From the NCBI GenBank assembly GCA_030692765.1, contig JAUYUB010000011.1, positions 1-64,000 of the forward strand: DNA of 64,000 nucleotides, in the 5' to 3' direction. The notes beneath the pieces are model-generated. The model saw only the letters and a program-made list of their open reading frames with translations, ran no database searches and was not told the origin of the DNA. The stretch is from Sulfuricurvum sp. (GTDB lineage Bacteria; Campylobacterota; Campylobacteria; Campylobacterales; Sulfurimonadaceae). How positions within the stretch are numbered: the first letter of the stretch is position 1; every line of letters begins with the position of its first letter. Below, piece after piece: positions 1 to 64,000 of the stretch. The position numbers and the translations under genes were made by a program.

Positions 1-68
1 AGGCTAGGTGTGTAAGAGAAGTAATTCTTTCAGCTGACTAGTACTAATAGAACGTTCGTCTTTATCTA
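1..68 (+). rRNA. 23S rRNA, 3' end (partial)
   Basis: The window opens inside a 23S rRNA gene. The stretch around 33-55 (gctgactagtactaatagaa) is the conserved 3'-terminal region that follows helix 100 in bacterial 23S rRNA, and the 5S gene lies downstream in the same direction. The exact 3' end, near 65-70, cannot be fixed from sequence alone. Only the last part of the molecule is inside the window. Confidence 0.85.
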
Positions 69-74
69 TGCTCA

Positions 75-100
75 TCGCCTTATTAAGCGTAATAAGGTGA
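75..100 (+). other. 23S-5S spacer processing hairpin
   Basis: Positions 75-85 and 90-100 form an 11-bp stem (one G-U pair) closed by the tetraloop AGCG, just after the 23S 3' end. A second stem pairs 177-183 with 196-202, immediately before the 5S. These are probably RNase-cleaved spacer structures of the rRNA precursor. The pairing is visible in the sequence; the role is inferred from position. Confidence 0.5.
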
Positions 101-202
101 AATGTATAAACAGTTACACGTTGACGACTTAACAATGATTATTCAAATGATCTTATACAGCTCTCAGAAGCAAATACACTCAGGTGTACTTCCTTCTGAG
201 TG

Positions 203-319
203 CTCAGGTGGCTATAGAGAGGGGGAAACGCCCGGTCCCATTCCGAACCCGGAAGCTAAGACCCTCTTCGCTCATAATACTGCATCTTTCAGGTGTGGAA
301 ACGTAGGTCGCCGCCTGGC
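203..319 (+). rRNA. rrf: 5S ribosomal RNA
   Basis: The segment has the 5S core ccattccgaacccggaag (239-256) and the terminal helix I, in which CAGGTGGC (205-212) pairs with GCCGCCTG (310-317). It lies about 135 nt after the 23S end on the same strand. The total of roughly 115-120 nt is normal for 5S. A T-rich tract (about 335-360) follows and may serve as transcription end. Ends are accurate to a few bases. Confidence 0.9.
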
Positions 320-402
320 CTCAGATTACAATCCCCTTCTTCTTTTTATTATTTCCCTTCTTAATTATTAACTTTATTTTTAATGCATTAAATAAATGTC
401 TC

Positions 403-431
403 TTGACTCTTTCCTATTTAAAAGCTAGAAT
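403..431 (+). promoter_or_regulatory. Sigma-70 promoter for the ComEA-like gene
   Basis: TTGACT (403-408) and TAGAAT (426-431) are separated by exactly 17 nt. This gives a start of transcription near 438 and a leader of about 20 nt before the ATG at 460. It argues against a TTG codon at 403 being the translation start, because that codon is part of the -35 box. Confidence 0.6.
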
Positions 432-459
432 TACCGTATCTAAACTTATAAGGTTATTT

Positions 460-702
460 ATGGTTAAGTTCTTACTTGCGCTTTTACTGCTTTCATCATT
501 ACTTTTTTCTGCTGTTAATGTCAATAGTGCAAATTCTGCACAGCTTCAAACTCTTAATGGAATTGGTCCTACTAAGGCTCAAGAAATTATAAAGTACCGT
601 AAATCTCATGGTAGTTTTAAAAGTGTAGATGAATTGGTGAACGTCAAAGGGATTGGGCCTAAAACGCTTCAAAAAATGAAATCACAAGTCGCAATACGTT
701 AG
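460..702 (+). CDS. ComEA-like helix-hairpin-helix secreted protein
   Basis: An 80-residue protein. An N-terminal hydrophobic segment (about residues 3-22) looks like a signal peptide or anchor, and two helix-hairpin-helix motifs follow (GIGPTKAQEI and GIGPKTLQKM). This is the layout of small ComEA-type DNA-binding proteins, which take up or bind dsDNA outside the inner membrane. I start at ATG 460, preceded by ATAAGG at 448-453, rather than the longer TTG frame at 403. The gene converges on pabB and their stop codons overlap by 4 bp. The DNA-uptake role is inferred from the family; a repair role is less likely given the signal. Confidence 0.75.
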   Translation: MVKFLLALLLLSSLLFSAVNVNSANSAQLQTLNGIGPTKAQEIIKYRKSHGSFKSVDELVNVKGIGPKTLQKMKSQVAIR

Positions 703-1634
703 GGGATATAAATCTTATCGAGCATCTCTTGGTATTCATTTTGAGGTATGCTATCTGCGGTGATACCACCTCCGCTTTTGTATATAAGACCTTTTTCTGT
801 CTGTTCAATATACCTAATTGAAACAGCACTGTAAAGATTTTTTCCGTCAAAATATCCAAAAATCCCACTGAAATAACCTCTCTGATATCCCTCAATAGTT
901 TCGATTATTTTACAGGTGTTTTTTTTAGGTGTACCGCTGATACTTCCTGCTGGCAGGAGTGCCTGTATTTTCTCGCCTATGGTTTCTTTCCAATCATTTT
1001 TCAGCTGACCGCTGATGTGTGAGCTTACTTGATGTAGCCTCTTATTACCGGTTTCTATCGTTGTGATATAACGAAAGTTTTCTACACGTATGTCGTGAGC
1101 AATAATTCCCAAATCATTTCGTAATAGATCTACGATCATGGTATGTTCTGCTAGCTCTTTTGGATCGTTGATGATGGTATCTATTGCATTGGGTAAATCG
1201 GCATCGATTGTACCTTTCATGGGATAGGTATGTATTCGATTGTTCTCTATGGTTATAAATGCTTCTGGCGAGAAGCAGACGAATTTATCCCCTACTCGCA
1301 ATTTGTATGGAGCATTTGCCATTGTATAGATTTCACGTAATGTGTAATTGGTCTGGATCGGTGTTTGTTGGGTGAGATTTAACAGGTAGGTATTTCCCGC
1401 TTGTATATGTTGTTGGACTTGGTTGAATTTTTTTTTATAATCTTCAAAATCAGTTGGATCGAATTTTGGTATATGCGGAAGGTTATTCTTGCTACATTCG
1501 CTATTGAATGAAAATTCAATATCATGGTCAGTGAGTGTATCCAGAGCATAGCAATAGAAAGTATCACCCTTGAAATTAGAATAAAAAAAAGCGGGGATAC
1601 CTTGCGATACGAATTGGCTCAGTCGCGCATACAT
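699..1634 (-). CDS. pabB: Aminodeoxychorismate synthase component I
   Basis: A 311-residue chorismate-binding enzyme that makes 4-amino-4-deoxychorismate in folate (p-aminobenzoate) synthesis. Visible motifs are PMKGT at about 138-142, DLLRNDLG at 169-176, PAGSISGTPK at 228-237 and a C-terminal GGGITADS. K140 in the PxKGT motif is the lysine that separates PabB from anthranilate synthase. The protein is shorter than E. coli PabB because the long N-terminal part is reduced, as in many Campylobacterota. It is the last gene of bioD-pyrB-pabB; its ATG overlaps the pyrB stop (TAATG). Confidence 0.9.
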   Translation of the reverse strand: MYARLSQFVSQGIPAFFYSNFKGDTFYCYALDTLTDHDIEFSFNSECSKNNLPHIPKFDPTDFEDYKKKFNQVQQHIQAGNTYLLNLTQQTPIQTNYTLREIYTMANAPYKLRVGDKFVCFSPEAFITIENNRIHTYPMKGTIDADLPNAIDTIINDPKELAEHTMIVDLLRNDLGIIAHDIRVENFRYITTIETGNKRLHQVSSHISGQLKNDWKETIGEKIQALLPAGSISGTPKKNTCKIIETIEGYQRGYFSGIFGYFDGKNLYSAVSIRYIEQTEKGLIYKSGGGITADSIPQNEYQEMLDKIYIP

Positions 1635-2503
1635 TACGCTATAAGAGCCTTAAGAACAGCCATTCGGATTGAGACACCATTCTTGACCTGTTCAAGTACT
1701 TTACATCTTGGATCGCCTAGCATCGCGTCATCAATATCGATGTTACGGTGTACAGGTCCTGGATGCATTATCATAATATCTCTGTTTTGAATCATTTTTT
1801 TTGTGATGCAAAAGTCACTGGCGTAATCTTTAAGTGAACCGTAGGTCTGATGGGAATGCCGTTCCGTTTGGGTACGTAAACTCATAATGGCATCGACGTT
1901 GTCGAGTACATCATGTATATTGTGCGTTGCTTTGAGTGTTGTGGAAGGTAAAAAATGCGGTGGTGCCACAAGGGTGATATTCATGCCAAAACGGGTTAAA
2001 AGTTCAATATTACTGTTTGCAACACGCGAATTTTTGATGTCTCCGACAATAGCAATTTTTTTACCGCTCACCTCACCAAAATGCTGTTTGAGGGTAAAGA
2101 GATCCAAAAGCGCTTGAGTAGGATGTGCATGTGCTCCATCTCCCGCATTGATAATGGAGGCGTTGGTGTGTTGAGCAAGGGTATGCGGAACGCCTGCATG
2201 GGCATGACGTACGATCATTGCGTGTGGGCCCATTGCATCAAGATTGGCAGCGGTATCGATGAGGCTTTCCCCTTTTTGCGTAGAGCTTTTTTGGACATCG
2301 AGATGGATCACTTCGGCGCCTAAGCGTTTGGCGGCGATTTCAAAAGAGCTTTTGGTTCGGGTTGAGTTTTCAAAAAAAAGGGTAATAATAATTTTTTCTC
2401 GCAGTATTGGATCAAAGCGTCCATCACCAAATAGCGTTGCGTCCTTTAAAACAGCGTTGATCTGGTCTATGGTAAAATCATCGGTGCGAATGAAATGACG
2501 CAT
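1634..2503 (-). CDS. pyrB: Aspartate carbamoyltransferase catalytic subunit
   Basis: 289 residues. It condenses carbamoyl phosphate with aspartate in pyrimidine synthesis. The carbamoyl-phosphate binding motif STRT is at residues 47-50, KGES at 77-80, and HPTQALLDL lies in the middle of the protein. No regulatory PyrI gene is adjacent. The ATG directly follows the bioD stop and is preceded by a GGAGAG ribosome site inside the end of bioD, so the three genes should be co-transcribed and translationally linked. Confidence 0.95.
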
Positions 2504-3175
2504 TTACTCTCCTTGTGAGTTTTCTTGATTTATTTTATCCAATAATGCTTGAGCGAGTGCTGTATTATCTTGCCCGATGACGAAAAGTGGATCAAACTTG
2601 TTTTTAAAATAGGGGAGGGATATTTGTGCAAAACTTTCATCACCCGTACGGCAATTTAATGCCCATAAATGTGGAATATTAGCATTTTCAAGAGCAATAA
2701 GACTCAAAAGTGTGTCATTAATACAGCCTAGCTTGCAATGAGTGACTAGGAGGGTAACTGCATTGAAATACTCAGGCAAATCAATCATCATAAGATCATC
2801 ATCCACTGGTACCATGAGTCCGCCTGCTCCTTCGATGAGAACAATATCACAGAGTGTTTCTATCTTCTCTAAAGCATGATCAAATTGTTCTAGGTCGATC
2901 TTCTTTTTTTTATTGGCAACATAAGGAGCTGCAGGAAGCGGTAAAGATAGGGTAACAACATCATTGATACGCATGTTCTTAAGTTGAGGATTTAGCATTT
3001 GTGCGTGTTTTAGAAGTAGACTACCATCGGCAGGAATGCCGTTTACGCCAGTTTCTATGGGCTTGTAAACACCCACGCGAAGTCCCATGTTCGTGAATGC
3101 TTCCATAAGTTTGATGGTTGTGTAGGTTTTGCCGACATCCGTATTGGTGGCGGTGATAAAAATTCGTTTAGACAA
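2504..3175 (-). CDS. bioD: Dethiobiotin synthetase
   Basis: 223 residues. It is the ATP-dependent carboxylase that closes the ureido ring of dethiobiotin in biotin synthesis. The P-loop variant TNTDVGKT is at 10-17, the KPIETG substrate motif begins at K39, and EGAGGLMVPV at about 114-123 is typical of BioD. It is first in the bioD-pyrB-pabB operon and divergent from the PLP gene at 3251. No other biotin gene is nearby. Confidence 0.93.
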   Translation of the reverse strand: MSKRIFITATNTDVGKTYTTIKLMEAFTNMGLRVGVYKPIETGVNGIPADGSLLLKHAQMLNPQLKNMRINDVVTLSLPLPAAPYVANKKKKIDLEQFDHALEKIETLCDIVLIEGAGGLMVPVDDDLMMIDLPEYFNAVTLLVTHCKLGCINDTLLSLIALENANIPHLWALNCRTGDESFAQISLPYFKNKFDPLFVIGQDNTALAQALLDKINQENSQGE

Positions 3176-3192
3176 GGATTTGCCCTTTTGGC

Positions 3193-3230
3193 TATAATTA
3201 GCGCAATTTTAATACATCTTTCGTAAAGAT
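3193..3230. promoter_or_regulatory. Divergent promoter region with palindrome
   Basis: The bioD/PLP-gene spacer contains a plus-strand -10 box TATAAT (3193-3198), with TAGACA at 3169-3174 as a possible -35 (18 nt apart). A perfect palindrome ATCTTT-CGT-AAAGAT sits at 3216-3230, between the -10 and the plus-strand start codon. On the minus strand the palindrome falls in the spacer of a possible TTGCCT-N17-TATTAA promoter for bioD. Its symmetry and position suggest an operator; no regulator is identified. Confidence 0.4.
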
Positions 3231-3250
3231 AAGGCAATAAAGGAATAGTA

Positions 3251-4486
3251 ATGCGTTTTGAAGAGTTTAGCACAAAATTTGTTCAGCAAGTAGGGAAAAA
3301 AGAGGGGGCAATTAGCCCGGTGATGATCAATTCGGCATCTTTTGGTTATGGTGACAGTGAAACAGGAGAGGGTATTTTTGACGGTTCAGTCAAAAAGCCG
3401 CTGTATTCACGAATGGGCAATCCGACATCAGGGCAACTGGAGCAAATTTTAGCTCAGATGGACGGCGGTATCGGTGCGATTGCGGCTTCTTCGGGCATGG
3501 GTGCAACGGCCATGGCCACGATCAGTTTGCTTAAAAGCGGTGATGAAATTGTCAGCGTCGGAGGATTGTTCGGCGGAACGTATTCTTATTTTTCAGAAAC
3601 TTTGACCCGATTTGGGATATCCACACGTTTTTTTGATGTGGATGAACTTGAAGCAATCGAAGCGGCTATCACGGAGAAAACAAAAATACTTTTTTTGGAG
3701 AGTGTAGGTAATCCTAATATGCGTCTTCCTGATATTCATAAAATCGCTGCCATTGCCAACAAACACGGTGTTGTGTTGATGGTGGACAATACGTGTACTC
3801 CTCTCAGCATTGCTCCCATAGCGCTGGGGGCAGATATCGTGGTTTATTCGACGACAAAGATTATTACCGGAAATGCTTCCTCCCTGGGTGGTGCAGTGGT
3901 ATTTCGGGCAATTAATGAGGGTGATGATAAATTCAAAACACAGCGTTACGCAGAAGTGCATCCATTTATCAAAAAAATGGGGGCGATGGCATTGATCGGA
4001 AATGCGAAAAAAAGAGCGCTACGTGATTTTGGTATGTCTGCAAATGGTTTTGGGAGTTATTTAACGTTGTTGGGATTGGAAACGCTCCCTTTGAGAATGG
4101 ACCGTATCGTTGACAGCGTAGAAAAGGTAGCCCATGCACTTAGTGCGGCAGGATTTAACATTAACCATCCGTCTTTGAACTCTCATCCTCACCATGAGCG
4201 TTATTTGACACAGTTCTCTCAAGGATGCGGATCACTGCTTACCATTGACATGGGGACAAAAGAGGCGGCTTTCGCCTTTATTAATGCGTCAAAGCTTATT
4301 ACTGTTACCGCCAATATCGGAGACAGCCGAACGCTTGCGTTGCATATGGGATCGACGATTTACCGCGATTTTGATGACGCCACAAAAAAGTTTTTGGGAA
4401 TCACCCCCGGTTTGATTCGTATTTCGATCGGATTGGAAAGTCCAGACCATATTATTGAGGATTTTATCGCTGCTAGGGGGCGATAA
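3251..4486 (+). CDS. PLP-dependent Cys/Met metabolism enzyme, O-acetylhomoserine sulfhydrylase-like
   Basis: 411 residues of the cystathionine gamma-synthase / O-acetylhomoserine sulfhydrylase / methionine gamma-lyase family. YSRMGNPT (52-59) carries the phosphate-binding Tyr and Arg, and K203 in STTK is the expected PLP lysine. FGGTYSYF (107-114) is closest to MetY-type enzymes, which make homocysteine from O-acetylhomoserine and sulfide. Substrate choice within this family cannot be settled from motifs, so MetZ or a gamma-lyase remains possible. A strong -10 box (3193) lies upstream. Direct sulfide assimilation would suit a sulfur-oxidising host. Confidence 0.8.
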   Translation: MRFEEFSTKFVQQVGKKEGAISPVMINSASFGYGDSETGEGIFDGSVKKPLYSRMGNPTSGQLEQILAQMDGGIGAIAASSGMGATAMATISLLKSGDEIVSVGGLFGGTYSYFSETLTRFGISTRFFDVDELEAIEAAITEKTKILFLESVGNPNMRLPDIHKIAAIANKHGVVLMVDNTCTPLSIAPIALGADIVVYSTTKIITGNASSLGGAVVFRAINEGDDKFKTQRYAEVHPFIKKMGAMALIGNAKKRALRDFGMSANGFGSYLTLLGLETLPLRMDRIVDSVEKVAHALSAAGFNINHPSLNSHPHHERYLTQFSQGCGSLLTIDMGTKEAAFAFINASKLITVTANIGDSRTLALHMGSTIYRDFDDATKKFLGITPGLIRISIGLESPDHIIEDFIAARGR

Positions 4487-4500
4487 AACCTCATTTCTAC

Positions 4501-4506
4501 TATAAT
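4501..4506 (+). promoter_or_regulatory. -10 box for clpS-clpA-aat
   Basis: TATAAT at 4501-4506 lies about 70 nt before clpS, just after the stop of the preceding gene. No convincing -35 is visible, which is common for sigma-70 promoters of this phylum. Confidence 0.4.
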
Positions 4507-4576
4507 CTTCTCATTTAAGCCAAAAAACACGAAATCCTTGTTACATTATTTCTTTTAAATCAGACGGGAATTATTT

Positions 4577-4876
4577 TTGAGTACAAAGATTACACAGCAG
4601 ACAGAAGGTTCTATTAGCTTAAGAGAGCCTAAGCAATATCACGTTTATTTATTAAATGACGATTATACATCAATGGATTTTGTCATTGATATCTTAGTAC
4701 GCATTTTTCACAAAAGTTACGTAGAAGCTCAGCTTATCATGATACAGGTTCATCAAAATAAGCGTGGGTTATGTGGTACGTATTCGTATGAAATTGCAGA
4801 AACAAAGGTTCATCAGGTAAGCTCACTTGCACGAGAGAATGGATTCCCGCTCAAAGCGGTTATGGAGGAAGCATAA
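4577..4876 (+). CDS. clpS: ATP-dependent Clp protease adaptor ClpS
   Basis: 99 residues. ClpS binds proteins with destabilising N-terminal residues and delivers them to ClpA. The family core is clear: YHVYLLNDDYTSMDFVIDIL at 22-41, then VHQNKRGLCGTYSYEIAETK and a C-terminal PLKAVMEEA. The start is TTG (4577), with GACGGGA upstream; no ATG gives a complete N-terminus. The stop overlaps the clpA ATG (TAATG), so the adaptor and its unfoldase are made together. Confidence 0.93.
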   Translation: MSTKITQQTEGSISLREPKQYHVYLLNDDYTSMDFVIDILVRIFHKSYVEAQLIMIQVHQNKRGLCGTYSYEIAETKVHQVSSLARENGFPLKAVMEEA

Positions 4877-7053
4877 TGATTAGTACCGAGCTCAATGTAG
4901 TTTTTCAAAAGGCTGTCGCGTTTGCACGGCATCAGCGTCACGAATATTTAACGATTGAGCACGTTATGCTTGCCTTGTTAAATACGCCTGAGGGTTCCAG
5001 CATCATTGAATCGTGTGGCGGAGATGTTCAGGTGATACGTGAATCATTGGGACAGTATTTGATGCAAACCATTGAACCTTTGCCCGATGATGTCACCCAA
5101 GAGCCTTTTGAAACCGTAGCATTGGCCCGTATGATCGATGAGATGATGCGGCATGTGAACAGTGCCCAAAAACAGCATGCTGATATTGGTGATTTTATCG
5201 CAGCTATTTATGAAGAACATCATACGTATGCCTGTTTGTTGCTGCAGGAGTACGGTATTAGCCGTGTTGATCTACTTGAGGCTATTTCTCATCGGGACAT
5301 AGCAATGCCACAGGCTCCTTTGGAAAACGAGGGAGCATTGGCTCAGTATGCTATCAATCTTAATGAGCAGGCAAAAGAGGGAAAGATTGACCCGGTAATC
5401 GGACGTTCAAGCGAGATCGAACGTACTGTTCAGACGCTTTGCCGTCGTAAGAAAAACAATCCATTGTTGATTGGTGAACCGGGTGTTGGTAAAACGGCGA
5501 TTGCGGAAGGGCTGGCACTGCGTATCGTTGCGGGAGATGTTCCTAAAATACTGCAAGATGCAGAGTTGTTTGCCCTTGATTTGGGTGCGATGCTTGCAGG
5601 AACCAAGTATCGAGGAGATTTTGAAAAACGGCTCAAATCGGTTATCGATGAGGTAAAAAGTCATCCCAATGCTATTTTATTTATCGATGAGATACATACC
5701 ATCGTGGGTGCGGGGGCTGTAGGTGGAGGGAGTATGGATGCTTCCAATCAGCTCAAACCTGCCCTCGCTTCAGGCACACTAAAGTGTATGGGAGCCACGA
5801 CGCATGCAGAATATCGGACCGTTTTTGAAAAAGACAGGGCGTTAAGCCGTCGTTTTGCACGAATCGATGTGAATGAGCCTTCTTTGGAAGACAGTTTCTT
5901 GATTCTTAAAGGGTTGCGAGCACGATACGAAAAACATCATGGCGTGAAATACACCGATAAAACCCTCCGCAGCGCCGTAGAACTTTCCAAAAAATTTATT
6001 ACAGATCGTTTTTTACCGGATGTTGCTATTGATCTGATCGATGAGGCGGGTGCATCGTTTCATCTGCAAAATCACAAAAGAGCAACCGTAACTCCTCATG
6101 ATATTGAGATGGTGATTTCAAAAATCACAGGTGTTCCGACATCGAAAATTGGAAATGATGCACGTGAACAGCTTGCGGGATTAGAGGATACGCTCAAAAC
6201 ACTGGTAATCGGACAAGATCATGCCATAACCCAAGTAGTTCGCTCTATCAAGCGCTCTTATGCCGGGATGAGTGCTCCAAATAAGCCTATAGCATCCTTC
6301 TTATTTTCAGGACCTACGGGTGTCGGGAAAACAGAGCTTGCAAAATCGCTTGCCGAATCTATGGGGATCTATTTTGAGCGTTTTGACATGTCTGAGTATA
6401 TGGAAAAACATGCCATCAGCCGTTTGATCGGTGCTCCTCCGGGATATGTCGGATTTGAGCAGGGCGGATTACTCAGCGAGGCGGTACGTAAGCACCCCTA
6501 TATGGTTCTTTTGCTCGATGAAATCGAAAAAGCGCATCCTGATTTGGTCAATATCTTGTTGCAGGTAATGGACAGTGCAACTTTGACGGATAACAATGGG
6601 TACAAGGCGAATTTTTCCAATGTCGTATTGATTATGACCTCCAATGTAGGCGCAACAGAACGTACCGTTATGGGATTCAATGCCGATGCGTCGATATCTC
6701 GAAACGAAGCGCTTAAATCGTTCTTTACGCCTGAGTTCCGTAATCGTTTGGATGCGGTAGTCGAGTTTGCTGCATTGCCTTCAAGTGTAGTGGAAGGTAT
6801 CGTAGATAAGTTCATCCGCGAGTTGAACGTGCAGATGAAACCGAAAAAAGTGGTCATCACTCTCACTGAGAAAGCAAAAGCATATTTAGCGAAGATTGGT
6901 TACGATAAAGCAATGGGCGCTCGACCTCTTGGCCGTGTGATCCAAGAAAAGATCAAAGACGCTCTTGTTGATGAGATGCTTTTTGGTAAACTGGTGCAAG
7001 GCGGCAAAGTAGCTGTCGATTTTGATGATAGCCTAGTATTTGAGTACCGCTGA
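4876..7053 (+). CDS. clpA: ATP-dependent Clp protease ATP-binding subunit ClpA
   Basis: 725 residues. It is an AAA+ unfoldase with a ClpN domain (about 1-140) and two ATPase modules: Walker A GEPGVGKT near 200 and GPTGVGKT near 479. The matching Walker B segments are ILFIDEIHT and [12 protein letters not shown]. It unfolds substrates and feeds them to ClpP, which is not in the window. There is no long middle domain, so it is ClpA rather than ClpB or ClpC. It is translationally coupled to clpS. Confidence 0.95.
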
Positions 7054-7063
7054 TTTCGCAAGA

Positions 7064-7735
7064 ATGATACCAAGACTCACGAACAATCTTTCCTTCCCCA
7101 ATCCTCGTACTGCATCGGAGGGGATTGTCGCTTATGGCGGTGATCTCACCCCTTCTCGTGTCATGATGGCGTATCGCATGGGTATTTTCCCCTGGTACGG
7201 TATAGACGATCCGATTATATGGTGGTCGCCTGATCCCCGTCTGATTCTGGAACTTGATGATTTTAAACTTCATAAATCATTGCGCAAAAAAATCCCACAC
7301 TTTGAGATTCGCATTGACACTGCTTTTTCGCAAGTGATTCGTGCATGCGGTGCTATGAATCGGCGAGGGCAAAGGGGGAGCTGGATAATCCCTGAGATAA
7401 TTGAAGCGTATGAAGTATTACACGCTATGGGACATGCACATAGCGTTGAGGCGTATCAAGAAGGGGTATTGGTCGGAGGTCTTTATGGCGTGAGTGTGGG
7501 ACGAGTCTTTTGCGGTGAATCGATGTTTGCTAAAGTCTCGGATGCTTCTAAAGTGGCGTTTGCTGTCTTGGTCGAACGATTGAGGGAGTGGGGGTATGAT
7601 TTTATCGATTGCCAGGTCCCGACCGATCACTTGAAAAGCTTGGGGGCAAAAGAGGTTTCAAGAGAATACTTCTTGGAGCGACTCGCTATGTCTCTAAATG
7701 AGAGCTTATCAGATACTGTTTGGCATAGAGATTGA
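7064..7735 (+). CDS. aat: Leucyl/phenylalanyl-tRNA-protein transferase
   Basis: 223 residues from ATG 7064. A TTG at 7040 would add eight residues and overlap clpA; family N-termini favour the ATG. Aat moves Leu or Phe from tRNA onto proteins with N-terminal Lys or Arg, creating the N-degrons that ClpS reads. Motifs seen are FPNP, VAYGGDL, GIFPWY, IWWSPDPR, GSWI and GGLYGVSVGRVFCGESMF. It completes a clpS-clpA-aat N-degron operon. Its stop codon overlaps the -35 box of the next promoter. Confidence 0.92.
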   Translation: MIPRLTNNLSFPNPRTASEGIVAYGGDLTPSRVMMAYRMGIFPWYGIDDPIIWWSPDPRLILELDDFKLHKSLRKKIPHFEIRIDTAFSQVIRACGAMNRRGQRGSWIIPEIIEAYEVLHAMGHAHSVEAYQEGVLVGGLYGVSVGRVFCGESMFAKVSDASKVAFAVLVERLREWGYDFIDCQVPTDHLKSLGAKEVSREYFLERLAMSLNESLSDTVWHRD

Positions 7736-7760
7736 CATATATTAAATACTAAACTATAAT
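7732..7760 (+). promoter_or_regulatory. Perfect consensus sigma-70 promoter of the toxin-antitoxin pair
   Basis: TTGACA (7732-7737), a 17-nt spacer and TATAAT (7755-7760) match the sigma-70 consensus at every base of both boxes. The -35 overlaps the aat stop codon. AAGGAG at about 7773 is a strong ribosome site for the antitoxin ATG at 7785. Such a promoter would be expected to need autorepression by the antitoxin complex, which is typical of these modules. Confidence 0.75.
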
Positions 7761-7784
7761 AAGGAAAATAATAAGGAGAAAGTT

Positions 7785-8030
7785 ATGACTGCTGAAAAAA
7801 TAACAGTAACGATTCCCTATGAGCTCAAAGAACAATTGGTTGCTTTGAAAGATGAGCTCAAAACATCGATGTCTACAATCTACAAAGAAGCCCTCGAAGC
7901 GTACATCGAAAAAAAAGAGATGGAAAAATGGCAAAGAGGTGCCGAACTCGCTAAAAAGGATAAAAACTATATGCATTTTATCAGTGAAATCAGCAATGAT
8001 TCCGGAGATATTTATGATTATGCAGGGTGA
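7785..8030 (+). CDS. Ribbon-helix-helix type antitoxin
   Basis: 81 residues. The N-terminal part (KITVTIPYELKEQLVALKDE) followed by a serine-rich turn and a helix looks like a ribbon-helix-helix DNA-binding fold. The acidic, less structured C-terminus would wrap the toxin. It directly precedes and overlaps a MazF/PemK-type toxin, so it is taken as that toxin's antitoxin and autorepressor. The pairing is inferred from gene order; the exact antitoxin family is not certain. Confidence 0.75.
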   Translation: MTAEKITVTIPYELKEQLVALKDELKTSMSTIYKEALEAYIEKKEMEKWQRGAELAKKDKNYMHFISEISNDSGDIYDYAG

Positions 8031-8370
8031 AGTTTGGGAGGTAGAGTTTTTTCCAAATATCGGCAGTGAAATAGGTAAAAAACGCCCTGCTATCGTAGTA
8101 AGTTACGATTCAATCGGTAAATTGCCTTTAAAAACGGTTGTCCCGATTACAGATTGGTCTAATAGCTATGCTAACTATCCTTGGATGATTAAAATTACCA
8201 ACGACAAAACCAACGGCCTGACTAAACCCTCAGCTATTGATTGTTTTCAAATTAGAAACTTTTCCGATAGCAGGTTTGTGGTGAAGCTTGGAGAGGTTGA
8301 TGCCGAGATGCTGACCCATATTTATCAAGTGATTGCAAAAACCCTTAACCCAAAATATAAATTAGTTTAA
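8014..8370 (+). CDS. MazF/PemK-type mRNA interferase toxin
   Basis: 118 residues. The MazF fold signature is present: GEVWEVEFFPNIGSEIGKKR near the start, PAIVVSYDSI, VVPITDW and a C-terminal conserved helix. These toxins cut mRNA at short sequence sites. The reading frame overlaps the antitoxin end by 17 nt. ATG 8014 has GGAGA 5 nt upstream; ATG 8020 is an alternative. The 3' end of this gene is part of a 95-bp direct repeat seen again at 8971. Confidence 0.85.
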   Translation: MIMQGEVWEVEFFPNIGSEIGKKRPAIVVSYDSIGKLPLKTVVPITDWSNSYANYPWMIKITNDKTNGLTKPSAIDCFQIRNFSDSRFVVKLGEVDAEMLTHIYQVIAKTLNPKYKLV

Positions 8371-8438
8371 TAGCACAGTCGATGCACAAAATCATAGAGG
8401 ATTTGATTGTGGTTGCGCAGTGCAGGTATCATTATTGA
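8344..8438 (+). repeat. Direct repeat copy 1 (mazF end plus YoeB tail)
   Basis: This 95-nt segment is repeated, with about 80% identity by eye and one deleted base, at 8971-9064. It holds the last nine codons of the mazF-like gene, its stop, and a decayed YoeB C-terminus. Copy 2 still reads LNSKYKLV-stop in the same relative frame. The two copies bracket the TRL-like lipoprotein gene. Confidence 0.7.
8376..8438 (+). pseudogene. Remnant of a YoeB toxin C-terminus
   Basis: Read in frame, 8376-8438 gives KIIEDLIVVAQCRYHY followed by TGA. It matches the end of the intact YoeB in this window (NDLVIVAQCRYHY at 46626-46664). There is no start codon or upstream YoeB sequence, because mazF occupies that position. 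It is a fossil of an older YefM-YoeB locus into which, or next to which, the mazEF pair was placed. Confidence 0.7.
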
Positions 8439-8567
8439 GAGAACTTTTGAAACAAACAGCAATATATAACCGATAATATGTGATTTTTTACATAAAATTT
8501 AATAAATATTACACAAATATTACATGAGTTAGATAGACTTCCCCCCATCTATTTTAAAAGGTAAAAA

Positions 8568-8882
8568 ATGAAAAAAATCGCTCTTTTAACAGCAAGTGTA
8601 GTATCTGTTGTTATGTTTACTGGTTGTGCTCACAAAGTTATTGGAACTCCTGCTGTAATGACATATGATGGTTCTTCTGTAAATTATTCCACAGTTGAAT
8701 CAATGAAACATGCAAAAATATGTAAAGATATGACGAGTCCTGATGGCGATACGAGTATTATTACAGCCGCAAAAACAGCTGGAGTTTCAAAAGTAATACA
8801 CGTAGATGTATCAAATGAACATAAATCATTTCTTATTTGGGACTTTGGATTCCAGCAGTGTATCACTGTTTACGGAGAGTAA
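8568..8882 (+). CDS. TRL-like small lipoprotein
   Basis: 104 residues with a lipoprotein signal peptide; the lipobox FTGC places the acylated Cys at residue 20. The mature part (acid/Cys segment, GDTSIITAAKTAGVSKVIHVD, and the C-terminal ITVYGE) resembles the TRL-like protein family, whose function is unknown. The surrounding DNA is AT-rich, and AAATATTACA is repeated 11 bp apart at 8504 and 8515 upstream. The gene lies between the two copies of the toxin-tail repeat, so it may have arrived or been duplicated with them. Confidence 0.7.
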   Translation: MKKIALLTASVVSVVMFTGCAHKVIGTPAVMTYDGSSVNYSTVESMKHAKICKDMTSPDGDTSIITAAKTAGVSKVIHVDVSNEHKSFLIWDFGFQQCITVYGE

Positions 8883-8896
8883 GCCCCCAAAACTAT

Positions 8897-8925
8897 ATGT
8901 TTTCTGCTTTTATGGCAGAAAGACA
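8897..8925 (+). terminator. Hairpin after the TRL-like gene
   Basis: TTTCTGC (8901-8907) and GCAGAAA (8915-8921) form a perfect 7-bp stem, extended by ATGT/ACAT across one bulged base. It starts about 15 nt after the stop codon. No T-run follows, so as an intrinsic terminator it would be weak. Confidence 0.35.
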
Positions 8926-8970
8926 TAATATATTTCGCTGAAGTTTAAATTCTCATTACCGCGACAAATC

Positions 8971-9064
8971 CTTAATTCGAAATATAAATTAGTTTAATAG
9001 CGCGATTGATGCACAAAATTTTAAAAAATTTGATTCTGGTTGTACAGGTTGGTATCATTATTGA
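8971..9064 (+). repeat. Direct repeat copy 2 (diverged toxin tails)
   Basis: This is the second copy of the repeat at 8344-8438. It still encodes KYKLV-stop from a mazF end and a YoeB tail beginning KILKNLILVV. A one-base deletion then shifts the frame so that the final residues are lost. It lies between the TRL-like gene and the DUF3015 gene and has no gene of its own. Confidence 0.65.
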
Positions 9065-9159
9065 CATTTAACTTTTTAAGTATGGAAGTAATTTTTTTTG
9101 TTTAAATTAAGTTTTATTGCTTTATACTCCTCATATTCTTATTAACAAGGGGTATCTAA

Positions 9160-9606
9160 ATGAAAAAAATTCTTATTAGCATGGTGGCTGTTGCAGCTTT
9201 AACCACAGCAGGTTTTGCATCAGTGAATAGCCAAACAGGGTGTGGACTCGGTTCTCAAATTATTCATGATGACAGTTCAGCACTAATGTTGGCACTGCAA
9301 GCAACTACGAATGGCACCTCTGGAAATCAAACATTTGGGATTACGTCAGGAACTTCTGGATGTAAAAAATCAAAGCTTGTATTGAATGAACGTGCGGCAG
9401 AGTTTGTTGCGGCAAACATGGATCAGCTTTCACGTGAGATCGCTATCGGTCAAGGTGAAAGTGTTGAAACACTAGCAGAGCTTTTGAATATTGAAAACAA
9501 AGCGGCATTTGCGGTCGCATTGCAAGCAAATTATAATGCTATCTATACGAATGAGAAAGCAGATATGGCGAACGTACTTGACAACGTTGTCACTATCGCT
9601 GGTTAA
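9160..9606 (+). CDS. DUF3015 family periplasmic protein
   Basis: 148 residues with a clear Sec signal peptide (cleavage near residue 20, TAGFA-SVN). The mature protein has the DUF3015 hallmarks: GCGLGS near the start and ATTNGTSGNQTFGITSGTSGC, with two conserved cysteines that probably pair. The function of the family is unknown. AAGGGG precedes the ATG. A TATACT -10 candidate is at 9123-9128. It stands alone, followed by a palindromic repeat. Confidence 0.8.
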   Translation: MKKILISMVAVAALTTAGFASVNSQTGCGLGSQIIHDDSSALMLALQATTNGTSGNQTFGITSGTSGCKKSKLVLNERAAEFVAANMDQLSREIAIGQGESVETLAELLNIENKAAFAVALQANYNAIYTNEKADMANVLDNVVTIAG

Positions 9607-9620
9607 ATAAGTAATTTTTT

Positions 9621-9683
9621 CCGTTCGCCCTGAGCTTGTCGAAGGGTATCTGTTTCATGGTTCGACAGGCTCACCACGAACGG
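9621..9683. repeat. REP-like palindromic element
   Basis: Two 23-nt arms (9621-9643 and 9661-9683) are inverted copies with four mismatches, around an 17-nt centre. The arms begin CCGTTCG and contain TGAGC and TGTCGAA. Palindromes of this CCGTTCG...TTCGACA type are scattered in many proteobacterial genomes as extragenic repeats. Only one copy is in this window. It sits between two plus-strand genes and could fold into a strong RNA hairpin. Confidence 0.65.
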
Positions 9684-9719
9684 GATTGTAGCTTTTAATT
9701 TTTTCAATGTAGGATATTC

Positions 9720-11504
9720 TTGCCGATTCTTTTTTTATTATGCGCGCTGAGTTTATCGATCTGGTCTGCGACGACCGATGAACTGATTGCGCAAGCCCAT
9801 TCTCACAAACTCTCTGAAACTCGCTATTGGCACCTATTGATGCATTCTCCTAAAAACGAAAGTGAGATTGATGATGATGCTTTTTTTATGGCACAAGACG
9901 GAAAATACAATCTAGCCTCAGAACTGGACGAAACGGTTCGACATCTCAATGAAGATACCAACCGAAGCGATGAAAGTCTGTTTTGTCGTTTTCCTGCCAG
10001 ACGTGCTTGGCTGGAACACGAGCTGAATGTTTCATTTGGCGATGGGGAGTGTTATGCATATGAGGCACTTGTTGCAAAAATGGACCCTCAAAAAGTAACC
10101 CTTGTTTTTCCTACGGCACATATTAACTCTCCTGCCTCGATGTTTGGGCATACTTTTTTGCGTATTGATTCGTCTATGGAATCCAAACTGATGTCGTACG
10201 CGATCAATTATGCGGCACAGACGGATGAGACCAATGGCGTTACGTTTGCGTATAAAGGTCTTTTTGGCGGCTATTTGGGATTTTATTCGATGCTTCCGTA
10301 TTATGAAAAGCTCAAAGAATACCGAGACAGCGAATCGCGGGATGTTTGGGAATACGATCTGAACTTGACGCACGATGAGGTCATGGCGATGGTTCGTCAT
10401 ATCTGGGAACTTCAGCGGATCAACTCATGGTATTTCTTTTTTGATGAGAACTGCTCGTATCATATGCTGTGGCTGGCAGAAATTGCTCGCCCTAATGCCC
10501 GATTGCGAGAGCATTTTATGTATCACGTCATTCCTCCTCAGACGGTACGTGCCTTTGAGGATGAGGGGCTTGTGAGCACAAAACACTTTCGCCCCTCAAA
10601 ACGTACCAAGCTTTTGGCGTATGAAAAACAGCTGACTCCCACCTCTATTCAAACGGCAAAAGCTTTGGCGTCAGGGGATATAAACGTGCAGGAAAGAGTT
10701 TTTGGCGCTGAGGATCGGTACACACTCGAAGCTGCGGCAGAGCTGGTGGAACATGATTACATTGGCGGAAAATTGACCAAAGAAGTTTATGCCAAACGTT
10801 ATCATGAGTTGCTGACCAAAAGAGCAGGTTTAGGGCAGGCTGAAACCTTGCCAATCGAACCCAAATCTAATCCAGACACTGCCCATTATGCGGCACGTAT
10901 TTCGGTCGCGCAAGGGTGGTTTGATCAGCGTTCACCGCTTTTGATTGGCTGGCGGCCTGCCTTTCATGATCTGAGCGAAGATGATACAGGTCATCTCAGC
11001 GGTGCGCAGATCGAGTTTTTGGATGTGCAAGCAGGGATAGATCACGATAAGCTCTCCCTCGAAAAACTAACAGTTTTATCCTTGGCATCCATTACGCCTG
11101 TCAGTCATTTTTTCAAACCTTTCTCGTGGCGTATGAAGAGCGGATGGGATCGTGAGTATGGTACGGATCGGCTCAGTTTTGTTACGCGTGTGGGTGCTGG
11201 GGCTGCGATTGGCGATGATCGAGTGTTTGGGTATTTTTTGAGTGAGCCGGAAGTACGATTGGGATTTAATGCGGATGCTGGGATAGGTTTTACTGCAGGT
11301 TGCGGATTAAACTGGGGCTATCGGATGAAAACATTGATGGAGGGTGGAAAAATATTTTATTGGGATGCATCATCAAGAGCACGTGCCGCGATTTCACATC
11401 AATGGCAATGGAATTCAAGTGGCAATGTATTCGGTCGTTGGGATATTACGGATCAAGAGAAGCGGGAGAGTCGAATATCTATGGGAGTTAACCTCTATTT
11501 TTAA
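9720..11504 (+). CDS. Lnb/DUF4105 domain outer-envelope protein
   Basis: 594 residues, starting at TTG 9720 (TAGGAT upstream) and beginning with a signal peptide. The N-terminal half is the Lnb periplasmic domain (DUF4105): SPASMFGHTFLRI with H144 and DENCSYHMLWLAE with C245 are its conserved His and Cys. The C-terminal 200 residues alternate short aromatic and charged stretches and end in NLYF, like a small outer-membrane beta-barrel. In other bacteria Lnb remodels lipoprotein N-acylation; whether this relative does so is unknown. It is a single gene ahead of tal. Confidence 0.75.
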   Translation: MPILFLLCALSLSIWSATTDELIAQAHSHKLSETRYWHLLMHSPKNESEIDDDAFFMAQDGKYNLASELDETVRHLNEDTNRSDESLFCRFPARRAWLEHELNVSFGDGECYAYEALVAKMDPQKVTLVFPTAHINSPASMFGHTFLRIDSSMESKLMSYAINYAAQTDETNGVTFAYKGLFGGYLGFYSMLPYYEKLKEYRDSESRDVWEYDLNLTHDEVMAMVRHIWELQRINSWYFFFDENCSYHMLWLAEIARPNARLREHFMYHVIPPQTVRAFEDEGLVSTKHFRPSKRTKLLAYEKQLTPTSIQTAKALASGDINVQERVFGAEDRYTLEAAAELVEHDYIGGKLTKEVYAKRYHELLTKRAGLGQAETLPIEPKSNPDTAHYAARISVAQGWFDQRSPLLIGWRPAFHDLSEDDTGHLSGAQIEFLDVQAGIDHDKLSLEKLTVLSLASITPVSHFFKPFSWRMKSGWDREYGTDRLSFVTRVGAGAAIGDDRVFGYFLSEPEVRLGFNADAGIGFTAGCGLNWGYRMKTLMEGGKIFYWDASSRARAAISHQWQWNSSGNVFGRWDITDQEKRESRISMGVNLYF

Positions 11505-11553
11505 TAATTTTTTGGCATAATCGTTGTAACTAATTATTTTGGAGTTGATATCA

Positions 11554-12537
11554 ATGTTTATTCCTGAGTCACGTTTTTCATTGTGGGCAGATTTTATCGA
11601 ACGGACCTTTTTGGATGAGGAATTTAAAGAACTCATTGCCAAAGGGATTATTAACGGTGCGACTTCAAATCCTGCTATTTTTAAAAATGCTATTTTGACC
11701 TCTCCTGCATACAAAGAACAGCTCTCTACCCTTACGGCGTTAACTCCAAAAGAAAAATACGAAGCATTGGCTATTTTTGATATACAAAAAGCGGCGGACA
11801 TTTTACGTCCTTTATATGATGCTGGTGATGATGGATATGTGAGTATTGAGGTTGACCCCTTTTTATGTGATGACACTCAAGCCACAATAGCAGAAGGTGT
11901 TCGTTTGCATCAAATGATCGGACGCCCAAACGTGATGATAAAAGTACCTGCTACGGAAGCCGGATACAGTGCAATGGAAGCTTTGGCAACACAGGGAATT
12001 GCCGTGAATGCCACGTTGATCTTTTCGATGTATCAAGCGCTAAAATGTGCGAAAGCATTTGAAAAAGCAGCTTCGAAAAGCACAAAAATTGTCGATACTG
12101 TGATCAGCGTTTTTGTAAGCCGCATAGACCGTGAAATTGATGAGACATTGAGAGCTAAGGGTGTAAAAACAGGGCAGATGGGGATACTCAATGCGGCAGA
12201 GATCTACAATGAAGTTCAAGCGCTGAAAGTACCGCAATGCCGTGTTCTATTTGCAAGCACCGGGGTAAAGGGCGATGAATTTAGACCTTCTTATTATATC
12301 GATGAGCTGTTGGCCTTTAACAGTGTCAATACGGCACCAATCGATACGATCAAAGCGTATGTGCAAGGAGCAGATCAGCGCATGAAGCTACCAATTCCGG
12401 TACAAGCTATTGATGCGCATCGTATCCATGTAGCACAGGCAGGCATAAATATGAGCAAAGTGATTGAAAATCAAATTACTGAAGGGCTAGAAGCGTTTAA
12501 AGCAGCTTTTGGTGAAATTTTAAGCACATTGGAGTAA
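11554..12537 (+). CDS. tal: Transaldolase
   Basis: 327 residues of the longer, Mycobacterium-type transaldolase family. It exchanges dihydroxyacetone units in the non-oxidative pentose phosphate path. GATSNPAIFKNA (N-terminal), MIKVPAT with the Schiff-base Lys, NATLIFS and VSVFVSRIDREID are diagnostic. I start at ATG 11554 with GGAG at 11541-11544; the frame extends to TTG 11539, which lies over that ribosome site. PilT begins 3 nt after its stop. Confidence 0.92.
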   Translation: MFIPESRFSLWADFIERTFLDEEFKELIAKGIINGATSNPAIFKNAILTSPAYKEQLSTLTALTPKEKYEALAIFDIQKAADILRPLYDAGDDGYVSIEVDPFLCDDTQATIAEGVRLHQMIGRPNVMIKVPATEAGYSAMEALATQGIAVNATLIFSMYQALKCAKAFEKAASKSTKIVDTVISVFVSRIDREIDETLRAKGVKTGQMGILNAAEIYNEVQALKVPQCRVLFASTGVKGDEFRPSYYIDELLAFNSVNTAPIDTIKAYVQGADQRMKLPIPVQAIDAHRIHVAQAGINMSKVIENQITEGLEAFKAAFGEILSTLE

Positions 12538-12540
12538 GAG

Positions 12541-13737
12541 ATGAGTGATCCTACGCAGCATATCGTCAACGTAGACGAACTGGATTTTGATGTATTAAAA
12601 AAAATACGGGGTTATTTACGTCGTATGGTAGATGCAGGTGGAAGTGATTTGCACATCAAAGCTAACGGAGTAGTACGTGCGCGTATCAACGGGGATATTA
12701 TCCCTTTATCGGGGGACATCCTCTCAAAAGAGGATGCGCTTACGTTTGCAAAAGAATTATTGCGTACTAGATTCCATGAACTTGTAGAGAAAAAAGAGCT
12801 TGACCTTGTATACCCGTTTGATGAGTTGACCCGTTTTCGTATTAATATCTTTTTCCAGATGGAAGGAATCTCGGCTGTTTTTCGTCTTATTCCTGTTAAA
12901 ATTTTAACAATAGATGAATTGAGTTTACCTGATATTGTACACAGTTTTACTCAGATGGAGAGGGGGCTTGTTCTCGTAACGGGAGTTACAGGAAGTGGAA
13001 AGTCAACGACTCTTGCGGCGATTATCAATGAAATAAATTTGAATAAGCGAAAGCATATTATTACGATTGAAGACCCGATTGAGTTTGTGCATAAAGACCG
13101 AAAATGCATCATCAATCAGCGCAGTGTGGGGCAAGACACTCTTAGCTTTGGAAGTGCTTTACGTGCGGCGCTCCGGGAAGACCCTGATATAATCCTTGTA
13201 GGGGAGATGCGGGATATGGAGACGATCGAGATCGCATTGCACGCCGCAGATACAGGGCATCTCGTTTTCTCGACATTGCACACTTTGGATGCAAAAGAGA
13301 CCATTAATCGTATCGTATCTGTTTTTCCTTCTCCTGAGCAGAATCGTGTCCGAATGACACTTGCCGCCGTTATAAAAGGAGTTGTCTCACAGCGCCTTAT
13401 TCAAACAGTAGACGGTAAGCGGACGGCAGCATTGGAGATTTTGGTCCGAACTGCACGTATTGAGCAACTGATCGCTGAAAATCGTGATTTTGAAATTCCG
13501 GATACGATTGCCGAGGGTAAAGAACTTTACGGCTCTCAAACATTTGACCAGGGTATTTTAGACTTATATCTTGAAGGGCGGATCAGCCGTGAGGATGCGC
13601 TAATGAATGCTACATCAGCATCGGATTTGAAGCTAAAAATGGAAGGCTTGGGTGGATCAATAGACAAGAATCAAATTGGCAATGAAAATGGAGCCAAAGA
13701 GTTTGATGAGAGTGAGTTTATTGGCTTAAAGCAGTAG
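12541..13737 (+). CDS. pilT: PilT-type twitching/retraction ATPase
   Basis: 398 residues of the secretion ATPase superfamily. An N-terminal PAS-like domain (SDLHIKANG near 35-43) is followed by Walker A GVTGSGKST near 148. The Asp box ITIEDPIEFVH, Walker B IILVGEMRDMETI and His box HLVFSTLHT match PilT/PilU. These ATPases depolymerise type IV pili. No other pilus gene lies nearby; the gene is tightly linked to tal and L25, so co-transcription is probably incidental. PilU cannot be excluded. Confidence 0.87.
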   Translation: MSDPTQHIVNVDELDFDVLKKIRGYLRRMVDAGGSDLHIKANGVVRARINGDIIPLSGDILSKEDALTFAKELLRTRFHELVEKKELDLVYPFDELTRFRINIFFQMEGISAVFRLIPVKILTIDELSLPDIVHSFTQMERGLVLVTGVTGSGKSTTLAAIINEINLNKRKHIITIEDPIEFVHKDRKCIINQRSVGQDTLSFGSALRAALREDPDIILVGEMRDMETIEIALHAADTGHLVFSTLHTLDAKETINRIVSVFPSPEQNRVRMTLAAVIKGVVSQRLIQTVDGKRTAALEILVRTARIEQLIAENRDFEIPDTIAEGKELYGSQTFDQGILDLYLEGRISREDALMNATSASDLKLKMEGLGGSIDKNQIGNENGAKEFDESEFIGLKQ

Positions 13738-13772
13738 AGAATAATTTTAGAATAATTTAACGTATATTTAAG

Positions 13773-13778
13773 TATAAT
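13773..13778 (+). promoter_or_regulatory. -10 box for rplY
   Basis: TATAAT at 13773-13778, preceded by an AT-rich tract (TATATTTAAG), lies about 30 nt before the L25 start codon. The ribosome site GAAGGA is at about 13796-13801. There is no clear -35. Confidence 0.5.
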
Positions 13779-13807
13779 GCGTCCCATTTTATTTTGAAGG
13801 ACACACT

Positions 13808-14344
13808 ATGCTAGAAGGCATCGTTAGAGAGAGTATTGGCAAACCCGCTACAAAAGCGCTACGCCGTGATGGTTATCTTATTGCCAACATCTACGGAAAA
13901 GGAATTGAGAATGTACACGCTGCATTCAAAATGAATGATTTTATCCGTACGGTACGTAACAAAGAGACAATCGCATTTCCAGTCAATGTTGCTGGTAAAG
14001 AGTATAACCTTGTTGTTCAAGGGTATGAGTCTCATCCTGTTTCTGGAAATTTGTTACACGTCGATTTGATGATAGCACAGCAAGGTCTTGTAGCACATTA
14101 CCACGTTCCTGTAAAGCCAGTAGGGATTCCTCTTGGTTTGAAAAACAAAGGTATGTTGTTCGTTGCTAAAAAGCGTCTTCGCGTTAAAGCAGCAATCGAA
14201 AGTTTGCCAAACGCAATTGAAATCAATGTAGCAGCACTTGATTTAGGTGATTCTGTTTTGGTTCGTGATGTAGCACGTATTGACAATGTTACTTTCACTG
14301 ATGCAGATCGCGTATCGGTTCTAAGTATCATTAAAGCTAAGTAA
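13808..14344 (+). CDS. rplY: Ribosomal protein bL25 (Ctc type)
   Basis: 178 residues. The N-terminal L25 domain binds 5S rRNA (LEGIVRESIGKPATKALRRD, then IANIYGKGIEN), and the TL5/Ctc C-terminal beta domain makes this the long form. It is followed after 2 nt by pth, a pairing of translation genes seen widely in bacteria. It has its own -10 box at 13773. Confidence 0.93.
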   Translation: MLEGIVRESIGKPATKALRRDGYLIANIYGKGIENVHAAFKMNDFIRTVRNKETIAFPVNVAGKEYNLVVQGYESHPVSGNLLHVDLMIAQQGLVAHYHVPVKPVGIPLGLKNKGMLFVAKKRLRVKAAIESLPNAIEINVAALDLGDSVLVRDVARIDNVTFTDADRVSVLSIIKAK

Positions 14345-14346
14345 TC

Positions 14347-14901
14347 ATGCTGATCGTCGGACTGGGAAATCCTGGCCCGGCGTATGCCACAACTCGACAT
14401 AACATCGGGTTTATGGTTATTGATGAGCTGAAGCGTCGTCATAATGGTATGAATGTTTCAAAGAGTTCCTTTGATGGGGAATTGTTTAAAATAGGCACCC
14501 ATTTTCTTCTCAAGCCTCAAACCTATATGAATCTCTCCGGAAAATCAATCTTAGCCGTTAAAAACTTTTACAAAATAGAAGATGTGCTTATCATTCACGA
14601 TGATCTTGATCTCCCTTTTGGTGCATTGCGGTTTAAAGAAGGCGGTGGTCACGGAGGGCATAATGGCCTCAAATCGGCAGACGCCGCTATCTCTCCTGAG
14701 TATATTCGAGTACGTATGGGCATTGGGAAGCCGGAACATAAATCGCAAGTAGCTGATTATGTTCTGCACCCGTTCACGGAAGATGAGCAGGCGCACTTGA
14801 GTGAATGGATTGCGAAGGCTGCCGATGCGGTAGAACTGTTATGGCGTTTATCATGTACCGAAGTTGCTTCAAAGTGTTCTCTCAAAGGTTTAAAGGTATA
14901 A
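14347..14901 (+). CDS. pth: Peptidyl-tRNA hydrolase
   Basis: 184 residues. It recycles tRNAs from drop-off peptidyl-tRNA. GLGNPGPAYATTRHNIGFMV carries the catalytic His20, and KPQTYMNLSGKS, HDDLDLPFGALRFKEGGGHGGHNGLKS and RMGIGKPEH are all present. The size is normal. It lies 2 nt after rplY. Confidence 0.96.
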   Translation: MLIVGLGNPGPAYATTRHNIGFMVIDELKRRHNGMNVSKSSFDGELFKIGTHFLLKPQTYMNLSGKSILAVKNFYKIEDVLIIHDDLDLPFGALRFKEGGGHGGHNGLKSADAAISPEYIRVRMGIGKPEHKSQVADYVLHPFTEDEQAHLSEWIAKAADAVELLWRLSCTEVASKCSLKGLKV

Positions 14902-14925
14902 TAAAAGCCATTTAACTTTTGCTGG

Positions 14926-16023
14926 ATGTCTATGCTTTTTTTTAAAACGGTGTCGTTTTTATATCTTCGTTATTGTCTCATTATTTTAGCATCGCTGACT
15001 GCTTTTATGGTTGGTTTTGATCTTATGGGAAGTACGTCCGAACTTCCTGCTTCTGCTAACTTGCTTATAATTTATGTGGTTTATAAATGGCTGTATGCCA
15101 TTGACATGATGCTGCCTATTTCGTTGGTGTTTGCCTTTATAGCATCCCTGGTTGAATTGATTCGTTCCAATGCATTAACCGCTTTTTACGCACTTGGGTA
15201 TTCACGACTAAAAGTGCTAGCCCCTTTTATCTTCGTAGCGACGGTATTAACACTGTCACATATTTTTGCACATTCCACCTCTTTTGCACGTGCCAATGAA
15301 TATGCAGATAATCTAAAAGAGACTTCACAGCTCTTAACCCCTACGAATAATCTATTTTTCACTCATGAGGGAAATTATATCTACTTTGGCAGCTTGGACC
15401 CATTGACCCAAAAGGCACAAGACATACGTATTTTTACCTTTGAAAAGGGGGTATTTAAAGAGGCGCTAAGCGCTGAAGAAGCTTATTATAAAGATAATTA
15501 TTGGATCATTAAAAAAGCGCATCTGATACGTCCTACGGCTACGTTGAATTTGAAGGGAAAAGGAATTGTCCGTAAAGATGCCCATACGGTACACGTTCTC
15601 TACGGATTCCGTCCTAAAATTTTAGATCAGATTTACGAGGGGAAGGTAAATTTCACGATTATGGACGCATTGGATGCGAAAACATTACTCAAGACTCAAA
15701 ATATTGATCTCTCAAAAGTGACCAGCTCTTTGTACCGAATCTTTGTGACGCCGTGGTTCGCCTTGATGATGATCGTTATTGTCTATAGCTATGCGCCGAT
15801 TGGAGCACGTTTTGTTAATCTGTCCTTTTACAGTTTTAGCGTAATTTTGGGAACATTGATTGTATGGGGACTGTTATTTATGAGCGGAGAGCTTTCGAAT
15901 AATAAGACACTTTCTCCAGAAGTGGGGATATTGGTGCCCCTTGGATTGCTTGGGGCCTATATGGCACTGCGTCTAAGTCGATTTAAGATAAAATCGCACA
16001 AAAATTTATTACAAAAAGGTTAG
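14926..16023 (+). CDS. lptG: LptF/LptG family permease
   Basis: 365 residues with an N-terminal hydrophobic block (helices near 15-35, 55-80, 97-120), a long periplasmic middle (about 125-265) and three C-terminal helices. This is the YjgP/YjgQ layout of the LPS export transporter LptBFG. Orthologue choice between LptF and LptG is by synteny with Campylobacter (next to pth and lysA), so the symbol is tentative. It probably moves LPS or LOS from inner membrane to the periplasmic bridge. Confidence 0.8.
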   Translation: MSMLFFKTVSFLYLRYCLIILASLTAFMVGFDLMGSTSELPASANLLIIYVVYKWLYAIDMMLPISLVFAFIASLVELIRSNALTAFYALGYSRLKVLAPFIFVATVLTLSHIFAHSTSFARANEYADNLKETSQLLTPTNNLFFTHEGNYIYFGSLDPLTQKAQDIRIFTFEKGVFKEALSAEEAYYKDNYWIIKKAHLIRPTATLNLKGKGIVRKDAHTVHVLYGFRPKILDQIYEGKVNFTIMDALDAKTLLKTQNIDLSKVTSSLYRIFVTPWFALMMIVIVYSYAPIGARFVNLSFYSFSVILGTLIVWGLLFMSGELSNNKTLSPEVGILVPLGLLGAYMALRLSRFKIKSHKNLLQKG

Positions 16024-16026
16024 CAC

Positions 16027-17229
16027 GTGATCCAATTTCAAGCCTTGGCACAAACCTACGGTACTCCATTATATGTTTATGATTTTGATGCGATGAAAGA
16101 GCAGTTTGAAGCTCTAAAAGAAGCCTTTAGAGGCCGTAAATCGATTCTCGCCTATGCAGTAAAGGCAAATTCCAACTTGAGTGTGATTAAAAACTTTGCC
16201 CAGTTGGGTTCTGGTGCTGACTGTGTTTCTATCGGGGAAGTACGTCGGGCATTGATGGCAGGTGTCCCAAAATACCGTATTCTTTTTAGCGGTGTGGGAA
16301 AACGCGATGATGAAATTCGTGAAGCGATTCAAAGCGATATTCTCTATATCAATTTGGAGAGTGAGGGCGAACTTGCACGTGTAGAAGCGATTGCAAAAGA
16401 GCTGGATGTAAAAGCGCGTATCAGTATCCGTGTTAATCCCAATATTGATCCTCAAACGCATCCCTATATCTCTACGGGATTGCATGACAATAAATTTGGT
16501 GTTGAGATCGATGCCGCAAAACGAATGTATATCCATGCAAAGAACTCTGAGAATCTTGATGCAGTAGGGATCCATTTTCATATCGGAAGTCAACTCACCC
16601 AACTCGAACCGATCTATGAAGCAGCGGTGATTGTGGCTGATTTATTGCGTTCATTACAGGCCATTGATATCGAACTGAAATTCTTTGATATTGGCGGTGG
16701 GCTTGGAGTTCGCTATGATGATGAAACGACTATCAGCCCTTATGATTATGCTCAAGCCATCCTTGGAGCGCTCAAAGGGATCGATGTGACGATCATTTGT
16801 GAACCTGGCCGATTTTTGACGGCCAATGCAGGCTATTTTTTGACAAAAGTATTGTACGAAAAGAAAAATGGCTCAAAACGGTTTGTTGTGGTAGATGGCG
16901 CGATGAATGATTTGATCCGACCGAGTTTGTACAATGCCTATCATCGTATTGAAGCGGTTGGTAAAACAAACGATGTTTCTCCTGTTGATGTCGTAGGCCC
17001 TGTTTGTGAAAGCGGTGACTTTTTGGCTAAAAATTATCCGCTACCGGCTATGGAGCATAATGATCTGTTGGTAGTACACAGTGCGGGTGCTTATGGTTTT
17101 GGGATGGGAAGCAACTACAATACGCGTGGACGTTCTGCGGAAATAGCAGTTGAAAATGGAGAAGCTCGTTTGATCCGTGCACGTGAAACGTTTGAAGATC
17201 TGATAGCATTAGAGCGTGAGTACCTTTAA
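16027..17229 (+). CDS. lysA: Diaminopimelate decarboxylase
   Basis: 400 residues. It makes lysine from meso-diaminopimelate with PLP. AYAVKANSN contains the PLP lysine, HIGSQ is the phosphate-side loop, GGGLGVRY and EPGRF bind PLP, and GPVCESGDF has the catalytic Cys from the second subunit. The start is GTG 16027; AAGG lies just upstream within the end of the LptG-like gene. Its stop overlaps the next start (TAATG). Confidence 0.95.
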   Translation: MIQFQALAQTYGTPLYVYDFDAMKEQFEALKEAFRGRKSILAYAVKANSNLSVIKNFAQLGSGADCVSIGEVRRALMAGVPKYRILFSGVGKRDDEIREAIQSDILYINLESEGELARVEAIAKELDVKARISIRVNPNIDPQTHPYISTGLHDNKFGVEIDAAKRMYIHAKNSENLDAVGIHFHIGSQLTQLEPIYEAAVIVADLLRSLQAIDIELKFFDIGGGLGVRYDDETTISPYDYAQAILGALKGIDVTIICEPGRFLTANAGYFLTKVLYEKKNGSKRFVVVDGAMNDLIRPSLYNAYHRIEAVGKTNDVSPVDVVGPVCESGDFLAKNYPLPAMEHNDLLVVHSAGAYGFGMGSNYNTRGRSAEIAVENGEARLIRARETFEDLIALEREYL

Positions 17230-18008
17230 TGTATTTTATCGACGTGCAAGGGACATTGATTGATGATAACAATAAGCAGCCTATTCGCGGTGCTGTTGCG
17301 TTTATTGATCACTTGAATGCGTCGAATATTCCTTATATGGTGATTACGAACAGCACAAAGTATCCAAGTGATGAATTTTTGGCGTATCTCAATTCGGCTG
17401 GATTGGCTATACCAAAGGAACATTATCTTGATCCATTGATGGTGCTGGAACGTTCTATTGCACCTAGCGATAAAATAGCGGCGTACGGTGCACAATCGTT
17501 TTTGGACGTGTTGGTGTCTATGGGATACACGCTTGACTATACTCAACCTAATGCCGTATTGATTGCAATAAAAGAAAATTTTTCACATGATGAATATGCG
17601 CAGATGATTGAATTTATTCTAAACGGTACACGTTTGATAGGGATGCATGAAACCTCATTGTATGTGAAAAATGATAAGCGCTATCCGGGTGTGGGAGCAA
17701 TATTGAAGATGTTGGAGTTTGCTACCTCTTGTCCTTATACAGTTGTGGGGAAGCCAAGCAAGGCTTTTTTTGACGAAGCACTGCTACACATAGGACAACA
17801 GCATCAAGGTGCAGCATTTGAAGACATTACCATTATCAGTGACGATATGAGCGGTGATCTTCTGGGTGCGCAGGCGTTAGGGATGAGAGGAATCTTTGTC
17901 TTAAGCGGTAAATACCGCTGTGAGGCTGAAATACTGCCTCAGTTGAGCCACCATCAGCAGCCACATGCAGTATATGCGAATATGCAAGAGGTATTGGAGA
18001 ATTTATGA
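17229..18008 (+). CDS. HAD-IIA family protein with altered motif I
   Basis: 259 residues of the NagD-like HAD-IIA subfamily (TNST motif II, VGKPSKAFFDEAL with the motif III Lys, ISDDMSGDLLGA motif IV). Motif I reads D5-V-Q7-G-T, so the second Asp of the usual DxD, the acid/base of HAD phosphatases, is Gln. The codon is CAA, unambiguous in the sequence. The protein may be a slow phosphatase, a phosphotransferase or a binding protein. It is embedded in lysA-HAD-pheA-hisC with overlapping ends, so a link to amino acid metabolism is plausible. Confidence 0.8.
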   Translation: MYFIDVQGTLIDDNNKQPIRGAVAFIDHLNASNIPYMVITNSTKYPSDEFLAYLNSAGLAIPKEHYLDPLMVLERSIAPSDKIAAYGAQSFLDVLVSMGYTLDYTQPNAVLIAIKENFSHDEYAQMIEFILNGTRLIGMHETSLYVKNDKRYPGVGAILKMLEFATSCPYTVVGKPSKAFFDEALLHIGQQHQGAAFEDITIISDDMSGDLLGAQALGMRGIFVLSGKYRCEAEILPQLSHHQQPHAVYANMQEVLENL

Positions 18009-19087
18009 ATACACTAGAAGAATGCCGAACCCTGATTGATACGTTGGATAATGAAGTCATAGCATTGCTGAACCGCCGCATGGAAGTGGTACGACGTGTC
18101 GGTGAGATCAAACACGAAAGCAAGGGGGCAATCTACCGCCCCGAACGGGAAAAATCAATCATCGATCGTTTGAGTCAGTTGAGTCTTGAGGGCGGCGGTT
18201 TATTGAACCGTCCTGCCATCGAAGCTATTTTTCTTGAAATTTTTGCGGTTGCCCGTAATTTGGAGCTGCCTGAGCGAATCGCCTATCTAGGGCCGGAGGG
18301 AAGCTTTACGCATCAAGCAGCAGAATCGCGTTTTGGTGCTATGAGTGATTATCTTTCATTGGGTTCTATCGAAGCCGTTTTTAAAACGCTCGAAGCAGGG
18401 CGTGCAAAATTTGGTGTAGTCCCGATTGAAAACAGCCGTGACGGTGTTGTCGGTGAAACGCTTGATCTACTGGGCAAAGGGAATGTTAAAATCGTTGCAG
18501 AATTGTATATGCCCATACATATGGCTTTCGCTTCCAAAGCTGAAAAGCTGCATCAGATTAAACGGATTTATTCAAAAGATAAAGGGTTTGGGCAGTGCCG
18601 TGAGTTTTTACTGGAGCATGGCTTTGAGGGAATTGAACATATCCCTGTTGAGTCAACAGCAAAAGCAGCCGTCCTGGCATCCAAAGATCCGGAAGCTGCG
18701 GCAATATGTTCTCATATCGCGGCAAAGCTGTATGGGGTACCGACATTGTTTGAAAACATCGAGGACACGCATAATAATGCAACCCGATTTTTTATTCTGA
18801 GCGATTTTAAAAATGCTGCGAGCGGTGAAGACAAGACATCCATTTTGGTACGGTTGAAAGATGCCCAAAAAGCAGGGGCATTGGTTCACTTTTTGGAAGA
18901 TTTTGATGCAGCTGCGATCAATCTCAGTAAAATTGAAAGTCGGCCTTCCAGAGAAAATGATGGTTTTGGCTATTGGTTTTTTATAGACTTTTTTGGGCAC
19001 ATTGATGAACCAAGAGTAGAGAAAATGATGAAAAAACATCTGGATGAGGTGACCTGGTTGGGAAGCTACGTAAAGGGAGAATTATGA
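18005..19087 (+). CDS. pheA: Chorismate mutase / prephenate dehydratase
   Basis: 360-residue bifunctional P-protein for phenylalanine synthesis. An AroQ chorismate mutase domain occupies about 1-90. The dehydratase starts at [12 protein letters not shown] and includes NNATRFFIL (the TRF motif). A C-terminal ACT domain ([20 protein letters not shown]) should give phenylalanine feedback. ATGA overlaps join it to the HAD gene and to hisC. Confidence 0.95.
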
Positions 19088-20178
19088 ATTTTAACAGCGC
19101 ATTAGAGAATATTAAAAGTTATGAAGCAGGCAAACCCATCGAACTGGTTGTACGTGAATACGGTATCGATAAAAAGGATATCGTCAAATTAGCAAGCAAT
19201 GAAAATCCTTTTGGATGTTCGCCTAAAGTCAAAGATGCTGTTCGTGCGATTATCGATAATATGTCATTGTATCCCGATGATTCCATGGTCAAACTCAAAA
19301 ATGCCCTTAGTCAGAAATACGGTATCAATACAGATGAATTGATCATCGGGGCAGGGAGTGATCAGGTCATTGAGTTTGCTATTCATGCCAAGGCGCACAA
19401 TGGCTCTAAAGTATTGATGAACAGTGTGACTTTCGCGATGTATGAAATCTATGCAAAGCAAGTGGGTGCCGTGATTGTCCGTACCGCTTCGCGAGAGCAT
19501 AATATGGAAGAGTTTTATGCATTGTATCAAGAGCACAAACCCTCCATCATCTTTTTATGTACCCCAAACAATCCGACGGGAGATGCTCTTGATACACGCT
19601 CAATGATCTCTTTTATAGAGAAAGTGGACAACGACACATTAGTGATTGTCGATGGTGCCTATATGGAGTATGCCCGATTTAAAGATCCTTCGAAAGCGGT
19701 AGAGCCCAAGGACTTAATACAAAAATTTGACAATGTATTGTTTTTGGGTACTTTTTCAAAAGCATACGGTCTTGGCGGAATGCGTGTTGGCTACGGCATT
19801 GCCTCAGAGCCTATCATTACAGCGCTTTACAAAGTACGTCCTCCATTTAATATCACCACTCTCTCATTGGAAGCAGCTTCGGTTGCGTTAGAAGATGAAG
19901 CATTTGTAGTAGAGTGTATTACGGATAATTTTAAAGAAATGAAGCGATATGAAGTGTTTGCAGATGAAAAAGGAATTCAAATAATCCAAAGTTATACCAA
20001 TTTTGTCACATTATCGCTCCCTGATGCAAAAAATTCATCTCAAATAGCACAAGCATTGTTAAAAAAGGGTATGATTATACGTGATTTAAGCAGTTATGGA
20101 TTGAATGCCATTCGTGTGACTATTGGTACGCAAGTGCAAAACAGTCGATTCTTCGAGCTCTGTGAGCCGTTATTATAA
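19084..20178 (+). CDS. hisC: Histidinol-phosphate aminotransferase
   Basis: 364 residues, fold-type I PLP aminotransferase. ASNENPFG near the start, [16 protein letters not shown] and [15 protein letters not shown] with the PLP lysine are diagnostic of HisC. Placed directly after pheA, it may also transaminate aromatic keto acids, as HisC does in several bacteria; that is inference. ATGA overlap with pheA. Confidence 0.92.
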
Positions 20179-20195
20179 TAATTATTTAGGTACAA

Positions 20196-21905
20196 ATGGA
20201 TTTTAAAGCTCTTTTTTCGCAACTTGTCGTTTTATTTGGAAAATTAACGCAAGCACAAAAAATAATTATTGGCGTGGCCGTTGCCACTATTATTGGATTT
20301 CTTTTATTTTTAGTGCTCTTTACTTCTGATCCCAAAGGAAGCAGTGAAGAGGGGTATCAGGTCCTTTTTGAGCAGTTGACACCACAGGATGCTGCACAAG
20401 TTGTCGCGCAGCTTGAAAAAGACAAGATCCCTTATAAAATACCGCGTGATAATGTCATTGAAGTCCCAAAAGAAGTAGTCTATAAAGAGCGTATTACTAT
20501 TGCTTCCATGGGAATTCCCAAAGAAGGGCATGTCGGTTTTGAACTGTTTGATAAGCAAGAGTTCGGAGCAACCAATTTTGATCAAGAAGTGAAGTTTAGA
20601 CGTGCACTTGAAGGGGAATTGGCCCGATCCATTGATTCTCTTGCTCCTGTTGAGAAATCAAGCGTTTCACTTGCCCTGCCCAAAGAGACTCTCTTTGTAT
20701 CTGAAGCTGTGGCTCCGTCTGCATCGGTCATGGTACAGTTATATGCGGATCGAAAATTGACAGCAAAACAAATTCGCGGGATCAAAAAACTTGTGGCTTC
20801 TGCTGTTCCAAAATTGACGGTAGAAAATGTGACATTGATTAATTCTGAGGGTGAAAGCCTTGGTGATAATTCGGATGAAGCGATGATGGGTGAACTCTCG
20901 CAAATGCAGCAGCAGTACAAAACGAGAGAAGAAAAAAAGCAAGAAGAAAAAGTAGTGAATGTCCTCTCTCCGTTTATTGGAGGAAAAGATCGAGTCGTTG
21001 CGAAAGTGACGATTGAGTACGATTTTTCGGAACAAAGCTCAACCTCTGAAAAGTATGATCCTGAAAATGTGGTGCGCAGTGAGCAAACATTGGAAGAAAA
21101 GCGTGATGGTCAGGCGCCACAACAGGTTGGCGGCGTTCCGGGTGCTGTGAGTAATATAGGCCCAGTTGAGGGATTGAATGCGCAAGGTGCAGGAGAAAAA
21201 TACGAAAAAACGCAAGGGACAACGAATTACGAGATTTCTAAAACCGTTTCTACTACGAAAATGGAATTTGCACGTATTAAGAGGATAACGGCTGCGGTTG
21301 TTGTGGATGGAAAGTATGAGCTTAAAAAAGACAGCAACGGGCTAACGGGAGATGAAGTTGCGTATATCCCGTTGGATCAAACACAAATCGATGCGATAAC
21401 ATCTCTTGTAAAGCAATCCATTGGAGTTGACGATACACGCGGGGATTTGGTAACGGTTCGAAACTTTGAATTCCAAAACTCGAGAAATGAGTTGTCACCA
21501 CGAACTGCAGCTTCGAAAACAACAGAGTTTATTAGCACCTACATCAAACCGATCATGCCTGCTTTAAAATATTTATTAGTAGCTATAATCTTATTTGTAG
21601 CGTATAAAAAAGTGATTCTGCCATTTGCTGATCGAATGCTTGAATTTAGCAGAGAAGAAGAAGAATTTCAGCGCCCTGTTTTGGACATATCAGAGGATGA
21701 GAGTGAAGACCTGATTGCAAAAGTAGAGCAAATGCGTAAAAAAGTAGAAGGTCAGCTGGGCATTGGAGATAACTTCAGCGAAGATGATCTCAAGTACGAT
21801 GTCGTACTTGAAAAGATACGTGAGATGACCGAAGAGCGCCCTGAAGAGATCGCCATTTTGATCCAGACGTTAATTAATGAAGAGACGCCAAATCGAGGCC
21901 AGTAA
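20196..21905 (+). CDS. fliF: Flagellar MS-ring protein FliF
   Basis: 569 residues. It forms the MS-ring in the inner membrane. There is a transmembrane helix at about 21-43, the YscJ/FliF ring-building motifs follow (YQVLFEQLTPQDAAQVV, FELFDKQEFGATNFDQEVKF, LARSI), then a long periplasmic region and a second helix near 450-470. The cytoplasmic C-terminus ends in the FliG-binding segment (LIQTLINEE). It heads fliF-fliG-fliH-dxs. Confidence 0.96.
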   Translation: MDFKALFSQLVVLFGKLTQAQKIIIGVAVATIIGFLLFLVLFTSDPKGSSEEGYQVLFEQLTPQDAAQVVAQLEKDKIPYKIPRDNVIEVPKEVVYKERITIASMGIPKEGHVGFELFDKQEFGATNFDQEVKFRRALEGELARSIDSLAPVEKSSVSLALPKETLFVSEAVAPSASVMVQLYADRKLTAKQIRGIKKLVASAVPKLTVENVTLINSEGESLGDNSDEAMMGELSQMQQQYKTREEKKQEEKVVNVLSPFIGGKDRVVAKVTIEYDFSEQSSTSEKYDPENVVRSEQTLEEKRDGQAPQQVGGVPGAVSNIGPVEGLNAQGAGEKYEKTQGTTNYEISKTVSTTKMEFARIKRITAAVVVDGKYELKKDSNGLTGDEVAYIPLDQTQIDAITSLVKQSIGVDDTRGDLVTVRNFEFQNSRNELSPRTAASKTTEFISTYIKPIMPALKYLLVAIILFVAYKKVILPFADRMLEFSREEEEFQRPVLDISEDESEDLIAKVEQMRKKVEGQLGIGDNFSEDDLKYDVVLEKIREMTEERPEEIAILIQTLINEETPNRGQ

Positions 21906-21917
21906 AGGGATAACTAA

Positions 21918-22943
21918 ATGACATTAAATCCAGCACAGCAATCCCAGTTTGACGAAATGAGCATGGCAGAGAAAGTCGCCATTTTACTCATTCAGTTGGG
22001 GGAGGAAGCGACAGCACAAATTTTTGGACGGTTGAGTGTTGACTCTATCACTGAAATTTCAAAATACATTGCCCAAAATCGTTCCATTGAAAAAAGTATT
22101 GGCGCGGCTGTGTTAGAAGAATTTTATGCCATTATCCAATCTAATCAGTATCTCAATAGCGGCGGTCTTGAATTTGCTCGTGAAATTCTCTATAAAGCTC
22201 TTGGAGCAGATGAAGCTAAAAAAGTATTGGATCGTCTCTCTAAAATGAGCCAGGGAGCGCAAAACTTTGCCTATCTTGCAAAAATCAAACCTCAACAGCT
22301 TGCTGACTTTATCGCGACAGAACACCCTCAAACGATAGCTCTGATCTTGGCACATATGGAGCCTTCAGCCGCAGCGGAAACGCTCTATTTGTTTACGGAT
22401 GATTTGCGTGCGGAAGTCGCAATGCGTATGGCAAAACTGGGTGATATATCACCATCGATTATCAAGCGTGTGAGTGCTGTTTTAGAATCCAAGCTCGAAG
22501 CACTGGCAACTTACAAAGTTGAAGTGGGTGGACCGCGTGCAGTGGCGGATGTCTTTAACCGTTTGGGTGCTACTGCATCCAAAGCGACGTTGTCACAAAT
22601 CGAACAGCTTGACCAAGAGCTTGCAGCATCGATTAAAGAAATGATGTTTACCTTTGAAGATATTTCTACCTTGGATGTAAACAGCGTACGTGAAATTCTC
22701 AAAGCAGTGGATAAAAATGACCTTATGTTGGCACTCAAAAGTGCACCTGAGGAGCTTAAAGAGAAGTTCTATGCGAATATGTCTCAGCGGGCAAAAGATA
22801 CCTTTGTTGAAGAGTTACAGTTCTTGGGTGCTGTTAAGATGAAAGAGGTTGAGAGTGCACAGCGTAAGATTGTAGATGCAGTCCAAGGACTTGCAGAACA
22901 AGGTGTGGTTCAGTTGGGCGGAACCGAAGAGATGATTGACTAA
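21918..22943 (+). CDS. fliG: Flagellar motor switch protein FliG
   Basis: 341 residues. It is the rotor protein that contacts FliF, FliM and MotA. LSxMxKxAILLI-type N-terminus (MSMAEKVAILLIQLGEE), EHPQTIALILAHM in the middle domain, and the C-terminal torque helix with charged residues (FEDISTLDVNSVREILKAVD) are clear. It lies 12 nt after fliF. Confidence 0.96.
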   Translation: MTLNPAQQSQFDEMSMAEKVAILLIQLGEEATAQIFGRLSVDSITEISKYIAQNRSIEKSIGAAVLEEFYAIIQSNQYLNSGGLEFAREILYKALGADEAKKVLDRLSKMSQGAQNFAYLAKIKPQQLADFIATEHPQTIALILAHMEPSAAAETLYLFTDDLRAEVAMRMAKLGDISPSIIKRVSAVLESKLEALATYKVEVGGPRAVADVFNRLGATASKATLSQIEQLDQELAASIKEMMFTFEDISTLDVNSVREILKAVDKNDLMLALKSAPEELKEKFYANMSQRAKDTFVEELQFLGAVKMKEVESAQRKIVDAVQGLAEQGVVQLGGTEEMID

Positions 22944-22946
22944 GTT

Positions 22947-23741
22947 ATGATGGAAGATGTTATTATCACGAAAAAAAATATGGATGACCATACGGTAGGG
23001 AAGTATCAGTTTAAAATTCTTTCAGGCTTAAATGGGGCAAGTGTTCATGAAGCGGCTGAAGAACTTGGCCTTGAACATGCCAAAAGTACCGAGCAAGAAA
23101 AACAAATCTACGAGGTACCGCAAACTGTCGGTTCCAACAAAGATGAGCTTATTGAGTCGTTATTAAAAAAAGCCGATGAAATGAGTTCCAATTTTATTAA
23201 GATGCAAATGAAATTGGAAACGCTACAAGAAGATCATGCGAGCGCGCTGGAAATGGCTAAAAAAATAAGTTATGATGAGGGATTCGAAGCAGGGATACTG
23301 GGCGAACAATCGCAGGATTCAAAACGAAAAGAACAAGCCCAAGAACAGCTTTCAAATTCGGTGAAAACCCTAGAAGGTGCGGCAAGTCAGTTTAGCAGCG
23401 CTTTGGAATCGATACAAAAAGAGTTGACGCATACTGCCCTTGAAATTGCACGCGAAGTAATAGCCATTGAAACGCAGGAAAATGGTGCGAAAATTGCCGC
23501 GAAACTTTCAGAAGATTTGATTGAAGAGCTCGGAGAAGCTTCAAAAATAACGTTGCGAGTCAACCCTTTGGACCATGGTTTTATTTCTGAAAAAGTAGGG
23601 TCACTTTCTCATGTTGAAGTATTGTCTGACCGTGCAATCAGCCAAGGTGGCGTTGTTGCCATCAGTGATTTAGGGAATATTGATTCACAAATTAAAAAAC
23701 GGTTTGAGCGATTAAAACGATCATTATTATTAGAGTCTTAA
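22947..23741 (+). CDS. fliH: Flagellar assembly protein FliH
   Basis: 264 residues. FliH is the stator-like regulator of the FliI export ATPase. The central part (about 65-175) is a charged coiled coil with the GxxxG-like DEGFEAGILGEQ, and the C-terminal domain (LTHTALEIAREVIAIE onward) is FliH/HrpE-like. Its identity is supported by its position after fliG and before dxs. The start could be either of two adjacent ATGs. Confidence 0.88.
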   Translation: MMEDVIITKKNMDDHTVGKYQFKILSGLNGASVHEAAEELGLEHAKSTEQEKQIYEVPQTVGSNKDELIESLLKKADEMSSNFIKMQMKLETLQEDHASALEMAKKISYDEGFEAGILGEQSQDSKRKEQAQEQLSNSVKTLEGAASQFSSALESIQKELTHTALEIAREVIAIETQENGAKIAAKLSEDLIEELGEASKITLRVNPLDHGFISEKVGSLSHVEVLSDRAISQGGVVAISDLGNIDSQIKKRFERLKRSLLLES

Positions 23742-23753
23742 GTTAGGTTTGAT

Positions 23754-25577
23754 ATGAATATAAAAGAATATACGAATGAGCAGCTCAAGGAGCTTTCTCA
23801 AAAAATACGAGATCGAATATTGGAAGTCGTTAGCCGTAACGGCGGACATCTGAGTTCTACTCTTGGGGCGACTGAAATCATCATAGCAATGCATAAAGTA
23901 TTTGATGCGCAAAAAGATCCTTTCATTTTTGATGTTTCGCATCAGGCATATGCGCATAAATTATTGACCGATCGCTGGGATGAATTTGAAACCTTACGTC
24001 GCTTTGGCGGTATAAGCGGATACACTAAGCCCAGTGAGTCAGAATGCGATTATTTTATGGCAGGACACAGCTCGACATCGATATCGTTGGGGGTAGGTGC
24101 TGCGAAGGCCATAGCGCTAAGGGGTGAAGAATCGACGCGTATACCTGTCATATTGATCGGTGATGGCTCTATGAGTGCTGGGATGGTCTATGAAGCGCTT
24201 AATGAATTGGGGGATCTCAAATATCCGATGGTGATTATCCTCAATGATAATGAGATGAGCATTGCCAAGCCCATCGGTGCTATTAGCCGAATGCTCAGTT
24301 CCGCCATGGCGAGTCCCTTTTATCAGCGATTTAAAAAGAAAACAGAGCAGTTTGTGGATAACTTCGGGGAAGGGGCGCACTATCTCGCCAAACGATTTGA
24401 AGAGTCGTTTAAACTTATTACCCCTGGTATTTTATTTGAAGAGATGGGGATTGAGTACATCGGCCCCATTGACGGGCACGATGTTAAATCTCTGGTTGAT
24501 ATCTTTACCGTAGCCAAAGGGATGGGAAAACCTGTTTTGGTGCACGTACAAACAATCAAAGGCAAGGGCTATGAAATAGCCGAGGGAAAACATGAAAAAT
24601 GGCATGGTGTTTCTCCCTTTGATTTAAAAAGCGGTACAGCCAATGCCAAAAGCAGTGCTAAAAATGCAACACAAATCTATGCCGAAGCCTTGATGTACCA
24701 AGCAGACAATAATCCAAAGATTGTCGGGGTGACTGCGGCAATGCCAAGCGGTACCGGACTCAGCGCCGTCATGGAGAAATATCCTCATCGTTTTTGGGAT
24801 GTTGCGATTGCCGAACAGCATGCGGTAACCTCGATGGCGGCTATGGCAAAAGAGGGGTTTAAGCCGTTTTGTACGATTTATTCGACTTTTTTACAGCGTG
24901 GATACGATCAAGTCATTCATGATGTGTGTCTGATGGATCTTCCGGTGGTATTTGCACTGGATCGTGCAGGGATAGTCGGGGAAGACGGTGAAACACATCA
25001 GGGTGCTTTTGATATTAGTTTTTTACGTGTTCTGCCGAATATGACATTGTGTGCTCCACGCGATGAAAAATCATTCCATGACATTGTCTCTTTCGCGGCA
25101 CAGTATGATCACCCATGTGCAATACGTTATCCCAGAGGAGCATTTTTAGCGGCAGATTTTGCGGAATCCATCCCGTTTGAACTTGGTAAGTCACAGCTTT
25201 TAGTTGAAAGTGACAGCGATACTGTGTTTATAGGGTACGGCAATGGTGTCGGACGTGCCGCGCAAACTATGGAATTTATGGATGAGAAGCCTTCGTTGTT
25301 GGATTTACGTTTTGTGAAGCCGTTGGATAGTGAGATGTTACATAAAATGGCTGTACGACATAAGAAGTGGTATATTTTTAGCGATTCAGCACGATTGGGT
25401 GGAGTCGGAAGTGCATTGCTTGAATGGTTAAGCGAAGCAAATATTGTGGATGTAGATGTTGTCAGTTTTGAATATGAGGATGCTTTTATAAAGCATGGAA
25501 ATACAGCGCTTGTTGAGGAGTCTTTAGGGATACTTCCCGCTCAGTTGGCTAAGAAGGTAATGGACGCAAAAAAATAA
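23754..25577 (+). CDS. dxs: 1-Deoxy-D-xylulose-5-phosphate synthase
   Basis: 607 residues. It is the thiamine-diphosphate enzyme that starts the MEP isoprenoid path. GGHLSSTLGATEI, the ThDP motif GDGSMSAGMVYEAL...NDNEMSI, VAIAEQHAVT and DRAGIVGEDGETHQG are present. It follows the flagellar genes, as in Campylobacter. Its 3' end overlaps the convergent pgeF by 29 bp. Confidence 0.96.
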   Translation: MNIKEYTNEQLKELSQKIRDRILEVVSRNGGHLSSTLGATEIIIAMHKVFDAQKDPFIFDVSHQAYAHKLLTDRWDEFETLRRFGGISGYTKPSESECDYFMAGHSSTSISLGVGAAKAIALRGEESTRIPVILIGDGSMSAGMVYEALNELGDLKYPMVIILNDNEMSIAKPIGAISRMLSSAMASPFYQRFKKKTEQFVDNFGEGAHYLAKRFEESFKLITPGILFEEMGIEYIGPIDGHDVKSLVDIFTVAKGMGKPVLVHVQTIKGKGYEIAEGKHEKWHGVSPFDLKSGTANAKSSAKNATQIYAEALMYQADNNPKIVGVTAAMPSGTGLSAVMEKYPHRFWDVAIAEQHAVTSMAAMAKEGFKPFCTIYSTFLQRGYDQVIHDVCLMDLPVVFALDRAGIVGEDGETHQGAFDISFLRVLPNMTLCAPRDEKSFHDIVSFAAQYDHPCAIRYPRGAFLAADFAESIPFELGKSQLLVESDSDTVFIGYGNGVGRAAQTMEFMDEKPSLLDLRFVKPLDSEMLHKMAVRHKKWYIFSDSARLGGVGSALLEWLSEANIVDVDVVSFEYEDAFIKHGNTALVEESLGILPAQLAKKVMDAKK

Positions 25578-26316
25578 TTCCTGCGATGCGTCCTGTGTAC
25601 TGTGCATCAGCCCTGTAGGAAAAAAAGTCATGACTGTTGCATGCAGTGCATTGATTTATACTTTCGATTTGTTCTGATGCAATCCCTAGTTCTTTAAGCT
25701 GCATCTGTAAAATCGCATTAACATCCAGGGATACCTTCTTTTTAGTCCGTATCAAGGCTTCATCATACCCTTTTTCTATTACTTCATGTGCGATTGTCTC
25801 ATTAATTTCATAACAGCATCCTTGTATTGAAGGACCAAATACGATTTTAATATCCGATAAAGCCGTGTTGTAATTTTTTTGCATGGCTTCTATGGTCATT
25901 GGTAAAATCCGATTTAGTGCTCCGGCGCGTCCTGCATGAACGGCACCAATAGCATGATTCATAGGATCATAAAGCAGTATGGGAGTGCAATCGGCACTCA
26001 TGACCATAAGAGGCACGTCAGTATAATTGGTAATCAAGGCATCACACTGCGGAGGTGAGTCAAAGTTCATGGTAGCATTGACGGGAATAATGCTATTTGA
26101 ATGTATCTGACACATATGGATGAGGCTTTTGGGGTCATACCCCAGCCTATCTGCCAAAACTCGATGGTTTTTAAGGACATCTTGTCCATTGTCTCCAACA
26201 TGAAAAGCAAGATTCAAAGTGCCATAGGGAGAGCTAGAAATACCGCCATGGCGGGTTGTAAAATGAGCGCTAACAGGTAAGTATTGAGAAAGAAGTTTTG
26301 AAGAGAGAAGTGTCAT
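25549..26316 (-). CDS. pgeF: Purine nucleoside phosphorylase / YfiH (LACC1) family
   Basis: 255 residues of the copper-oxidoreductase-fold YfiH family (FTTRHGGISSSPYGTLNL, HMCQIHSNSI, MSADCTPILLYD, VHAGRAG, GPSIQGCCYEI). Members phosphorolyse purine nucleosides or edit peptidoglycan precursors. The usual VHAGWRG reads VHAGRAG here. The His and Cys of the zinc site are kept. It lies convergent to dxs. Confidence 0.85.
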   Translation of the reverse strand: MTLLSSKLLSQYLPVSAHFTTRHGGISSSPYGTLNLAFHVGDNGQDVLKNHRVLADRLGYDPKSLIHMCQIHSNSIIPVNATMNFDSPPQCDALITNYTDVPLMVMSADCTPILLYDPMNHAIGAVHAGRAGALNRILPMTIEAMQKNYNTALSDIKIVFGPSIQGCCYEINETIAHEVIEKGYDEALIRTKKKVSLDVNAILQMQLKELGIASEQIESINQCTACNSHDFFSYRADAQYTGRIAGIIFLRPLPS

Positions 26317-26341
26317 TAAAAGTGCATAGCAAAAAACCCTG

Positions 26342-28261
26342 TTAAGAGTTCTCCGCTAACATATTATCAAGTAGGACAAAGAGGCGATCACTCGCACTTT
26401 CCATCTCTTTAAAATTGTTGACAATTTCAGTCCCATTGTTAACCATACGATCTGGACCCTCTTTAATAAAGGCTAGGTTTTTGTTGGCATTTTGGTGAAC
26501 AAGCGCATGCGGGTCTTTCATCATACCATAGCTATTCGTTCGTCCAAAACGTTCCTTACCCTCATTGTCATACCATTTTCCCATACGACATTGATGAGAG
26601 TCAATAGTATCAAGGTGCTTCTCACACTGCATAACACTGTTGTAAGCACGCGCTTTATAGAGGATGTGATCAATTTTTGCGAGAATAATAAAGGTACTGT
26701 TCTCCATATGATGGGATGAACCGACGATTTTCGATGAACCTTCATTGAGGCTGATTAGGGTACTCTCAAAATTTATAATACTGGAACTGGAGCGTTCAAC
26801 GACATCATTCATCTCTTCTGCACTGGACTGTATTTCACTCATATCTTGCTGTAAAGAGTTAATGGATACAGAAATCTCTCCTGTAGCCTTATGGGTGCGC
26901 TCGGCAAGTTTACGCACTTCATCCGCAACAACGGCAAATCCACGACCATGCTCGCCTGCACGGGCGGCTTCGATAGCGGCATTGAGTGCAAGTAGATTAG
27001 TCTGATCGGCAATATCGGTGATGAGTTGTATAACGGAATTGATCTCTTTGGTACGAGAGGTGATGTGACCGATAGCGTCGTTATTATTGCTCACTTTTTC
27101 GTTAAGCATATTGAGTTCATTGATAATAATCGAGATAGTATCACGGCTGTCATTAGCAAGGTTTGCGGCAGTGGTTGTAGCGCTTGTCACTTCTTTTAGA
27201 TCTTGAATATTGCTATGTAAATTATCTTGAATAACGCTAAGACTTTCGGTGACTTTCACGCTTAATTGACTGAGCTCAGAATTGAGCATATCCTGACGTT
27301 TTTTAAGCTCTTGCTCTTTCATAATCTGAATACTTTTATCAACATTTTCGATCGCATCGACAAATTCACCGTGCATCCCGTCGCTAGACAGAAGATGTGA
27401 AAAGTCTCCTTTAGTAGCCCCTGAGATAGAAGTATTGATTTGATGGATGAAGTTTTGCATTTGAGAAATGAGTTGATTCAACGCAGCGCCCATGATACCA
27501 AGCTCCGTATCTTCACAACTATTTGCTTTGCAGTCGCTGGATTTTTCGTTGAAATTTCCTTGGGAAACACGAGAAATAAGCTTGGTAAACTGATCCAAAG
27601 CTACGGTGATTGAACGTCGCACCATACTTGCAAAGAGAAAAATAACAGCAGCGACTAATACTCCTGTGATTAATACAAAATACTTGTAAAATTCGATCTC
27701 TCTATGCATCTTTGTGGAAGCGGTTTCGAGATCCTCAGTTTTATCTTTAAGTACTTTTTCAAAACTCTCACGTGAAGCATCCGCCAGTGGTGTCATTTGA
27801 AATTTGTAAGCGGAATAGATAGATGACGCATTGTTTGCAATCGTCGCAGAGTCCAAAGCTTTCATCATTTTTAGTGTGTTGTTTAAAAAGAGTTCCGTGC
27901 TCTCTTTGGCACTTGTAATCATTGCTTTTTCATTATCGTGTAAGACGGTTTTTTCAAGTATCGCGAAGTCATCATTAATAATCTTGGAGTGTTTTTCGAG
28001 TTTGTCAATGTTTTTGGCGTAATCACCGCCGAGCATGATGTCACGACTGGTACGGCTTATGTAGTTAAGTTCTTTTTCAATATTTTGTGCCGTAATGGCG
28101 CCTGTAATTGTCTTGCTTTGCAGCTCATCGTATTGATTTTCTAGACTGTTCATGGCAAAAAATACAAATATTGAAGCACCGACAACCGAAATTGTTGCTG
28201 CAGCAACCAGATAGTTCATTCTTTGCTTTATGCTCATTTTGTTGAGTGATTGTTCAAACAT
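26342..28261 (-). CDS. Methyl-accepting chemotaxis protein with C-terminal CZB domain
   Basis: 639 residues. A first membrane helix (about 15-38) is followed by a four-helix periplasmic sensor, a second helix (about 192-212), a HAMP-like linker and the MCP signalling hairpin ([20 protein letters not shown]...[15 protein letters not shown]). The last 90 residues are a chemoreceptor zinc-binding (CZB) domain: KHL, CRMGKWY and [11 protein letters not shown] supply its Cys and His ligands. CZB domains sense zinc state or hypochlorous acid through that Cys. The linker also has a DCKANSC pair. It is divergent from the ovoA-like gene. Confidence 0.88.
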
Positions 28262-28292
28262 ATGTTTACCTTTTAGTATGAATGCTAAACGC

Positions 28293-28310
28293 TATAATCG
28301 TCATTATAAT
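28293..28310. promoter_or_regulatory. Divergent -10 boxes between the MCP and ovoA-like genes
   Basis: TATAAT occurs on the plus strand at 28293-28298 and 28305-28310, and on the minus strand at 28303-28308 (about 42 nt before the MCP start). TACAAT at 28367-28372 is a second candidate for the ovoA-like gene. No good -35 is seen. Confidence 0.35.
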
Positions 28311-28405
28311 CATACTTTTGTAAAAATCCAGTAAAACTTTCTTAACCTTGAGTAAGGGTAGTTGGATACAATTGTCTCCTAAATATGGTTGTGAGGAATT
28401 TTTAA

Positions 28406-29752
28406 GTGAATATGAGACAGATGCAATCGATCGAATTAGATGGGTTGAGTGTAGACGATAAGCGCAGTGAAATACGTCGTTATTTTCATCAAGGCTTTGA
28501 TCTTTTTGAATCGCTGTTTGAGCTTTTTAAATCGGATACTGTTTTTTATGAACAGCCGGAACCGACACGTCATCCGATGATTTTTTATTTTGGGCATACG
28601 GCTGTTTTCTATATTAATAAACTTGTTTTATTCGGAGTATTAAGCGAAGGAATTGATCCCCGTTTTGAAGCGCTTTTCGCAGTGGGTGTGGATGAGATGG
28701 TCTGGGATAATATGAACGAGCGTTTCGAGGGGTTTGGTGTTGATACGGTCCGCCAATACCGTAAAGCGGTTCGCTCTTGCGTGGATGAGCTTATAACTCA
28801 ACTGCCGCTTACTCTCTCCATCACACAGGAAGACTCTTTTTGGGCGATACTCATGGGGTGTGAACATGAGCGTATACATATTGAAACTTCCAGCGTTTTA
28901 CATCGTCAGCTGCCTCTTGAATTGGTTAAAAACCATGCTGATTTCCCATTGTGCCCATTAAGCGGTGAGGGGCTTGAAAACTCGATGGTGGCAATTGGAG
29001 GCAAAACAGTTACGTTGGGTAAAGGCATGAAAGACCATGGACTCTACGGATGGGATAACGAGTATGGAACCGCTACGTATGAAGTAGATGATTTTGAAGC
29101 ATCGCTTTACTTGGTAAGCAACGGAGAATATCTGGATTTTGTCAATGCAAACGGGTATAAAATACAACGCTGGTGGGACGAAGAGGGGATAAAATACTTA
29201 TCGATTCGCAACACTGTATGCCCGCCATTTTGGATACCTAAAGAAGATGGTAGTTTCGCCTATCGTTCTCTAGCGCAGGAGATAGCCATGCCTTACGATT
29301 GGCCCGTAGAGGTGAATGCTCTCGAAGCACAGGCTTTTTGTCGATGGAAAAGTGCTCAAGACGGGGTAAGTTACCGTCTTCCGACAGAAGCCGAATACGG
29401 CGTTCTTTTGGATGAGTGCGGTATCGTGAGTGATATTTTTGATGATACTACGGCAAATCTTAATCTTGCCCATTTTGCTTCATCGGTTCCCATCAATACG
29501 TTTTTTCACGGTAAAGTATACGATGCGGTAGGCAATGTTTGGCAATGGACCAGTACTCCTATGGATGGGTTTGAAGGATTCGCACCACATCCATTGTACG
29601 ATGATTTCTCAACGCCTACTTTTGATACAAAACATAATATTCTCAAGGGAGGATCTTGGATCTCAACGGGAAATGAGATAGTGAGGGCTTCACGCTATGC
29701 GTTTAGACGCCATTTTATCCAGCATGCCGGATTTCGTTATGTGGCCGATTGA
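28406..29752 (+). CDS. ovoA: 5-Histidylcysteine sulfoxide synthase (OvoA N-terminal type, no methyltransferase domain)
   Basis: 448 residues. The N-terminal DinB-like domain carries a probable three-His iron site (H64 in FGHT, H154 and H158 in CEHERIHIETS). The C-terminal FGE-sulfatase domain has YGWDNEYG, VGNVWQWT and KGGSWISTGNE. HERIHIETSSVL and the ending RRHFIQHAGFRYV match OvoA rather than EgtB. OvoA joins Cys sulfur to C5 of histidine with O2. Full OvoA proteins have a further methyltransferase domain of some 250 residues; this one stops before it. Start GTG 28406 with GAGGAA upstream. The ovoB-like gene follows with TGATG overlap. Confidence 0.85.
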   Translation: MNMRQMQSIELDGLSVDDKRSEIRRYFHQGFDLFESLFELFKSDTVFYEQPEPTRHPMIFYFGHTAVFYINKLVLFGVLSEGIDPRFEALFAVGVDEMVWDNMNERFEGFGVDTVRQYRKAVRSCVDELITQLPLTLSITQEDSFWAILMGCEHERIHIETSSVLHRQLPLELVKNHADFPLCPLSGEGLENSMVAIGGKTVTLGKGMKDHGLYGWDNEYGTATYEVDDFEASLYLVSNGEYLDFVNANGYKIQRWWDEEGIKYLSIRNTVCPPFWIPKEDGSFAYRSLAQEIAMPYDWPVEVNALEAQAFCRWKSAQDGVSYRLPTEAEYGVLLDECGIVSDIFDDTTANLNLAHFASSVPINTFFHGKVYDAVGNVWQWTSTPMDGFEGFAPHPLYDDFSTPTFDTKHNILKGGSWISTGNEIVRASRYAFRRHFIQHAGFRYVAD

Positions 29753-30927
29753 TGGGTGACTTTGATTTTATAGACAGATCGGTAAGCAATGCTGAAAAGC
29801 ACACCCTTAAAGAAAAACTTTTTGGCACACAAGAAGTGCTTCCGATGTGGGTCGCGGATATGGATATCGCCACACCTTCGTGTGTTTTAGAGGCAGTACG
29901 TCATCGACTGGAACATCCGATTATCGGGTATGAGATTATGAGCAAGACTGCGTATGAAGCGCAGTGTGATTGGGTAGAACGTCATCATGGATGGAAAATA
30001 AGTACAGAGTGGTTAAGCTATTCTCCTTCCGTTGTAGCATCGATTGGGTGTGCTATTCGAGCGTTTAGCGATGAGGGGGATGAAATTATCGTACAAAGTC
30101 CTGTCTATCCGCCATTTTATGACATGGTCCGCAGCAATAATCGCAAATTGCTACTTAATGCGCTTATGCAAGATGCTCAGGGAGAATATCGCTTCGATTT
30201 GGAAGATTTAAAGGCCAAAATCACCCCTAAAACAAAACTCTTATTACTGTGCTCTCCGCATAATCCTGTAGGACGCGTTTGGCGAAGAGAAGAATTGATC
30301 GCACTTGGAGAGCTGTGTGTTCAAAACGGTATTGTCATCATTAGCGATGAGGTACATTGTGATATTGTTTTTAGTGAAAGTACCCATATCCCATTGGCGT
30401 CGCTATCACCAATATTGAGTGAGAATACGGTGACGTTGATGGGTCCAGGTAAAACGTTTAATATGGCCGGATTTTCGATCTCTACGGTGGTTATTGCATC
30501 GTCGCAATTGCGTGAGCGCTACCGCAAAGAGCAGCATAAAGTTCATTATGGAGATGGTGCCGTATTGTCGCATGTGGCTTTTGAGGCAGCATATAGCCAA
30601 GGGGATGTATGGTATCAAAATTTAATGAATCATTTGAGTACCAATAGAGCGATGATTGAACAATGGTGTATTGCCCATCCTGTCATCGGATTTCGAAAGC
30701 CTCAAGGTACGTATTTGGCATGGTTGGATTGTCGTGCCTTGAAGATGGGTGACCGAGAGTTACGGGACTTTTTTGTCAAAGAGGCAGGCTTGGGTCTGAG
30801 TGCCGGTCTTAGTTTCGGAAAAGAGGGATCGGGATACATGCGTCTGAATTTTGCAGTTGCACGCGAAGTATTACAGCAGGCATTACGGCAACTTTCTGAG
30901 GCTCTAGTGAGAAACGGTTATGGATGA
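29752..30927 (+). CDS. ovoB: OvoB/MalY-type PLP C-S lyase
   Basis: 391 residues of the MalY/PatB cystathionine beta-lyase-like family (LPMWVADMDIATP, CSPHNPVGRVW, ISDEVHCDIV, MGPGKTFNMAG with the PLP Lys). Directly after and overlapping the OvoA-type gene, it is best read as OvoB, which splits 5-histidylcysteine sulfoxide to 5-thiohistidine. By sequence alone it could be a general beta-C-S lyase. I start at ATG 29752, which shares bases with the upstream stop. Confidence 0.8.
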   Translation: MGDFDFIDRSVSNAEKHTLKEKLFGTQEVLPMWVADMDIATPSCVLEAVRHRLEHPIIGYEIMSKTAYEAQCDWVERHHGWKISTEWLSYSPSVVASIGCAIRAFSDEGDEIIVQSPVYPPFYDMVRSNNRKLLLNALMQDAQGEYRFDLEDLKAKITPKTKLLLLCSPHNPVGRVWRREELIALGELCVQNGIVIISDEVHCDIVFSESTHIPLASLSPILSENTVTLMGPGKTFNMAGFSISTVVIASSQLRERYRKEQHKVHYGDGAVLSHVAFEAAYSQGDVWYQNLMNHLSTNRAMIEQWCIAHPVIGFRKPQGTYLAWLDCRALKMGDRELRDFFVKEAGLGLSAGLSFGKEGSGYMRLNFAVAREVLQQALRQLSEALVRNGYG

Positions 30928-31330
30928 AAAGATAAGGAAATTTATTTCCAAGCATCATCTGCTCTCTTTGGCAACATTTGGAGAGTCGTTGTGGTGCTGT
31001 TCGGCCTTTTATGCTTTTGATATAGATACAGCTACTTTTATTATCGCATCGGATGAACAAACCCATCATATTCAAAATATTAAAAAGAACCTGCGTGTAG
31101 CGGGTACTGTTTCGCAAGAGACAAAGGTGGTTGGAAAGATACAGGGGATACAGTTTACGGGAGAGATAAGGCGTGTCACGGATGAGAAAGAGCATGCGCT
31201 ATATCTGGATAGATTCCCGTATGCAAGGGCGATGAATCCGACATTGTGGAAGATTGAACTTGAGACGATCAAAATGACCGATAATACGTTGGGCTTTGGA
31301 AAAAAACTTATTTGGAATCGGGAAATTTAG
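30920..31330 (+). CDS. Pyridoxamine-phosphate-oxidase-like flavin-barrel protein (YhbP-like)
   Basis: 136 residues with the split-barrel FMN-binding fold (LLSLATFGESLWCCSAFYAF, TATFIIASDEQTHHIQNI, GIQFTGEIRRV). It resembles the YhbP/UPF0306 group, whose function is unknown. It overlaps the ovoB-like gene by 8 bp, so it belongs to the same operon. A role in redox handling of the thiol product is only a guess from context. Confidence 0.7.
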   Translation: MDEKIRKFISKHHLLSLATFGESLWCCSAFYAFDIDTATFIIASDEQTHHIQNIKKNLRVAGTVSQETKVVGKIQGIQFTGEIRRVTDEKEHALYLDRFPYARAMNPTLWKIELETIKMTDNTLGFGKKLIWNREI

Positions 31331-31415
31331 AGGTAAAAAAACTGCACGGTTTTCCGCTGGAGCTCAATACGACTTGAGAGGGGAGAAATTTACTTTTAAA
31401 CCCGTACGCCTTGCA

Positions 31416-31440
31416 CCCATGGGGCTGATGGGCTTCCCAT
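31416..31440 (+). other. Three-arm alternating hairpin in the spacer before dut
   Basis: CCCAT (31416-31420), ATGGG (31428-31432) and CCCAT (31436-31440) can pair in two mutually exclusive ways, because the middle arm fits either neighbour. The 196-nt spacer 31331-31526 otherwise holds only a TATAAT at 31498-31503, 23 nt before dut, with no good -35. Significance unknown. Confidence 0.3.
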
Positions 31441-31526
31441 GTGACAAAATAATAGCTACACCGATGACAATTGATTTTTTGCATAGGGAATTTTACCTAT
31501 AATTTCATACTTTGAAAAGGATATTT

Positions 31527-32213
31527 ATGAATAAATTACTTTGTATGTTTGAACTTCAGCAGCAGCTCAATGATTCTACCAATGGAAAAGGGTGGGAAAA
31601 CGGAATAACCAAAAACGGTAAAAAGATCAATTGGCGCCGCTGTATTACGATGGAATCTGCCGAAATGATCGACTCTTTCGGGTGGAAACATTGGAAGAGC
31701 ATTGCGTCAGAGACCGATTATGCAAACCTGCAAATCGAAATTGTCGATGTGTGGCATTTTGTGATGAGTCTGGTATTGGAATTTGCGCACAAAACAGGAT
31801 CGGAAAGTATTTCTGAACTGGTTGAGAGAATCGCACAAACTCCCGAGTATCAAAAAATTAATAATGATACAGATTTGAATTTTGGTAATGATGAGCTTTT
31901 GATGTTCCGCATCGAAAATGTGATGCGACTTTCTTTGATTCCTGTCTCTCCCGAAATGATCGGGGCTTTGATCGAAGAATTTTTTGAGCTTACACATTTG
32001 GGCGCCTTGAATGCAACACAGCTTTACCGTCTGTATGTTGGCAAAAATATCCTTAATCAATTCCGGCAAGATCACGGGTATAAGGAGGGAAGCTATATCA
32101 AAGTATGGAATGGGGAAGAGGACAATGTGGTTATGAAGCGTGCATGGGACAAAAACCCTGATATGACGCCGACACAATTGTATGACGCGCTAAAATCTGC
32201 TTATCCTGCGTAA
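31527..32213 (+). CDS. dut: Dimeric-type dUTP diphosphatase
   Basis: 228 residues of the all-alpha dimeric dUTPase family found in Campylobacter, kinetoplastids and some phages, unlike the usual trimeric Dut. RRCITMESAEMIDSFGWKHWK and QIEIVDVWHFVMSL bring the metal-binding Glu and Asp residues. It hydrolyses dUTP (and often dUDP) to dUMP, keeping uracil out of DNA. ATG 31527 has AAAAGGA upstream; the frame opens at TTG 31512 but that lies in the ribosome site. Confidence 0.9.
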   Translation: MNKLLCMFELQQQLNDSTNGKGWENGITKNGKKINWRRCITMESAEMIDSFGWKHWKSIASETDYANLQIEIVDVWHFVMSLVLEFAHKTGSESISELVERIAQTPEYQKINNDTDLNFGNDELLMFRIENVMRLSLIPVSPEMIGALIEEFFELTHLGALNATQLYRLYVGKNILNQFRQDHGYKEGSYIKVWNGEEDNVVMKRAWDKNPDMTPTQLYDALKSAYPA

Positions 32214-32228
32214 AACATTATTTTAAAC

Positions 32229-32252
32229 GCCAAAGGAATTCATCCCTTTGGC
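32229..32252. terminator. Bidirectional terminator between dut and htrB
   Basis: GCCAAAGG (32229-32236) and CCTTTGGC (32245-32252) form a perfect 8-bp stem with an 8-nt loop, placed between two convergent genes. T-rich sequence (32217-32225) lies on the dut side, so the poly-U orientation is poor for both genes. The position between convergent stops is the main support. Confidence 0.4.
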
Positions 32253-32283
32253 TACGTTAGCCACTGGGGCACTAAAGCTTGCC

Positions 32284-33168
32284 CTATCGGGCAGAGTATA
32301 TTTCTTGATATTCGCTTTTCCACCGTTTGTGGCACCAAAACCAGAATTTTGGGTTGTCACGGATGACTTTTTCGAGATCATCAACCTGACGCTGTGTCGC
32401 GTCAATAATCGCCTGCTCATCATCCCCTTTTACTTCAATAGGTTCTTCGAATCGTATCGTATAATTTTCTTCATCATCTGTATCAATATAAAGAGCAATA
32501 ATGGGCGCATTATACTTACGAGAAAGTTGTGCTGCCGCAGAAGTATGATACGTAGGGTGATTGAAAAAATCAGCTTTTATACCTGATTTGGCATTGCTGG
32601 ACTGATCGATCAAGAGAGATACGCATTGGTTGTTTTTTAAAGCACGTGCCAGATGTTTGATCGCTCCATTTTTTTCCACAAGATTGAGACGATGACGAGT
32701 TCTGGCCTCAAGTAAATAGGGATTGAACGCATCATTGTCCAGCCCTTTATAAATAGAGGTAATCGGAGTAATGAGTGCTGCCAGAGAAGCCGCACCGATT
32801 TCCCAATTCCCATGATGGGCAGATATAAAGATAATCGGACGGTTTTGACTCAGATATAAATCTACCATCTCTCTGTTTTCAAATGTAACGTGTTTTGCCA
32901 ACTCTTCAGCACGGTTTCGTCTGTTCTCCATTACTTGCAGTAAATTGAGCGCTAGATTTTGGTAGCAATAGTGTTCTATCTCTTTTTTTTCTGCGTGATT
33001 CAAAGTGTCTTGAAAAGCAAAATTAATATTGGCCTGGATAATACGGTTGCGTTTATGAGCCAACAAATGAGCAATTGAAGCAAGAGTGAAAAAGAGCTTT
33101 TTCCTCCAACTGTGTGGTAACAGCATGACGAGCCAATCAAAAAGTAAAAAGAAGTAAAAACCTATCAT
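32284..33168 (-). CDS. htrB: Lipid A biosynthesis acyltransferase (LpxL/HtrB family)
   Basis: 294 residues. An N-terminal membrane helix is followed by the HX4E acyltransferase motif (H118 to E123, in HHGNWE), then LLIDQ and NPKFWFWCHKRWK at the C-terminus. It adds a secondary acyl chain to Kdo2-lipid IVA. It overlaps the waaC stop by 4 bp (ATGA), the waaC-htrB order of Campylobacter LOS loci. Confidence 0.92.
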   Translation of the reverse strand: MIGFYFFLLFDWLVMLLPHSWRKKLFFTLASIAHLLAHKRNRIIQANINFAFQDTLNHAEKKEIEHYCYQNLALNLLQVMENRRNRAEELAKHVTFENREMVDLYLSQNRPIIFISAHHGNWEIGAASLAALITPITSIYKGLDNDAFNPYLLEARTRHRLNLVEKNGAIKHLARALKNNQCVSLLIDQSSNAKSGIKADFFNHPTYHTSAAAQLSRKYNAPIIALYIDTDDEENYTIRFEEPIEVKGDDEQAIIDATQRQVDDLEKVIRDNPKFWFWCHKRWKSEYQEIYSAR

Positions 33169-34148
33169 AAAAGTTCAATCGCTTTGTCGGCAATGTGCTG
33201 AGGCTCTATTCGCTTTATCGAAAAATCATTGCGATTGATATGATAAATATCGACTGTGGAGGGTGATTTGATTGAAATATTGACAGATGTCAGATAGATC
33301 ATCCTCTCGTTTGTCGGTCCAAACAAGGTTATAGAGGGGCGGTTCATCGCCCATGCCATATGGGTAGGTCCTGTGTCATTGCCTATGGTAAGTGGACAGC
33401 CGGCAATAAAATTTACGAGCCGAGGAAGGGACATCTTATCTGCGATAACGGCATTATTGGAGTGTTGTACTATCCATAGGGCATCTTGATACTCGGACTG
33501 GCTTCCCCAAATAAGATGACAAGGATGGGGAAGTAAATCACACAGAGTTGCAAAGTGTTCTTTGGGATAGCATTTACTGGGCCATGATGCACCGATGACA
33601 AGCGCAATTTTTTTCTCGTTATCGGTGGATAGAGTGTACGCAAACACAGGAAGCTTTTGTTCTATCAATGCATCCGAATAGGGGATATCTAGCGCTTGAG
33701 TAATTACCATCACGTTTCGTTTGATAACATTTAAATCATAGGGGATGGCAGAAGTGGTCTTGTAAAACCATGAGGCAACTCCTTCTCGCGCACTGTTACG
33801 ATCAAAACCATGCACAGGTCCGCGTAAAAATACGGTTACCATGGCCGATTTTAAAAGCCCTTGCGCGTCAATAATATGGTCGTAAGATTTACGAGAACGT
33901 AATGAGCGGATTGTGGTACGTAGTAGTGACAGGTTCTTCTGCTTTTTGATTCTTTTGAGAGGGATAGGGATAACTTCATTGAGTAGTGGATGCCCGATTA
34001 AAATAGGGGAGAAGGCCTCTTCAACAAACCAATCGATAATGGCATCGGGATAATGGTTGTGAATAATTTGCAATACTACTGCGGTATTTACGATGTCCCC
34101 AAGCGCACTAAGCCGGACAATAGCAATACGCAAAGAGGCTCTATTCAT
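33165..34148 (-). CDS. waaC: ADP-heptose:LPS heptosyltransferase I
   Basis: 327 residues, GT9 family. IVRLSALGDIVNT near the N-terminus, DAQGLLKSA, and GNDTGPTHMAWA with FGPTN at the C-terminal donor site are characteristic. It adds the first heptose to Kdo of the LPS core. It is first in the waaC-htrB pair, and divergent from the gene at 34216. Confidence 0.92.
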   Translation of the reverse strand: MNRASLRIAIVRLSALGDIVNTAVVLQIIHNHYPDAIIDWFVEEAFSPILIGHPLLNEVIPIPLKRIKKQKNLSLLRTTIRSLRSRKSYDHIIDAQGLLKSAMVTVFLRGPVHGFDRNSAREGVASWFYKTTSAIPYDLNVIKRNVMVITQALDIPYSDALIEQKLPVFAYTLSTDNEKKIALVIGASWPSKCYPKEHFATLCDLLPHPCHLIWGSQSEYQDALWIVQHSNNAVIADKMSLPRLVNFIAGCPLTIGNDTGPTHMAWAMNRPSITLFGPTNERMIYLTSVNISIKSPSTVDIYHINRNDFSIKRIEPQHIADKAIELL

Positions 34149-34215
34149 AAGCGCAATTATAGCGTAAACAAGCTACAATTTTTTAATTTTAGACATATGA
34201 ACAAGGTTGGAAGCG

Positions 34216-35124
34216 ATGGTTATTCAAGAAATACAGCAATATTCTGAAATTCGCCCAAAAGCAAGGGCTTACTTTTGTTATCTCTTTCATAAAAATCTCC
34301 CCAACCATCTTCCGTCAGTTTCCGTTGAGTCGATTATGGCACGTATGCTCAAGATTAGAGGCGATTTAGAGGGTATTGACGCGATGTATCTGCTTGATGC
34401 CAAAGGCAATCAGATAGGCGCCACGTATGTAAAAGACGGCAAGAGAATAGAAGATGACGGCAAGAGCCGTTCTACTCGTGCTTATTATTACCGTGCGATG
34501 CATGAACAGCGATGTACGATTACGGACCCTTATCCTTCGCTGATTAACGATGATTTGACCGTAACGGCGTCACAGCCTATTTTTGATGAGCACGGCGAGA
34601 TCATCTATGTAGCTTGTATGGATATGCCATTAAATGAAGTTTTGAAAATTGCGCATCCGATGGCATTGGAATCATCAGCCGGGCGCTTTTTCAGATTGGG
34701 ATATGCAGGATTTACAATAGTCCTTGCCTTCGTTTCACTGCTTCTTTTTGTCAAAGGGATTGAAGGATTTTTATCCTACGGATTTGGGCATATCGAGAGT
34801 ATTGAGATCAAAGATATTTTTGAATCGACGATTTTGCTCACTCTCTCTCTTGCTATCTTTGACTTGGTAAAGACTCTTTTTGAAGAAGAGGTCCTTGGGC
34901 GGCTTAAAAATGATCAAACTTCCAGTATTCATAAAACAATGGTCCGTTTTTTAGGCTCTATTATTATTGCACTTTCTATTGAAGCCTTGATGTTGGTCTT
35001 TAAGTTTGCAATGACGGAACCTGCCATGTTGGTCAATGCTATTTATATTATAGGAGGAGTAGCGATGCTGTTAGTTGGGCTTGCCGTCTACATTCGATTT
35101 ACCAATTTGGGAGAACGTCATTGA
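34216..35124 (+). CDS. PDC-sensor-domain membrane protein
   Basis: 302 residues. The N-terminal half (about 1-150) resembles a PDC/Cache sensor (IDAMYLLDAKGNQIGATYVKDG, YYRAMHEQRCTITDPYPSL, VTASQPIFDEHGEIIYVACMDM). Three or four membrane helices follow (about 160-180, 215-235, 255-275, 280-295). There is no output domain such as a kinase, GGDEF or MCP module. No N-terminal membrane helix is seen, so the sensor may be cytoplasmic. ATG 34216 is chosen over TTG 34207. It runs into hisH with overlap. Function not recognised. Confidence 0.7.
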   Translation: MVIQEIQQYSEIRPKARAYFCYLFHKNLPNHLPSVSVESIMARMLKIRGDLEGIDAMYLLDAKGNQIGATYVKDGKRIEDDGKSRSTRAYYYRAMHEQRCTITDPYPSLINDDLTVTASQPIFDEHGEIIYVACMDMPLNEVLKIAHPMALESSAGRFFRLGYAGFTIVLAFVSLLLFVKGIEGFLSYGFGHIESIEIKDIFESTILLTLSLAIFDLVKTLFEEEVLGRLKNDQTSSIHKTMVRFLGSIIIALSIEALMLVFKFAMTEPAMLVNAIYIIGGVAMLLVGLAVYIRFTNLGERH

Positions 35125-35732
35125 TCGCTATTGTTGATTACAATATGGGTAATCTGGCGAGTGTTCGCAATGCATTTAATGTGTTGGGCCAAGAGGTAGC
35201 CATTGAATCCAATCCTGATAAGCTAGCACAATACGATCGCATTATTCTTCCCGGAGTAGGAGCCTATGGCGATGCGATGGAGCATTTGAAAACCAATGGA
35301 ATGGACGAAGCCGTTACCCAATACGCTCAAACCGGAAAGTATGTTTTAGGGATTTGTTTGGGAATGCAGCTGTTGTTTGATTCCAGCGAAGAGTTCGGAA
35401 TCACGGCAGGGCTTGGTTTGATCCCCGGACGTGTCGTTGCGTTTGATTCAAGCCGTTTTCATACACCGCTAAAAGTTCCGCATATGGGTTGGAATCGGAT
35501 GCAAACGCATGGTCATCCTCTTTTTGAAGGCTTGGATGAAGGGCATTATCTGTATTTTGTTCACTCTTATCATGCTTTATGCGCACACAAAGAGCACAGT
35601 ATTGGTGAAACGGTTTATGGATACGAGTTTACAAGTGCCGTAGCACGGGATAATATCATGGGGATACAGCCGCATCCTGAAAAAAGCCATGAAAATGGAC
35701 TTCGATTACTTAAAAATTTTATTACGCTGTAA
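35121..35732 (+). CDS. hisH: Imidazole glycerol phosphate synthase subunit HisH
   Basis: 203 residues. It is the glutaminase of IGP synthase in histidine synthesis: YNMGNLASV, LPGVGAYGDAM, the nucleophile in GICLGMQLLF, and the His/Glu pair near GIQPHPEKS. The start is TTG 35121, overlapping the preceding stop. Its partner HisF is not in the window. Confidence 0.95.
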   Translation: MIAIVDYNMGNLASVRNAFNVLGQEVAIESNPDKLAQYDRIILPGVGAYGDAMEHLKTNGMDEAVTQYAQTGKYVLGICLGMQLLFDSSEEFGITAGLGLIPGRVVAFDSSRFHTPLKVPHMGWNRMQTHGHPLFEGLDEGHYLYFVHSYHALCAHKEHSIGETVYGYEFTSAVARDNIMGIQPHPEKSHENGLRLLKNFITL

Positions 35733-35744
35733 AGGATACAAACG

Positions 35745-36443
35745 ATGACTATTTTTCCCGCAATCGATCTTAAAGACGGTAAAGCCGTCCGTCTGACCAA
35801 AGGGTTGATGGAGAGTGCTAAAATCTATTCGGATACTCCATGGGAACTGGTGAAGACATTTGAAGAAATGGGTGCTACATGGGTTCATTTGGTAGATCTC
35901 AATGGAGCATTTGCAGGTGAACCTAAAAATTTAGATCAAATACGCAAGATTCGCGAAAACTGCAAGGTCAAGCTTCAATTAGGCGGTGGAATCCGTGATG
36001 AAGCGACGATTAAGCGCTATCTTGATCTTGGGATTGATCGGCTGATCTTAGGATCGATTGCTTTACGGGATCCTGAATTTGTGAAAGCAATGGCGGCGAA
36101 GTATCCGATCGTTGTGGGTATTGATGCGATTGATGGTTATGTTGCGGTTGAGGGATGGGGTGAAGTTAGCTCCATGAAAGCCACTGATTTGGCTCGTAAG
36201 TTTGCGGATGCAGGGGTACAAGCTATTATTTGCACCGATGTTGGGCGTGATGGTACACTTTCTGGCGTAAATGTCGATTTTACCCTTGAAATTGCACGAG
36301 CATGTGGAATTCCAACCATTGCGAGTGGCGGGGTGAAAGATGATGGAGACATTGAGTCTTTACTGGCAACAGGTGAAGTAGCCGGTGTTATTGTCGGAAA
36401 AGCGTTTTATGAGGGAACAATTGATCTAAAACGTTTTTTTTAA
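35745..36443 (+). CDS. hisA: ProFAR isomerase HisA
   Basis: 232 residues, a TIM barrel. [15 protein letters not shown] with the catalytic Asp, [42 protein letters not shown] and [11 protein letters not shown] are all conserved. It isomerises ProFAR to PRFAR for HisHF. It lies 12 nt after hisH. Confidence 0.95.
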
Positions 36444-36517
36444 ACTTCACACAAAGTTCATTTGGCTATTATTGGATAGTTATTCTAGAGAATTATATGA
36501 ATGGTAAAGGAATCACT

Positions 36518-36895
36518 TTGAAGTTATTAGTAGTAGATGATAGTTCAACAATGCGCCGTATTATTAAAAACACTCTTTCACGTCTTGGATATGAAGATGT
36601 TTTAGAAGGAGAAGACGGGGTTCAGGGATGGAATGTTTTGAATGAGAATCCAGATATGGGGATGCTCATTACGGATTGGAACATGCCGGAGATGAACGGG
36701 TTGGAACTGGTTAAAAAAGTTCGTGCAGATGCACGCTTTACAGACCTTCCGATTATTATGGTAACAACTGAGGGTGGAAAAACAGAAGTAATTACTGCAC
36801 TCAAAGCAGGCGTTAACAACTATATTGTCAAACCATTTACCCCTCAGGTGCTTAAAGAAAAACTTGCGGCAGTTCTCGGTACCCCTGAGGCGTAA
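36518..36895 (+). CDS. cheY: Chemotaxis response regulator CheY
   Basis: About 125 residues, a single receiver domain. The acidic pair in VVDDSS, the phospho-acceptor Asp in LITDWNMPEMNG, the Thr in MVTTEGGK and the Lys in YIVKPF are present. TTG 36518, with AAAGG 7 nt upstream, gives the family N-terminus MKLLVVDDSS; ATG 36497 would add seven residues. It feeds chemoreceptor signals to FliM. It is first in cheY-prmA-ftsH-psd-like, the Campylobacter order. Confidence 0.9.
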   Translation: MKLLVVDDSSTMRRIIKNTLSRLGYEDVLEGEDGVQGWNVLNENPDMGMLITDWNMPEMNGLELVKKVRADARFTDLPIIMVTTEGGKTEVITALKAGVNNYIVKPFTPQVLKEKLAAVLGTPEA

Positions 36896-37737
36896 TGCAG
36901 GAATATTATTACATGCTGGTGGTAAAGCCATCGTCGCATTTAGAATTATTTAGTGATTTTTTAGTAGATGTCATTCCTGTCGGTTTTGAAGAACTTGAGG
37001 ATGGGTTTGTCATACGAAGTGAAGAAGATTTAGAAACAATTAGCTGGGGTATTGAGCAGTTCAGCGAAGCGCTTCAAAAGGCCACCGGTGAAGTCATTGA
37101 TTTAGAGCTTACCTTAAGCAAAGAAAAAAGTGAAGACTGGATTGCCCAGTATCAAAGTGCAATCACCCCTATAGAAATCTCCCCCTTTTACATTCATCCA
37201 ACATGGGAAGCACCAAAGGTTGGAATGCTAAACATTGCGATCGATCCGGCGCTAGCGTTTGGTACAGGGCATCATCCTACGACTGCATCGTGCTTACGCG
37301 CACTTTCATCGTATGTGCATGAAGGTGATGTGGTTATGGACGTTGGATGTGGAAGTGGCATTTTAGCCATGGCAGCGCTTACGCAAGGGGCAATCGTCGA
37401 TGCATGTGATACTGATCCTTTGTCTGTAGAAAATGCGGCGCAAAATGCGATAAATAACAACCTCTCATACAGACGATTGTGGGAAGGACCGGTTCAAGAT
37501 ACGAATGAAGTCTACGATGTGATTGTTGCCAATATAGTTGCTGATGTTCTGGTCTTTATTGCCAGTGACCTCAAAAAGCGCTTACGAGACAATGGCATCT
37601 TGATCTTATCAGGTATTATGGATAAATATGAGGATAAAGTGTTGCGCGCTTATAAAACCTGTACGCTAGAAGAACGTATTGTTGAAAATGAGTGGGTCAC
37701 TTTAGTATTAAGCAAGAAGGAAATTATCAATGGCTAG
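36895..37737 (+). CDS. prmA: Ribosomal protein L11 methyltransferase
   Basis: 280 residues. The SAM-binding motif VMDVGCGSGILAMAAL, FGTGHHPTT before it and NIVADVL after it are typical PrmA. It trimethylates ribosomal protein L11. Starts at the cheY stop (TAATG) and overlaps ftsH by 8 bp. Confidence 0.92.
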   Translation: MQEYYYMLVVKPSSHLELFSDFLVDVIPVGFEELEDGFVIRSEEDLETISWGIEQFSEALQKATGEVIDLELTLSKEKSEDWIAQYQSAITPIEISPFYIHPTWEAPKVGMLNIAIDPALAFGTGHHPTTASCLRALSSYVHEGDVVMDVGCGSGILAMAALTQGAIVDACDTDPLSVENAAQNAINNNLSYRRLWEGPVQDTNEVYDVIVANIVADVLVFIASDLKKRLRDNGILILSGIMDKYEDKVLRAYKTCTLEERIVENEWVTLVLSKKEIING

Positions 37738-39688
37738 TCCAGATCAAAATACTCCCCCTGAAAAGAACGACAATTTTTTCAATAAAAATCCACTTATCAC
37801 TTTTGCCATATTTTCGGTTGTGGTTATTATGCTGTTCAAGGCATTTATTGGGGATGAAAGCAGTCTTGCAGGAAAGATAAACGGGCAAGCGGTTACACGA
37901 ACCCAAGAAGTGAGTTATGCAGAACTAAAAGGACTGATCACTAATAAGCAAGTGGAAAAAGTTTCTATCGGACAATCGTATATACGTGCGATTGGTAATG
38001 ATACCAATGGTAAAATTGCGTATACTACGCGCATTATCGGTCCTGATCAAACCTTGATTCCTTTGTTGGATGCACAAGGGATTGATTATACCGGATTTAG
38101 CGAGAGCAACTGGTTTACAGAGATGTTTGGGTGGTTATTTCCATTTTTGATTATCATCGCTATTTGGATGTTCTTTGCGGGACGTATGCAAAAAAGTATG
38201 GGTGGCGGTATTTTAGGAATGGGGAGCTCTAAAAAGCTGGTTAATTCAGAAAAACCGAAAACCAAGTTTGCGGATGTCGCAGGTGTTCAAGAAGCAAAAG
38301 AAGAGGTATTGGAAATCGTTGATTTCTTACGTTTTCCGGATCGTTATGTGGAGCTGGGAGCAAAAATTCCTAAGGGAGTACTGCTTGTAGGAAGCCCTGG
38401 TACGGGTAAGACTTTGTTAGCAAAAGCAGTTGCAGGCGAGGCAGAAGTTCCGTTCTTTTCAGTATCGGGTTCAAGTTTTATAGAGATGTTTGTGGGTGTT
38501 GGTGCGGCGAGAGTTCGTGATTTGTTTGAACAAGCGAAAAAAGACGCCCCTTCGATTATCTTTATCGATGAGATCGACGCAATCGGTAAAAGTCGTGCCG
38601 CTGGCGGTATGATGGGCGGGAATGATGAGCGTGAACAAACGCTTAATCAATTACTAGCAGAGATGGACGGATTTGGAACGGATACTCCTATTATTATTTT
38701 AGCAGCGACCAACAGACCAGAGATTTTGGATCCTGCATTATTACGTCCAGGCCGATTTGATCGTCAAGTACTGGTAGATAAACCTGATTTTCAAGGGCGT
38801 ATTGATATCTTGAACGTTCACATAAAAGTGATCAAAAGAGATCCGGATACGGACGTGGAAGAGATCGCTCGTCTTACTGCAGGCCTTGCCGGTGCGGATT
38901 TGGCCAATATCATTAATGAAGCTGCTTTATTAGCGGGACGTAAAAGCCAAAAAACAGTTCGACAGGAAGATTTGCGAGAGGCTGTAGAGCGTGCGATTGC
39001 CGGTTTATCGAAGAAAAGTCGTCGTATCGATGAAAAAGAGAAGCGTATTGTTGCATATCATGAAAGTGGACATGCGCTTCTTGCAGAAACGACAAAGGGT
39101 GCTAAAAAAGTATCTAAGGTTTCTATTGTTCCTCGTGGACTTGCGGCTCTAGGATACACCCTTAACACTCCTGAAGAGAATAAATACCTTATGCAGCGTC
39201 ATGAATTATGGGCTGAAGTGGATGTTTTATTGGGTGGCCGTGCGGCTGAAGAGGTCTTTATAGGTGAAATCAGTACAGGCGCTGCCAATGATTTGGAGCG
39301 TAGTACGGATATTATCAAAGCAATGGTACAAGTCTATGGGATGAGTGATGTTGCAGGTCTCATGGTTCTTGAAAAACAACGTAGCAGTTTCTTGGGCGGT
39401 GGAATGGCACAAGCCAGAGAGTACAGCGAGAAAATGGCCGAGGATATGGATACATTTATCAAAGTCTCGCTTAATGAGCACTACGTTGCGGTTAAAGAAC
39501 GTCTTGAAGAATATCGCGATGCTATTGAAAAGATGGTTGAACTCTTGTATGAACATGAGAATATTACGGGTGATCAGGTTCGTGAGATTATTGAGAAATT
39601 TGAAACAGACAATGATATTAAGACGAAGCTTGAACCGCGGAAAGCGTCAACAGCAGAAAATATTACGAGTGAAAAAACTGGCGAATAG
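37730..39688 (+). CDS. ftsH: ATP-dependent zinc metalloprotease FtsH
   Basis: 652 residues. Two membrane helices (about 20-40 and 128-150) flank a periplasmic domain. The AAA module has Walker A GSPGTGKT, Walker [12 protein letters not shown] and the second region of homology ([21 protein letters not shown]). The protease has HESGH. FtsH degrades membrane and short-lived proteins. It overlaps prmA. Confidence 0.96.
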
Positions 39689-39697
39689 GGAGAAACG

Positions 39698-40339
39698 ATG
39701 ATGATCCAAAACGATACCTTTATCCTCTCAAAACGCGGATGGCTCCCTAGTATACTGGTAGGCGTATTTTTTATTTTCTTCACGATGACGACGTTGCATT
39801 TACTACAGTTTATCAGCGGTGCTGTTTTAATTGCATTGCTTCTTATCTATCGTAATCCTGAGAGAACGACGACGATTAATGAAGCCAATTCAATTCTTAG
39901 CAGTGTCGATGGGGTTGTGCTGGGTGTGGAAGATACATTGATCGATGATATGATGATGAAAAAAGTGACGGTTCTTAATGGGCTATGGGATGTTTCAATG
40001 TTACGCGCCCCATTTGATGCAACGGTAGAAGAATATAAGATCAGACATGGTGTTTCTCTTCCTCTTTCGAGTCCTCTTTCGGAGACTTTGAACGAGAAAG
40101 CAATCCTCTCATTTCGTTCCGTTTCAGGTAATGAAATATTTATTGAACATATGAGTGAGCAGAATTGTTTCCCAATCGAGATTGATGCCCAATCAGAGCA
40201 AAAAATGAAAGAGGGATGCCGCTATGGCTTTTTAGCAAAGGGGAGAACGATTCTTTATCTTCCGAATAATGCAATGATCAGTATTCATCCAGGCAGTAAT
40301 ATTCGTGCTGGAGAAAGTCTTATCGGACAATTCGCTTAA
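39698..40339 (+). CDS. Phosphatidylserine decarboxylase-related membrane protein lacking the pyruvoyl Ser
   Basis: 213 residues. Two N-terminal hydrophobic segments (about 15-33 and 36-51) and YRNPER, SSVDGVVLGVED and DVSMLRAPFDATVEEY match the short (archaeal-type) Psd fold. The self-cleavage motif GST/GSS, whose Ser becomes the pyruvoyl group, aligns with G182-R183-T184, so the essential Ser is missing. The protein is probably not a decarboxylase. It holds the place of the psd-related gene after ftsH in Campylobacter, where pssA usually follows; here pssA is absent. Confidence 0.75.
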   Translation: MMIQNDTFILSKRGWLPSILVGVFFIFFTMTTLHLLQFISGAVLIALLLIYRNPERTTTINEANSILSSVDGVVLGVEDTLIDDMMMKKVTVLNGLWDVSMLRAPFDATVEEYKIRHGVSLPLSSPLSETLNEKAILSFRSVSGNEIFIEHMSEQNCFPIEIDAQSEQKMKEGCRYGFLAKGRTILYLPNNAMISIHPGSNIRAGESLIGQFA

Positions 40340-40362
40340 CCGTTATCAAACAATATATTTTC

Positions 40363-42705
40363 TTAGTGAAGAGGATATTGTTGAGGTTCTGAAACGAACT
40401 TATCGGTGTCAATCTGAAAGTCGAATGTGCGCGACTTAAATCCCTTGTCTCCCATTTTCATAAACTGTACTGCTCCTGCCGGATTATTTTGAACTTGTAA
40501 GTAAAGTAATCCAAGCGCATAACGGCTTTCCAAATAATCAGGATTCATCATTTTTGAGAGCTGAAAGAGAGAAATGGCATTTTGATAATGCTCAGCTCCT
40601 ATAGATGCTAATGCCCCCATATAATAGGTTCTCTCATCCTTAATGCCAAATTTATCGATTGCATTGTTATGTAAAGCATATGATTTTTCAAAATCTTGAT
40701 TGTAAAAATAAGCAAGTGCCAATGCGGTCGTCAAACTGGCACGATTCTCAGGTGTCGTTTGCAGTTTTTGTTCCAATCTTTGAATAGCAGGAGCTAAGGA
40801 GCCGGTGAGTCCAGCCATTAAAATATACCTGTCTCGAATAATCTGAGGACCGAAATCAAAATCATCATAACTGAAGTTCTGATTCTTTAGATAGTTGATA
40901 CACGATCGGGCATACTGCTTAGGCGGATTCTCGTTAAAATGGGTATCAATATAAAGTAAGTGGGGCAGAATATCATTTGGCTTCATGGCAATGAGTTTTT
41001 CGGATGCCTTACGTGCTTTACTGTCCATTCCCAGCTCTGATGCAATGATGATTTTCATCCCCAGATAAAGCGGACGCTCTTTGTGATGATTATCTAGCCA
41101 TCGTCCTGCAGCAGCATAGTTTTTTTCTCTCATAGAGATTAGGGTACGATAAAGATCGAATTCTTCTGCTTTCGGTTCTTGGGAAAGATTTTCAGTAATG
41201 ACCGCGATGAGTTTTAAATCGGGCTTGTTGATAAGTTCAGAAGTCATAATGGCAAAAATACCGGAGAGATAGTTATTGGCATCTAAATGATAAGAGCGTA
41301 GAAAGTAGTCATAAGCTTTTGTAAAATCACCCAGTTGAGCGTAGGTGAGTGCGAGATTGTAATTGAGGATAGAGTGCTTCGGATTTTTTTGCAGTAAACG
41401 TTTAAACTGTTCATTAGCATCTCTAAGCCGATAATGAAGCGCTTTATCTATTGCTATGGCAATGCCATAGTCAACATCGGAAGTATTCGCACCTTTAGAG
41501 AGATACTCTTTGGCAGAAGATGCATCGTCAATATAGAGATTTGCATTTCCCTTTTGTATCATTCCAAGAGTTTGAGTAGCATCAAAAATTTTATAGGGGG
41601 CAAAAGCAAAAAGTTTTTGATACGTTTGCGGATTGAATTTAGCATTTTTACTACGGTAGAGTCTTTGAATGGTATCCGGTTCAAATAGTCCCGGCTTAAG
41701 TGATATTTTGATTGGATACCGTGTGTAGACATCATCGGGGTAATCATTGGTTAAGGTGTTTAGTATTCCTGCTGCTTCTTCGTGCAGGCCTAGTTTTAGG
41801 TCAACATAAACCAATGCAAGACTTTCATCCAGGGGTTTCGTATTGTGCATAATGGCGATATTAAGATACTCACGTGCTTTTTGCAGGTTCCCCATATTGG
41901 CATACAGTGATCCCAGTGTAAATGCATCAATTTCCTGCGAGGGATTTTCAAGAGCATTAATAGCAGAGGTATAGTCTCCATAGAGGGCCGTTATTTTTGC
42001 TTTGAGTTTGTTTTGAGAAAGTTGATATTCATCGCTTGTCGGATGATTGAGAGCACTGAGTGCTTCCAGATAGTGCCCTTTGTAGTAGTTAATAAGAGAA
42101 TAGTAATACGAATACATAGGAGAGTTGCTTTCTGTATTTAAGTAGGCATGCGCTAAATCAATATAATAATTAAAATTCTCTTCTTGTTTTAAATGCAGGC
42201 AGCATACAGCAGCATTGATAGCGCTGACACAGCGGTTTTCACTGTTGGCGATGGAGCGTTTAAAGTTTTCCAGCGCTCCTTCGTACTCTTGCTCTTTTAG
42301 CTGTACGACTCCGAGATTGTATTGAGAGATGGCTTCTGAATAGAGGGCGATTTTTTCATACAGCTTGAGTGCTTCGGCTTGATTTCCATTGGCATACAAA
42401 AAATTTGCCCGCTCGATCATGTGTTCCAATTCGCTTGGTTCAATTTTTGGTTCTTCAGGATTTGAGGAGGGGAGAAGATCAGCTTCGTGTATCGTTTTTT
42501 TGTCAGCTGGATGCGAAAGGAGGGTGAAGGTGATGCCTCCTCCTAGCAGTAATGCGCTCAGTGCTCCGGCAATGAGAATGACTTTCTTGTTATTACCAGA
42601 AGAGTGAGCAGAAGAGGGTACTGCTTCATCGGATGTTTTTGCAGACTCGATATCGGCGGTATCAGCCTCTTCGATGATGATTATCTCTTCTTGCTCTTCA
42701 GCCAT
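40363..42705 (-). CDS. pflB: TPR protein, probable flagellar disk protein PflB
   Basis: 780 residues. An acidic cytoplasmic N-terminus (1-39), one membrane helix (about 42-63) and a long periplasmic array of TPR repeats (for example NYNLALTYAQLGDFTKAYDYFLRS-type units, here shortened) make up the protein. It sits directly after serS, as does PflB of Campylobacter, which builds the medial disk scaffold for flagellar stators. Identity rests on length, topology and synteny, since TPR sequences diverge fast. Flagellar genes fliFGH elsewhere in the window show the host is motile. Confidence 0.72.
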   Translation of the reverse strand: MAEEQEEIIIIEEADTADIESAKTSDEAVPSSAHSSGNNKKVILIAGALSALLLGGGITFTLLSHPADKKTIHEADLLPSSNPEEPKIEPSELEHMIERANFLYANGNQAEALKLYEKIALYSEAISQYNLGVVQLKEQEYEGALENFKRSIANSENRCVSAINAAVCCLHLKQEENFNYYIDLAHAYLNTESNSPMYSYYYSLINYYKGHYLEALSALNHPTSDEYQLSQNKLKAKITALYGDYTSAINALENPSQEIDAFTLGSLYANMGNLQKAREYLNIAIMHNTKPLDESLALVYVDLKLGLHEEAAGILNTLTNDYPDDVYTRYPIKISLKPGLFEPDTIQRLYRSKNAKFNPQTYQKLFAFAPYKIFDATQTLGMIQKGNANLYIDDASSAKEYLSKGANTSDVDYGIAIAIDKALHYRLRDANEQFKRLLQKNPKHSILNYNLALTYAQLGDFTKAYDYFLRSYHLDANNYLSGIFAIMTSELINKPDLKLIAVITENLSQEPKAEEFDLYRTLISMREKNYAAAGRWLDNHHKERPLYLGMKIIIASELGMDSKARKASEKLIAMKPNDILPHLLYIDTHFNENPPKQYARSCINYLKNQNFSYDDFDFGPQIIRDRYILMAGLTGSLAPAIQRLEQKLQTTPENRASLTTALALAYFYNQDFEKSYALHNNAIDKFGIKDERTYYMGALASIGAEHYQNAISLFQLSKMMNPDYLESRYALGLLYLQVQNNPAGAVQFMKMGDKGFKSRTFDFQIDTDKFVSEPQQYPLH

Positions 42706-42721
42706 GATTCCACTTTATGAT

Positions 42722-43966
42722 CTATAGATATTTTTGCAGTACAGCAGGGATATGAATGGAGCCGTCTTCTTGTTGAAAATTTTCCATAATAGCTATCATC
42801 GTCCGTCCGACCGCTAAACTTGAGCCGTTAAGCGTATGAGCGAGGAGATTTTTGCCTTCTTCTTTGTAGCGGATCTTGGCACGACGGGCTTGGAAGTCTC
42901 TCGTATTAGAAACGGAACTGATCTCGCGGTAGGTATTTTGTCCCGGTAGCCATACTTCTAAATCGACAGTACGTGCTGCGCCAAAGCCCAAGTCGCCTGT
43001 ACACAGAGTAACCAGACGATGAGGGAGTTCAAGGGCGCTTAGTAAATCCGAAGCACAAGCGACCATATCCTCAAATACAGCATCGCTTTGATCGGCACGC
43101 GTGATGGCTACAAGTTCGACCTTATGAAACTGATGCTGTCGAATCATCCCGCGTACATCACGTCCGCCTGAACCTGCTTCTTTACGAAAACACGAAGTGT
43201 AGCCGCACATTTTGATCGGCAGTTCTACGGCATTTAGAATTTCGTCTTGATAGAGATTCGTGATCGGTACTTCCGCCGTCGGGATCAAATAGAGTTCTTC
43301 CTCTTCTACTTTGAACAAGTCATCTTCAAATTTCGGTAGCTGGCCTGTTCCCTCTAGCGCACGGCGGTTAACCAGCATTGGGACACTTACTTCCATAAAT
43401 CCGCGTTCACGGTTAAAGTCCAGCATAAAATTAATCAAAGCACGCTCTAAACGTGCCCCCATTCCTAATACAACCGAAAAACGACTTTTAGCAAGTTTGA
43501 CCCCACGTTCAAAATCGATCCAGCCGTTTTGTTCAGCCAGTTCCCAATGTTCTTTTGGTGTATAGGTAAAACTAGGAGGCGTAAGGACTTTTTTTATTTC
43601 GATGTTGTCATCTTCGTCAGCACCATCGGGAACATTTGCATCTGGGAGATTGGGAACACGCATGATGATGGCATCGAGTGCTTCTTCGGCGGCACGTTGT
43701 GTTTCAAGAAGATCATTAAGGGTTGCCTTGTTAGTATCGACTTCGATTTTCAACTCATGAGTGCTTTTCCCCTCTTTTTTATACTGACCAAAGAGTTTGC
43801 TGAGTTCGTTTTGTTTGGCTTGGAGTGTCTCGTAGGCGAGCTTGGCAGTTTTGAGGGTTTCATTGGCAGTTTTTAGTTCTGCTATCGTTTCGGCGGATAC
43901 TTTTTTACGCATAAGCGCAGAGGCAGTTTCATCAAAATGTTTCTGAAGTAATTTTACATCGATCAT
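42722..43966 (-). CDS. serS: Seryl-tRNA synthetase
   Basis: 414 residues, class II synthetase. The N-terminal coiled-coil arm (about 30-100) grips tRNA-Ser. Motif 2 is [20 protein letters not shown] and motif 3 is [20 protein letters not shown]. The size is normal. It lies upstream of the pflB-like gene with 16 nt between, so the two are likely co-transcribed. Confidence 0.96.
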
Positions 43967-44028
43967 AAGGGGGGATTCCTGCTGTTAAATAATGATCGAT
44001 TATAGCTAAAAGAGGCTGAAAAATTGTT

Positions 44029-44613
44029 CTATTTTGTCTGTTCAACAGAAGCGATAATATTTTCAATATAAGATAAATCACTTCCAGAGCCTTCTTTAAA
44101 AATTTGCAATTTTCCTTTGGAATATACTACAGTTAAAGGAATACCATGACAAGAACCTTCAGGAAGAGTTGCGCACATCAAACTTCTTAGTCTATCTGTT
44201 CCAATAGACATACTAAATTCTGCACCTGTTTCATTTTTAAACTCTTTTAATTGTTCAGTTGATAAATCGTCATCCACTGAAACACCAATGATCTTAACTT
44301 TGTCTCCATATCTATTTTTTAAATCTGTCAACATGGGAATTTCGGCACGGCAGGAAGGACAAAATGTTCCAAAAAAATTAAAAATTACCACGTTATTATC
44401 ATACCCATCAGCTATAAATTGATCGTTGTATTGTAAAACAGAGAAACTGTTGCCATCAGTATCTTTCATATCAAAACTTGCGGTAACGTTTCCATCCAGA
44501 TGAAATACATTTGAACTATCCGTTTTAGATGCAATGTGTGATGAATCAAGATAGAGAGCTTTGAATGCAATTAATGCGACTGCAATAATAAAACCTATGA
44601 TATATATCCTCAT
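44029..44613 (-). CDS. TlpA-like periplasmic thioredoxin
   Basis: 194 residues. An uncleaved N-terminal helix (about 3-20) anchors a thioredoxin fold in the periplasm. The redox pair is C85 and C88 (FCPSC), with the cis-Pro loop GIPLT. Two further Cys (in MCATLPEGSC) lie just before that loop. TlpA/ResA-like proteins reduce or oxidise periplasmic disulfides, for instance in cytochrome c assembly. It lies 14 nt after the propeller lipoprotein gene on the same strand. Confidence 0.83.
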   Translation of the reverse strand: MRIYIIGFIIAVALIAFKALYLDSSHIASKTDSSNVFHLDGNVTASFDMKDTDGNSFSVLQYNDQFIADGYDNNVVIFNFFGTFCPSCRAEIPMLTDLKNRYGDKVKIIGVSVDDDLSTEQLKEFKNETGAEFSMSIGTDRLRSLMCATLPEGSCHGIPLTVVYSKGKLQIFKEGSGSDLSYIENIIASVEQTK

Positions 44614-44627
44614 TGAATCCCTTTGAT

Positions 44628-45998
44628 TTAATTGGAAGTGATTGGCGTATCATTTTGAAAAATGACATGGCATTTGGATTTTATATTTCTTTTTTGCGCT
44701 TCTTCATAGCATATAGCTAATGAGCTTATATCTGCCTCTTCCTGAGTGCTTCTATTATGAGCAAATCCATATGCAAATGTTCCATTTTGATCTTCAGCAA
44801 TCGCAAATGATTTGTACCAATAAGGGATATCAAGGTATTCTTGAATCGATTTTGCGAATTTGTCACTGTGATTGTAAACGGGAGGTTTGCCGGAGCGGTA
44901 TAATATTTTATTTGCATTGTGTTCTATAAAAAACACTTGATTATTGTAATCTTCAGTGGATTCTGGCCACGGAGCCATATTTGAAATATTGGTACGTAAA
45001 CGTGTAATAACGAATGTTTTATTCGTATCCAAAGCGATCGTTTCTAAATAATGGCCGCATTTTTCTTTGCTACCAAGAATAACGATGTTTTTTTCATTTT
45101 TACTTATTTTAGCTTGTCTAACAGAATCTATTTGTAGCGGGAGCGATGATATGTGTTGAAGATGGGGCAATGACCATATATCTAGCTTTACCTCTTTATG
45201 ATAAAAAGTAGTTTTAAAAGTTTGTCCTGTTTTGATAGTTACGTTTTCTTCCCTTTCTTTTTTTTCATAGCTACTTAGTGTGATTAGTTTATTATCTTGT
45301 AACCATAAATCATGAATGTAGCATTTTTCTTCACGTGGAATTTTAACTTTAGACAATAATGTAAGTTTGATTGGAATAAGCCCTTGAAAAACTTTTTCAT
45401 ACCAACTACTGCGCTTGATTGAATACAGTTCGATAATTCCATTAAATCTACAAAGTGCTAGTTGAGTATTATTTTTATTTAGTGTAATTGATTCGATATG
45501 ATATTCGCTAATATAGGTTTCAATCCATTTTTGGTTAACCATATCATAAATTTTAAGTGCGTCTCCATCCGATAGGAACAAAAATTTATCGTCCGATGTA
45601 AAAGTTTCACTACCGCGTGTTTCGTGTAATTGAGTTATGAATGATTTTGTATTTATATCATAAAAATATGTTCCATCGTCAGGTTCTGCCCCAAATGTCA
45701 AATATCTACCGTCATGGGAAAAGTTTAAGATATTAGAACGGATATTTAATACCGTGGGCGTAAAACTCATATATTTTGAACCACTATTGCCTTCAAATAC
45801 ATCTACTTGCCCATTTTCATATCCTATGGCGATGAGTTTCCGCTGTTCATTGGATGCCATAGCCATAATTGATGCTTCAAATGTTTTTGATTGATTCAAT
45901 TCTATATTTTTAAAGAAATCTGGATGAATAGTCTTTATTGAACATCCAGCAAAAACTAATGATAAAATAAGTAGGAAAAAGGAAATTTTAAATGACAA
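44628..45998 (-). CDS. Beta-propeller lipoprotein with DUF4189-like tail
   Basis: About 456 residues. A lipoprotein signal ends in the lipobox VFAGC. The body has repeated WD40/YVTN-like blades (GRYLTFGAEPDDGTYFYDI, DDKFLFLSDGDALKIYDM). The last 70 residues (AIAEDQNGTFAYGFAHNR, then SLAICYEEA and KCHVIF) look like a DUF4189-type domain with two Cys. I choose TTG 45998, with AGGATAT upstream and a standard 19-residue signal; ATG 46043 would give an overlong leader. The DNA is more AT-rich than neighbouring genes. Function unknown. Confidence 0.68.
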   Translation of the reverse strand: MSFKISFFLLILSLVFAGCSIKTIHPDFFKNIELNQSKTFEASIMAMASNEQRKLIAIGYENGQVDVFEGNSGSKYMSFTPTVLNIRSNILNFSHDGRYLTFGAEPDDGTYFYDINTKSFITQLHETRGSETFTSDDKFLFLSDGDALKIYDMVNQKWIETYISEYHIESITLNKNNTQLALCRFNGIIELYSIKRSSWYEKVFQGLIPIKLTLLSKVKIPREEKCYIHDLWLQDNKLITLSSYEKKEREENVTIKTGQTFKTTFYHKEVKLDIWSLPHLQHISSLPLQIDSVRQAKISKNEKNIVILGSKEKCGHYLETIALDTNKTFVITRLRTNISNMAPWPESTEDYNNQVFFIEHNANKILYRSGKPPVYNHSDKFAKSIQEYLDIPYWYKSFAIAEDQNGTFAYGFAHNRSTQEEADISSLAICYEEAQKRNIKSKCHVIFQNDTPITSN

Positions 45999-46101
45999 AA
46001 TAATATATCCTGTTTGTTTATATTTAAGTTTAACAACAGTCATTCTATCGAAAATAGATAATTTTCAAGCTAAAATAGCTTAAAAGTATTTTGCCAACAT
46101 C

Positions 46102-46148
46102 TTGACAAAACTAAACTCATACGGCATAATGACAATATATTGACAAAA
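46102..46148 (+). promoter_or_regulatory. Promoter and possible operator of yefM-yoeB
   Basis: TTGACA (46102-46107) and CATAAT (46125-46130) are 17 nt apart. TGACAA recurs at 46103, 46130 and 46141, overlapping the -35, the -10 and the leader. The repeats may be antitoxin-binding sites; they are not the YefM palindrome known from E. coli. Confidence 0.5.
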
Positions 46149-46161
46149 TGAGGAGTTTACA

Positions 46162-46413
46162 ATGCAAGCCATGTTTTATTCCGCGGCACGTAATAACCTG
46201 CGAAGTATGATCGACAGCGTGTGCAACGATTGTGAAGAGTACATCATCACGACCAAAGACAACCAAAGTGCTGTTTTAATCTCATATGAAGAGTACGCGG
46301 CAATGAAAGAGACGATGTATTTGCTCTCGTCTAAAAACAATCGTGATCGTTTGATGGATTCCGTCGAAGAGATTGAAAAAGGTGAATTTACTGTCCGAGA
46401 GATTGCTAGTTGA
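46162..46413 (+). CDS. yefM: YefM/Phd family antitoxin
   Basis: 83 residues. The N-terminal Phd/YefM DNA-binding domain is plain (YSAARNNLRSMIDSVCND, YIITTKDNQSAVLISYEEYA), followed by a short acidic tail that would block the toxin. It neutralises YoeB and represses its own operon. The stop shares a base with the toxin ATG (TGATG). AGGAG precedes the start. Confidence 0.9.
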   Translation: MQAMFYSAARNNLRSMIDSVCNDCEEYIITTKDNQSAVLISYEEYAAMKETMYLLSSKNNRDRLMDSVEEIEKGEFTVREIAS

Positions 46414-46664
46414 TGATCGCGTTTTCGACTAAAGGGTGGGAAGACTATCTCTATTGGCAACATAATGATAAAAAGATTCTTAAAAGGATTAATGCTCTCT
46501 TGGAAGATATTCGCCGAAATCCCGATGAGGGATTAGGGAAACCTGAGCGGTTGAAAGAGAATTTATCGGGGTATTTTTCCCGACGGATTACCGCTGAACA
46601 CCGCCTTGTCTACACGATCAAAAATGATCTAGTTATTGTAGCGCAGTGTCGGTATCACTATTAA
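46413..46664 (+). CDS. yoeB: YoeB-type mRNA interferase toxin
   Basis: 83 residues of the RelE/YoeB superfamily: FSTKGWEDYLYWQHNDKKI, GKPERLKENLSGYFSRRI, EHRLVY and the catalytic ending CRYHY. It cuts mRNA in the ribosomal A site. ATG 46413 is chosen over TTG 46410. Its C-terminal coding sequence is the intact counterpart of the two decayed tails at 8376 and 9010. Convergent with the MetF-family gene, overlapping by 4 bp. Confidence 0.92.
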   Translation: MIAFSTKGWEDYLYWQHNDKKILKRINALLEDIRRNPDEGLGKPERLKENLSGYFSRRITAEHRLVYTIKNDLVIVAQCRYHY

Positions 46665-47569
46665 GATAAAATCGCCTTCGCAAGTTCAAACTGATTTGCC
46701 GTCATGATGTGGATTTTAGGATGCAGAGCCTTGAGCTCCTCAAACAGATTTTTACTCAGTTCAAATCCGACACGATACTCTTCTTCGACACTTATCAATG
46801 ACGCTTTTTCAAGAGCCTCTACCCACTCAGTCGGAACATGGATTCCGGGAACATTTTCATCTAGAAATTTAGCCGTTCGTAGTTTTGTGATAGGGAAAAA
46901 GCCCAAAACTAGGACACAATCTTCACACTCAGGGTTTTGAGTGTTAGATTGTTCCATCATCGCTAACAGCTGTTTAGCAATGGTGGTGTCGTAAACGGGT
47001 TGCGTTACGAGTGCAATCGCGCCATGCGCTACTTTTTTGACCATCTTTTTTTGCAAGGCATTGGCGTTTTTAGAATAGGAGTCAATGACGGCAAAGGGGA
47101 AGATTTCCTGAACTTGGGCAATGAGCTTTTGTTCTGCCAAATCGGTTCCACTGTTGAGGGTGGTGATAATATCGAGCAGTAGATTACTGTTACCCTCAAA
47201 AACGCCTTTGGCATGAGGCTGATCTGAGTAGTGAGCGCTGTCACCTGTGAGGGCGAGAATGGCACGGACATCAGACTCATTGGCTCCTAACAAATCGCTT
47301 TGCAATGCGATACGATTGCGATCACGCATGCTCATGGTGGCCAGTGTCGGTTTTCCAAAACGGTTTTGAAGTTTCATGGCCGCAAAGAGAGCATTGTATT
47401 TGAGTTTGGCGAGAGGATTGTCGGTAGTGCTGAATCCATCTACAAGCTGATCCAAACCTAAAGCGGCGATTTTTTCGATCGTAGGGGAAAACTGTGCGGA
47501 ACGAGATGGGGTCGTTTCCAAAGTAATGAATGTGCCGTGGCGAAGTTTATGGATAAATGATTCGAACAA
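46661..47569 (-). CDS. Methylenetetrahydrofolate reductase family protein
   Basis: 302 residues of the MTHFR (MetF) TIM-barrel family: VDGFSTTDNPLAKLKYN, MRDRNRIALQSDLLGANESD, ILALTGDSA and LVTQPVYD fit the flavin and folate sites. It should interconvert 5,10-methylene- and 5-methyl-tetrahydrofolate for methionine synthesis or one-carbon metabolism. The N-terminal FITLETTPS replaces the more common FEFFPP, so it is a divergent member. The start is TTG 47569 with AAGGG upstream. Confidence 0.8.
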   Translation of the reverse strand: MFESFIHKLRHGTFITLETTPSRSAQFSPTIEKIAALGLDQLVDGFSTTDNPLAKLKYNALFAAMKLQNRFGKPTLATMSMRDRNRIALQSDLLGANESDVRAILALTGDSAHYSDQPHAKGVFEGNSNLLLDIITTLNSGTDLAEQKLIAQVQEIFPFAVIDSYSKNANALQKKMVKKVAHGAIALVTQPVYDTTIAKQLLAMMEQSNTQNPECEDCVLVLGFFPITKLRTAKFLDENVPGIHVPTEWVEALEKASLISVEEEYRVGFELSKNLFEELKALHPKIHIMTANQFELAKAILS

Positions 47570-47623
47570 AAGGTGCCCTTCGATATAATTGCCTTATTAT
47601 AACAAACTAGGATATGTGTTTTG

Positions 47624-48253
47624 ATGAAATTGTGCGTATTTGACTTCGATTCGACTTTGATGGATGGAGAAACCATCGACTTTTTTGCTGAGGCTATGGG
47701 AATAGGGGTGGAAGTCTCTGCGATTACCGAGCGGGCGATGAACGGCGAATTGGATTTTTTTGAAAGTCTGCAACAGCGTGTCGGATTGCTCAAAGGGTTG
47801 GAATTTTCCAAGGTAGAAGAGATCTGTCATAATCTCCCTTATATGAACGGGGCTATTGAGACGATCAGTGATCTTAAAGCACGCGGAATTAAAGTGATCT
47901 GTTTCAGCGGAGGATTCCGTACGGCGACCTCGTTTGCTAAAAACATCTTGGGCTACAATGCTGATTTTTCAAATGTATTGCATGCAAGAAACGGAATACT
48001 CACAGGTTTGGTGGGTGGAGACATGATGTTTGATTACTCCAAAGGCGATATGCTTTTGCGTCTTCAAGCACTGTTGGGAATTGCACCTAATGAGACGATT
48101 GTTGTCGGTGATGGTGCCAATGATCGCTCGATGTTTGCACATGCCGGTACTCGTGTCGCGTTCTGTGCCAAAGAGATCCTCAAAAAAGAGGCCAATATTA
48201 TCGTCGAGACCAAAGATCTAACCCAAATTATAACAAAGGTATTTAATGCTTGA
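47624..48253 (+). CDS. serB: Phosphoserine phosphatase
   Basis: 209 residues, HAD type I. Motif I DFDSTLMDGETID (nucleophile Asp), FSGGFRTATSF, and motif III/IV VVGDGANDRSMFAHAG match SerB. It produces serine from phosphoserine. There is no N-terminal ACT domain, so it is the short form. ATG 47624; AGGA at 47609. Overlaps the next gene by 8 bp. Confidence 0.9.
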   Translation: MKLCVFDFDSTLMDGETIDFFAEAMGIGVEVSAITERAMNGELDFFESLQQRVGLLKGLEFSKVEEICHNLPYMNGAIETISDLKARGIKVICFSGGFRTATSFAKNILGYNADFSNVLHARNGILTGLVGGDMMFDYSKGDMLLRLQALLGIAPNETIVVGDGANDRSMFAHAGTRVAFCAKEILKKEANIIVETKDLTQIITKVFNA

Positions 48254-48587
48254 GAATTCACTGTGGTTGCGTTATAACCCTAATAAAACAATACGCGAAG
48301 TATTGGCTCGTATTTATGAATGTGGGGCAGTTGAAATCAATGATGACGAACGGGTTCTTTATGCCGCGCTTAAGCGCCATTTGACAAAAAAAGAATTTCG
48401 TATCATCATGATGAATGAAGCGCAAGTCAGTGCTGATGAAATAGCGGCTGAGGTGGGTATGAATGCAGCTGAATTGAAAAAAGCACAATACAAAGCCTAC
48501 CGTAAAATACGTCAAGAAAAAATTCGTCATGATGTAAAAGCAGGGGCAAAAATCGAAGCCGTTGTTGAAGTTGCGCACGAAGAGTAA
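48246..48587 (+). CDS. Conserved hypothetical protein, helix-turn-helix-like C-terminus
   Basis: 113 residues, cytoplasmic, mostly helical and charged. The middle (VSADEIAAEVGMNAAELKKA, then YRKIRQEK) resembles a sigma-factor-like helix-turn-helix. I do not recognise a named family. It overlaps serB by 8 bp and so is translated with it. Confidence 0.6.
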   Translation: MLENSLWLRYNPNKTIREVLARIYECGAVEINDDERVLYAALKRHLTKKEFRIIMMNEAQVSADEIAAEVGMNAAELKKAQYKAYRKIRQEKIRHDVKAGAKIEAVVEVAHEE

Positions 48588-48766
48588 CTGTCACATTTTG
48601 CTACAGTAGCGGTAAAATATTTTAAACTAAAAGAATGCTATAGTTATATTAATCATTCATTTATCTATTCTGAGCTAATATGTACGAAGAAAAAATACCT
48701 TTTCATTTTTAGGGAATTAAAAAAGATAGGTGTCTTTAACATTAAAATAAAATCAAGGGAAATGAT

Positions 48767-49099
48767 ATGACAAAATCAACTTCATTTTTACTCGCAACTG
48801 TTGTTGCATTTGGTATGATGGCTACAACTGCATCTGCAGATATCAAAAAAGGCCAGAAGGGCTATTTGAAAACATGTAAAAACTGTCATGGAAACGGTAC
48901 TAAAGGTGCTGGTATGCATACACAAGCAGAGTGGGAAGCATTGTTTGCTAATGATGCTGCGAGTATCATCTCTAAGCATGCAGGAACTCCTGCTGAAGCA
49001 TTCTTCGGTGGAAGTACATTTCAAAAGAGTGCACAAGATCTTCGCGATTTCTTGTTTGAATACGGTAATGATTCGGGCAACGTCCCTTCTTGCGGCTAA
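48767..49099 (+). CDS. Periplasmic c-type cytochrome (single haem)
   Basis: 110 residues. A signal peptide ends near residue 24 (ASA-DIKKG). The haem site is C37-K-N-C40-H41. The axial Met is not certain; M49 of GAGMHT is one candidate. The C-terminus has an extra Cys (PSCG). Such small class I cytochromes shuttle electrons in the periplasm of sulfur-oxidising Campylobacterota. It stands alone, with AAGGGAAATG before the start and a terminator after it. Confidence 0.85.
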   Translation: MTKSTSFLLATVVAFGMMATTASADIKKGQKGYLKTCKNCHGNGTKGAGMHTQAEWEALFANDAASIISKHAGTPAEAFFGGSTFQKSAQDLRDFLFEYGNDSGNVPSCG

Positions 49100-49108
49100 A
49101 TCTTCTTT

Positions 49109-49128
49109 CACCTCTCCCTTGAGGGGTG
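49109..49128 (+). terminator. Intrinsic terminator after the cytochrome gene
   Basis: An 8-bp stem (49109-49116 with 49121-49128, one G-U pair) and a CCTT loop lie 10 nt after the stop codon. A T-rich but interrupted tract follows. Confidence 0.5.
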
Positions 49129-49236
49129 AGCTCTCTTTACTCTTTCTTTAAATTATTTATCTTCGTCTATTTTTAACATTTTATCGTCAATTCGTCAGCT
49201 ACAATTTGTTCATAAGGTCCATTTTAAAGGAATTTT

Positions 49237-50100
49237 ATGAAGATCGTTATTTGTGGTATGAGCGGTTTTGTGGGAAATGCATTGCATGATTTTTTGAGTG
49301 CGCAGCATCATGAAGTGGTTTCTCTGAGCATTCGTTCGGGCTCTTTGGTTGAGTCCGTCGTAAAAATTCTTGACGGTTCGGATGTTGTCATTAATCTTGC
49401 CGGTGCAAATATTTTAGGTCGCTGGAGTGATGCCTATAAGAAGCTGTTACGTTCAAGCCGATTGGAAACAACAGCAGCCCTTGTTCATGCACTGACACAT
49501 AGTTCCAATCCGCCGCGTATTTTGATCAACGCTTCGGCCGTTGGGGTCTATGATTCCTATCATCAGCACGATGAGTATTCTCATTCTCTTGGTAATGATT
49601 TTTTAGCGACTTTGGTCCAAGATTGGGAAGAAACGGCACTGAATGCAAAAGCTATAGGGACGCGTGTGTGCATTATGCGTTTTGGGGTGGTATATGGCAA
49701 TGGCGGTGGTGCCATGTCAAAAATGCTTCTGCCATTTAAGCTGGGATTGGGTGGAAAGATGGGAAATGGGCAACAGATGATTTCCTGGATCCATTTACAA
49801 GATTTGGTGCGGGGTTGTTTGTTTTTGATTGAGAATCAAACACTTGAGGGGATTTTTAATTTTACCGCACCTGAACCGATTAGTAATCTGCAGCAAACCA
49901 AAAAGATGGGTCATTATTTGCATCGTCCTACCTTTATGAATATGCCCTCATGGCTGGTTAAGCTGATATTTGGGGAGGGATCTTGTGTGATGCTGGACTC
50001 CAAAGAGGTGTATCCAAAGCGGTTGAGGGAAGCAGGGTTTACGTTTGCTTATCCTACATTTGACAGTGCGATGGAGCAAATTGTTCACGACCAAGAATAA
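49237..50100 (+). CDS. TIGR01777 family NAD(P)-dependent epimerase-like protein
   Basis: 287 residues, an extended short-chain dehydrogenase fold. The nucleotide-binding motif is GMSGFVGNAL at the N-terminus. The family signatures VINLAGANILGRWSDAYK, RSSRLETT and GKMGNGQQMISWIHLQDL are clear. The substrate is unknown. It is convergent with pfkA and the coding regions overlap by 47 bp. Confidence 0.85.
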   Translation: MKIVICGMSGFVGNALHDFLSAQHHEVVSLSIRSGSLVESVVKILDGSDVVINLAGANILGRWSDAYKKLLRSSRLETTAALVHALTHSSNPPRILINASAVGVYDSYHQHDEYSHSLGNDFLATLVQDWEETALNAKAIGTRVCIMRFGVVYGNGGGAMSKMLLPFKLGLGGKMGNGQQMISWIHLQDLVRGCLFLIENQTLEGIFNFTAPEPISNLQQTKKMGHYLHRPTFMNMPSWLVKLIFGEGSCVMLDSKEVYPKRLREAGFTFAYPTFDSAMEQIVHDQE

Positions 50101-51034
50101 GTAAATCTTCATCTAACACATATTTATTGAACGCCACTTCGGCAATGGTTCTGAAATTAAAGTGGCTTTTGGTGTAGCAAACAACTGAGTTATTATTTCC
50201 CGTGAGCAGGGTATCGATGGCATGGGTAACAAACTTATAGGCCATAAGGCGGTCGTACACGCTGGGATTTCCCCCTCGCTGTATATGGCCCAAGACACTG
50301 ACCCGTGATTCAAAGCCCAACTCTTCTTCGAACCAACGGGCAATTTCAGGCGCATTTTTGAGGCCCTCAGAAACAACGACGATGAAATAATCCCGCCCTT
50401 TCCGTATTTGCGATTCAAAGCACCCTTTGTACTCATGGATGTCTATGGGGATTTCAGGGATCAAACATACTTCTGCCCCTGAAGTGATCGCGGAAACAAG
50501 CGCTAAATAGCCGCAGTCGCGTCCCATAGTCTCTATGACAAAAGCGCGCCGAAACGAAGAAGCGGTATCGCGAATGGAATCGATCGCATTTTTTATGACA
50601 TTGAGGGCAGTGTCTACTCCTAGGCAATAGTCGGTGCCATTAATATCATTATCGATGGTTGAGGGGATGCCGCAAAAGGCAATGCCGCTTTCATGATGAA
50701 AACGTTCCATCCCTCTAAAACTGCCATCGCCCCCAAGGACAATAAGTTTCGTAATCCCTTTTTGACGCAAATTTTCAGCTGCGATTGCACGATAAGAAGG
50801 CTCTTTGAATCGTGCGGAGCGTGCTGATTTGATTTTGGTTCCTCCGCGTGTCATAATGCCTGCAACGTCTGCAAAATGGGCTTCGACAATACGATTATCG
50901 ATAAGTCCTTCATAGCCGTTATAGACAAAGTAAGGCTGCATATTTTTGGCATAGGCGTATTCGACAAAACGTTTGAGTGCGGAATTCATTCCCGAAACAT
51001 CGCCGCCGGAGCAGAGGATGGCTATTTTATCCAT
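50054..51034 (-). CDS. pfkA: 6-Phosphofructokinase
   Basis: 326 residues. ILCSGGDVSGMN, GGDGSFRGM, STIDNDINGTDYCLG, ETMGRDCGYLAL and LGHIQRGG define the PfkA family. GGDGS with Gly after the Asp favours ATP over pyrophosphate. The P of GGDxPG is replaced by S. I start at ATG 51034 with AAAGGA upstream; the frame extends to 51073 inside the preceding gene. It overlaps the lipoprotein gene by 13 bp at the end of the mla operon. Confidence 0.9.
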   Translation of the reverse strand: MDKIAILCSGGDVSGMNSALKRFVEYAYAKNMQPYFVYNGYEGLIDNRIVEAHFADVAGIMTRGGTKIKSARSARFKEPSYRAIAAENLRQKGITKLIVLGGDGSFRGMERFHHESGIAFCGIPSTIDNDINGTDYCLGVDTALNVIKNAIDSIRDTASSFRRAFVIETMGRDCGYLALVSAITSGAEVCLIPEIPIDIHEYKGCFESQIRKGRDYFIVVVSEGLKNAPEIARWFEEELGFESRVSVLGHIQRGGNPSVYDRLMAYKFVTHAIDTLLTGNNNSVVCYTKSHFNFRTIAEVAFNKYVLDEDLLILGREQFAPSHCQM

Positions 51035-51633
51035 TTGTTTTCCTTTAGGATAAGGGTTAGCCATGATGCACATTGCTCTGAAAGATTGTGTGTTGCATTG
51101 CCCAGTGCAATTACGCCTCCTTTGGCATCTGACGAGGGGGAGGGCTCAATGATTGTAAAGTGTTTGGAAGCGATGGTTATTTTGGTTTTTGGGTTAATAA
51201 GCCGATAGGTAATATTGATGAACCCTTCACTGGTTGAGCCGTTATGAAAACGATGGTAAAAGGCATTGAGATCTGATTCTAGAATTAAATCTGCTGTTGC
51301 GCTGGAAGTAGGCGGGATAAGTGTTTCAAAAAGCTGTTCCTTTTGCAAGGAAGATGTCACAGAGCGATCGATCATGCTTGAGGGGGTGTCTGACCATTTA
51401 CTGTATAAGTAGGCATTGATAGATGAGTCTTCTTTGAGATAATAAAACTGTGTCGATGCTAATGAAGCGATACTGCGCGTCGAAGAAAGTTTTAGCGTAC
51501 CGTTGAAGCTGGCTGGACTATCGTGTGCTGGCGTATAGGAGGGGAGTAAGGTGTATTCTTTTATTGGAGGGCGAACAGTGGAACATCCTGTAAATAATAC
51601 GACAATGGTGATGAATAAAGCAATGCGTTTCAT
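51022..51633 (-). CDS. ABC-type transport auxiliary lipoprotein (PqiC/MlaD-partner type)
   Basis: 203 residues. The lipobox is LFTGC. The fold resembles the ABC-transport auxiliary domain (PF03886): YTLLPS near the N-terminus, FYYLKEDSSINAYLYSKWSD in the centre, and DRSVTSSLQKEQLFETLIPP. It should be an envelope partner of the MCE protein encoded 2 nt upstream, completing the lipid path to the outer membrane. Confidence 0.82.
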   Translation of the reverse strand: MKRIALFITIVVLFTGCSTVRPPIKEYTLLPSYTPAHDSPASFNGTLKLSSTRSIASLASTQFYYLKEDSSINAYLYSKWSDTPSSMIDRSVTSSLQKEQLFETLIPPTSSATADLILESDLNAFYHRFHNGSTSEGFINITYRLINPKTKITIASKHFTIIEPSPSSDAKGGVIALGNATHNLSEQCASWLTLILKENKWIK

Positions 51634-51635
51634 GG

Positions 51636-52604
51636 TTATTCTCCTGGCCCTGGAATAGGATATGATTGTTTAAACAGTAAATCAGAAGGACTTTCCCGCA
51701 GTGATTTTAGGGTGAGTTCCATCTCGTTTTGCAACACGCGCGATTGGGCCAAGAGCTCATTGAGTTCAACCGTTGAATTGGCAGCAATGGCTTGAAGATC
51801 ATAATCGCCGCGATTCATGGAAGCATCGATTTTTTCTAGAAGGGCATTGGTTTTTTTCGAGGTAGCTTCCCATGATTTCATAGTAGGAGAGAGCCGTTCG
51901 CTCATGGTGATTTTGAAGGTTTCCATGGAGCCTTTGACGCTATTGGCGGAATCACCTACTTTGACCATAGTTTGATTAATATTTTCCTCTGTGCGAATCG
52001 AATTTTTGAGCAAGGTGTCAATTTCATCTTGATATCCGTTGATCCGATGGGTTAAGATTTTTAAGTTTTCTAGAGTCTGCGAAAAGTTTTTGGTATTTTG
52101 TGTGCTCATAACCGCATTGGTGTGATCCAGAGTGTTGGAAAGTTTTGTTATGACGGCGCTAAGCGTTTCATCAAGACGTTTGATCAGTGATGGGGCTGTG
52201 GGAATAATGGCTATGGTGTCATCTGAACTTATAATCAAAGGAGACATTCTTGAGCCCCCTTTAATCTCAATAAAGGCGAGCCCCGTAATACCGAAAAATT
52301 TAAGCATAGCCGTTGAGTCGGTTCGAATAGGGGTCTTTTTTTTTATTTTAAGGGTGAGTTCTATTTCTTCGCTATTTTGCGGATTTATACGGATTGATTC
52401 CACTTTTCCCACATCGACGCCGTTAAATTTGACCGCAGCTTCGGGTGCCAATCCTGCGGCGGATTCAGTAAGATAGACTTTATAGTGGAGATAATTATTT
52501 TTACTGCCGGTATATTTTCCAAGCCAGAAAGAGAAAGCAATAAGTGCGCCTGACATTAGCAGAACAAATGCCCCTACTAGGGTGTAGTTAACCTTGGATT
52601 CCAT
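51636..52604 (-). CDS. mlaD: MCE/MlaD family substrate-binding protein
   Basis: 322 residues. One N-terminal membrane helix (about 8-28, in YTLVGAFVLLMSG) is followed by an MCE domain (YLTESAAGLAPEAAVKFNGV, FFGITGLAFIEIKGG) and a helical C-terminal part. MCE proteins form hexamers that pass phospholipids between membranes. ATG 52604 (AAAGGA upstream) is used; the start overlaps mlaF by 17 bp. Confidence 0.88.
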   Translation of the reverse strand: MESKVNYTLVGAFVLLMSGALIAFSFWLGKYTGSKNNYLHYKVYLTESAAGLAPEAAVKFNGVDVGKVESIRINPQNSEEIELTLKIKKKTPIRTDSTAMLKFFGITGLAFIEIKGGSRMSPLIISSDDTIAIIPTAPSLIKRLDETLSAVITKLSNTLDHTNAVMSTQNTKNFSQTLENLKILTHRINGYQDEIDTLLKNSIRTEENINQTMVKVGDSANSVKGSMETFKITMSERLSPTMKSWEATSKKTNALLEKIDASMNRGDYDLQAIAANSTVELNELLAQSRVLQNEMELTLKSLRESPSDLLFKQSYPIPGPGE

Positions 52605-53343
52605 GAGCTTCCTTTTGAAAGAAATAATCAATAATAGGATGGTTGATCATAAGCACCTCATTAAGAGTTCCCTCTGCGATGATTTTTTTCTCACCCAACA
52701 GCGCGAAACGGTCTACGATATGGTGTATGGTATCCAAATCATGGGTAACCATAACCACAGTAAGCCCCAAAAGGTCTCGTAATTGTTTAATAAGTGTGTC
52801 AAATTGTCGTGAACTCAATGGATCTAGACCGGAGGTAGGTTCATCTAAAAAAAGCAGTTTTGGATCTAGGGCAAGGGCACGAGCGAGTGCGGCGCGCTTG
52901 ATCATCCCACCACTGAGCTGACTTGGATAGAGATGAATGGTATGCGCCGGCAAGCCCACTAAATCGATTTTAAGTTTGACCAGTTCATGGATGAGGTTGG
53001 GAGGTAAGTCGGTATATTCATTGTATAAAAGAGCAATATTTTCTCCTACAGTGAGAGAGGAATACAAGGCTCCTGCTTGGAACAGCACACCCCATTTTCG
53101 ACGTAAATTTTGGGCCTGCTGAAGGGAGAGATTGGTTATATTTTCACCAAAAATATGAATAGATCCGCTTTGCGGTGTTTGCAGCATGATCATCTCTCGC
53201 AGCAAAGTGGATTTTCCCGAACCGCTTCCTCCCAACAAGGCATAAATCTCATTTTCAAAAATGGTACAGCTAATGGTATCGTGGATGAGGTTATCTCCAA
53301 AACGCGTGACAATATCGCGTGCTTCGATAACGATAGGCTTCAT
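52588..53343 (-). CDS. mlaF: MlaF-type ABC transporter ATPase
   Basis: 251 residues. Walker A GGSGSGKST, signature LSGGM, Walker B LLFLDEPTSGLDP and H-loop VTHD are present. Neighbours identify it as the ATPase of a phospholipid (Mla) transporter. It overlaps the mlaE stop by 4 bp. Confidence 0.92.
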   Translation of the reverse strand: MKPIVIEARDIVTRFGDNLIHDTISCTIFENEIYALLGGSGSGKSTLLREMIMLQTPQSGSIHIFGENITNLSLQQAQNLRRKWGVLFQAGALYSSLTVGENIALLYNEYTDLPPNLIHELVKLKIDLVGLPAHTIHLYPSQLSGGMIKRAALARALALDPKLLFLDEPTSGLDPLSSRQFDTLIKQLRDLLGLTVVMVTHDLDTIHHIVDRFALLGEKKIIAEGTLNEVLMINHPIIDYFFQKEAHGIQG

Positions 53344-54458
53344 AGTTTAAGCTCCGTTAAGAGAATCGAAAATAAGGCGTCACAGGCAATGACGAGGAAG
53401 ATGGCATTGACAACACTTTTCGTCGTAAACAAGCCGATGCTCTCCGTATTGAGGGAGACTTGAAATCCACGATAGGTACCCACTAAGGCAATTAAAAAGG
53501 CGAAAAAAGGTCCTTTGACAATACCGATAATGAAATGGCGAATCGGTAATGCCCCCTGAAGTCGGTTGATGAACTCGATATAGGAGAGATTGGATTGGGT
53601 GTTAGCAATCACCATCCCTCCAAATATACCAACAATATCGGCGAAAAAAATGAGCAGTGGTATGACGATCATCAAGGCAATGACGCGCGGCCAGACCAAG
53701 AAGAGATAGGGATGAAAACCCATCGTTTTCATGGCGTCAATCTCTTGGGTCATTTTCATAGCACCGATTTGTGCGGTGAAGGCTGAGGCACTACGCCCTG
53801 CAATAACGATTGCTGTAATAAGTGGAGCGAGCTCACGGGTAAGTGAAATGCCAATCGTGTCAACGATAAGGATATCGGCACCGAATTTTTGGAGCTGAAC
53901 GATACTTTGGAAGGCAACGACAACCCCTATTAAAAAAGAACTGACTGCGATGATGGGGAGTGCATCAAACCCTGCAGTGATGATATGAGAACCAATTGAG
54001 CGATAGCGAATAGTGGATGGATGACGTAAACTATAAAGGAAGACGATGAATGCCTCTCCTAAAAAATTTAAAAAGCGCTCAGTTCCTTGAAACGAATGGT
54101 GCGTTTCGCGTCCTATACGATACAGCCAACTGCGATGAATAGGAGGGGGTGTCTCTTCGTTGTGATGAGGATATAGAAGGTGATACAGTTGTTGATGTTC
54201 TTCGCGATCTCCGATCATTTCAGACGAAAACCCCTGCTTTGAAAATTTGCGTGAGTATAAACTCCAAAGGGCGACTCCAGAGGAATCAAATTCAACGACA
54301 TTCTCAATGTCCCATTGTAACGGTTTGTTGGGCGTAAAAGATTCTAAGGTTTGGGCAACGACAGCCAAAGTGTGTAATGTCCACGCCCCGCTGCATTGCA
54401 AAATGTGATATGCAGCACCATCAACAATCGTAAGAGTAGCGGGAGCAGAGCTTTTCAT
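53340..54458 (-). CDS. mlaE: MlaE-type ABC permease with N-terminal STAS-like domain
   Basis: 372 residues. Residues 1-110 look like a STAS domain (WDIENVVEFDSSGVALW), the fused equivalent of MlaB. The permease part has the MlaE core (VVAFQSIVQLQKFGAD, LAPLITAIVIAGRSASAF, EIDAMKTMGF). It is first in mlaE-mlaF-mlaD-lipoprotein-pfkA. The system is thought to maintain outer-membrane lipid asymmetry. Confidence 0.9.
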   Translation of the reverse strand: MKSSAPATLTIVDGAAYHILQCSGAWTLHTLAVVAQTLESFTPNKPLQWDIENVVEFDSSGVALWSLYSRKFSKQGFSSEMIGDREEHQQLYHLLYPHHNEETPPPIHRSWLYRIGRETHHSFQGTERFLNFLGEAFIVFLYSLRHPSTIRYRSIGSHIITAGFDALPIIAVSSFLIGVVVAFQSIVQLQKFGADILIVDTIGISLTRELAPLITAIVIAGRSASAFTAQIGAMKMTQEIDAMKTMGFHPYLFLVWPRVIALMIVIPLLIFFADIVGIFGGMVIANTQSNLSYIEFINRLQGALPIRHFIIGIVKGPFFAFLIALVGTYRGFQVSLNTESIGLFTTKSVVNAIFLVIACDALFSILLTELKL

Positions 54459-54573
54459 GAGTTATTGTAACATAAGCAGATCGAATTTTAGACATTTTAA
54501 GGCGGTGTGTGATGCTAAAATTGGACCAAGCATTGCTTAATAGGTGTATTGAATGATATTACAGGAAACAATT

Positions 54574-55383
54574 ATGAATCTATTAAAAACTATAGGGGTA
54601 TGTCTGGCCCTTTCACTCACAGTAAATGCTAGTATTGATAAACATGAACTAGACGAGCTTAAAATGGGAGCTTTGGTCGTTAAAGATTTAAAATCAAAAC
54701 ATATTTTATATTCCAAAGATGCCGAAAAACAGGTCAGCCCAGCAAGTTTAACCAAAGTAATGACGGCAGTTTTAGCCATACAAAGTGGAAAAATGGGGCA
54801 GGCGGTAACAATCACCCGAGAGATGACCCAAGTTAAACCGACCATTGCAGGCTATAGACGCGGTGATATCGTTTTGATGAGTGATTTGGTAAAAGCGGCG
54901 ATGATAAAATCAGATAATGATGCGGCAAAAGCGATTGCAGTTGCTGTCGGGGGTGATGAAGAACACTTTGTTAACATGATGAATATCCGAGCCAAACAAC
55001 TTGGAATGCGAAATACGCATTTTAGTAATCCATGCGGATACGATGGAAAAAATCACTATTCTACCCCTAATGATCTTATAAAAATGACTGAATATGCCAT
55101 TACAAGCGCAACTTTCAATGCGATCAGTAAACTCAATACGCATACCTATTATGCGATTAACAAAGGAAAACTTAAGCAATTTACGGCGTACACCCATAAC
55201 CGCTTACTGAATCGTTATGCCTATGCTGTAGGGGTCAAAACAGGGTTTACCAATAAAGCAGGGGCTTGTTTGATTGCCCGTGCCAAAAAAGACGGGAAAG
55301 ATTGTTTGATTGTAATGATGAATGCTAAAGCAGATCGCTGGAAAACTGCAAAACAGATTTTTGAGCAGGTATTAAATAGCTAG
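54574..55383 (+). CDS. dacA: D-alanyl-D-alanine carboxypeptidase (PBP5/6 family)
   Basis: 269 residues. The signal peptide ends near residue 20. The serine triad is S58-L-T-K61, S113-D-N and KTG (in VGVKTGFT). It trims peptidoglycan pentapeptides. It lacks the C-terminal domain and amphipathic anchor of E. coli PBP5, so it may be soluble in the periplasm. ATG 54574 with AGGAAACA upstream; an in-frame ATG lies at 54553. Confidence 0.88.
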   Translation: MNLLKTIGVCLALSLTVNASIDKHELDELKMGALVVKDLKSKHILYSKDAEKQVSPASLTKVMTAVLAIQSGKMGQAVTITREMTQVKPTIAGYRRGDIVLMSDLVKAAMIKSDNDAAKAIAVAVGGDEEHFVNMMNIRAKQLGMRNTHFSNPCGYDGKNHYSTPNDLIKMTEYAITSATFNAISKLNTHTYYAINKGKLKQFTAYTHNRLLNRYAYAVGVKTGFTNKAGACLIARAKKDGKDCLIVMMNAKADRWKTAKQIFEQVLNS

Positions 55384-55866
55384 ATAGTTGTCTAAAAATT
55401 CTTTATAAATTTTCATTTTTTCTTCTTGTTGCATCGCGGCGTGTGCAGGTGATGTGGAGGGAAGCAATGTCTTCTCTATCTCTATATTTTTAAAATACTT
55501 CCCAAACAGATCAAATGCTTTCTTTCCCGTAAAGGCGAGGACTTTAATATTGGGGTAATCGCGTAATAGCGCTTCAAAATCATTGGGAACAATCCCTTTT
55601 AGATTACTATCACTAGAATTTTCTCTCTCACAAGAACCAATGACATCCCATAGGCCGATATTAAGGGTTAAACAAAAAGCTCTCTTCGTTTCATTATCGT
55701 CTAGCGTGACTTTGAAAATCGACGCCATAATTGGCCAAAAGGCGTTGCGGGGATGCGCATAATAAAACGATTGCTCGAAGGATGCAATACTGGGAAAGCT
55801 ACCGAGGAACAAAATACGGGTATGTTCATCCAGTAGTGGAGAGAAGGGGTGGGAATACGATTTCAT
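55372..55866 (-). CDS. Hypoxanthine-type DNA glycosylase (UDG superfamily, HDG)
   Basis: 164 residues. LGSFPSIASFEQSFYYAHPRN then FWPI, and LPSTSPAHAA, match the family 6 (HDG, deaminated-purine) branch of the uracil-DNA glycosylase superfamily. It should excise hypoxanthine from DNA. It is convergent with dacA, overlapping 12 bp. A G:T/U mismatch (Mug-like) activity is an alternative. Confidence 0.83.
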   Translation of the reverse strand: MKSYSHPFSPLLDEHTRILFLGSFPSIASFEQSFYYAHPRNAFWPIMASIFKVTLDDNETKRAFCLTLNIGLWDVIGSCERENSSDSNLKGIVPNDFEALLRDYPNIKVLAFTGKKAFDLFGKYFKNIEIEKTLLPSTSPAHAAMQQEEKMKIYKEFLDNYLAI

Positions 55867-55961
55867 AATCGTAATTTTAGCTCAATTTACCTTCTCCTAA
55901 ACCACTATTGGCTACAATTCCACCATTAATTACGGGCTACTGACCCACTCAAAGGAACGCC

Positions 55962-57497
55962 ATGAAACGTGCATTGCTCAGCGTTAGCGACAAAAGTAAT
56001 ATTGTAGAATTTGCCAAATCTTTGATCGGTTTGGATTACGAAATCGTCTCTACGGGTGGAACATTTAAAATGCTACGAGAGGCAGGAGTCGATGCGATTG
56101 AAATCGATGATGTAACAGGCTTTCCAGAAATGTTTGACGGTCGTGTTAAAACATTGAATCCGTACATTCATGGCGGTATTTTATTCCGTCGTGATTTGGA
56201 TACGCATGTCAATACGGCGATGGAATACGGGATCGTGGAGATCGATTTGGTCTGTGTCAATTTGTATCCGTTTAAAGCAACTATTGAGCGTACGGATGAT
56301 TTTGAAGAGATCATTGAAAACATCGATATTGGCGGACCTGCAATGGTACGTTCTGCTGCGAAGAACTTTACCGATGTTCATATCATCACTGATCCTAGTG
56401 ACTACTCGGTGCTATTGAATGCTATCCAAAATGGTACAGATAGTGTTGAGTTCCGTCGCTCTTTGATGATCAAAGCGTATGAACATACGGCAGCCTATGA
56501 TTCTATGATTGCCAACTATATGAATAAGCGCTTTAACAACGGCATGGGTGAGAAGCAGTTTATCGTTGGAAACAAGGTAATGGATACCCGTTACGGCGAG
56601 AACCCTCACCAAAAGGGCGGCTTGTATGAGTTTGATACGTTCTTCAGCAAGAACTTCAAAACCCTTAAAGGGGAAGCGAGTTTCAATAACCTGACTGACA
56701 TTAGCGGAGCGGTAAAAATCGCGGCGGCATTTGGCAATGAAAATGCGATCTGTATTGTCAAGCATGGTAATCCATGTGGTTTTGCGATTCGCGACAACTT
56801 AATGGACGCGTACACCGAAGCACTCAAATGTGATCCGATTTCAGCATTTGGCGGAGTCGTTGCGGTTAACGGTGTCGTTACTAAAGAACTGGCGATGAAG
56901 ATGAATGAGATGTTTTTGGAAGTAGTTATTGCTGGGCGTATCGATGAGGAAGCTAGAGAAGTATTTGAGCCGAAAAAACGTCTTAAACTTTTTGAATACG
57001 GTAGCGATCGTATTGTCTTGAGCAACGATGCCATTGATTTTAAACACATTGACGGCGGATTTGTATTCCAAGATGCAGACCGTGTAGGTGCGGATGAAGT
57101 CAAAAATGCGAAATTGGTCACAACCCATACAGCAAGCACGCAGGAGCTCAAAGATGCGGAGATCGCGTACAAAGTAGCCTCATTGACGAAATCAAACTGC
57201 GTTGTCTATGTGAAAAACGGTGCGATGGTGGCTGTGGGTATGGGAATGACTTCCCGTGTGGATGCAGCACGTTGTGCGCTTAAAAAAGCAGAAGAGATGG
57301 GTCTGGATGTAAGCGGTGCGGCATTGGCTTCCGAAGCATTTTTCCCGTTTCGTGATTCGATTGATGCGGCTGCGGGTGCGGGAGTTAAAACCGTTATTCA
57401 GCCGGGCGGTTCTGTACGTGATGAAGAAGTCATCGCAGCTGCCAATGAATATGGTATTGCATTGTACATGACAGGTGTTCGTCACTTTTTACACTAA
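55962..57497 (+). CDS. purH: Bifunctional AICAR transformylase / IMP cyclohydrolase
   Basis: 511 residues. The N-terminal MGS-like IMP cyclohydrolase ([42 protein letters not shown]) is joined to the AICAR transformylase ([33 protein letters not shown]-like [11 protein letters not shown]). It catalyses the last two steps of IMP synthesis. It is a single gene with a terminator. Confidence 0.96.
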
Positions 57498-57503
57498 CAA
57501 TCC

Positions 57504-57522
57504 TTGCGCCTCTTTGGCGCAA
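57504..57522 (+). terminator. Intrinsic terminator after purH
   Basis: TTGCGCC and GGCGCAA form a perfect 7-bp stem with a TCTTT loop, 6 nt after the purH stop. The following CTTTAAAT tract is moderately T-rich. Confidence 0.55.
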
Positions 57523-57569
57523 CTTTAAATCTACTCTATTCCCCATCCAAACGAACTTCATTTTACAAC

Positions 57570-57612
57570 CTTGATTGATTTTGACTCAACTATTGTGTTA
57601 TACTTTTAACAC
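57570..57612 (+). promoter_or_regulatory. HAIR operator and promoter of the cbpA-hspR-ung operon
   Basis: CTTGATT-N7-ACTCAAC (57570-57590) matches the HspR operator HAIR (CTTGAGT-N7-ACTCAAG) at 12 of 14 bases with the right spacing. It overlaps TTGATT (57575-57580), which with TATACT (57599-57604) makes an 18-nt-spaced promoter. GTGTTA/TAACAC (57595-57600 and 57607-57612) is a further inverted repeat over the -10. The operon encodes HspR itself, so this is a likely autorepression site. Confidence 0.75.
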
Positions 57613-57645
57613 ATAACATAAGAGTAATTTTAATAGGATTTAAAA

Positions 57646-58527
57646 ATGTCAAAAAGTTTATATACAACCCTCGAAATAGCACCGGGTTCAAGCGAAACAG
57701 AGATCAAAAAAGCATATAGAAAACTTGCACGTCAATATCACCCTGATGTGAACAAAGATCCAAAAGCCGAAGAAAAATTCAAAGAGATTAATGCGGCATA
57801 TGAAGTACTAAGTGATAAAGAGAAACGTGCAAAGTATGATCAATATGGGGATTCGATGTTCGGCGGACAGAATTTCCATGATTTCTCACGCGCGCAAGGC
57901 GGTAATGTTGATTTAGATGAGATCTTACGTAATATGTTTTCTGGCGGCGGTGGCGGCTTTGGAGGCGGTGGCTTTGGCGGAGGCGGTTTCGGCGGTTTTG
58001 GAGGAGGATTTGGCCAAACGGTGAATCTTGACATCGATGCGAATGTGACAGTTCCTTTTAGTATAGCTGTATTGGGCGGAAAACACACGATCAATCTAAG
58101 CGGTGAGAGTTTTGACATCAAAATTCCTGCGGGGATTAAAAGCGGTGAAAAACTGCGTGTTCGTGGCAAAGGAAAGAAGCAAGGATCTCAATCAGGAGAC
58201 TTGTATTTACGTATTGAGATCTCTCCAAATCCTGAATACGAGAGAGAAGGAGATACGTTGGTTAAAACCTTTAATGTTCCTCTCTATGCCGCATTATTTG
58301 GCGGGAAAGTAAGTGTTCAAACACTCGAAAAAGAAGTAACGCTAAAAGTTCCAGAAAACACCAAAAATGGTCAGCGATTTAGACTCAAAGAGATGGGAGT
58401 TGTGAATCGTCAATCAGGTGCTAGAGGTGATCTGTATCTTAAAGCTAATATTGTGTTGCCAAGTGTTGAGAGCATCGATGCTGAACTGGTAGAGCAAATG
58501 AAAAAAATTCTTCCGCAAGGAGAGTAG
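57646..58527 (+). CDS. cbpA: DnaJ-like co-chaperone CbpA
   Basis: 293 residues. The J domain occupies about 1-70 with the HPD triad at 32-34. A glycine/phenylalanine-rich linker (about 103-125) follows, then the two C-terminal substrate-binding domains. The DnaJ zinc finger is absent, so this is a class B protein. It stimulates DnaK. First in cbpA-hspR-ung under a HAIR site, as for cbpA-hspR of Helicobacter. Confidence 0.92.
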   Translation: MSKSLYTTLEIAPGSSETEIKKAYRKLARQYHPDVNKDPKAEEKFKEINAAYEVLSDKEKRAKYDQYGDSMFGGQNFHDFSRAQGGNVDLDEILRNMFSGGGGGFGGGGFGGGGFGGFGGGFGQTVNLDIDANVTVPFSIAVLGGKHTINLSGESFDIKIPAGIKSGEKLRVRGKGKKQGSQSGDLYLRIEISPNPEYEREGDTLVKTFNVPLYAALFGGKVSVQTLEKEVTLKVPENTKNGQRFRLKEMGVVNRQSGARGDLYLKANIVLPSVESIDAELVEQMKKILPQGE

Positions 58528-58530
58528 CAC

Positions 58531-58923
58531 ATGCACCATTTTGATGAACCGGTTTACATGATCAGTATCGTGGCAAAGATCCTCGAAATCCATCCGCAGA
58601 CGCTTCGTCAGTATGAGCGTGAAAACTTGATATCTCCTTCACGTTCGGATGGACGCATTCGTCTTTATTCACAGCGTGATATTGAGAAGATCAAAACGAT
58701 TTTACGTCTAACGCGAGAGCTGGGTGTTAATCTGGCCGGTGTTGATGTCGTGATGCGTCTTAAGATCAAGATGGAGGCTATGGAGCAAGAACTCATAGAG
58801 CTTCGTACAGAGATTGAACGTGTTCGTAACAGCTCTGGTGTTCCTTTGGCAAAATCTTTGGTGGCTACTCGCAGTGTGTATGAAATGGTTATTTTCGAAG
58901 ACGATTTGTTTAAGAAGTTATGA
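58531..58923 (+). CDS. hspR: Heat-shock repressor HspR (MerR family)
   Basis: 130 residues. The MerR-type winged helix (YMISIVAKILEIHPQTLRQY, ISPSRSDGRIRLYSQRDI) is followed by a coiled coil (about 85-105). HspR represses chaperone genes through HAIR sites, and one lies upstream of this operon. It starts 3 nt after cbpA and overlaps ung (ATGA). Confidence 0.92.
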   Translation: MHHFDEPVYMISIVAKILEIHPQTLRQYERENLISPSRSDGRIRLYSQRDIEKIKTILRLTRELGVNLAGVDVVMRLKIKMEAMEQELIELRTEIERVRNSSGVPLAKSLVATRSVYEMVIFEDDLFKKL

Positions 58924-59606
58924 CTTCGATTACCTCCTCAATTCATGAGAGCTGGAGGAAGGCGCTTGAGTATGAGTTCAATCATTCCTATATGGGTGAA
59001 CTCAAATCTTTTTTAATCGAAGAAAAAAAACACTATACCATCTTCCCCGGTGGGGACGATATTTTTCACGCTTTTAATTCTACCCCTTTTGATGCGGTGA
59101 AAGTGGTTATATTGGGACAGGATCCCTATCACGGTACGGGCCAGGCACATGGGCTCTCATTCTCGGTTGTGCATGGGGTTAAGCTCCCCCCTTCTCTTAA
59201 AAATATTTTCAAAGAACTGGTTGATGATATTGGATGTGCTTATCCAAAAAGTGGGGATCTGAGTCATTGGACTACTCAGGGGGTCTTGTTGCTTAATACG
59301 CTTTTGACCGTACGTTCTGGTGAGCCGTTTTCTCACAAAGAGAGAGGATGGGAACGATTTACGGATCAAGTGATTCGAACACTCAGCCATGAGCGCAAAG
59401 ACATTGTCTTCATCCTTTGGGGTTCGCCCGCTCAGAAAAAAGCGGTGTTGATCGATGAGCAAAAACACTTGATACTAAAAGCGCCACATCCCTCTCCATT
59501 GTCCTCTTATCGTGGCTTCTTCGGCTCAAAGCCGTTTAGCAAAACGAATACCTATCTGACACAGCAGGGTGTTTCTCCTGTCCAATGGTGTATCCCTATC
59601 GAATGA
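58920..59606 (+). CDS. ung: Uracil-DNA glycosylase
   Basis: 228 residues, family 1 UNG. GQDPYHG with the catalytic Asp68, LLNTLLTV, and the Leu/His loop HPSPLSSYRGFFG are all conserved. It removes uracil from DNA. The ATGA overlap with hspR puts it in the heat-shock operon. Its 3' end overlaps the convergent nuclease gene by 11 bp. Confidence 0.95.
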   Translation: MTSITSSIHESWRKALEYEFNHSYMGELKSFLIEEKKHYTIFPGGDDIFHAFNSTPFDAVKVVILGQDPYHGTGQAHGLSFSVVHGVKLPPSLKNIFKELVDDIGCAYPKSGDLSHWTTQGVLLLNTLLTVRSGEPFSHKERGWERFTDQVIRTLSHERKDIVFILWGSPAQKKAVLIDEQKHLILKAPHPSPLSSYRGFFGSKPFSKTNTYLTQQGVSPVQWCIPIE

Positions 59607-60609
59607 TAAATTTCGCAAAAATGGCCAAGTGATCGGAATACCCCTCACCTAGATGGTGTTTGGGGAATTTTCGAGACTGTTGCCAGCGATAGGGTTTTCC
59701 TTTGTAAAAAAGGTAGGGAGCATCAAAGCGTCCAAAACTTCCGCGAACGTATTCTAGCTCTTTGCCATCTGCGAGAGAAGGGGAGATGATCATATTGTCC
59801 AGCCCTTCATGATGCCCTCGGTATTCATGACTCCATCGCTGATCTTCGGGGAGTTCATACCATAGATTGTAGAGAGAGTCGTCATTGGATTGCAATGACG
59901 CATAGGTGATTGGGTTTTGATCATCATCGATGGTTTTGAGGATGTGATTAATCCCCGTAATACCCTTCGTGTCATTGTGCTTTCTGCTTTTTAGAAATGT
60001 TCGATACTCTTCATGGTGGGAATTAAAATCTCCCATGAGGACATAGGGCTCATCCTCGTTTAGTTCTTCCAGTCGTTTTTTGAGTACTTTTGCACTTTGT
60101 ATACGCATGCTCTCAGGGCCGCTTTTGGATTTCCAATGGTTGACGAATACCCGTAAGGTTTTGCTGTTAATATTTAATTTTACCTCGAGTATATCTCGAT
60201 AGGATCTGCTGGCACCCACAGATCGACTCAGAGCACTGCTGATGGGATAACGGCTTAGAAGTGCTACGGCAACAGCAGTATTTTTCGTACGGGCAAAAGC
60301 ATAGTGTGGATAATAAAGTCCCTGCCGGTTTAGTTCAGCTTTGAGTTCTTTGAGGGCTGTTTCGGATTCGATTTCTTGAAGCCCGATGATGTCTGCACCA
60401 ATGTCTTTGATCACTTGCGCGGTATTGCGTAGTTTGATTCGATGGATCTCTTCATTCCATCCCCATGACGTATTGGGTATGTATTGCTCATACTCTGTTC
60501 CGTCATCATTCATGTCAAATAGATTTTCAACGTTATATGACGCGATTTTCACTTCGGTACCTCCCAGGAGTGTGAGTATGAAAAACAGCAGTATCCAAAA
60601 GAGTTTCAT
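59596..60609 (-). CDS. Endonuclease/exonuclease/phosphatase family protein, exported
   Basis: 337 residues. A signal peptide (about 1-17) precedes an EEP fold: ASYNVENLFD, GLQEIES with the metal Glu, FVNHWKSKSG, LMGDFNSH and a C-terminal SDHLAIFAKF. Exported members degrade DNA or phosphoesters, possibly for nutrient recovery; the substrate is not known. It overlaps the oligopeptidase stop by 4 bp. Confidence 0.85.
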   Translation of the reverse strand: MKLFWILLFFILTLLGGTEVKIASYNVENLFDMNDDGTEYEQYIPNTSWGWNEEIHRIKLRNTAQVIKDIGADIIGLQEIESETALKELKAELNRQGLYYPHYAFARTKNTAVAVALLSRYPISSALSRSVGASRSYRDILEVKLNINSKTLRVFVNHWKSKSGPESMRIQSAKVLKKRLEELNEDEPYVLMGDFNSHHEEYRTFLKSRKHNDTKGITGINHILKTIDDDQNPITYASLQSNDDSLYNLWYELPEDQRWSHEYRGHHEGLDNMIISPSLADGKELEYVRGSFGRFDAPYLFYKGKPYRWQQSRKFPKHHLGEGYSDHLAIFAKFIIR

Positions 60610-62561
60610 CCATTGATACCGTTAAGGCGCAGCAGGTGTTTGGTCTCGCATTCACGTCCCATCATTTCTGTAAACAGTTCTTGCATACTCTGGCTTCCCC
60701 CTTTTGCCAAAACTATCTCTTTATAGTTTTGGGCAAGTTGGGAGCCAAAAATTCCTTCATCGACAATGGCGTAATAGGCATCGGCACTGAGTACTTCTGC
60801 CCATTTGTAGCTGTAATACCCCGCACTGTATCCACCGCTGAAGATATGGGAAAAGCCGTTTTGGAATTTATTGTACGCAGGAGGCTTGATTAGTGCCGTC
60901 TTCTCTCGGATCGAGTCCAAGAGCTGTTGTATCTCTTCGCCTTGATAGAGTTTTGAGTGAAGGGTGAGATCAAAGAGAGAGAACTCAAGTTGGCGCAGCA
61001 TAAAAAGGGCACTTTGAAAATTTTTGGCACGGATGAGTTTGGCGATCATCTCGTCGCTTAGGACTTCTCCCGTTTGATGCTGTTTGGAAAAGAGTTTGAG
61101 AACCTTTGGTTCGTAAGCGAAATTTTCGAGAAATTGCGATGGAAACTCTACAGCATCCCATTCGACACCATTGACACCGCTGACCCCATGTTCTCGCACA
61201 CGGCTCAAAACATGATGCAGGGTATGCCCCATCTCGTGAAAGAGGGTTACCACATCATCATGACGCAGAAGTGAAGGTGAGGTGTTCGATGATGGCGGAA
61301 AATTACATACGACAAAGGCACTGGAGAGGTGTGTGCATCCAACTGTGTCTTCACAGTGGGATTGGAAATTGTGCATCCATGCCCCGCCACGTTTGCCTTT
61401 GCGTGCCTCTAAATCAAAATAGATACGAGCACGTAGGACATCATCGTCATAGACATCATAAGCTGTTGCTTTTTCATCCCACAGGTGTACTTCAATTTTT
61501 TTAAACGAAATACCGAACATCTGATTTAAAAAGTCGAACATCCCGCTCATAACGCCATTTTGTTCAAAATAAGGGCGATACTCTTCTTCGTCAATGTCGT
61601 ATTGTGCTTTTTTGAGGATTTCACCATAGTAGGCCGAGTCATAGCTTTGTAAATCAATATTTTGTGCAATTTCACGCAGTTGCGAAATTTCTTGCTTTGC
61701 TTGAGATTGGGAGGTTTGGGCGAGTTCATTCAAAAAGCTCAAGACACTTTGGGTTGAAGGGGCCATTTTAGAAGCTAGAGAATATTCGGTATAGCTCTCA
61801 TAGCCTAGCAGTTGTGCCATCTCTTGACGCAGTTGCATCAGCTCGTCGATGATGGCTGCGTTTTGAGGAGCACGAGTAGTATAGGCTTTGTAAAGTTCTT
61901 CACGAATTTCGCGATTTGGACCATAGGTCATATAGGCGATGTATGAGGGCATTTGCAATGTAAATTTGTATTTGGTAATTCCCTCTTCTTCAAAACGTGC
62001 ATCGTCCAAATCACCTTGAGGAACTCCTGCAATATCTGCCTCATCAGTAATGATTTTTTCGTAGGCATTGGTGGCATCGAGTACGTTTTGAGAAAAGTCA
62101 TTTGTCAGCGTACTTTTTCGCAAATTAATCTCTGAAAGTCTTTCTTTGCTAGCCTCATCCAAATGAGCACCTGAGAGTTCAAAGCTTAGGATATTGAGAT
62201 CTAATATACGTTGTTGCTCAATATTGAGTACGTTGTATTCGTTGGCTTTTATTTGTTTGAAGGCATCATAAATAGCGAGATTTTGTCCGACAAAATTGGA
62301 GTAGTCTGTCAGTATCGGTAATGCATCTGAGTAAACCTTTTGGGTCTCTTCAGTATTTTTGACCGCATTGATGTGAGACAGCGGTGTAAACAAAAGCTCC
62401 ATTTCCTCTTCCATAAAATCAAACGGTCTTATAAAATTACTATACGTTTTGTCAGAAATTGCCAACAAAGTCTCAATTGTTTTATGATTGTTTTGTATCA
62501 AAGCTTCAAGATCGGGAATAAAAGTCTCTAAATTGAGGGTAAAATCGGCAAATGGGTTCAT
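60606..62561 (-). CDS. prlC: M3 family oligopeptidase (oligopeptidase A)
   Basis: 651 residues. The zinc site HEMGH lies in VTLFHEMGHTLHH and the third ligand is in the following helix (VNGVEWDAVEFPSQFLENFA). SGGYSAGYYSYKWAEVLSADAY near the C-terminus is the M3 substrate loop. It is a cytosolic peptidase that clears short peptides. ATG 62561 (AGGAG upstream) is used; the open frame extends to 62624. Confidence 0.92.
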   Translation of the reverse strand: MNPFADFTLNLETFIPDLEALIQNNHKTIETLLAISDKTYSNFIRPFDFMEEEMELLFTPLSHINAVKNTEETQKVYSDALPILTDYSNFVGQNLAIYDAFKQIKANEYNVLNIEQQRILDLNILSFELSGAHLDEASKERLSEINLRKSTLTNDFSQNVLDATNAYEKIITDEADIAGVPQGDLDDARFEEEGITKYKFTLQMPSYIAYMTYGPNREIREELYKAYTTRAPQNAAIIDELMQLRQEMAQLLGYESYTEYSLASKMAPSTQSVLSFLNELAQTSQSQAKQEISQLREIAQNIDLQSYDSAYYGEILKKAQYDIDEEEYRPYFEQNGVMSGMFDFLNQMFGISFKKIEVHLWDEKATAYDVYDDDVLRARIYFDLEARKGKRGGAWMHNFQSHCEDTVGCTHLSSAFVVCNFPPSSNTSPSLLRHDDVVTLFHEMGHTLHHVLSRVREHGVSGVNGVEWDAVEFPSQFLENFAYEPKVLKLFSKQHQTGEVLSDEMIAKLIRAKNFQSALFMLRQLEFSLFDLTLHSKLYQGEEIQQLLDSIREKTALIKPPAYNKFQNGFSHIFSGGYSAGYYSYKWAEVLSADAYYAIVDEGIFGSQLAQNYKEIVLAKGGSQSMQELFTEMMGRECETKHLLRLNGING

Positions 62562-62652
62562 GCTTTCTCCTGTAAAAGTGTTATTGTAGTAAAGTGTAGG
62601 AAAATTTACCCTATAATTTTGCAATTTGTTATCCTAAAAAGGTTTTATCATC

Positions 62653-63255
62653 ATGAATTTAAAGGTTAAGTTTTTCTTGCGTTATATATTTGTTGGGGCA
62701 CTTTCGTTGTTCCCATTGATATTGGTCTTGATTGTGGTTAATTATCTTAAAAATTTAGGGATTAGCGCGTATCTCTCTTTGAATGATTATACAAACTCTT
62801 TTGGGGTGACGATTGCATTAATGGTGGGAGTGATTTGCGTTTTCGCAATTTTGGGATATTCGATTGAAAAATACGGTCGCTCGATATTTGTGGCGATGAT
62901 TGACAGTACGTTTGAAAAAATCCCTGCGATACGCTCAGTTTATTCAGTATCCAAAAAATTAGCGGCCATGCTCTCAGGTGGAGAAGACGGGACGAAAAAA
63001 GAGGTAGTCCTAGTGGAATATCCAAAAGAAAACTTGTGGGTTCCTGCCTATTTGCTCAATCGCCATAAAAATATCTGTGTTTTGTTTATTCCCACATCAC
63101 CAAATCCGACAAGTGGTTATACGGTACTCGTAGATGAGTCATTGATCAAAAAAACAACGCTTACTCTCCAAGAAGCTTCGTCGTTTATTATCAGTATGGG
63201 CGCCGATTTTCCTCGAAAAGAGGAAATTTCACGTCTGATTCCCGTTGCGGATTAA
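62653..63255 (+). CDS. DUF502 family membrane protein
   Basis: 200 residues. Two membrane helices (about 10-32 and 50-75) are followed by the DUF502 domain ([42 protein letters not shown]). The function is unknown; some homologues are linked to membrane permeability. Its stop overlaps the convergent protease stop by 4 bp. Confidence 0.85.
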
Positions 63256-64000
63256 TCAAACTCATCGTATTTGGGTTCAAGCACGCCAAACGTATTCATG
63301 AGTTTTTGTGAGTAGATAGGAGCATCATGGAACAGTTGTTCAAGTGCTTTTAACCCCAGTTCATACGTCAAAGACGAGTCGATAACGACGTACGAGAGAT
63401 AAATGGTGTTTTCATTGATGGAGAACTGCAGCCGCTCAAACTTATCGTTTTCGCTGAGTAAGAAATCGTACAAAGATTGAATGTTATTTTGTGGGATACG
63501 TCCCAGCGCACAATCGCTGATGATAACGCCATTGTCGTAATAGTTAATATCGATTTTAATCGTATCGACATCAAATTTCCAATTACGCTGGCTTCGTCTG
63601 GAGAGCGGGACGTTAAGTTTTAATGCACCTAAAATCTTTTCGATGAGCTCAACCACTCCTGATGGCTTATATCCTTCGCGTCTGCGTTTTGCGACATCGA
63701 GTTTGACTCCGCATTGCGGACAATAATCATTGATTATCAGCTCTTCTTGAATCATATTTTTACAGGAGTTACAGCGGATAATTGCATCATGCTTTAGCGA
63801 GAGAAATTTTTCCATTACTTCTGCCAAATAGGTGTACGGCAGAGCAAATCCCAAATTGTTGGAATTTTGGATGATAAACGTATTGACCCCTACGATTTCT
63901 CTTTGTTCGTTTAGAAGAGGCCCGCCGCTGTTTCCCGGATTGATGGCCGCATCAAACTGGATGTATTCAATCTCCCCTTGCAATCGCGACGCTTTTGAGA
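63252..64000 (-). CDS. HtrA-like serine protease with zinc ribbon and C-terminal YbjN-like domain (partial, 5' end outside window)
   Basis: The visible 249 codons run off the window edge, so the N-terminal protease half is missing. The catalytic Ser motif [11 protein letters not shown] is near the start of the visible part (S1C/trypsin-like). A zinc ribbon follows (CNSC...CPQC, about 70 residues later), then a domain of about 130 residues resembling YbjN/secretion-chaperone folds ([30 protein letters not shown]). There is no PDZ domain where HtrA would have one. Confidence 0.78.

Follow-up and report, generated by a model that had tools for sequence, protein, structure and literature searches.

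The window analysed here, a 64,000-nucleotide stretch of DNA from the sulfur-oxidising bacterium Sulfuricurvum, carries an operon whose OvoA-type sulfoxide synthase is without its methyltransferase domain, while the same genome encodes a putative free-standing 5-thiohistidine methyltransferase, OvoM, on another contig. We read these genes as a split pathway composed of OvoA, OvoB and an unlinked OvoM and, judging by sequence, its product is very probably ovothiol A. In the proposed scheme OvoA, as a synthase module only, would use O2 and non-haem iron to join cysteine to C5 of histidine, giving histidyl-cysteine sulfoxide; OvoB would cleave the sulfoxide to 5-thiohistidine; and OvoM, acting in trans, would methylate 5-thiohistidine at N-pi with SAM to yield ovothiol A. 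That OvoA, OvoB and the methyltransferase domain catalyse these three reactions is established (PMC12631010). The assignment of the steps to the window genes and OvoM follows family and identity, and we infer the enzyme activities as well as the action of OvoM on the OvoA/OvoB product. Glutathione synthesis genes gave no match in this genome with PF04262 or TIGR01380, which leaves the ovo thiol as a possible main thiol of low molecular weight in this organism. The genes of the proposed pathway, together with the third gene of the operon, are:

28406–29752, plus strand: ovoA, comprising just the N-terminal module (5-histidylcysteine sulfoxide synthase), by TIGR04344, Pfam and PDB match
29749–30927, plus strand: ovoB-type PLP C-S lyase (PatB/MalY family), by TIGR04350, PDB and adjacency to ovoA
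30920–31330, plus strand: YhbP-like split-barrel (PNPOx_N) protein, 136 aa, by PF01243 and the YhbP model, overlapping the ovoB stop
Contig 1, about 81278–82033 (L006:7279–8034), minus strand: OvoM, stand-alone TIGR04345 methyltransferase, 251 aa, by TIGR04345 and PDB

A free-standing OvoM in the same genome

The sequence-only reading of the window had envisaged either a cell that makes unmethylated 5-thiohistidine as its thiol or one that methylates it with an unlinked enzyme, and had proposed a whole-genome search for the methyltransferase family. This search, with TIGR04345 (cut-off 170 bits), speaks for the unlinked enzyme and against the unmethylated end product: on the minus strand of contig 1, at 81284–82009, lies a stand-alone match of 321 bits that spans positions 1–242, the complete model, in an open frame of 252 aa without internal stop. 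Four further matches in the genome reach at most 31 bits, the level of ordinary methyltransferases. An hmmscan of the OvoM protein agrees with TIGR04345 and brings no other family near its cut-off. The top PDB match is the '5-thiohistidine N-methyltransferase OvoM' of 9bxl/9bxm/9bxn (413 bits; 178 of 248 residues, or 72%, identical to 9bxl), the second is the fused OvoA 8khq and the third is OvsM, 9bxh. The contig 1 gene is thus a putative OvoM/OvoC-type 5-thiohistidine N-methyltransferase, with predicted N-pi methylation. The gene is flanked on one side by an ADP-ribosylglycohydrolase gene (Pfam PF03747), whose end its ATG overlaps, and on the other by dnaX. Since most other OvoM-bearing Sulfuricurvum genomes have the gene at the same dnaX-linked site, which is syntenic across the genus, we rejected contamination as its source.

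The arrangement is already known in the genus from solved OvoM structures. The sequence of 9bxl, which we identified by its PDB molecule name and by sequence identity, matches the OvoM of the Sulfuricurvum MAG STA_16 (L079; genome G092, contig 2) at every one of 247 aligned residues, and the OvoA of this MAG is likewise truncated. The two genomes share the operon of truncated OvoA, OvoB and YhbP-like protein and the unlinked OvoM; in the MAG, however, OvoM is beside neither dnaX nor an ADP-ribosylglycohydrolase gene, and OvoA carries a 26-residue tail. The window is therefore another case of a split already represented, and adds little in itself. OvsA and OvsM (8u41, 9bxh) are also a separate synthase and methyltransferase of related sequence, but the similarity is much lower (48.5 bits to OvsA, 227 bits to OvsM).

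A cell that stops at unmethylated 5-thiohistidine would fit the absence of a methyltransferase domain from the window's OvoA, and also the ten of 25 Sulfuricurvum genomes that combine a truncated OvoA with no OvoM-type enzyme, on account of which methylation seems dispensable in the genus. With a full-length, apparently intact OvoM encoded in the same genome, however, this outcome is very improbable here. There is likewise little chance that most 5-thiohistidine goes to some other derivative, for instance an N-acetylated one as made by 5THNAT of Proteiniphilum, with OvoM serving a minor branch. 5THNAT does compete with methylation elsewhere, and OvoA is truncated in some 5THNAT genomes (PMC12631010), but we recognised no acetyltransferase by eye beside the window's ovoA or at the loci of OvoM-less relatives; none was seen by ovoA at two Labilibaculum loci either. 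The 5THNAT-linked OvoA of Bacteroidota (PMC12631010) resembles that of the window in having no methyltransferase module, and differs in its partner, an acetyltransferase there and OvoM here. Against the preferred pathway to ovothiol A stand the lack of linkage between OvoM and ovoA and the phylogeny of OvoM, which differs from that of OvoA in these genomes and makes the OvoA–OvoM partnership look secondary.

The genes of the window

The ovoA frame starts with GTG, encodes 448 aa and ends with a TGA at 29750–29752, directly after the FGE domain; the Pfam domains are DinB_2 (residues 27–161) and FGE-sulfatase (192–446). H64, H154 and H158, which we take to be the iron (metal) ligands of OvoA, are invariant in all 69 OvoA-N sequences, and Y431, presumably the position of the active-site (catalytic) tyrosine, is conserved in 67 of them. 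The protein scores 612.3 bits against TIGR04344, the NCBIfam model of the OvoA N-terminus (cut-off 400 bits), over nearly all of its 444 positions, and its top PDB match is the fused OvoA 8khq (502 bits, residues 17–446 aligned). The fused proteins, found in most of the Sulfurimonadaceae sampled, have the same synthase module with the same ligands and adjoin OvoB in many Campylobacterota, but their methyltransferase is a C-terminal domain in a single chain of about 700 aa. In the window's OvoA this domain (TIGR04345) is absent, the frame ending at residue 448, and the profile search found no match on the window's contig, which agrees with the earlier description of a 448-residue OvoA-type protein that ends in its FGE domain with no methyltransferase nearby. 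Of the 24 other Sulfuricurvum genomes in the sample, 20 likewise have a truncated OvoA followed by OvoB, which rules out a sequencing error as the cause of the truncation. By its domains, the window's OvoA is a predicted sulfoxide synthase module without the methyltransferase domain of the bifunctional enzyme.

An EgtB or SenA homologue of the ergothioneine/selenoneine pathway misread as OvoA, an affiliation that the sequence-only reading had marked for checking, would share the DinB_2 and FGE architecture and would fit the EgtB-IV structures as second-best PDB matches (322 bits), but it is a very improbable reading, given that the OvoA model scores 612 bits against 152.5 for EgtB (cut-off 360) and 148 for SenA (cut-off 420; both NCBIfam, both far under cut-off), that the PDB match to OvoA reaches 502 bits, and that our tree, which holds no EgtB or SenA rows, places the protein among the family's OvoA modules, most of which are fused to the C-terminal domain of ovoA.

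The other two genes are also borne out as a MalY/OvoB-type PLP lyase overlapping ovoA and a split-barrel flavin-type protein overlapping the lyase gene. The lyase could start within the ovoA stop overlap, at a TTG (29749) or at an ATG (29752, in TGATG); the ATG may be the true start. TIGR04350 (PatB C-S lyase) gives it 545 bits against a cut-off of 340, PatB, MalY and cystalysin are its PDB matches, and it adjoins ovoA in all 24 of the other Sulfuricurvum loci examined. The second gene is an OvoB-type C-S lyase, with predicted activity on the sulfoxide. The third gene matches PF01243 (PNPOx_N) at 38 bits, above the Pfam cut-off, and the NCBIfam YhbP model at 150 bits, short of the 176 that its cut-off demands; a search of the PDB by sequence found no solved homologue. 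The YhbP-like gene is a conserved neighbour: of the 89 family genomes with both genes, 70 have it no more than 8 kb from ovoA. It occurs also in genomes without detected OvoA, and the role that the sequence-only reading suggested for it, protecting or reducing the product, is hypothetical. Three Sulfuricurvum genomes have a DUF4010 gene between ovoB and the YhbP-like gene (L038:644–1933, L041:5722–6996, L042:2097–3371; Pfam match shown for L041).

Distribution of split and fused OvoA

Our family sample consisted of 101 genomes, of which 25, the window genome included, are Sulfuricurvum. An OvoA-N match above cut-off is present in 93 of the 101; in a sample of the phylum, OvoA was found in only 11 of 121 genomes. 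Comparison of domain layouts, as the earlier reading had suggested, showed mostly fused chains of about 700 aa in the family and a truncated OvoA in 21 of the 25 Sulfuricurvum genomes. Eleven of the 25 have the split OvoA with a separate OvoM. Ten have a truncated OvoA and no OvoM-type methyltransferase (G014, G045, G051, G057, G062, G067, G084, G090, G098 and G100; loci L031, L034, L035, L036, L037, L038, L046, L049, L053 and L054), TIGR04345 finding in them only generic methyltransferase matches of 20–28 bits. Seven of these ten genomes are 97–100% complete, and G051 is 100% complete in two contigs. OvoA and OvoB of G090 form one 795-aa frame, perhaps through an error of assembly or sequencing.

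The other four Sulfuricurvum genomes (G037, G088, G094 and G096) have a fused OvoA whose C-terminal domain is shortened to about 200 residues and scores 103–122 bits, under the cut-off. Similar domains occur in other genera (G017, G018, G040, G139). The loci, from Sulfuricurvum and other genera together, are:

L033:2834–4768, L048:2931–4868, L051:3895–5826, L052:3925–5862, L135:2878–4758, L065, L066, L067: fused OvoA with shortened methyltransferase domain

An OvoC/OvoM alignment of 57 sequences has 59 near-invariant columns. Judged by these, the shortened domains retain the SAM-binding motif, but most of the C-terminal stretch SPYTW...ETARKFQH is gone: beyond residue 177, 28 of 147 cells are conserved, versus 132 of 266 before it. 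The shortened domains of the four Sulfuricurvum genomes are probably degenerate.

Two loci outside these groups hold related genes. One genome of the Campylobacterota without detected OvoA (G153) has an OvoC-type fragment whose match is interrupted by a stop codon (L136:3047–3370), a probable remnant, and an Arcobacter OvoM-type gene (L102:4004–4747), with no OvoA in the roughly 4 kb of sequence covered, is possibly another split arrangement.

Evolutionary history of the split

In the OvoA tree Sulfuricurvum forms one clade (100/100), within which the truncated proteins (97/93) lie beside the clade of shortened domains (99/93); the genus groups closest with genus g5 (join 85/87). The separate OvoMs also form one clade (SH-aLRT 94), which adjoins the fused domains of genus g7, in a quick tree of moderate support (SH-aLRT 93–94 at the key forks). 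OvoM is unlikely to have arisen by simply splitting off from the OvoA of its own species, as OvoM groups with g7 and OvoA with g5 (moderate support). In most OvoM genomes OvoM and its tightly linked ADP-ribosylglycohydrolase gene sit side by side in the interval that separates dnaX from the genes that follow; in the other genomes this site has neither. In G029 the two are one 613-aa frame. The loci are:

L006:7279–9110, L055–L064: OvoM-linked ADP-ribosylglycohydrolase loci

The grouping of OvoM with the fused domain of another genus suggests, as far as these moderately supported gene trees go, that the domain was lost or eroded and that a two-gene cassette was then acquired. We tentatively propose for the genus as a whole that methylation was lost or eroded, that some lineages regained it through OvoM, and that about ten of the 25 sampled species, running OvoA and OvoB with no OvoM-type enzyme, rely for their thiol on 5-thiohistidine or on some unknown derivative, a scenario that is possible though somewhat short of an even chance. 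The ten OvoM-less Sulfuricurvum are candidates for a genuine 5-thiohistidine end product, and a series within one genus, in which the fused domain is shortened in some members, missing from others and replaced by a separate enzyme in the rest, could show what N-methylation contributes to 5-thiohistidine. It is this genus-wide pattern that is worth following.

In genera g7, g8 and g14 the neighbourhood of ovoA includes an ADP-ribosylglycohydrolase of a different subfamily, beside the YhbP-like gene. At three fused-OvoA loci ovoB is followed by a sirtuin-like gene (Sir2-type, by motif; L103:4501–5232, L083:5982–6716, L087:3738–4469), and beyond it lies an ADP-ribosylglycohydrolase-like gene.
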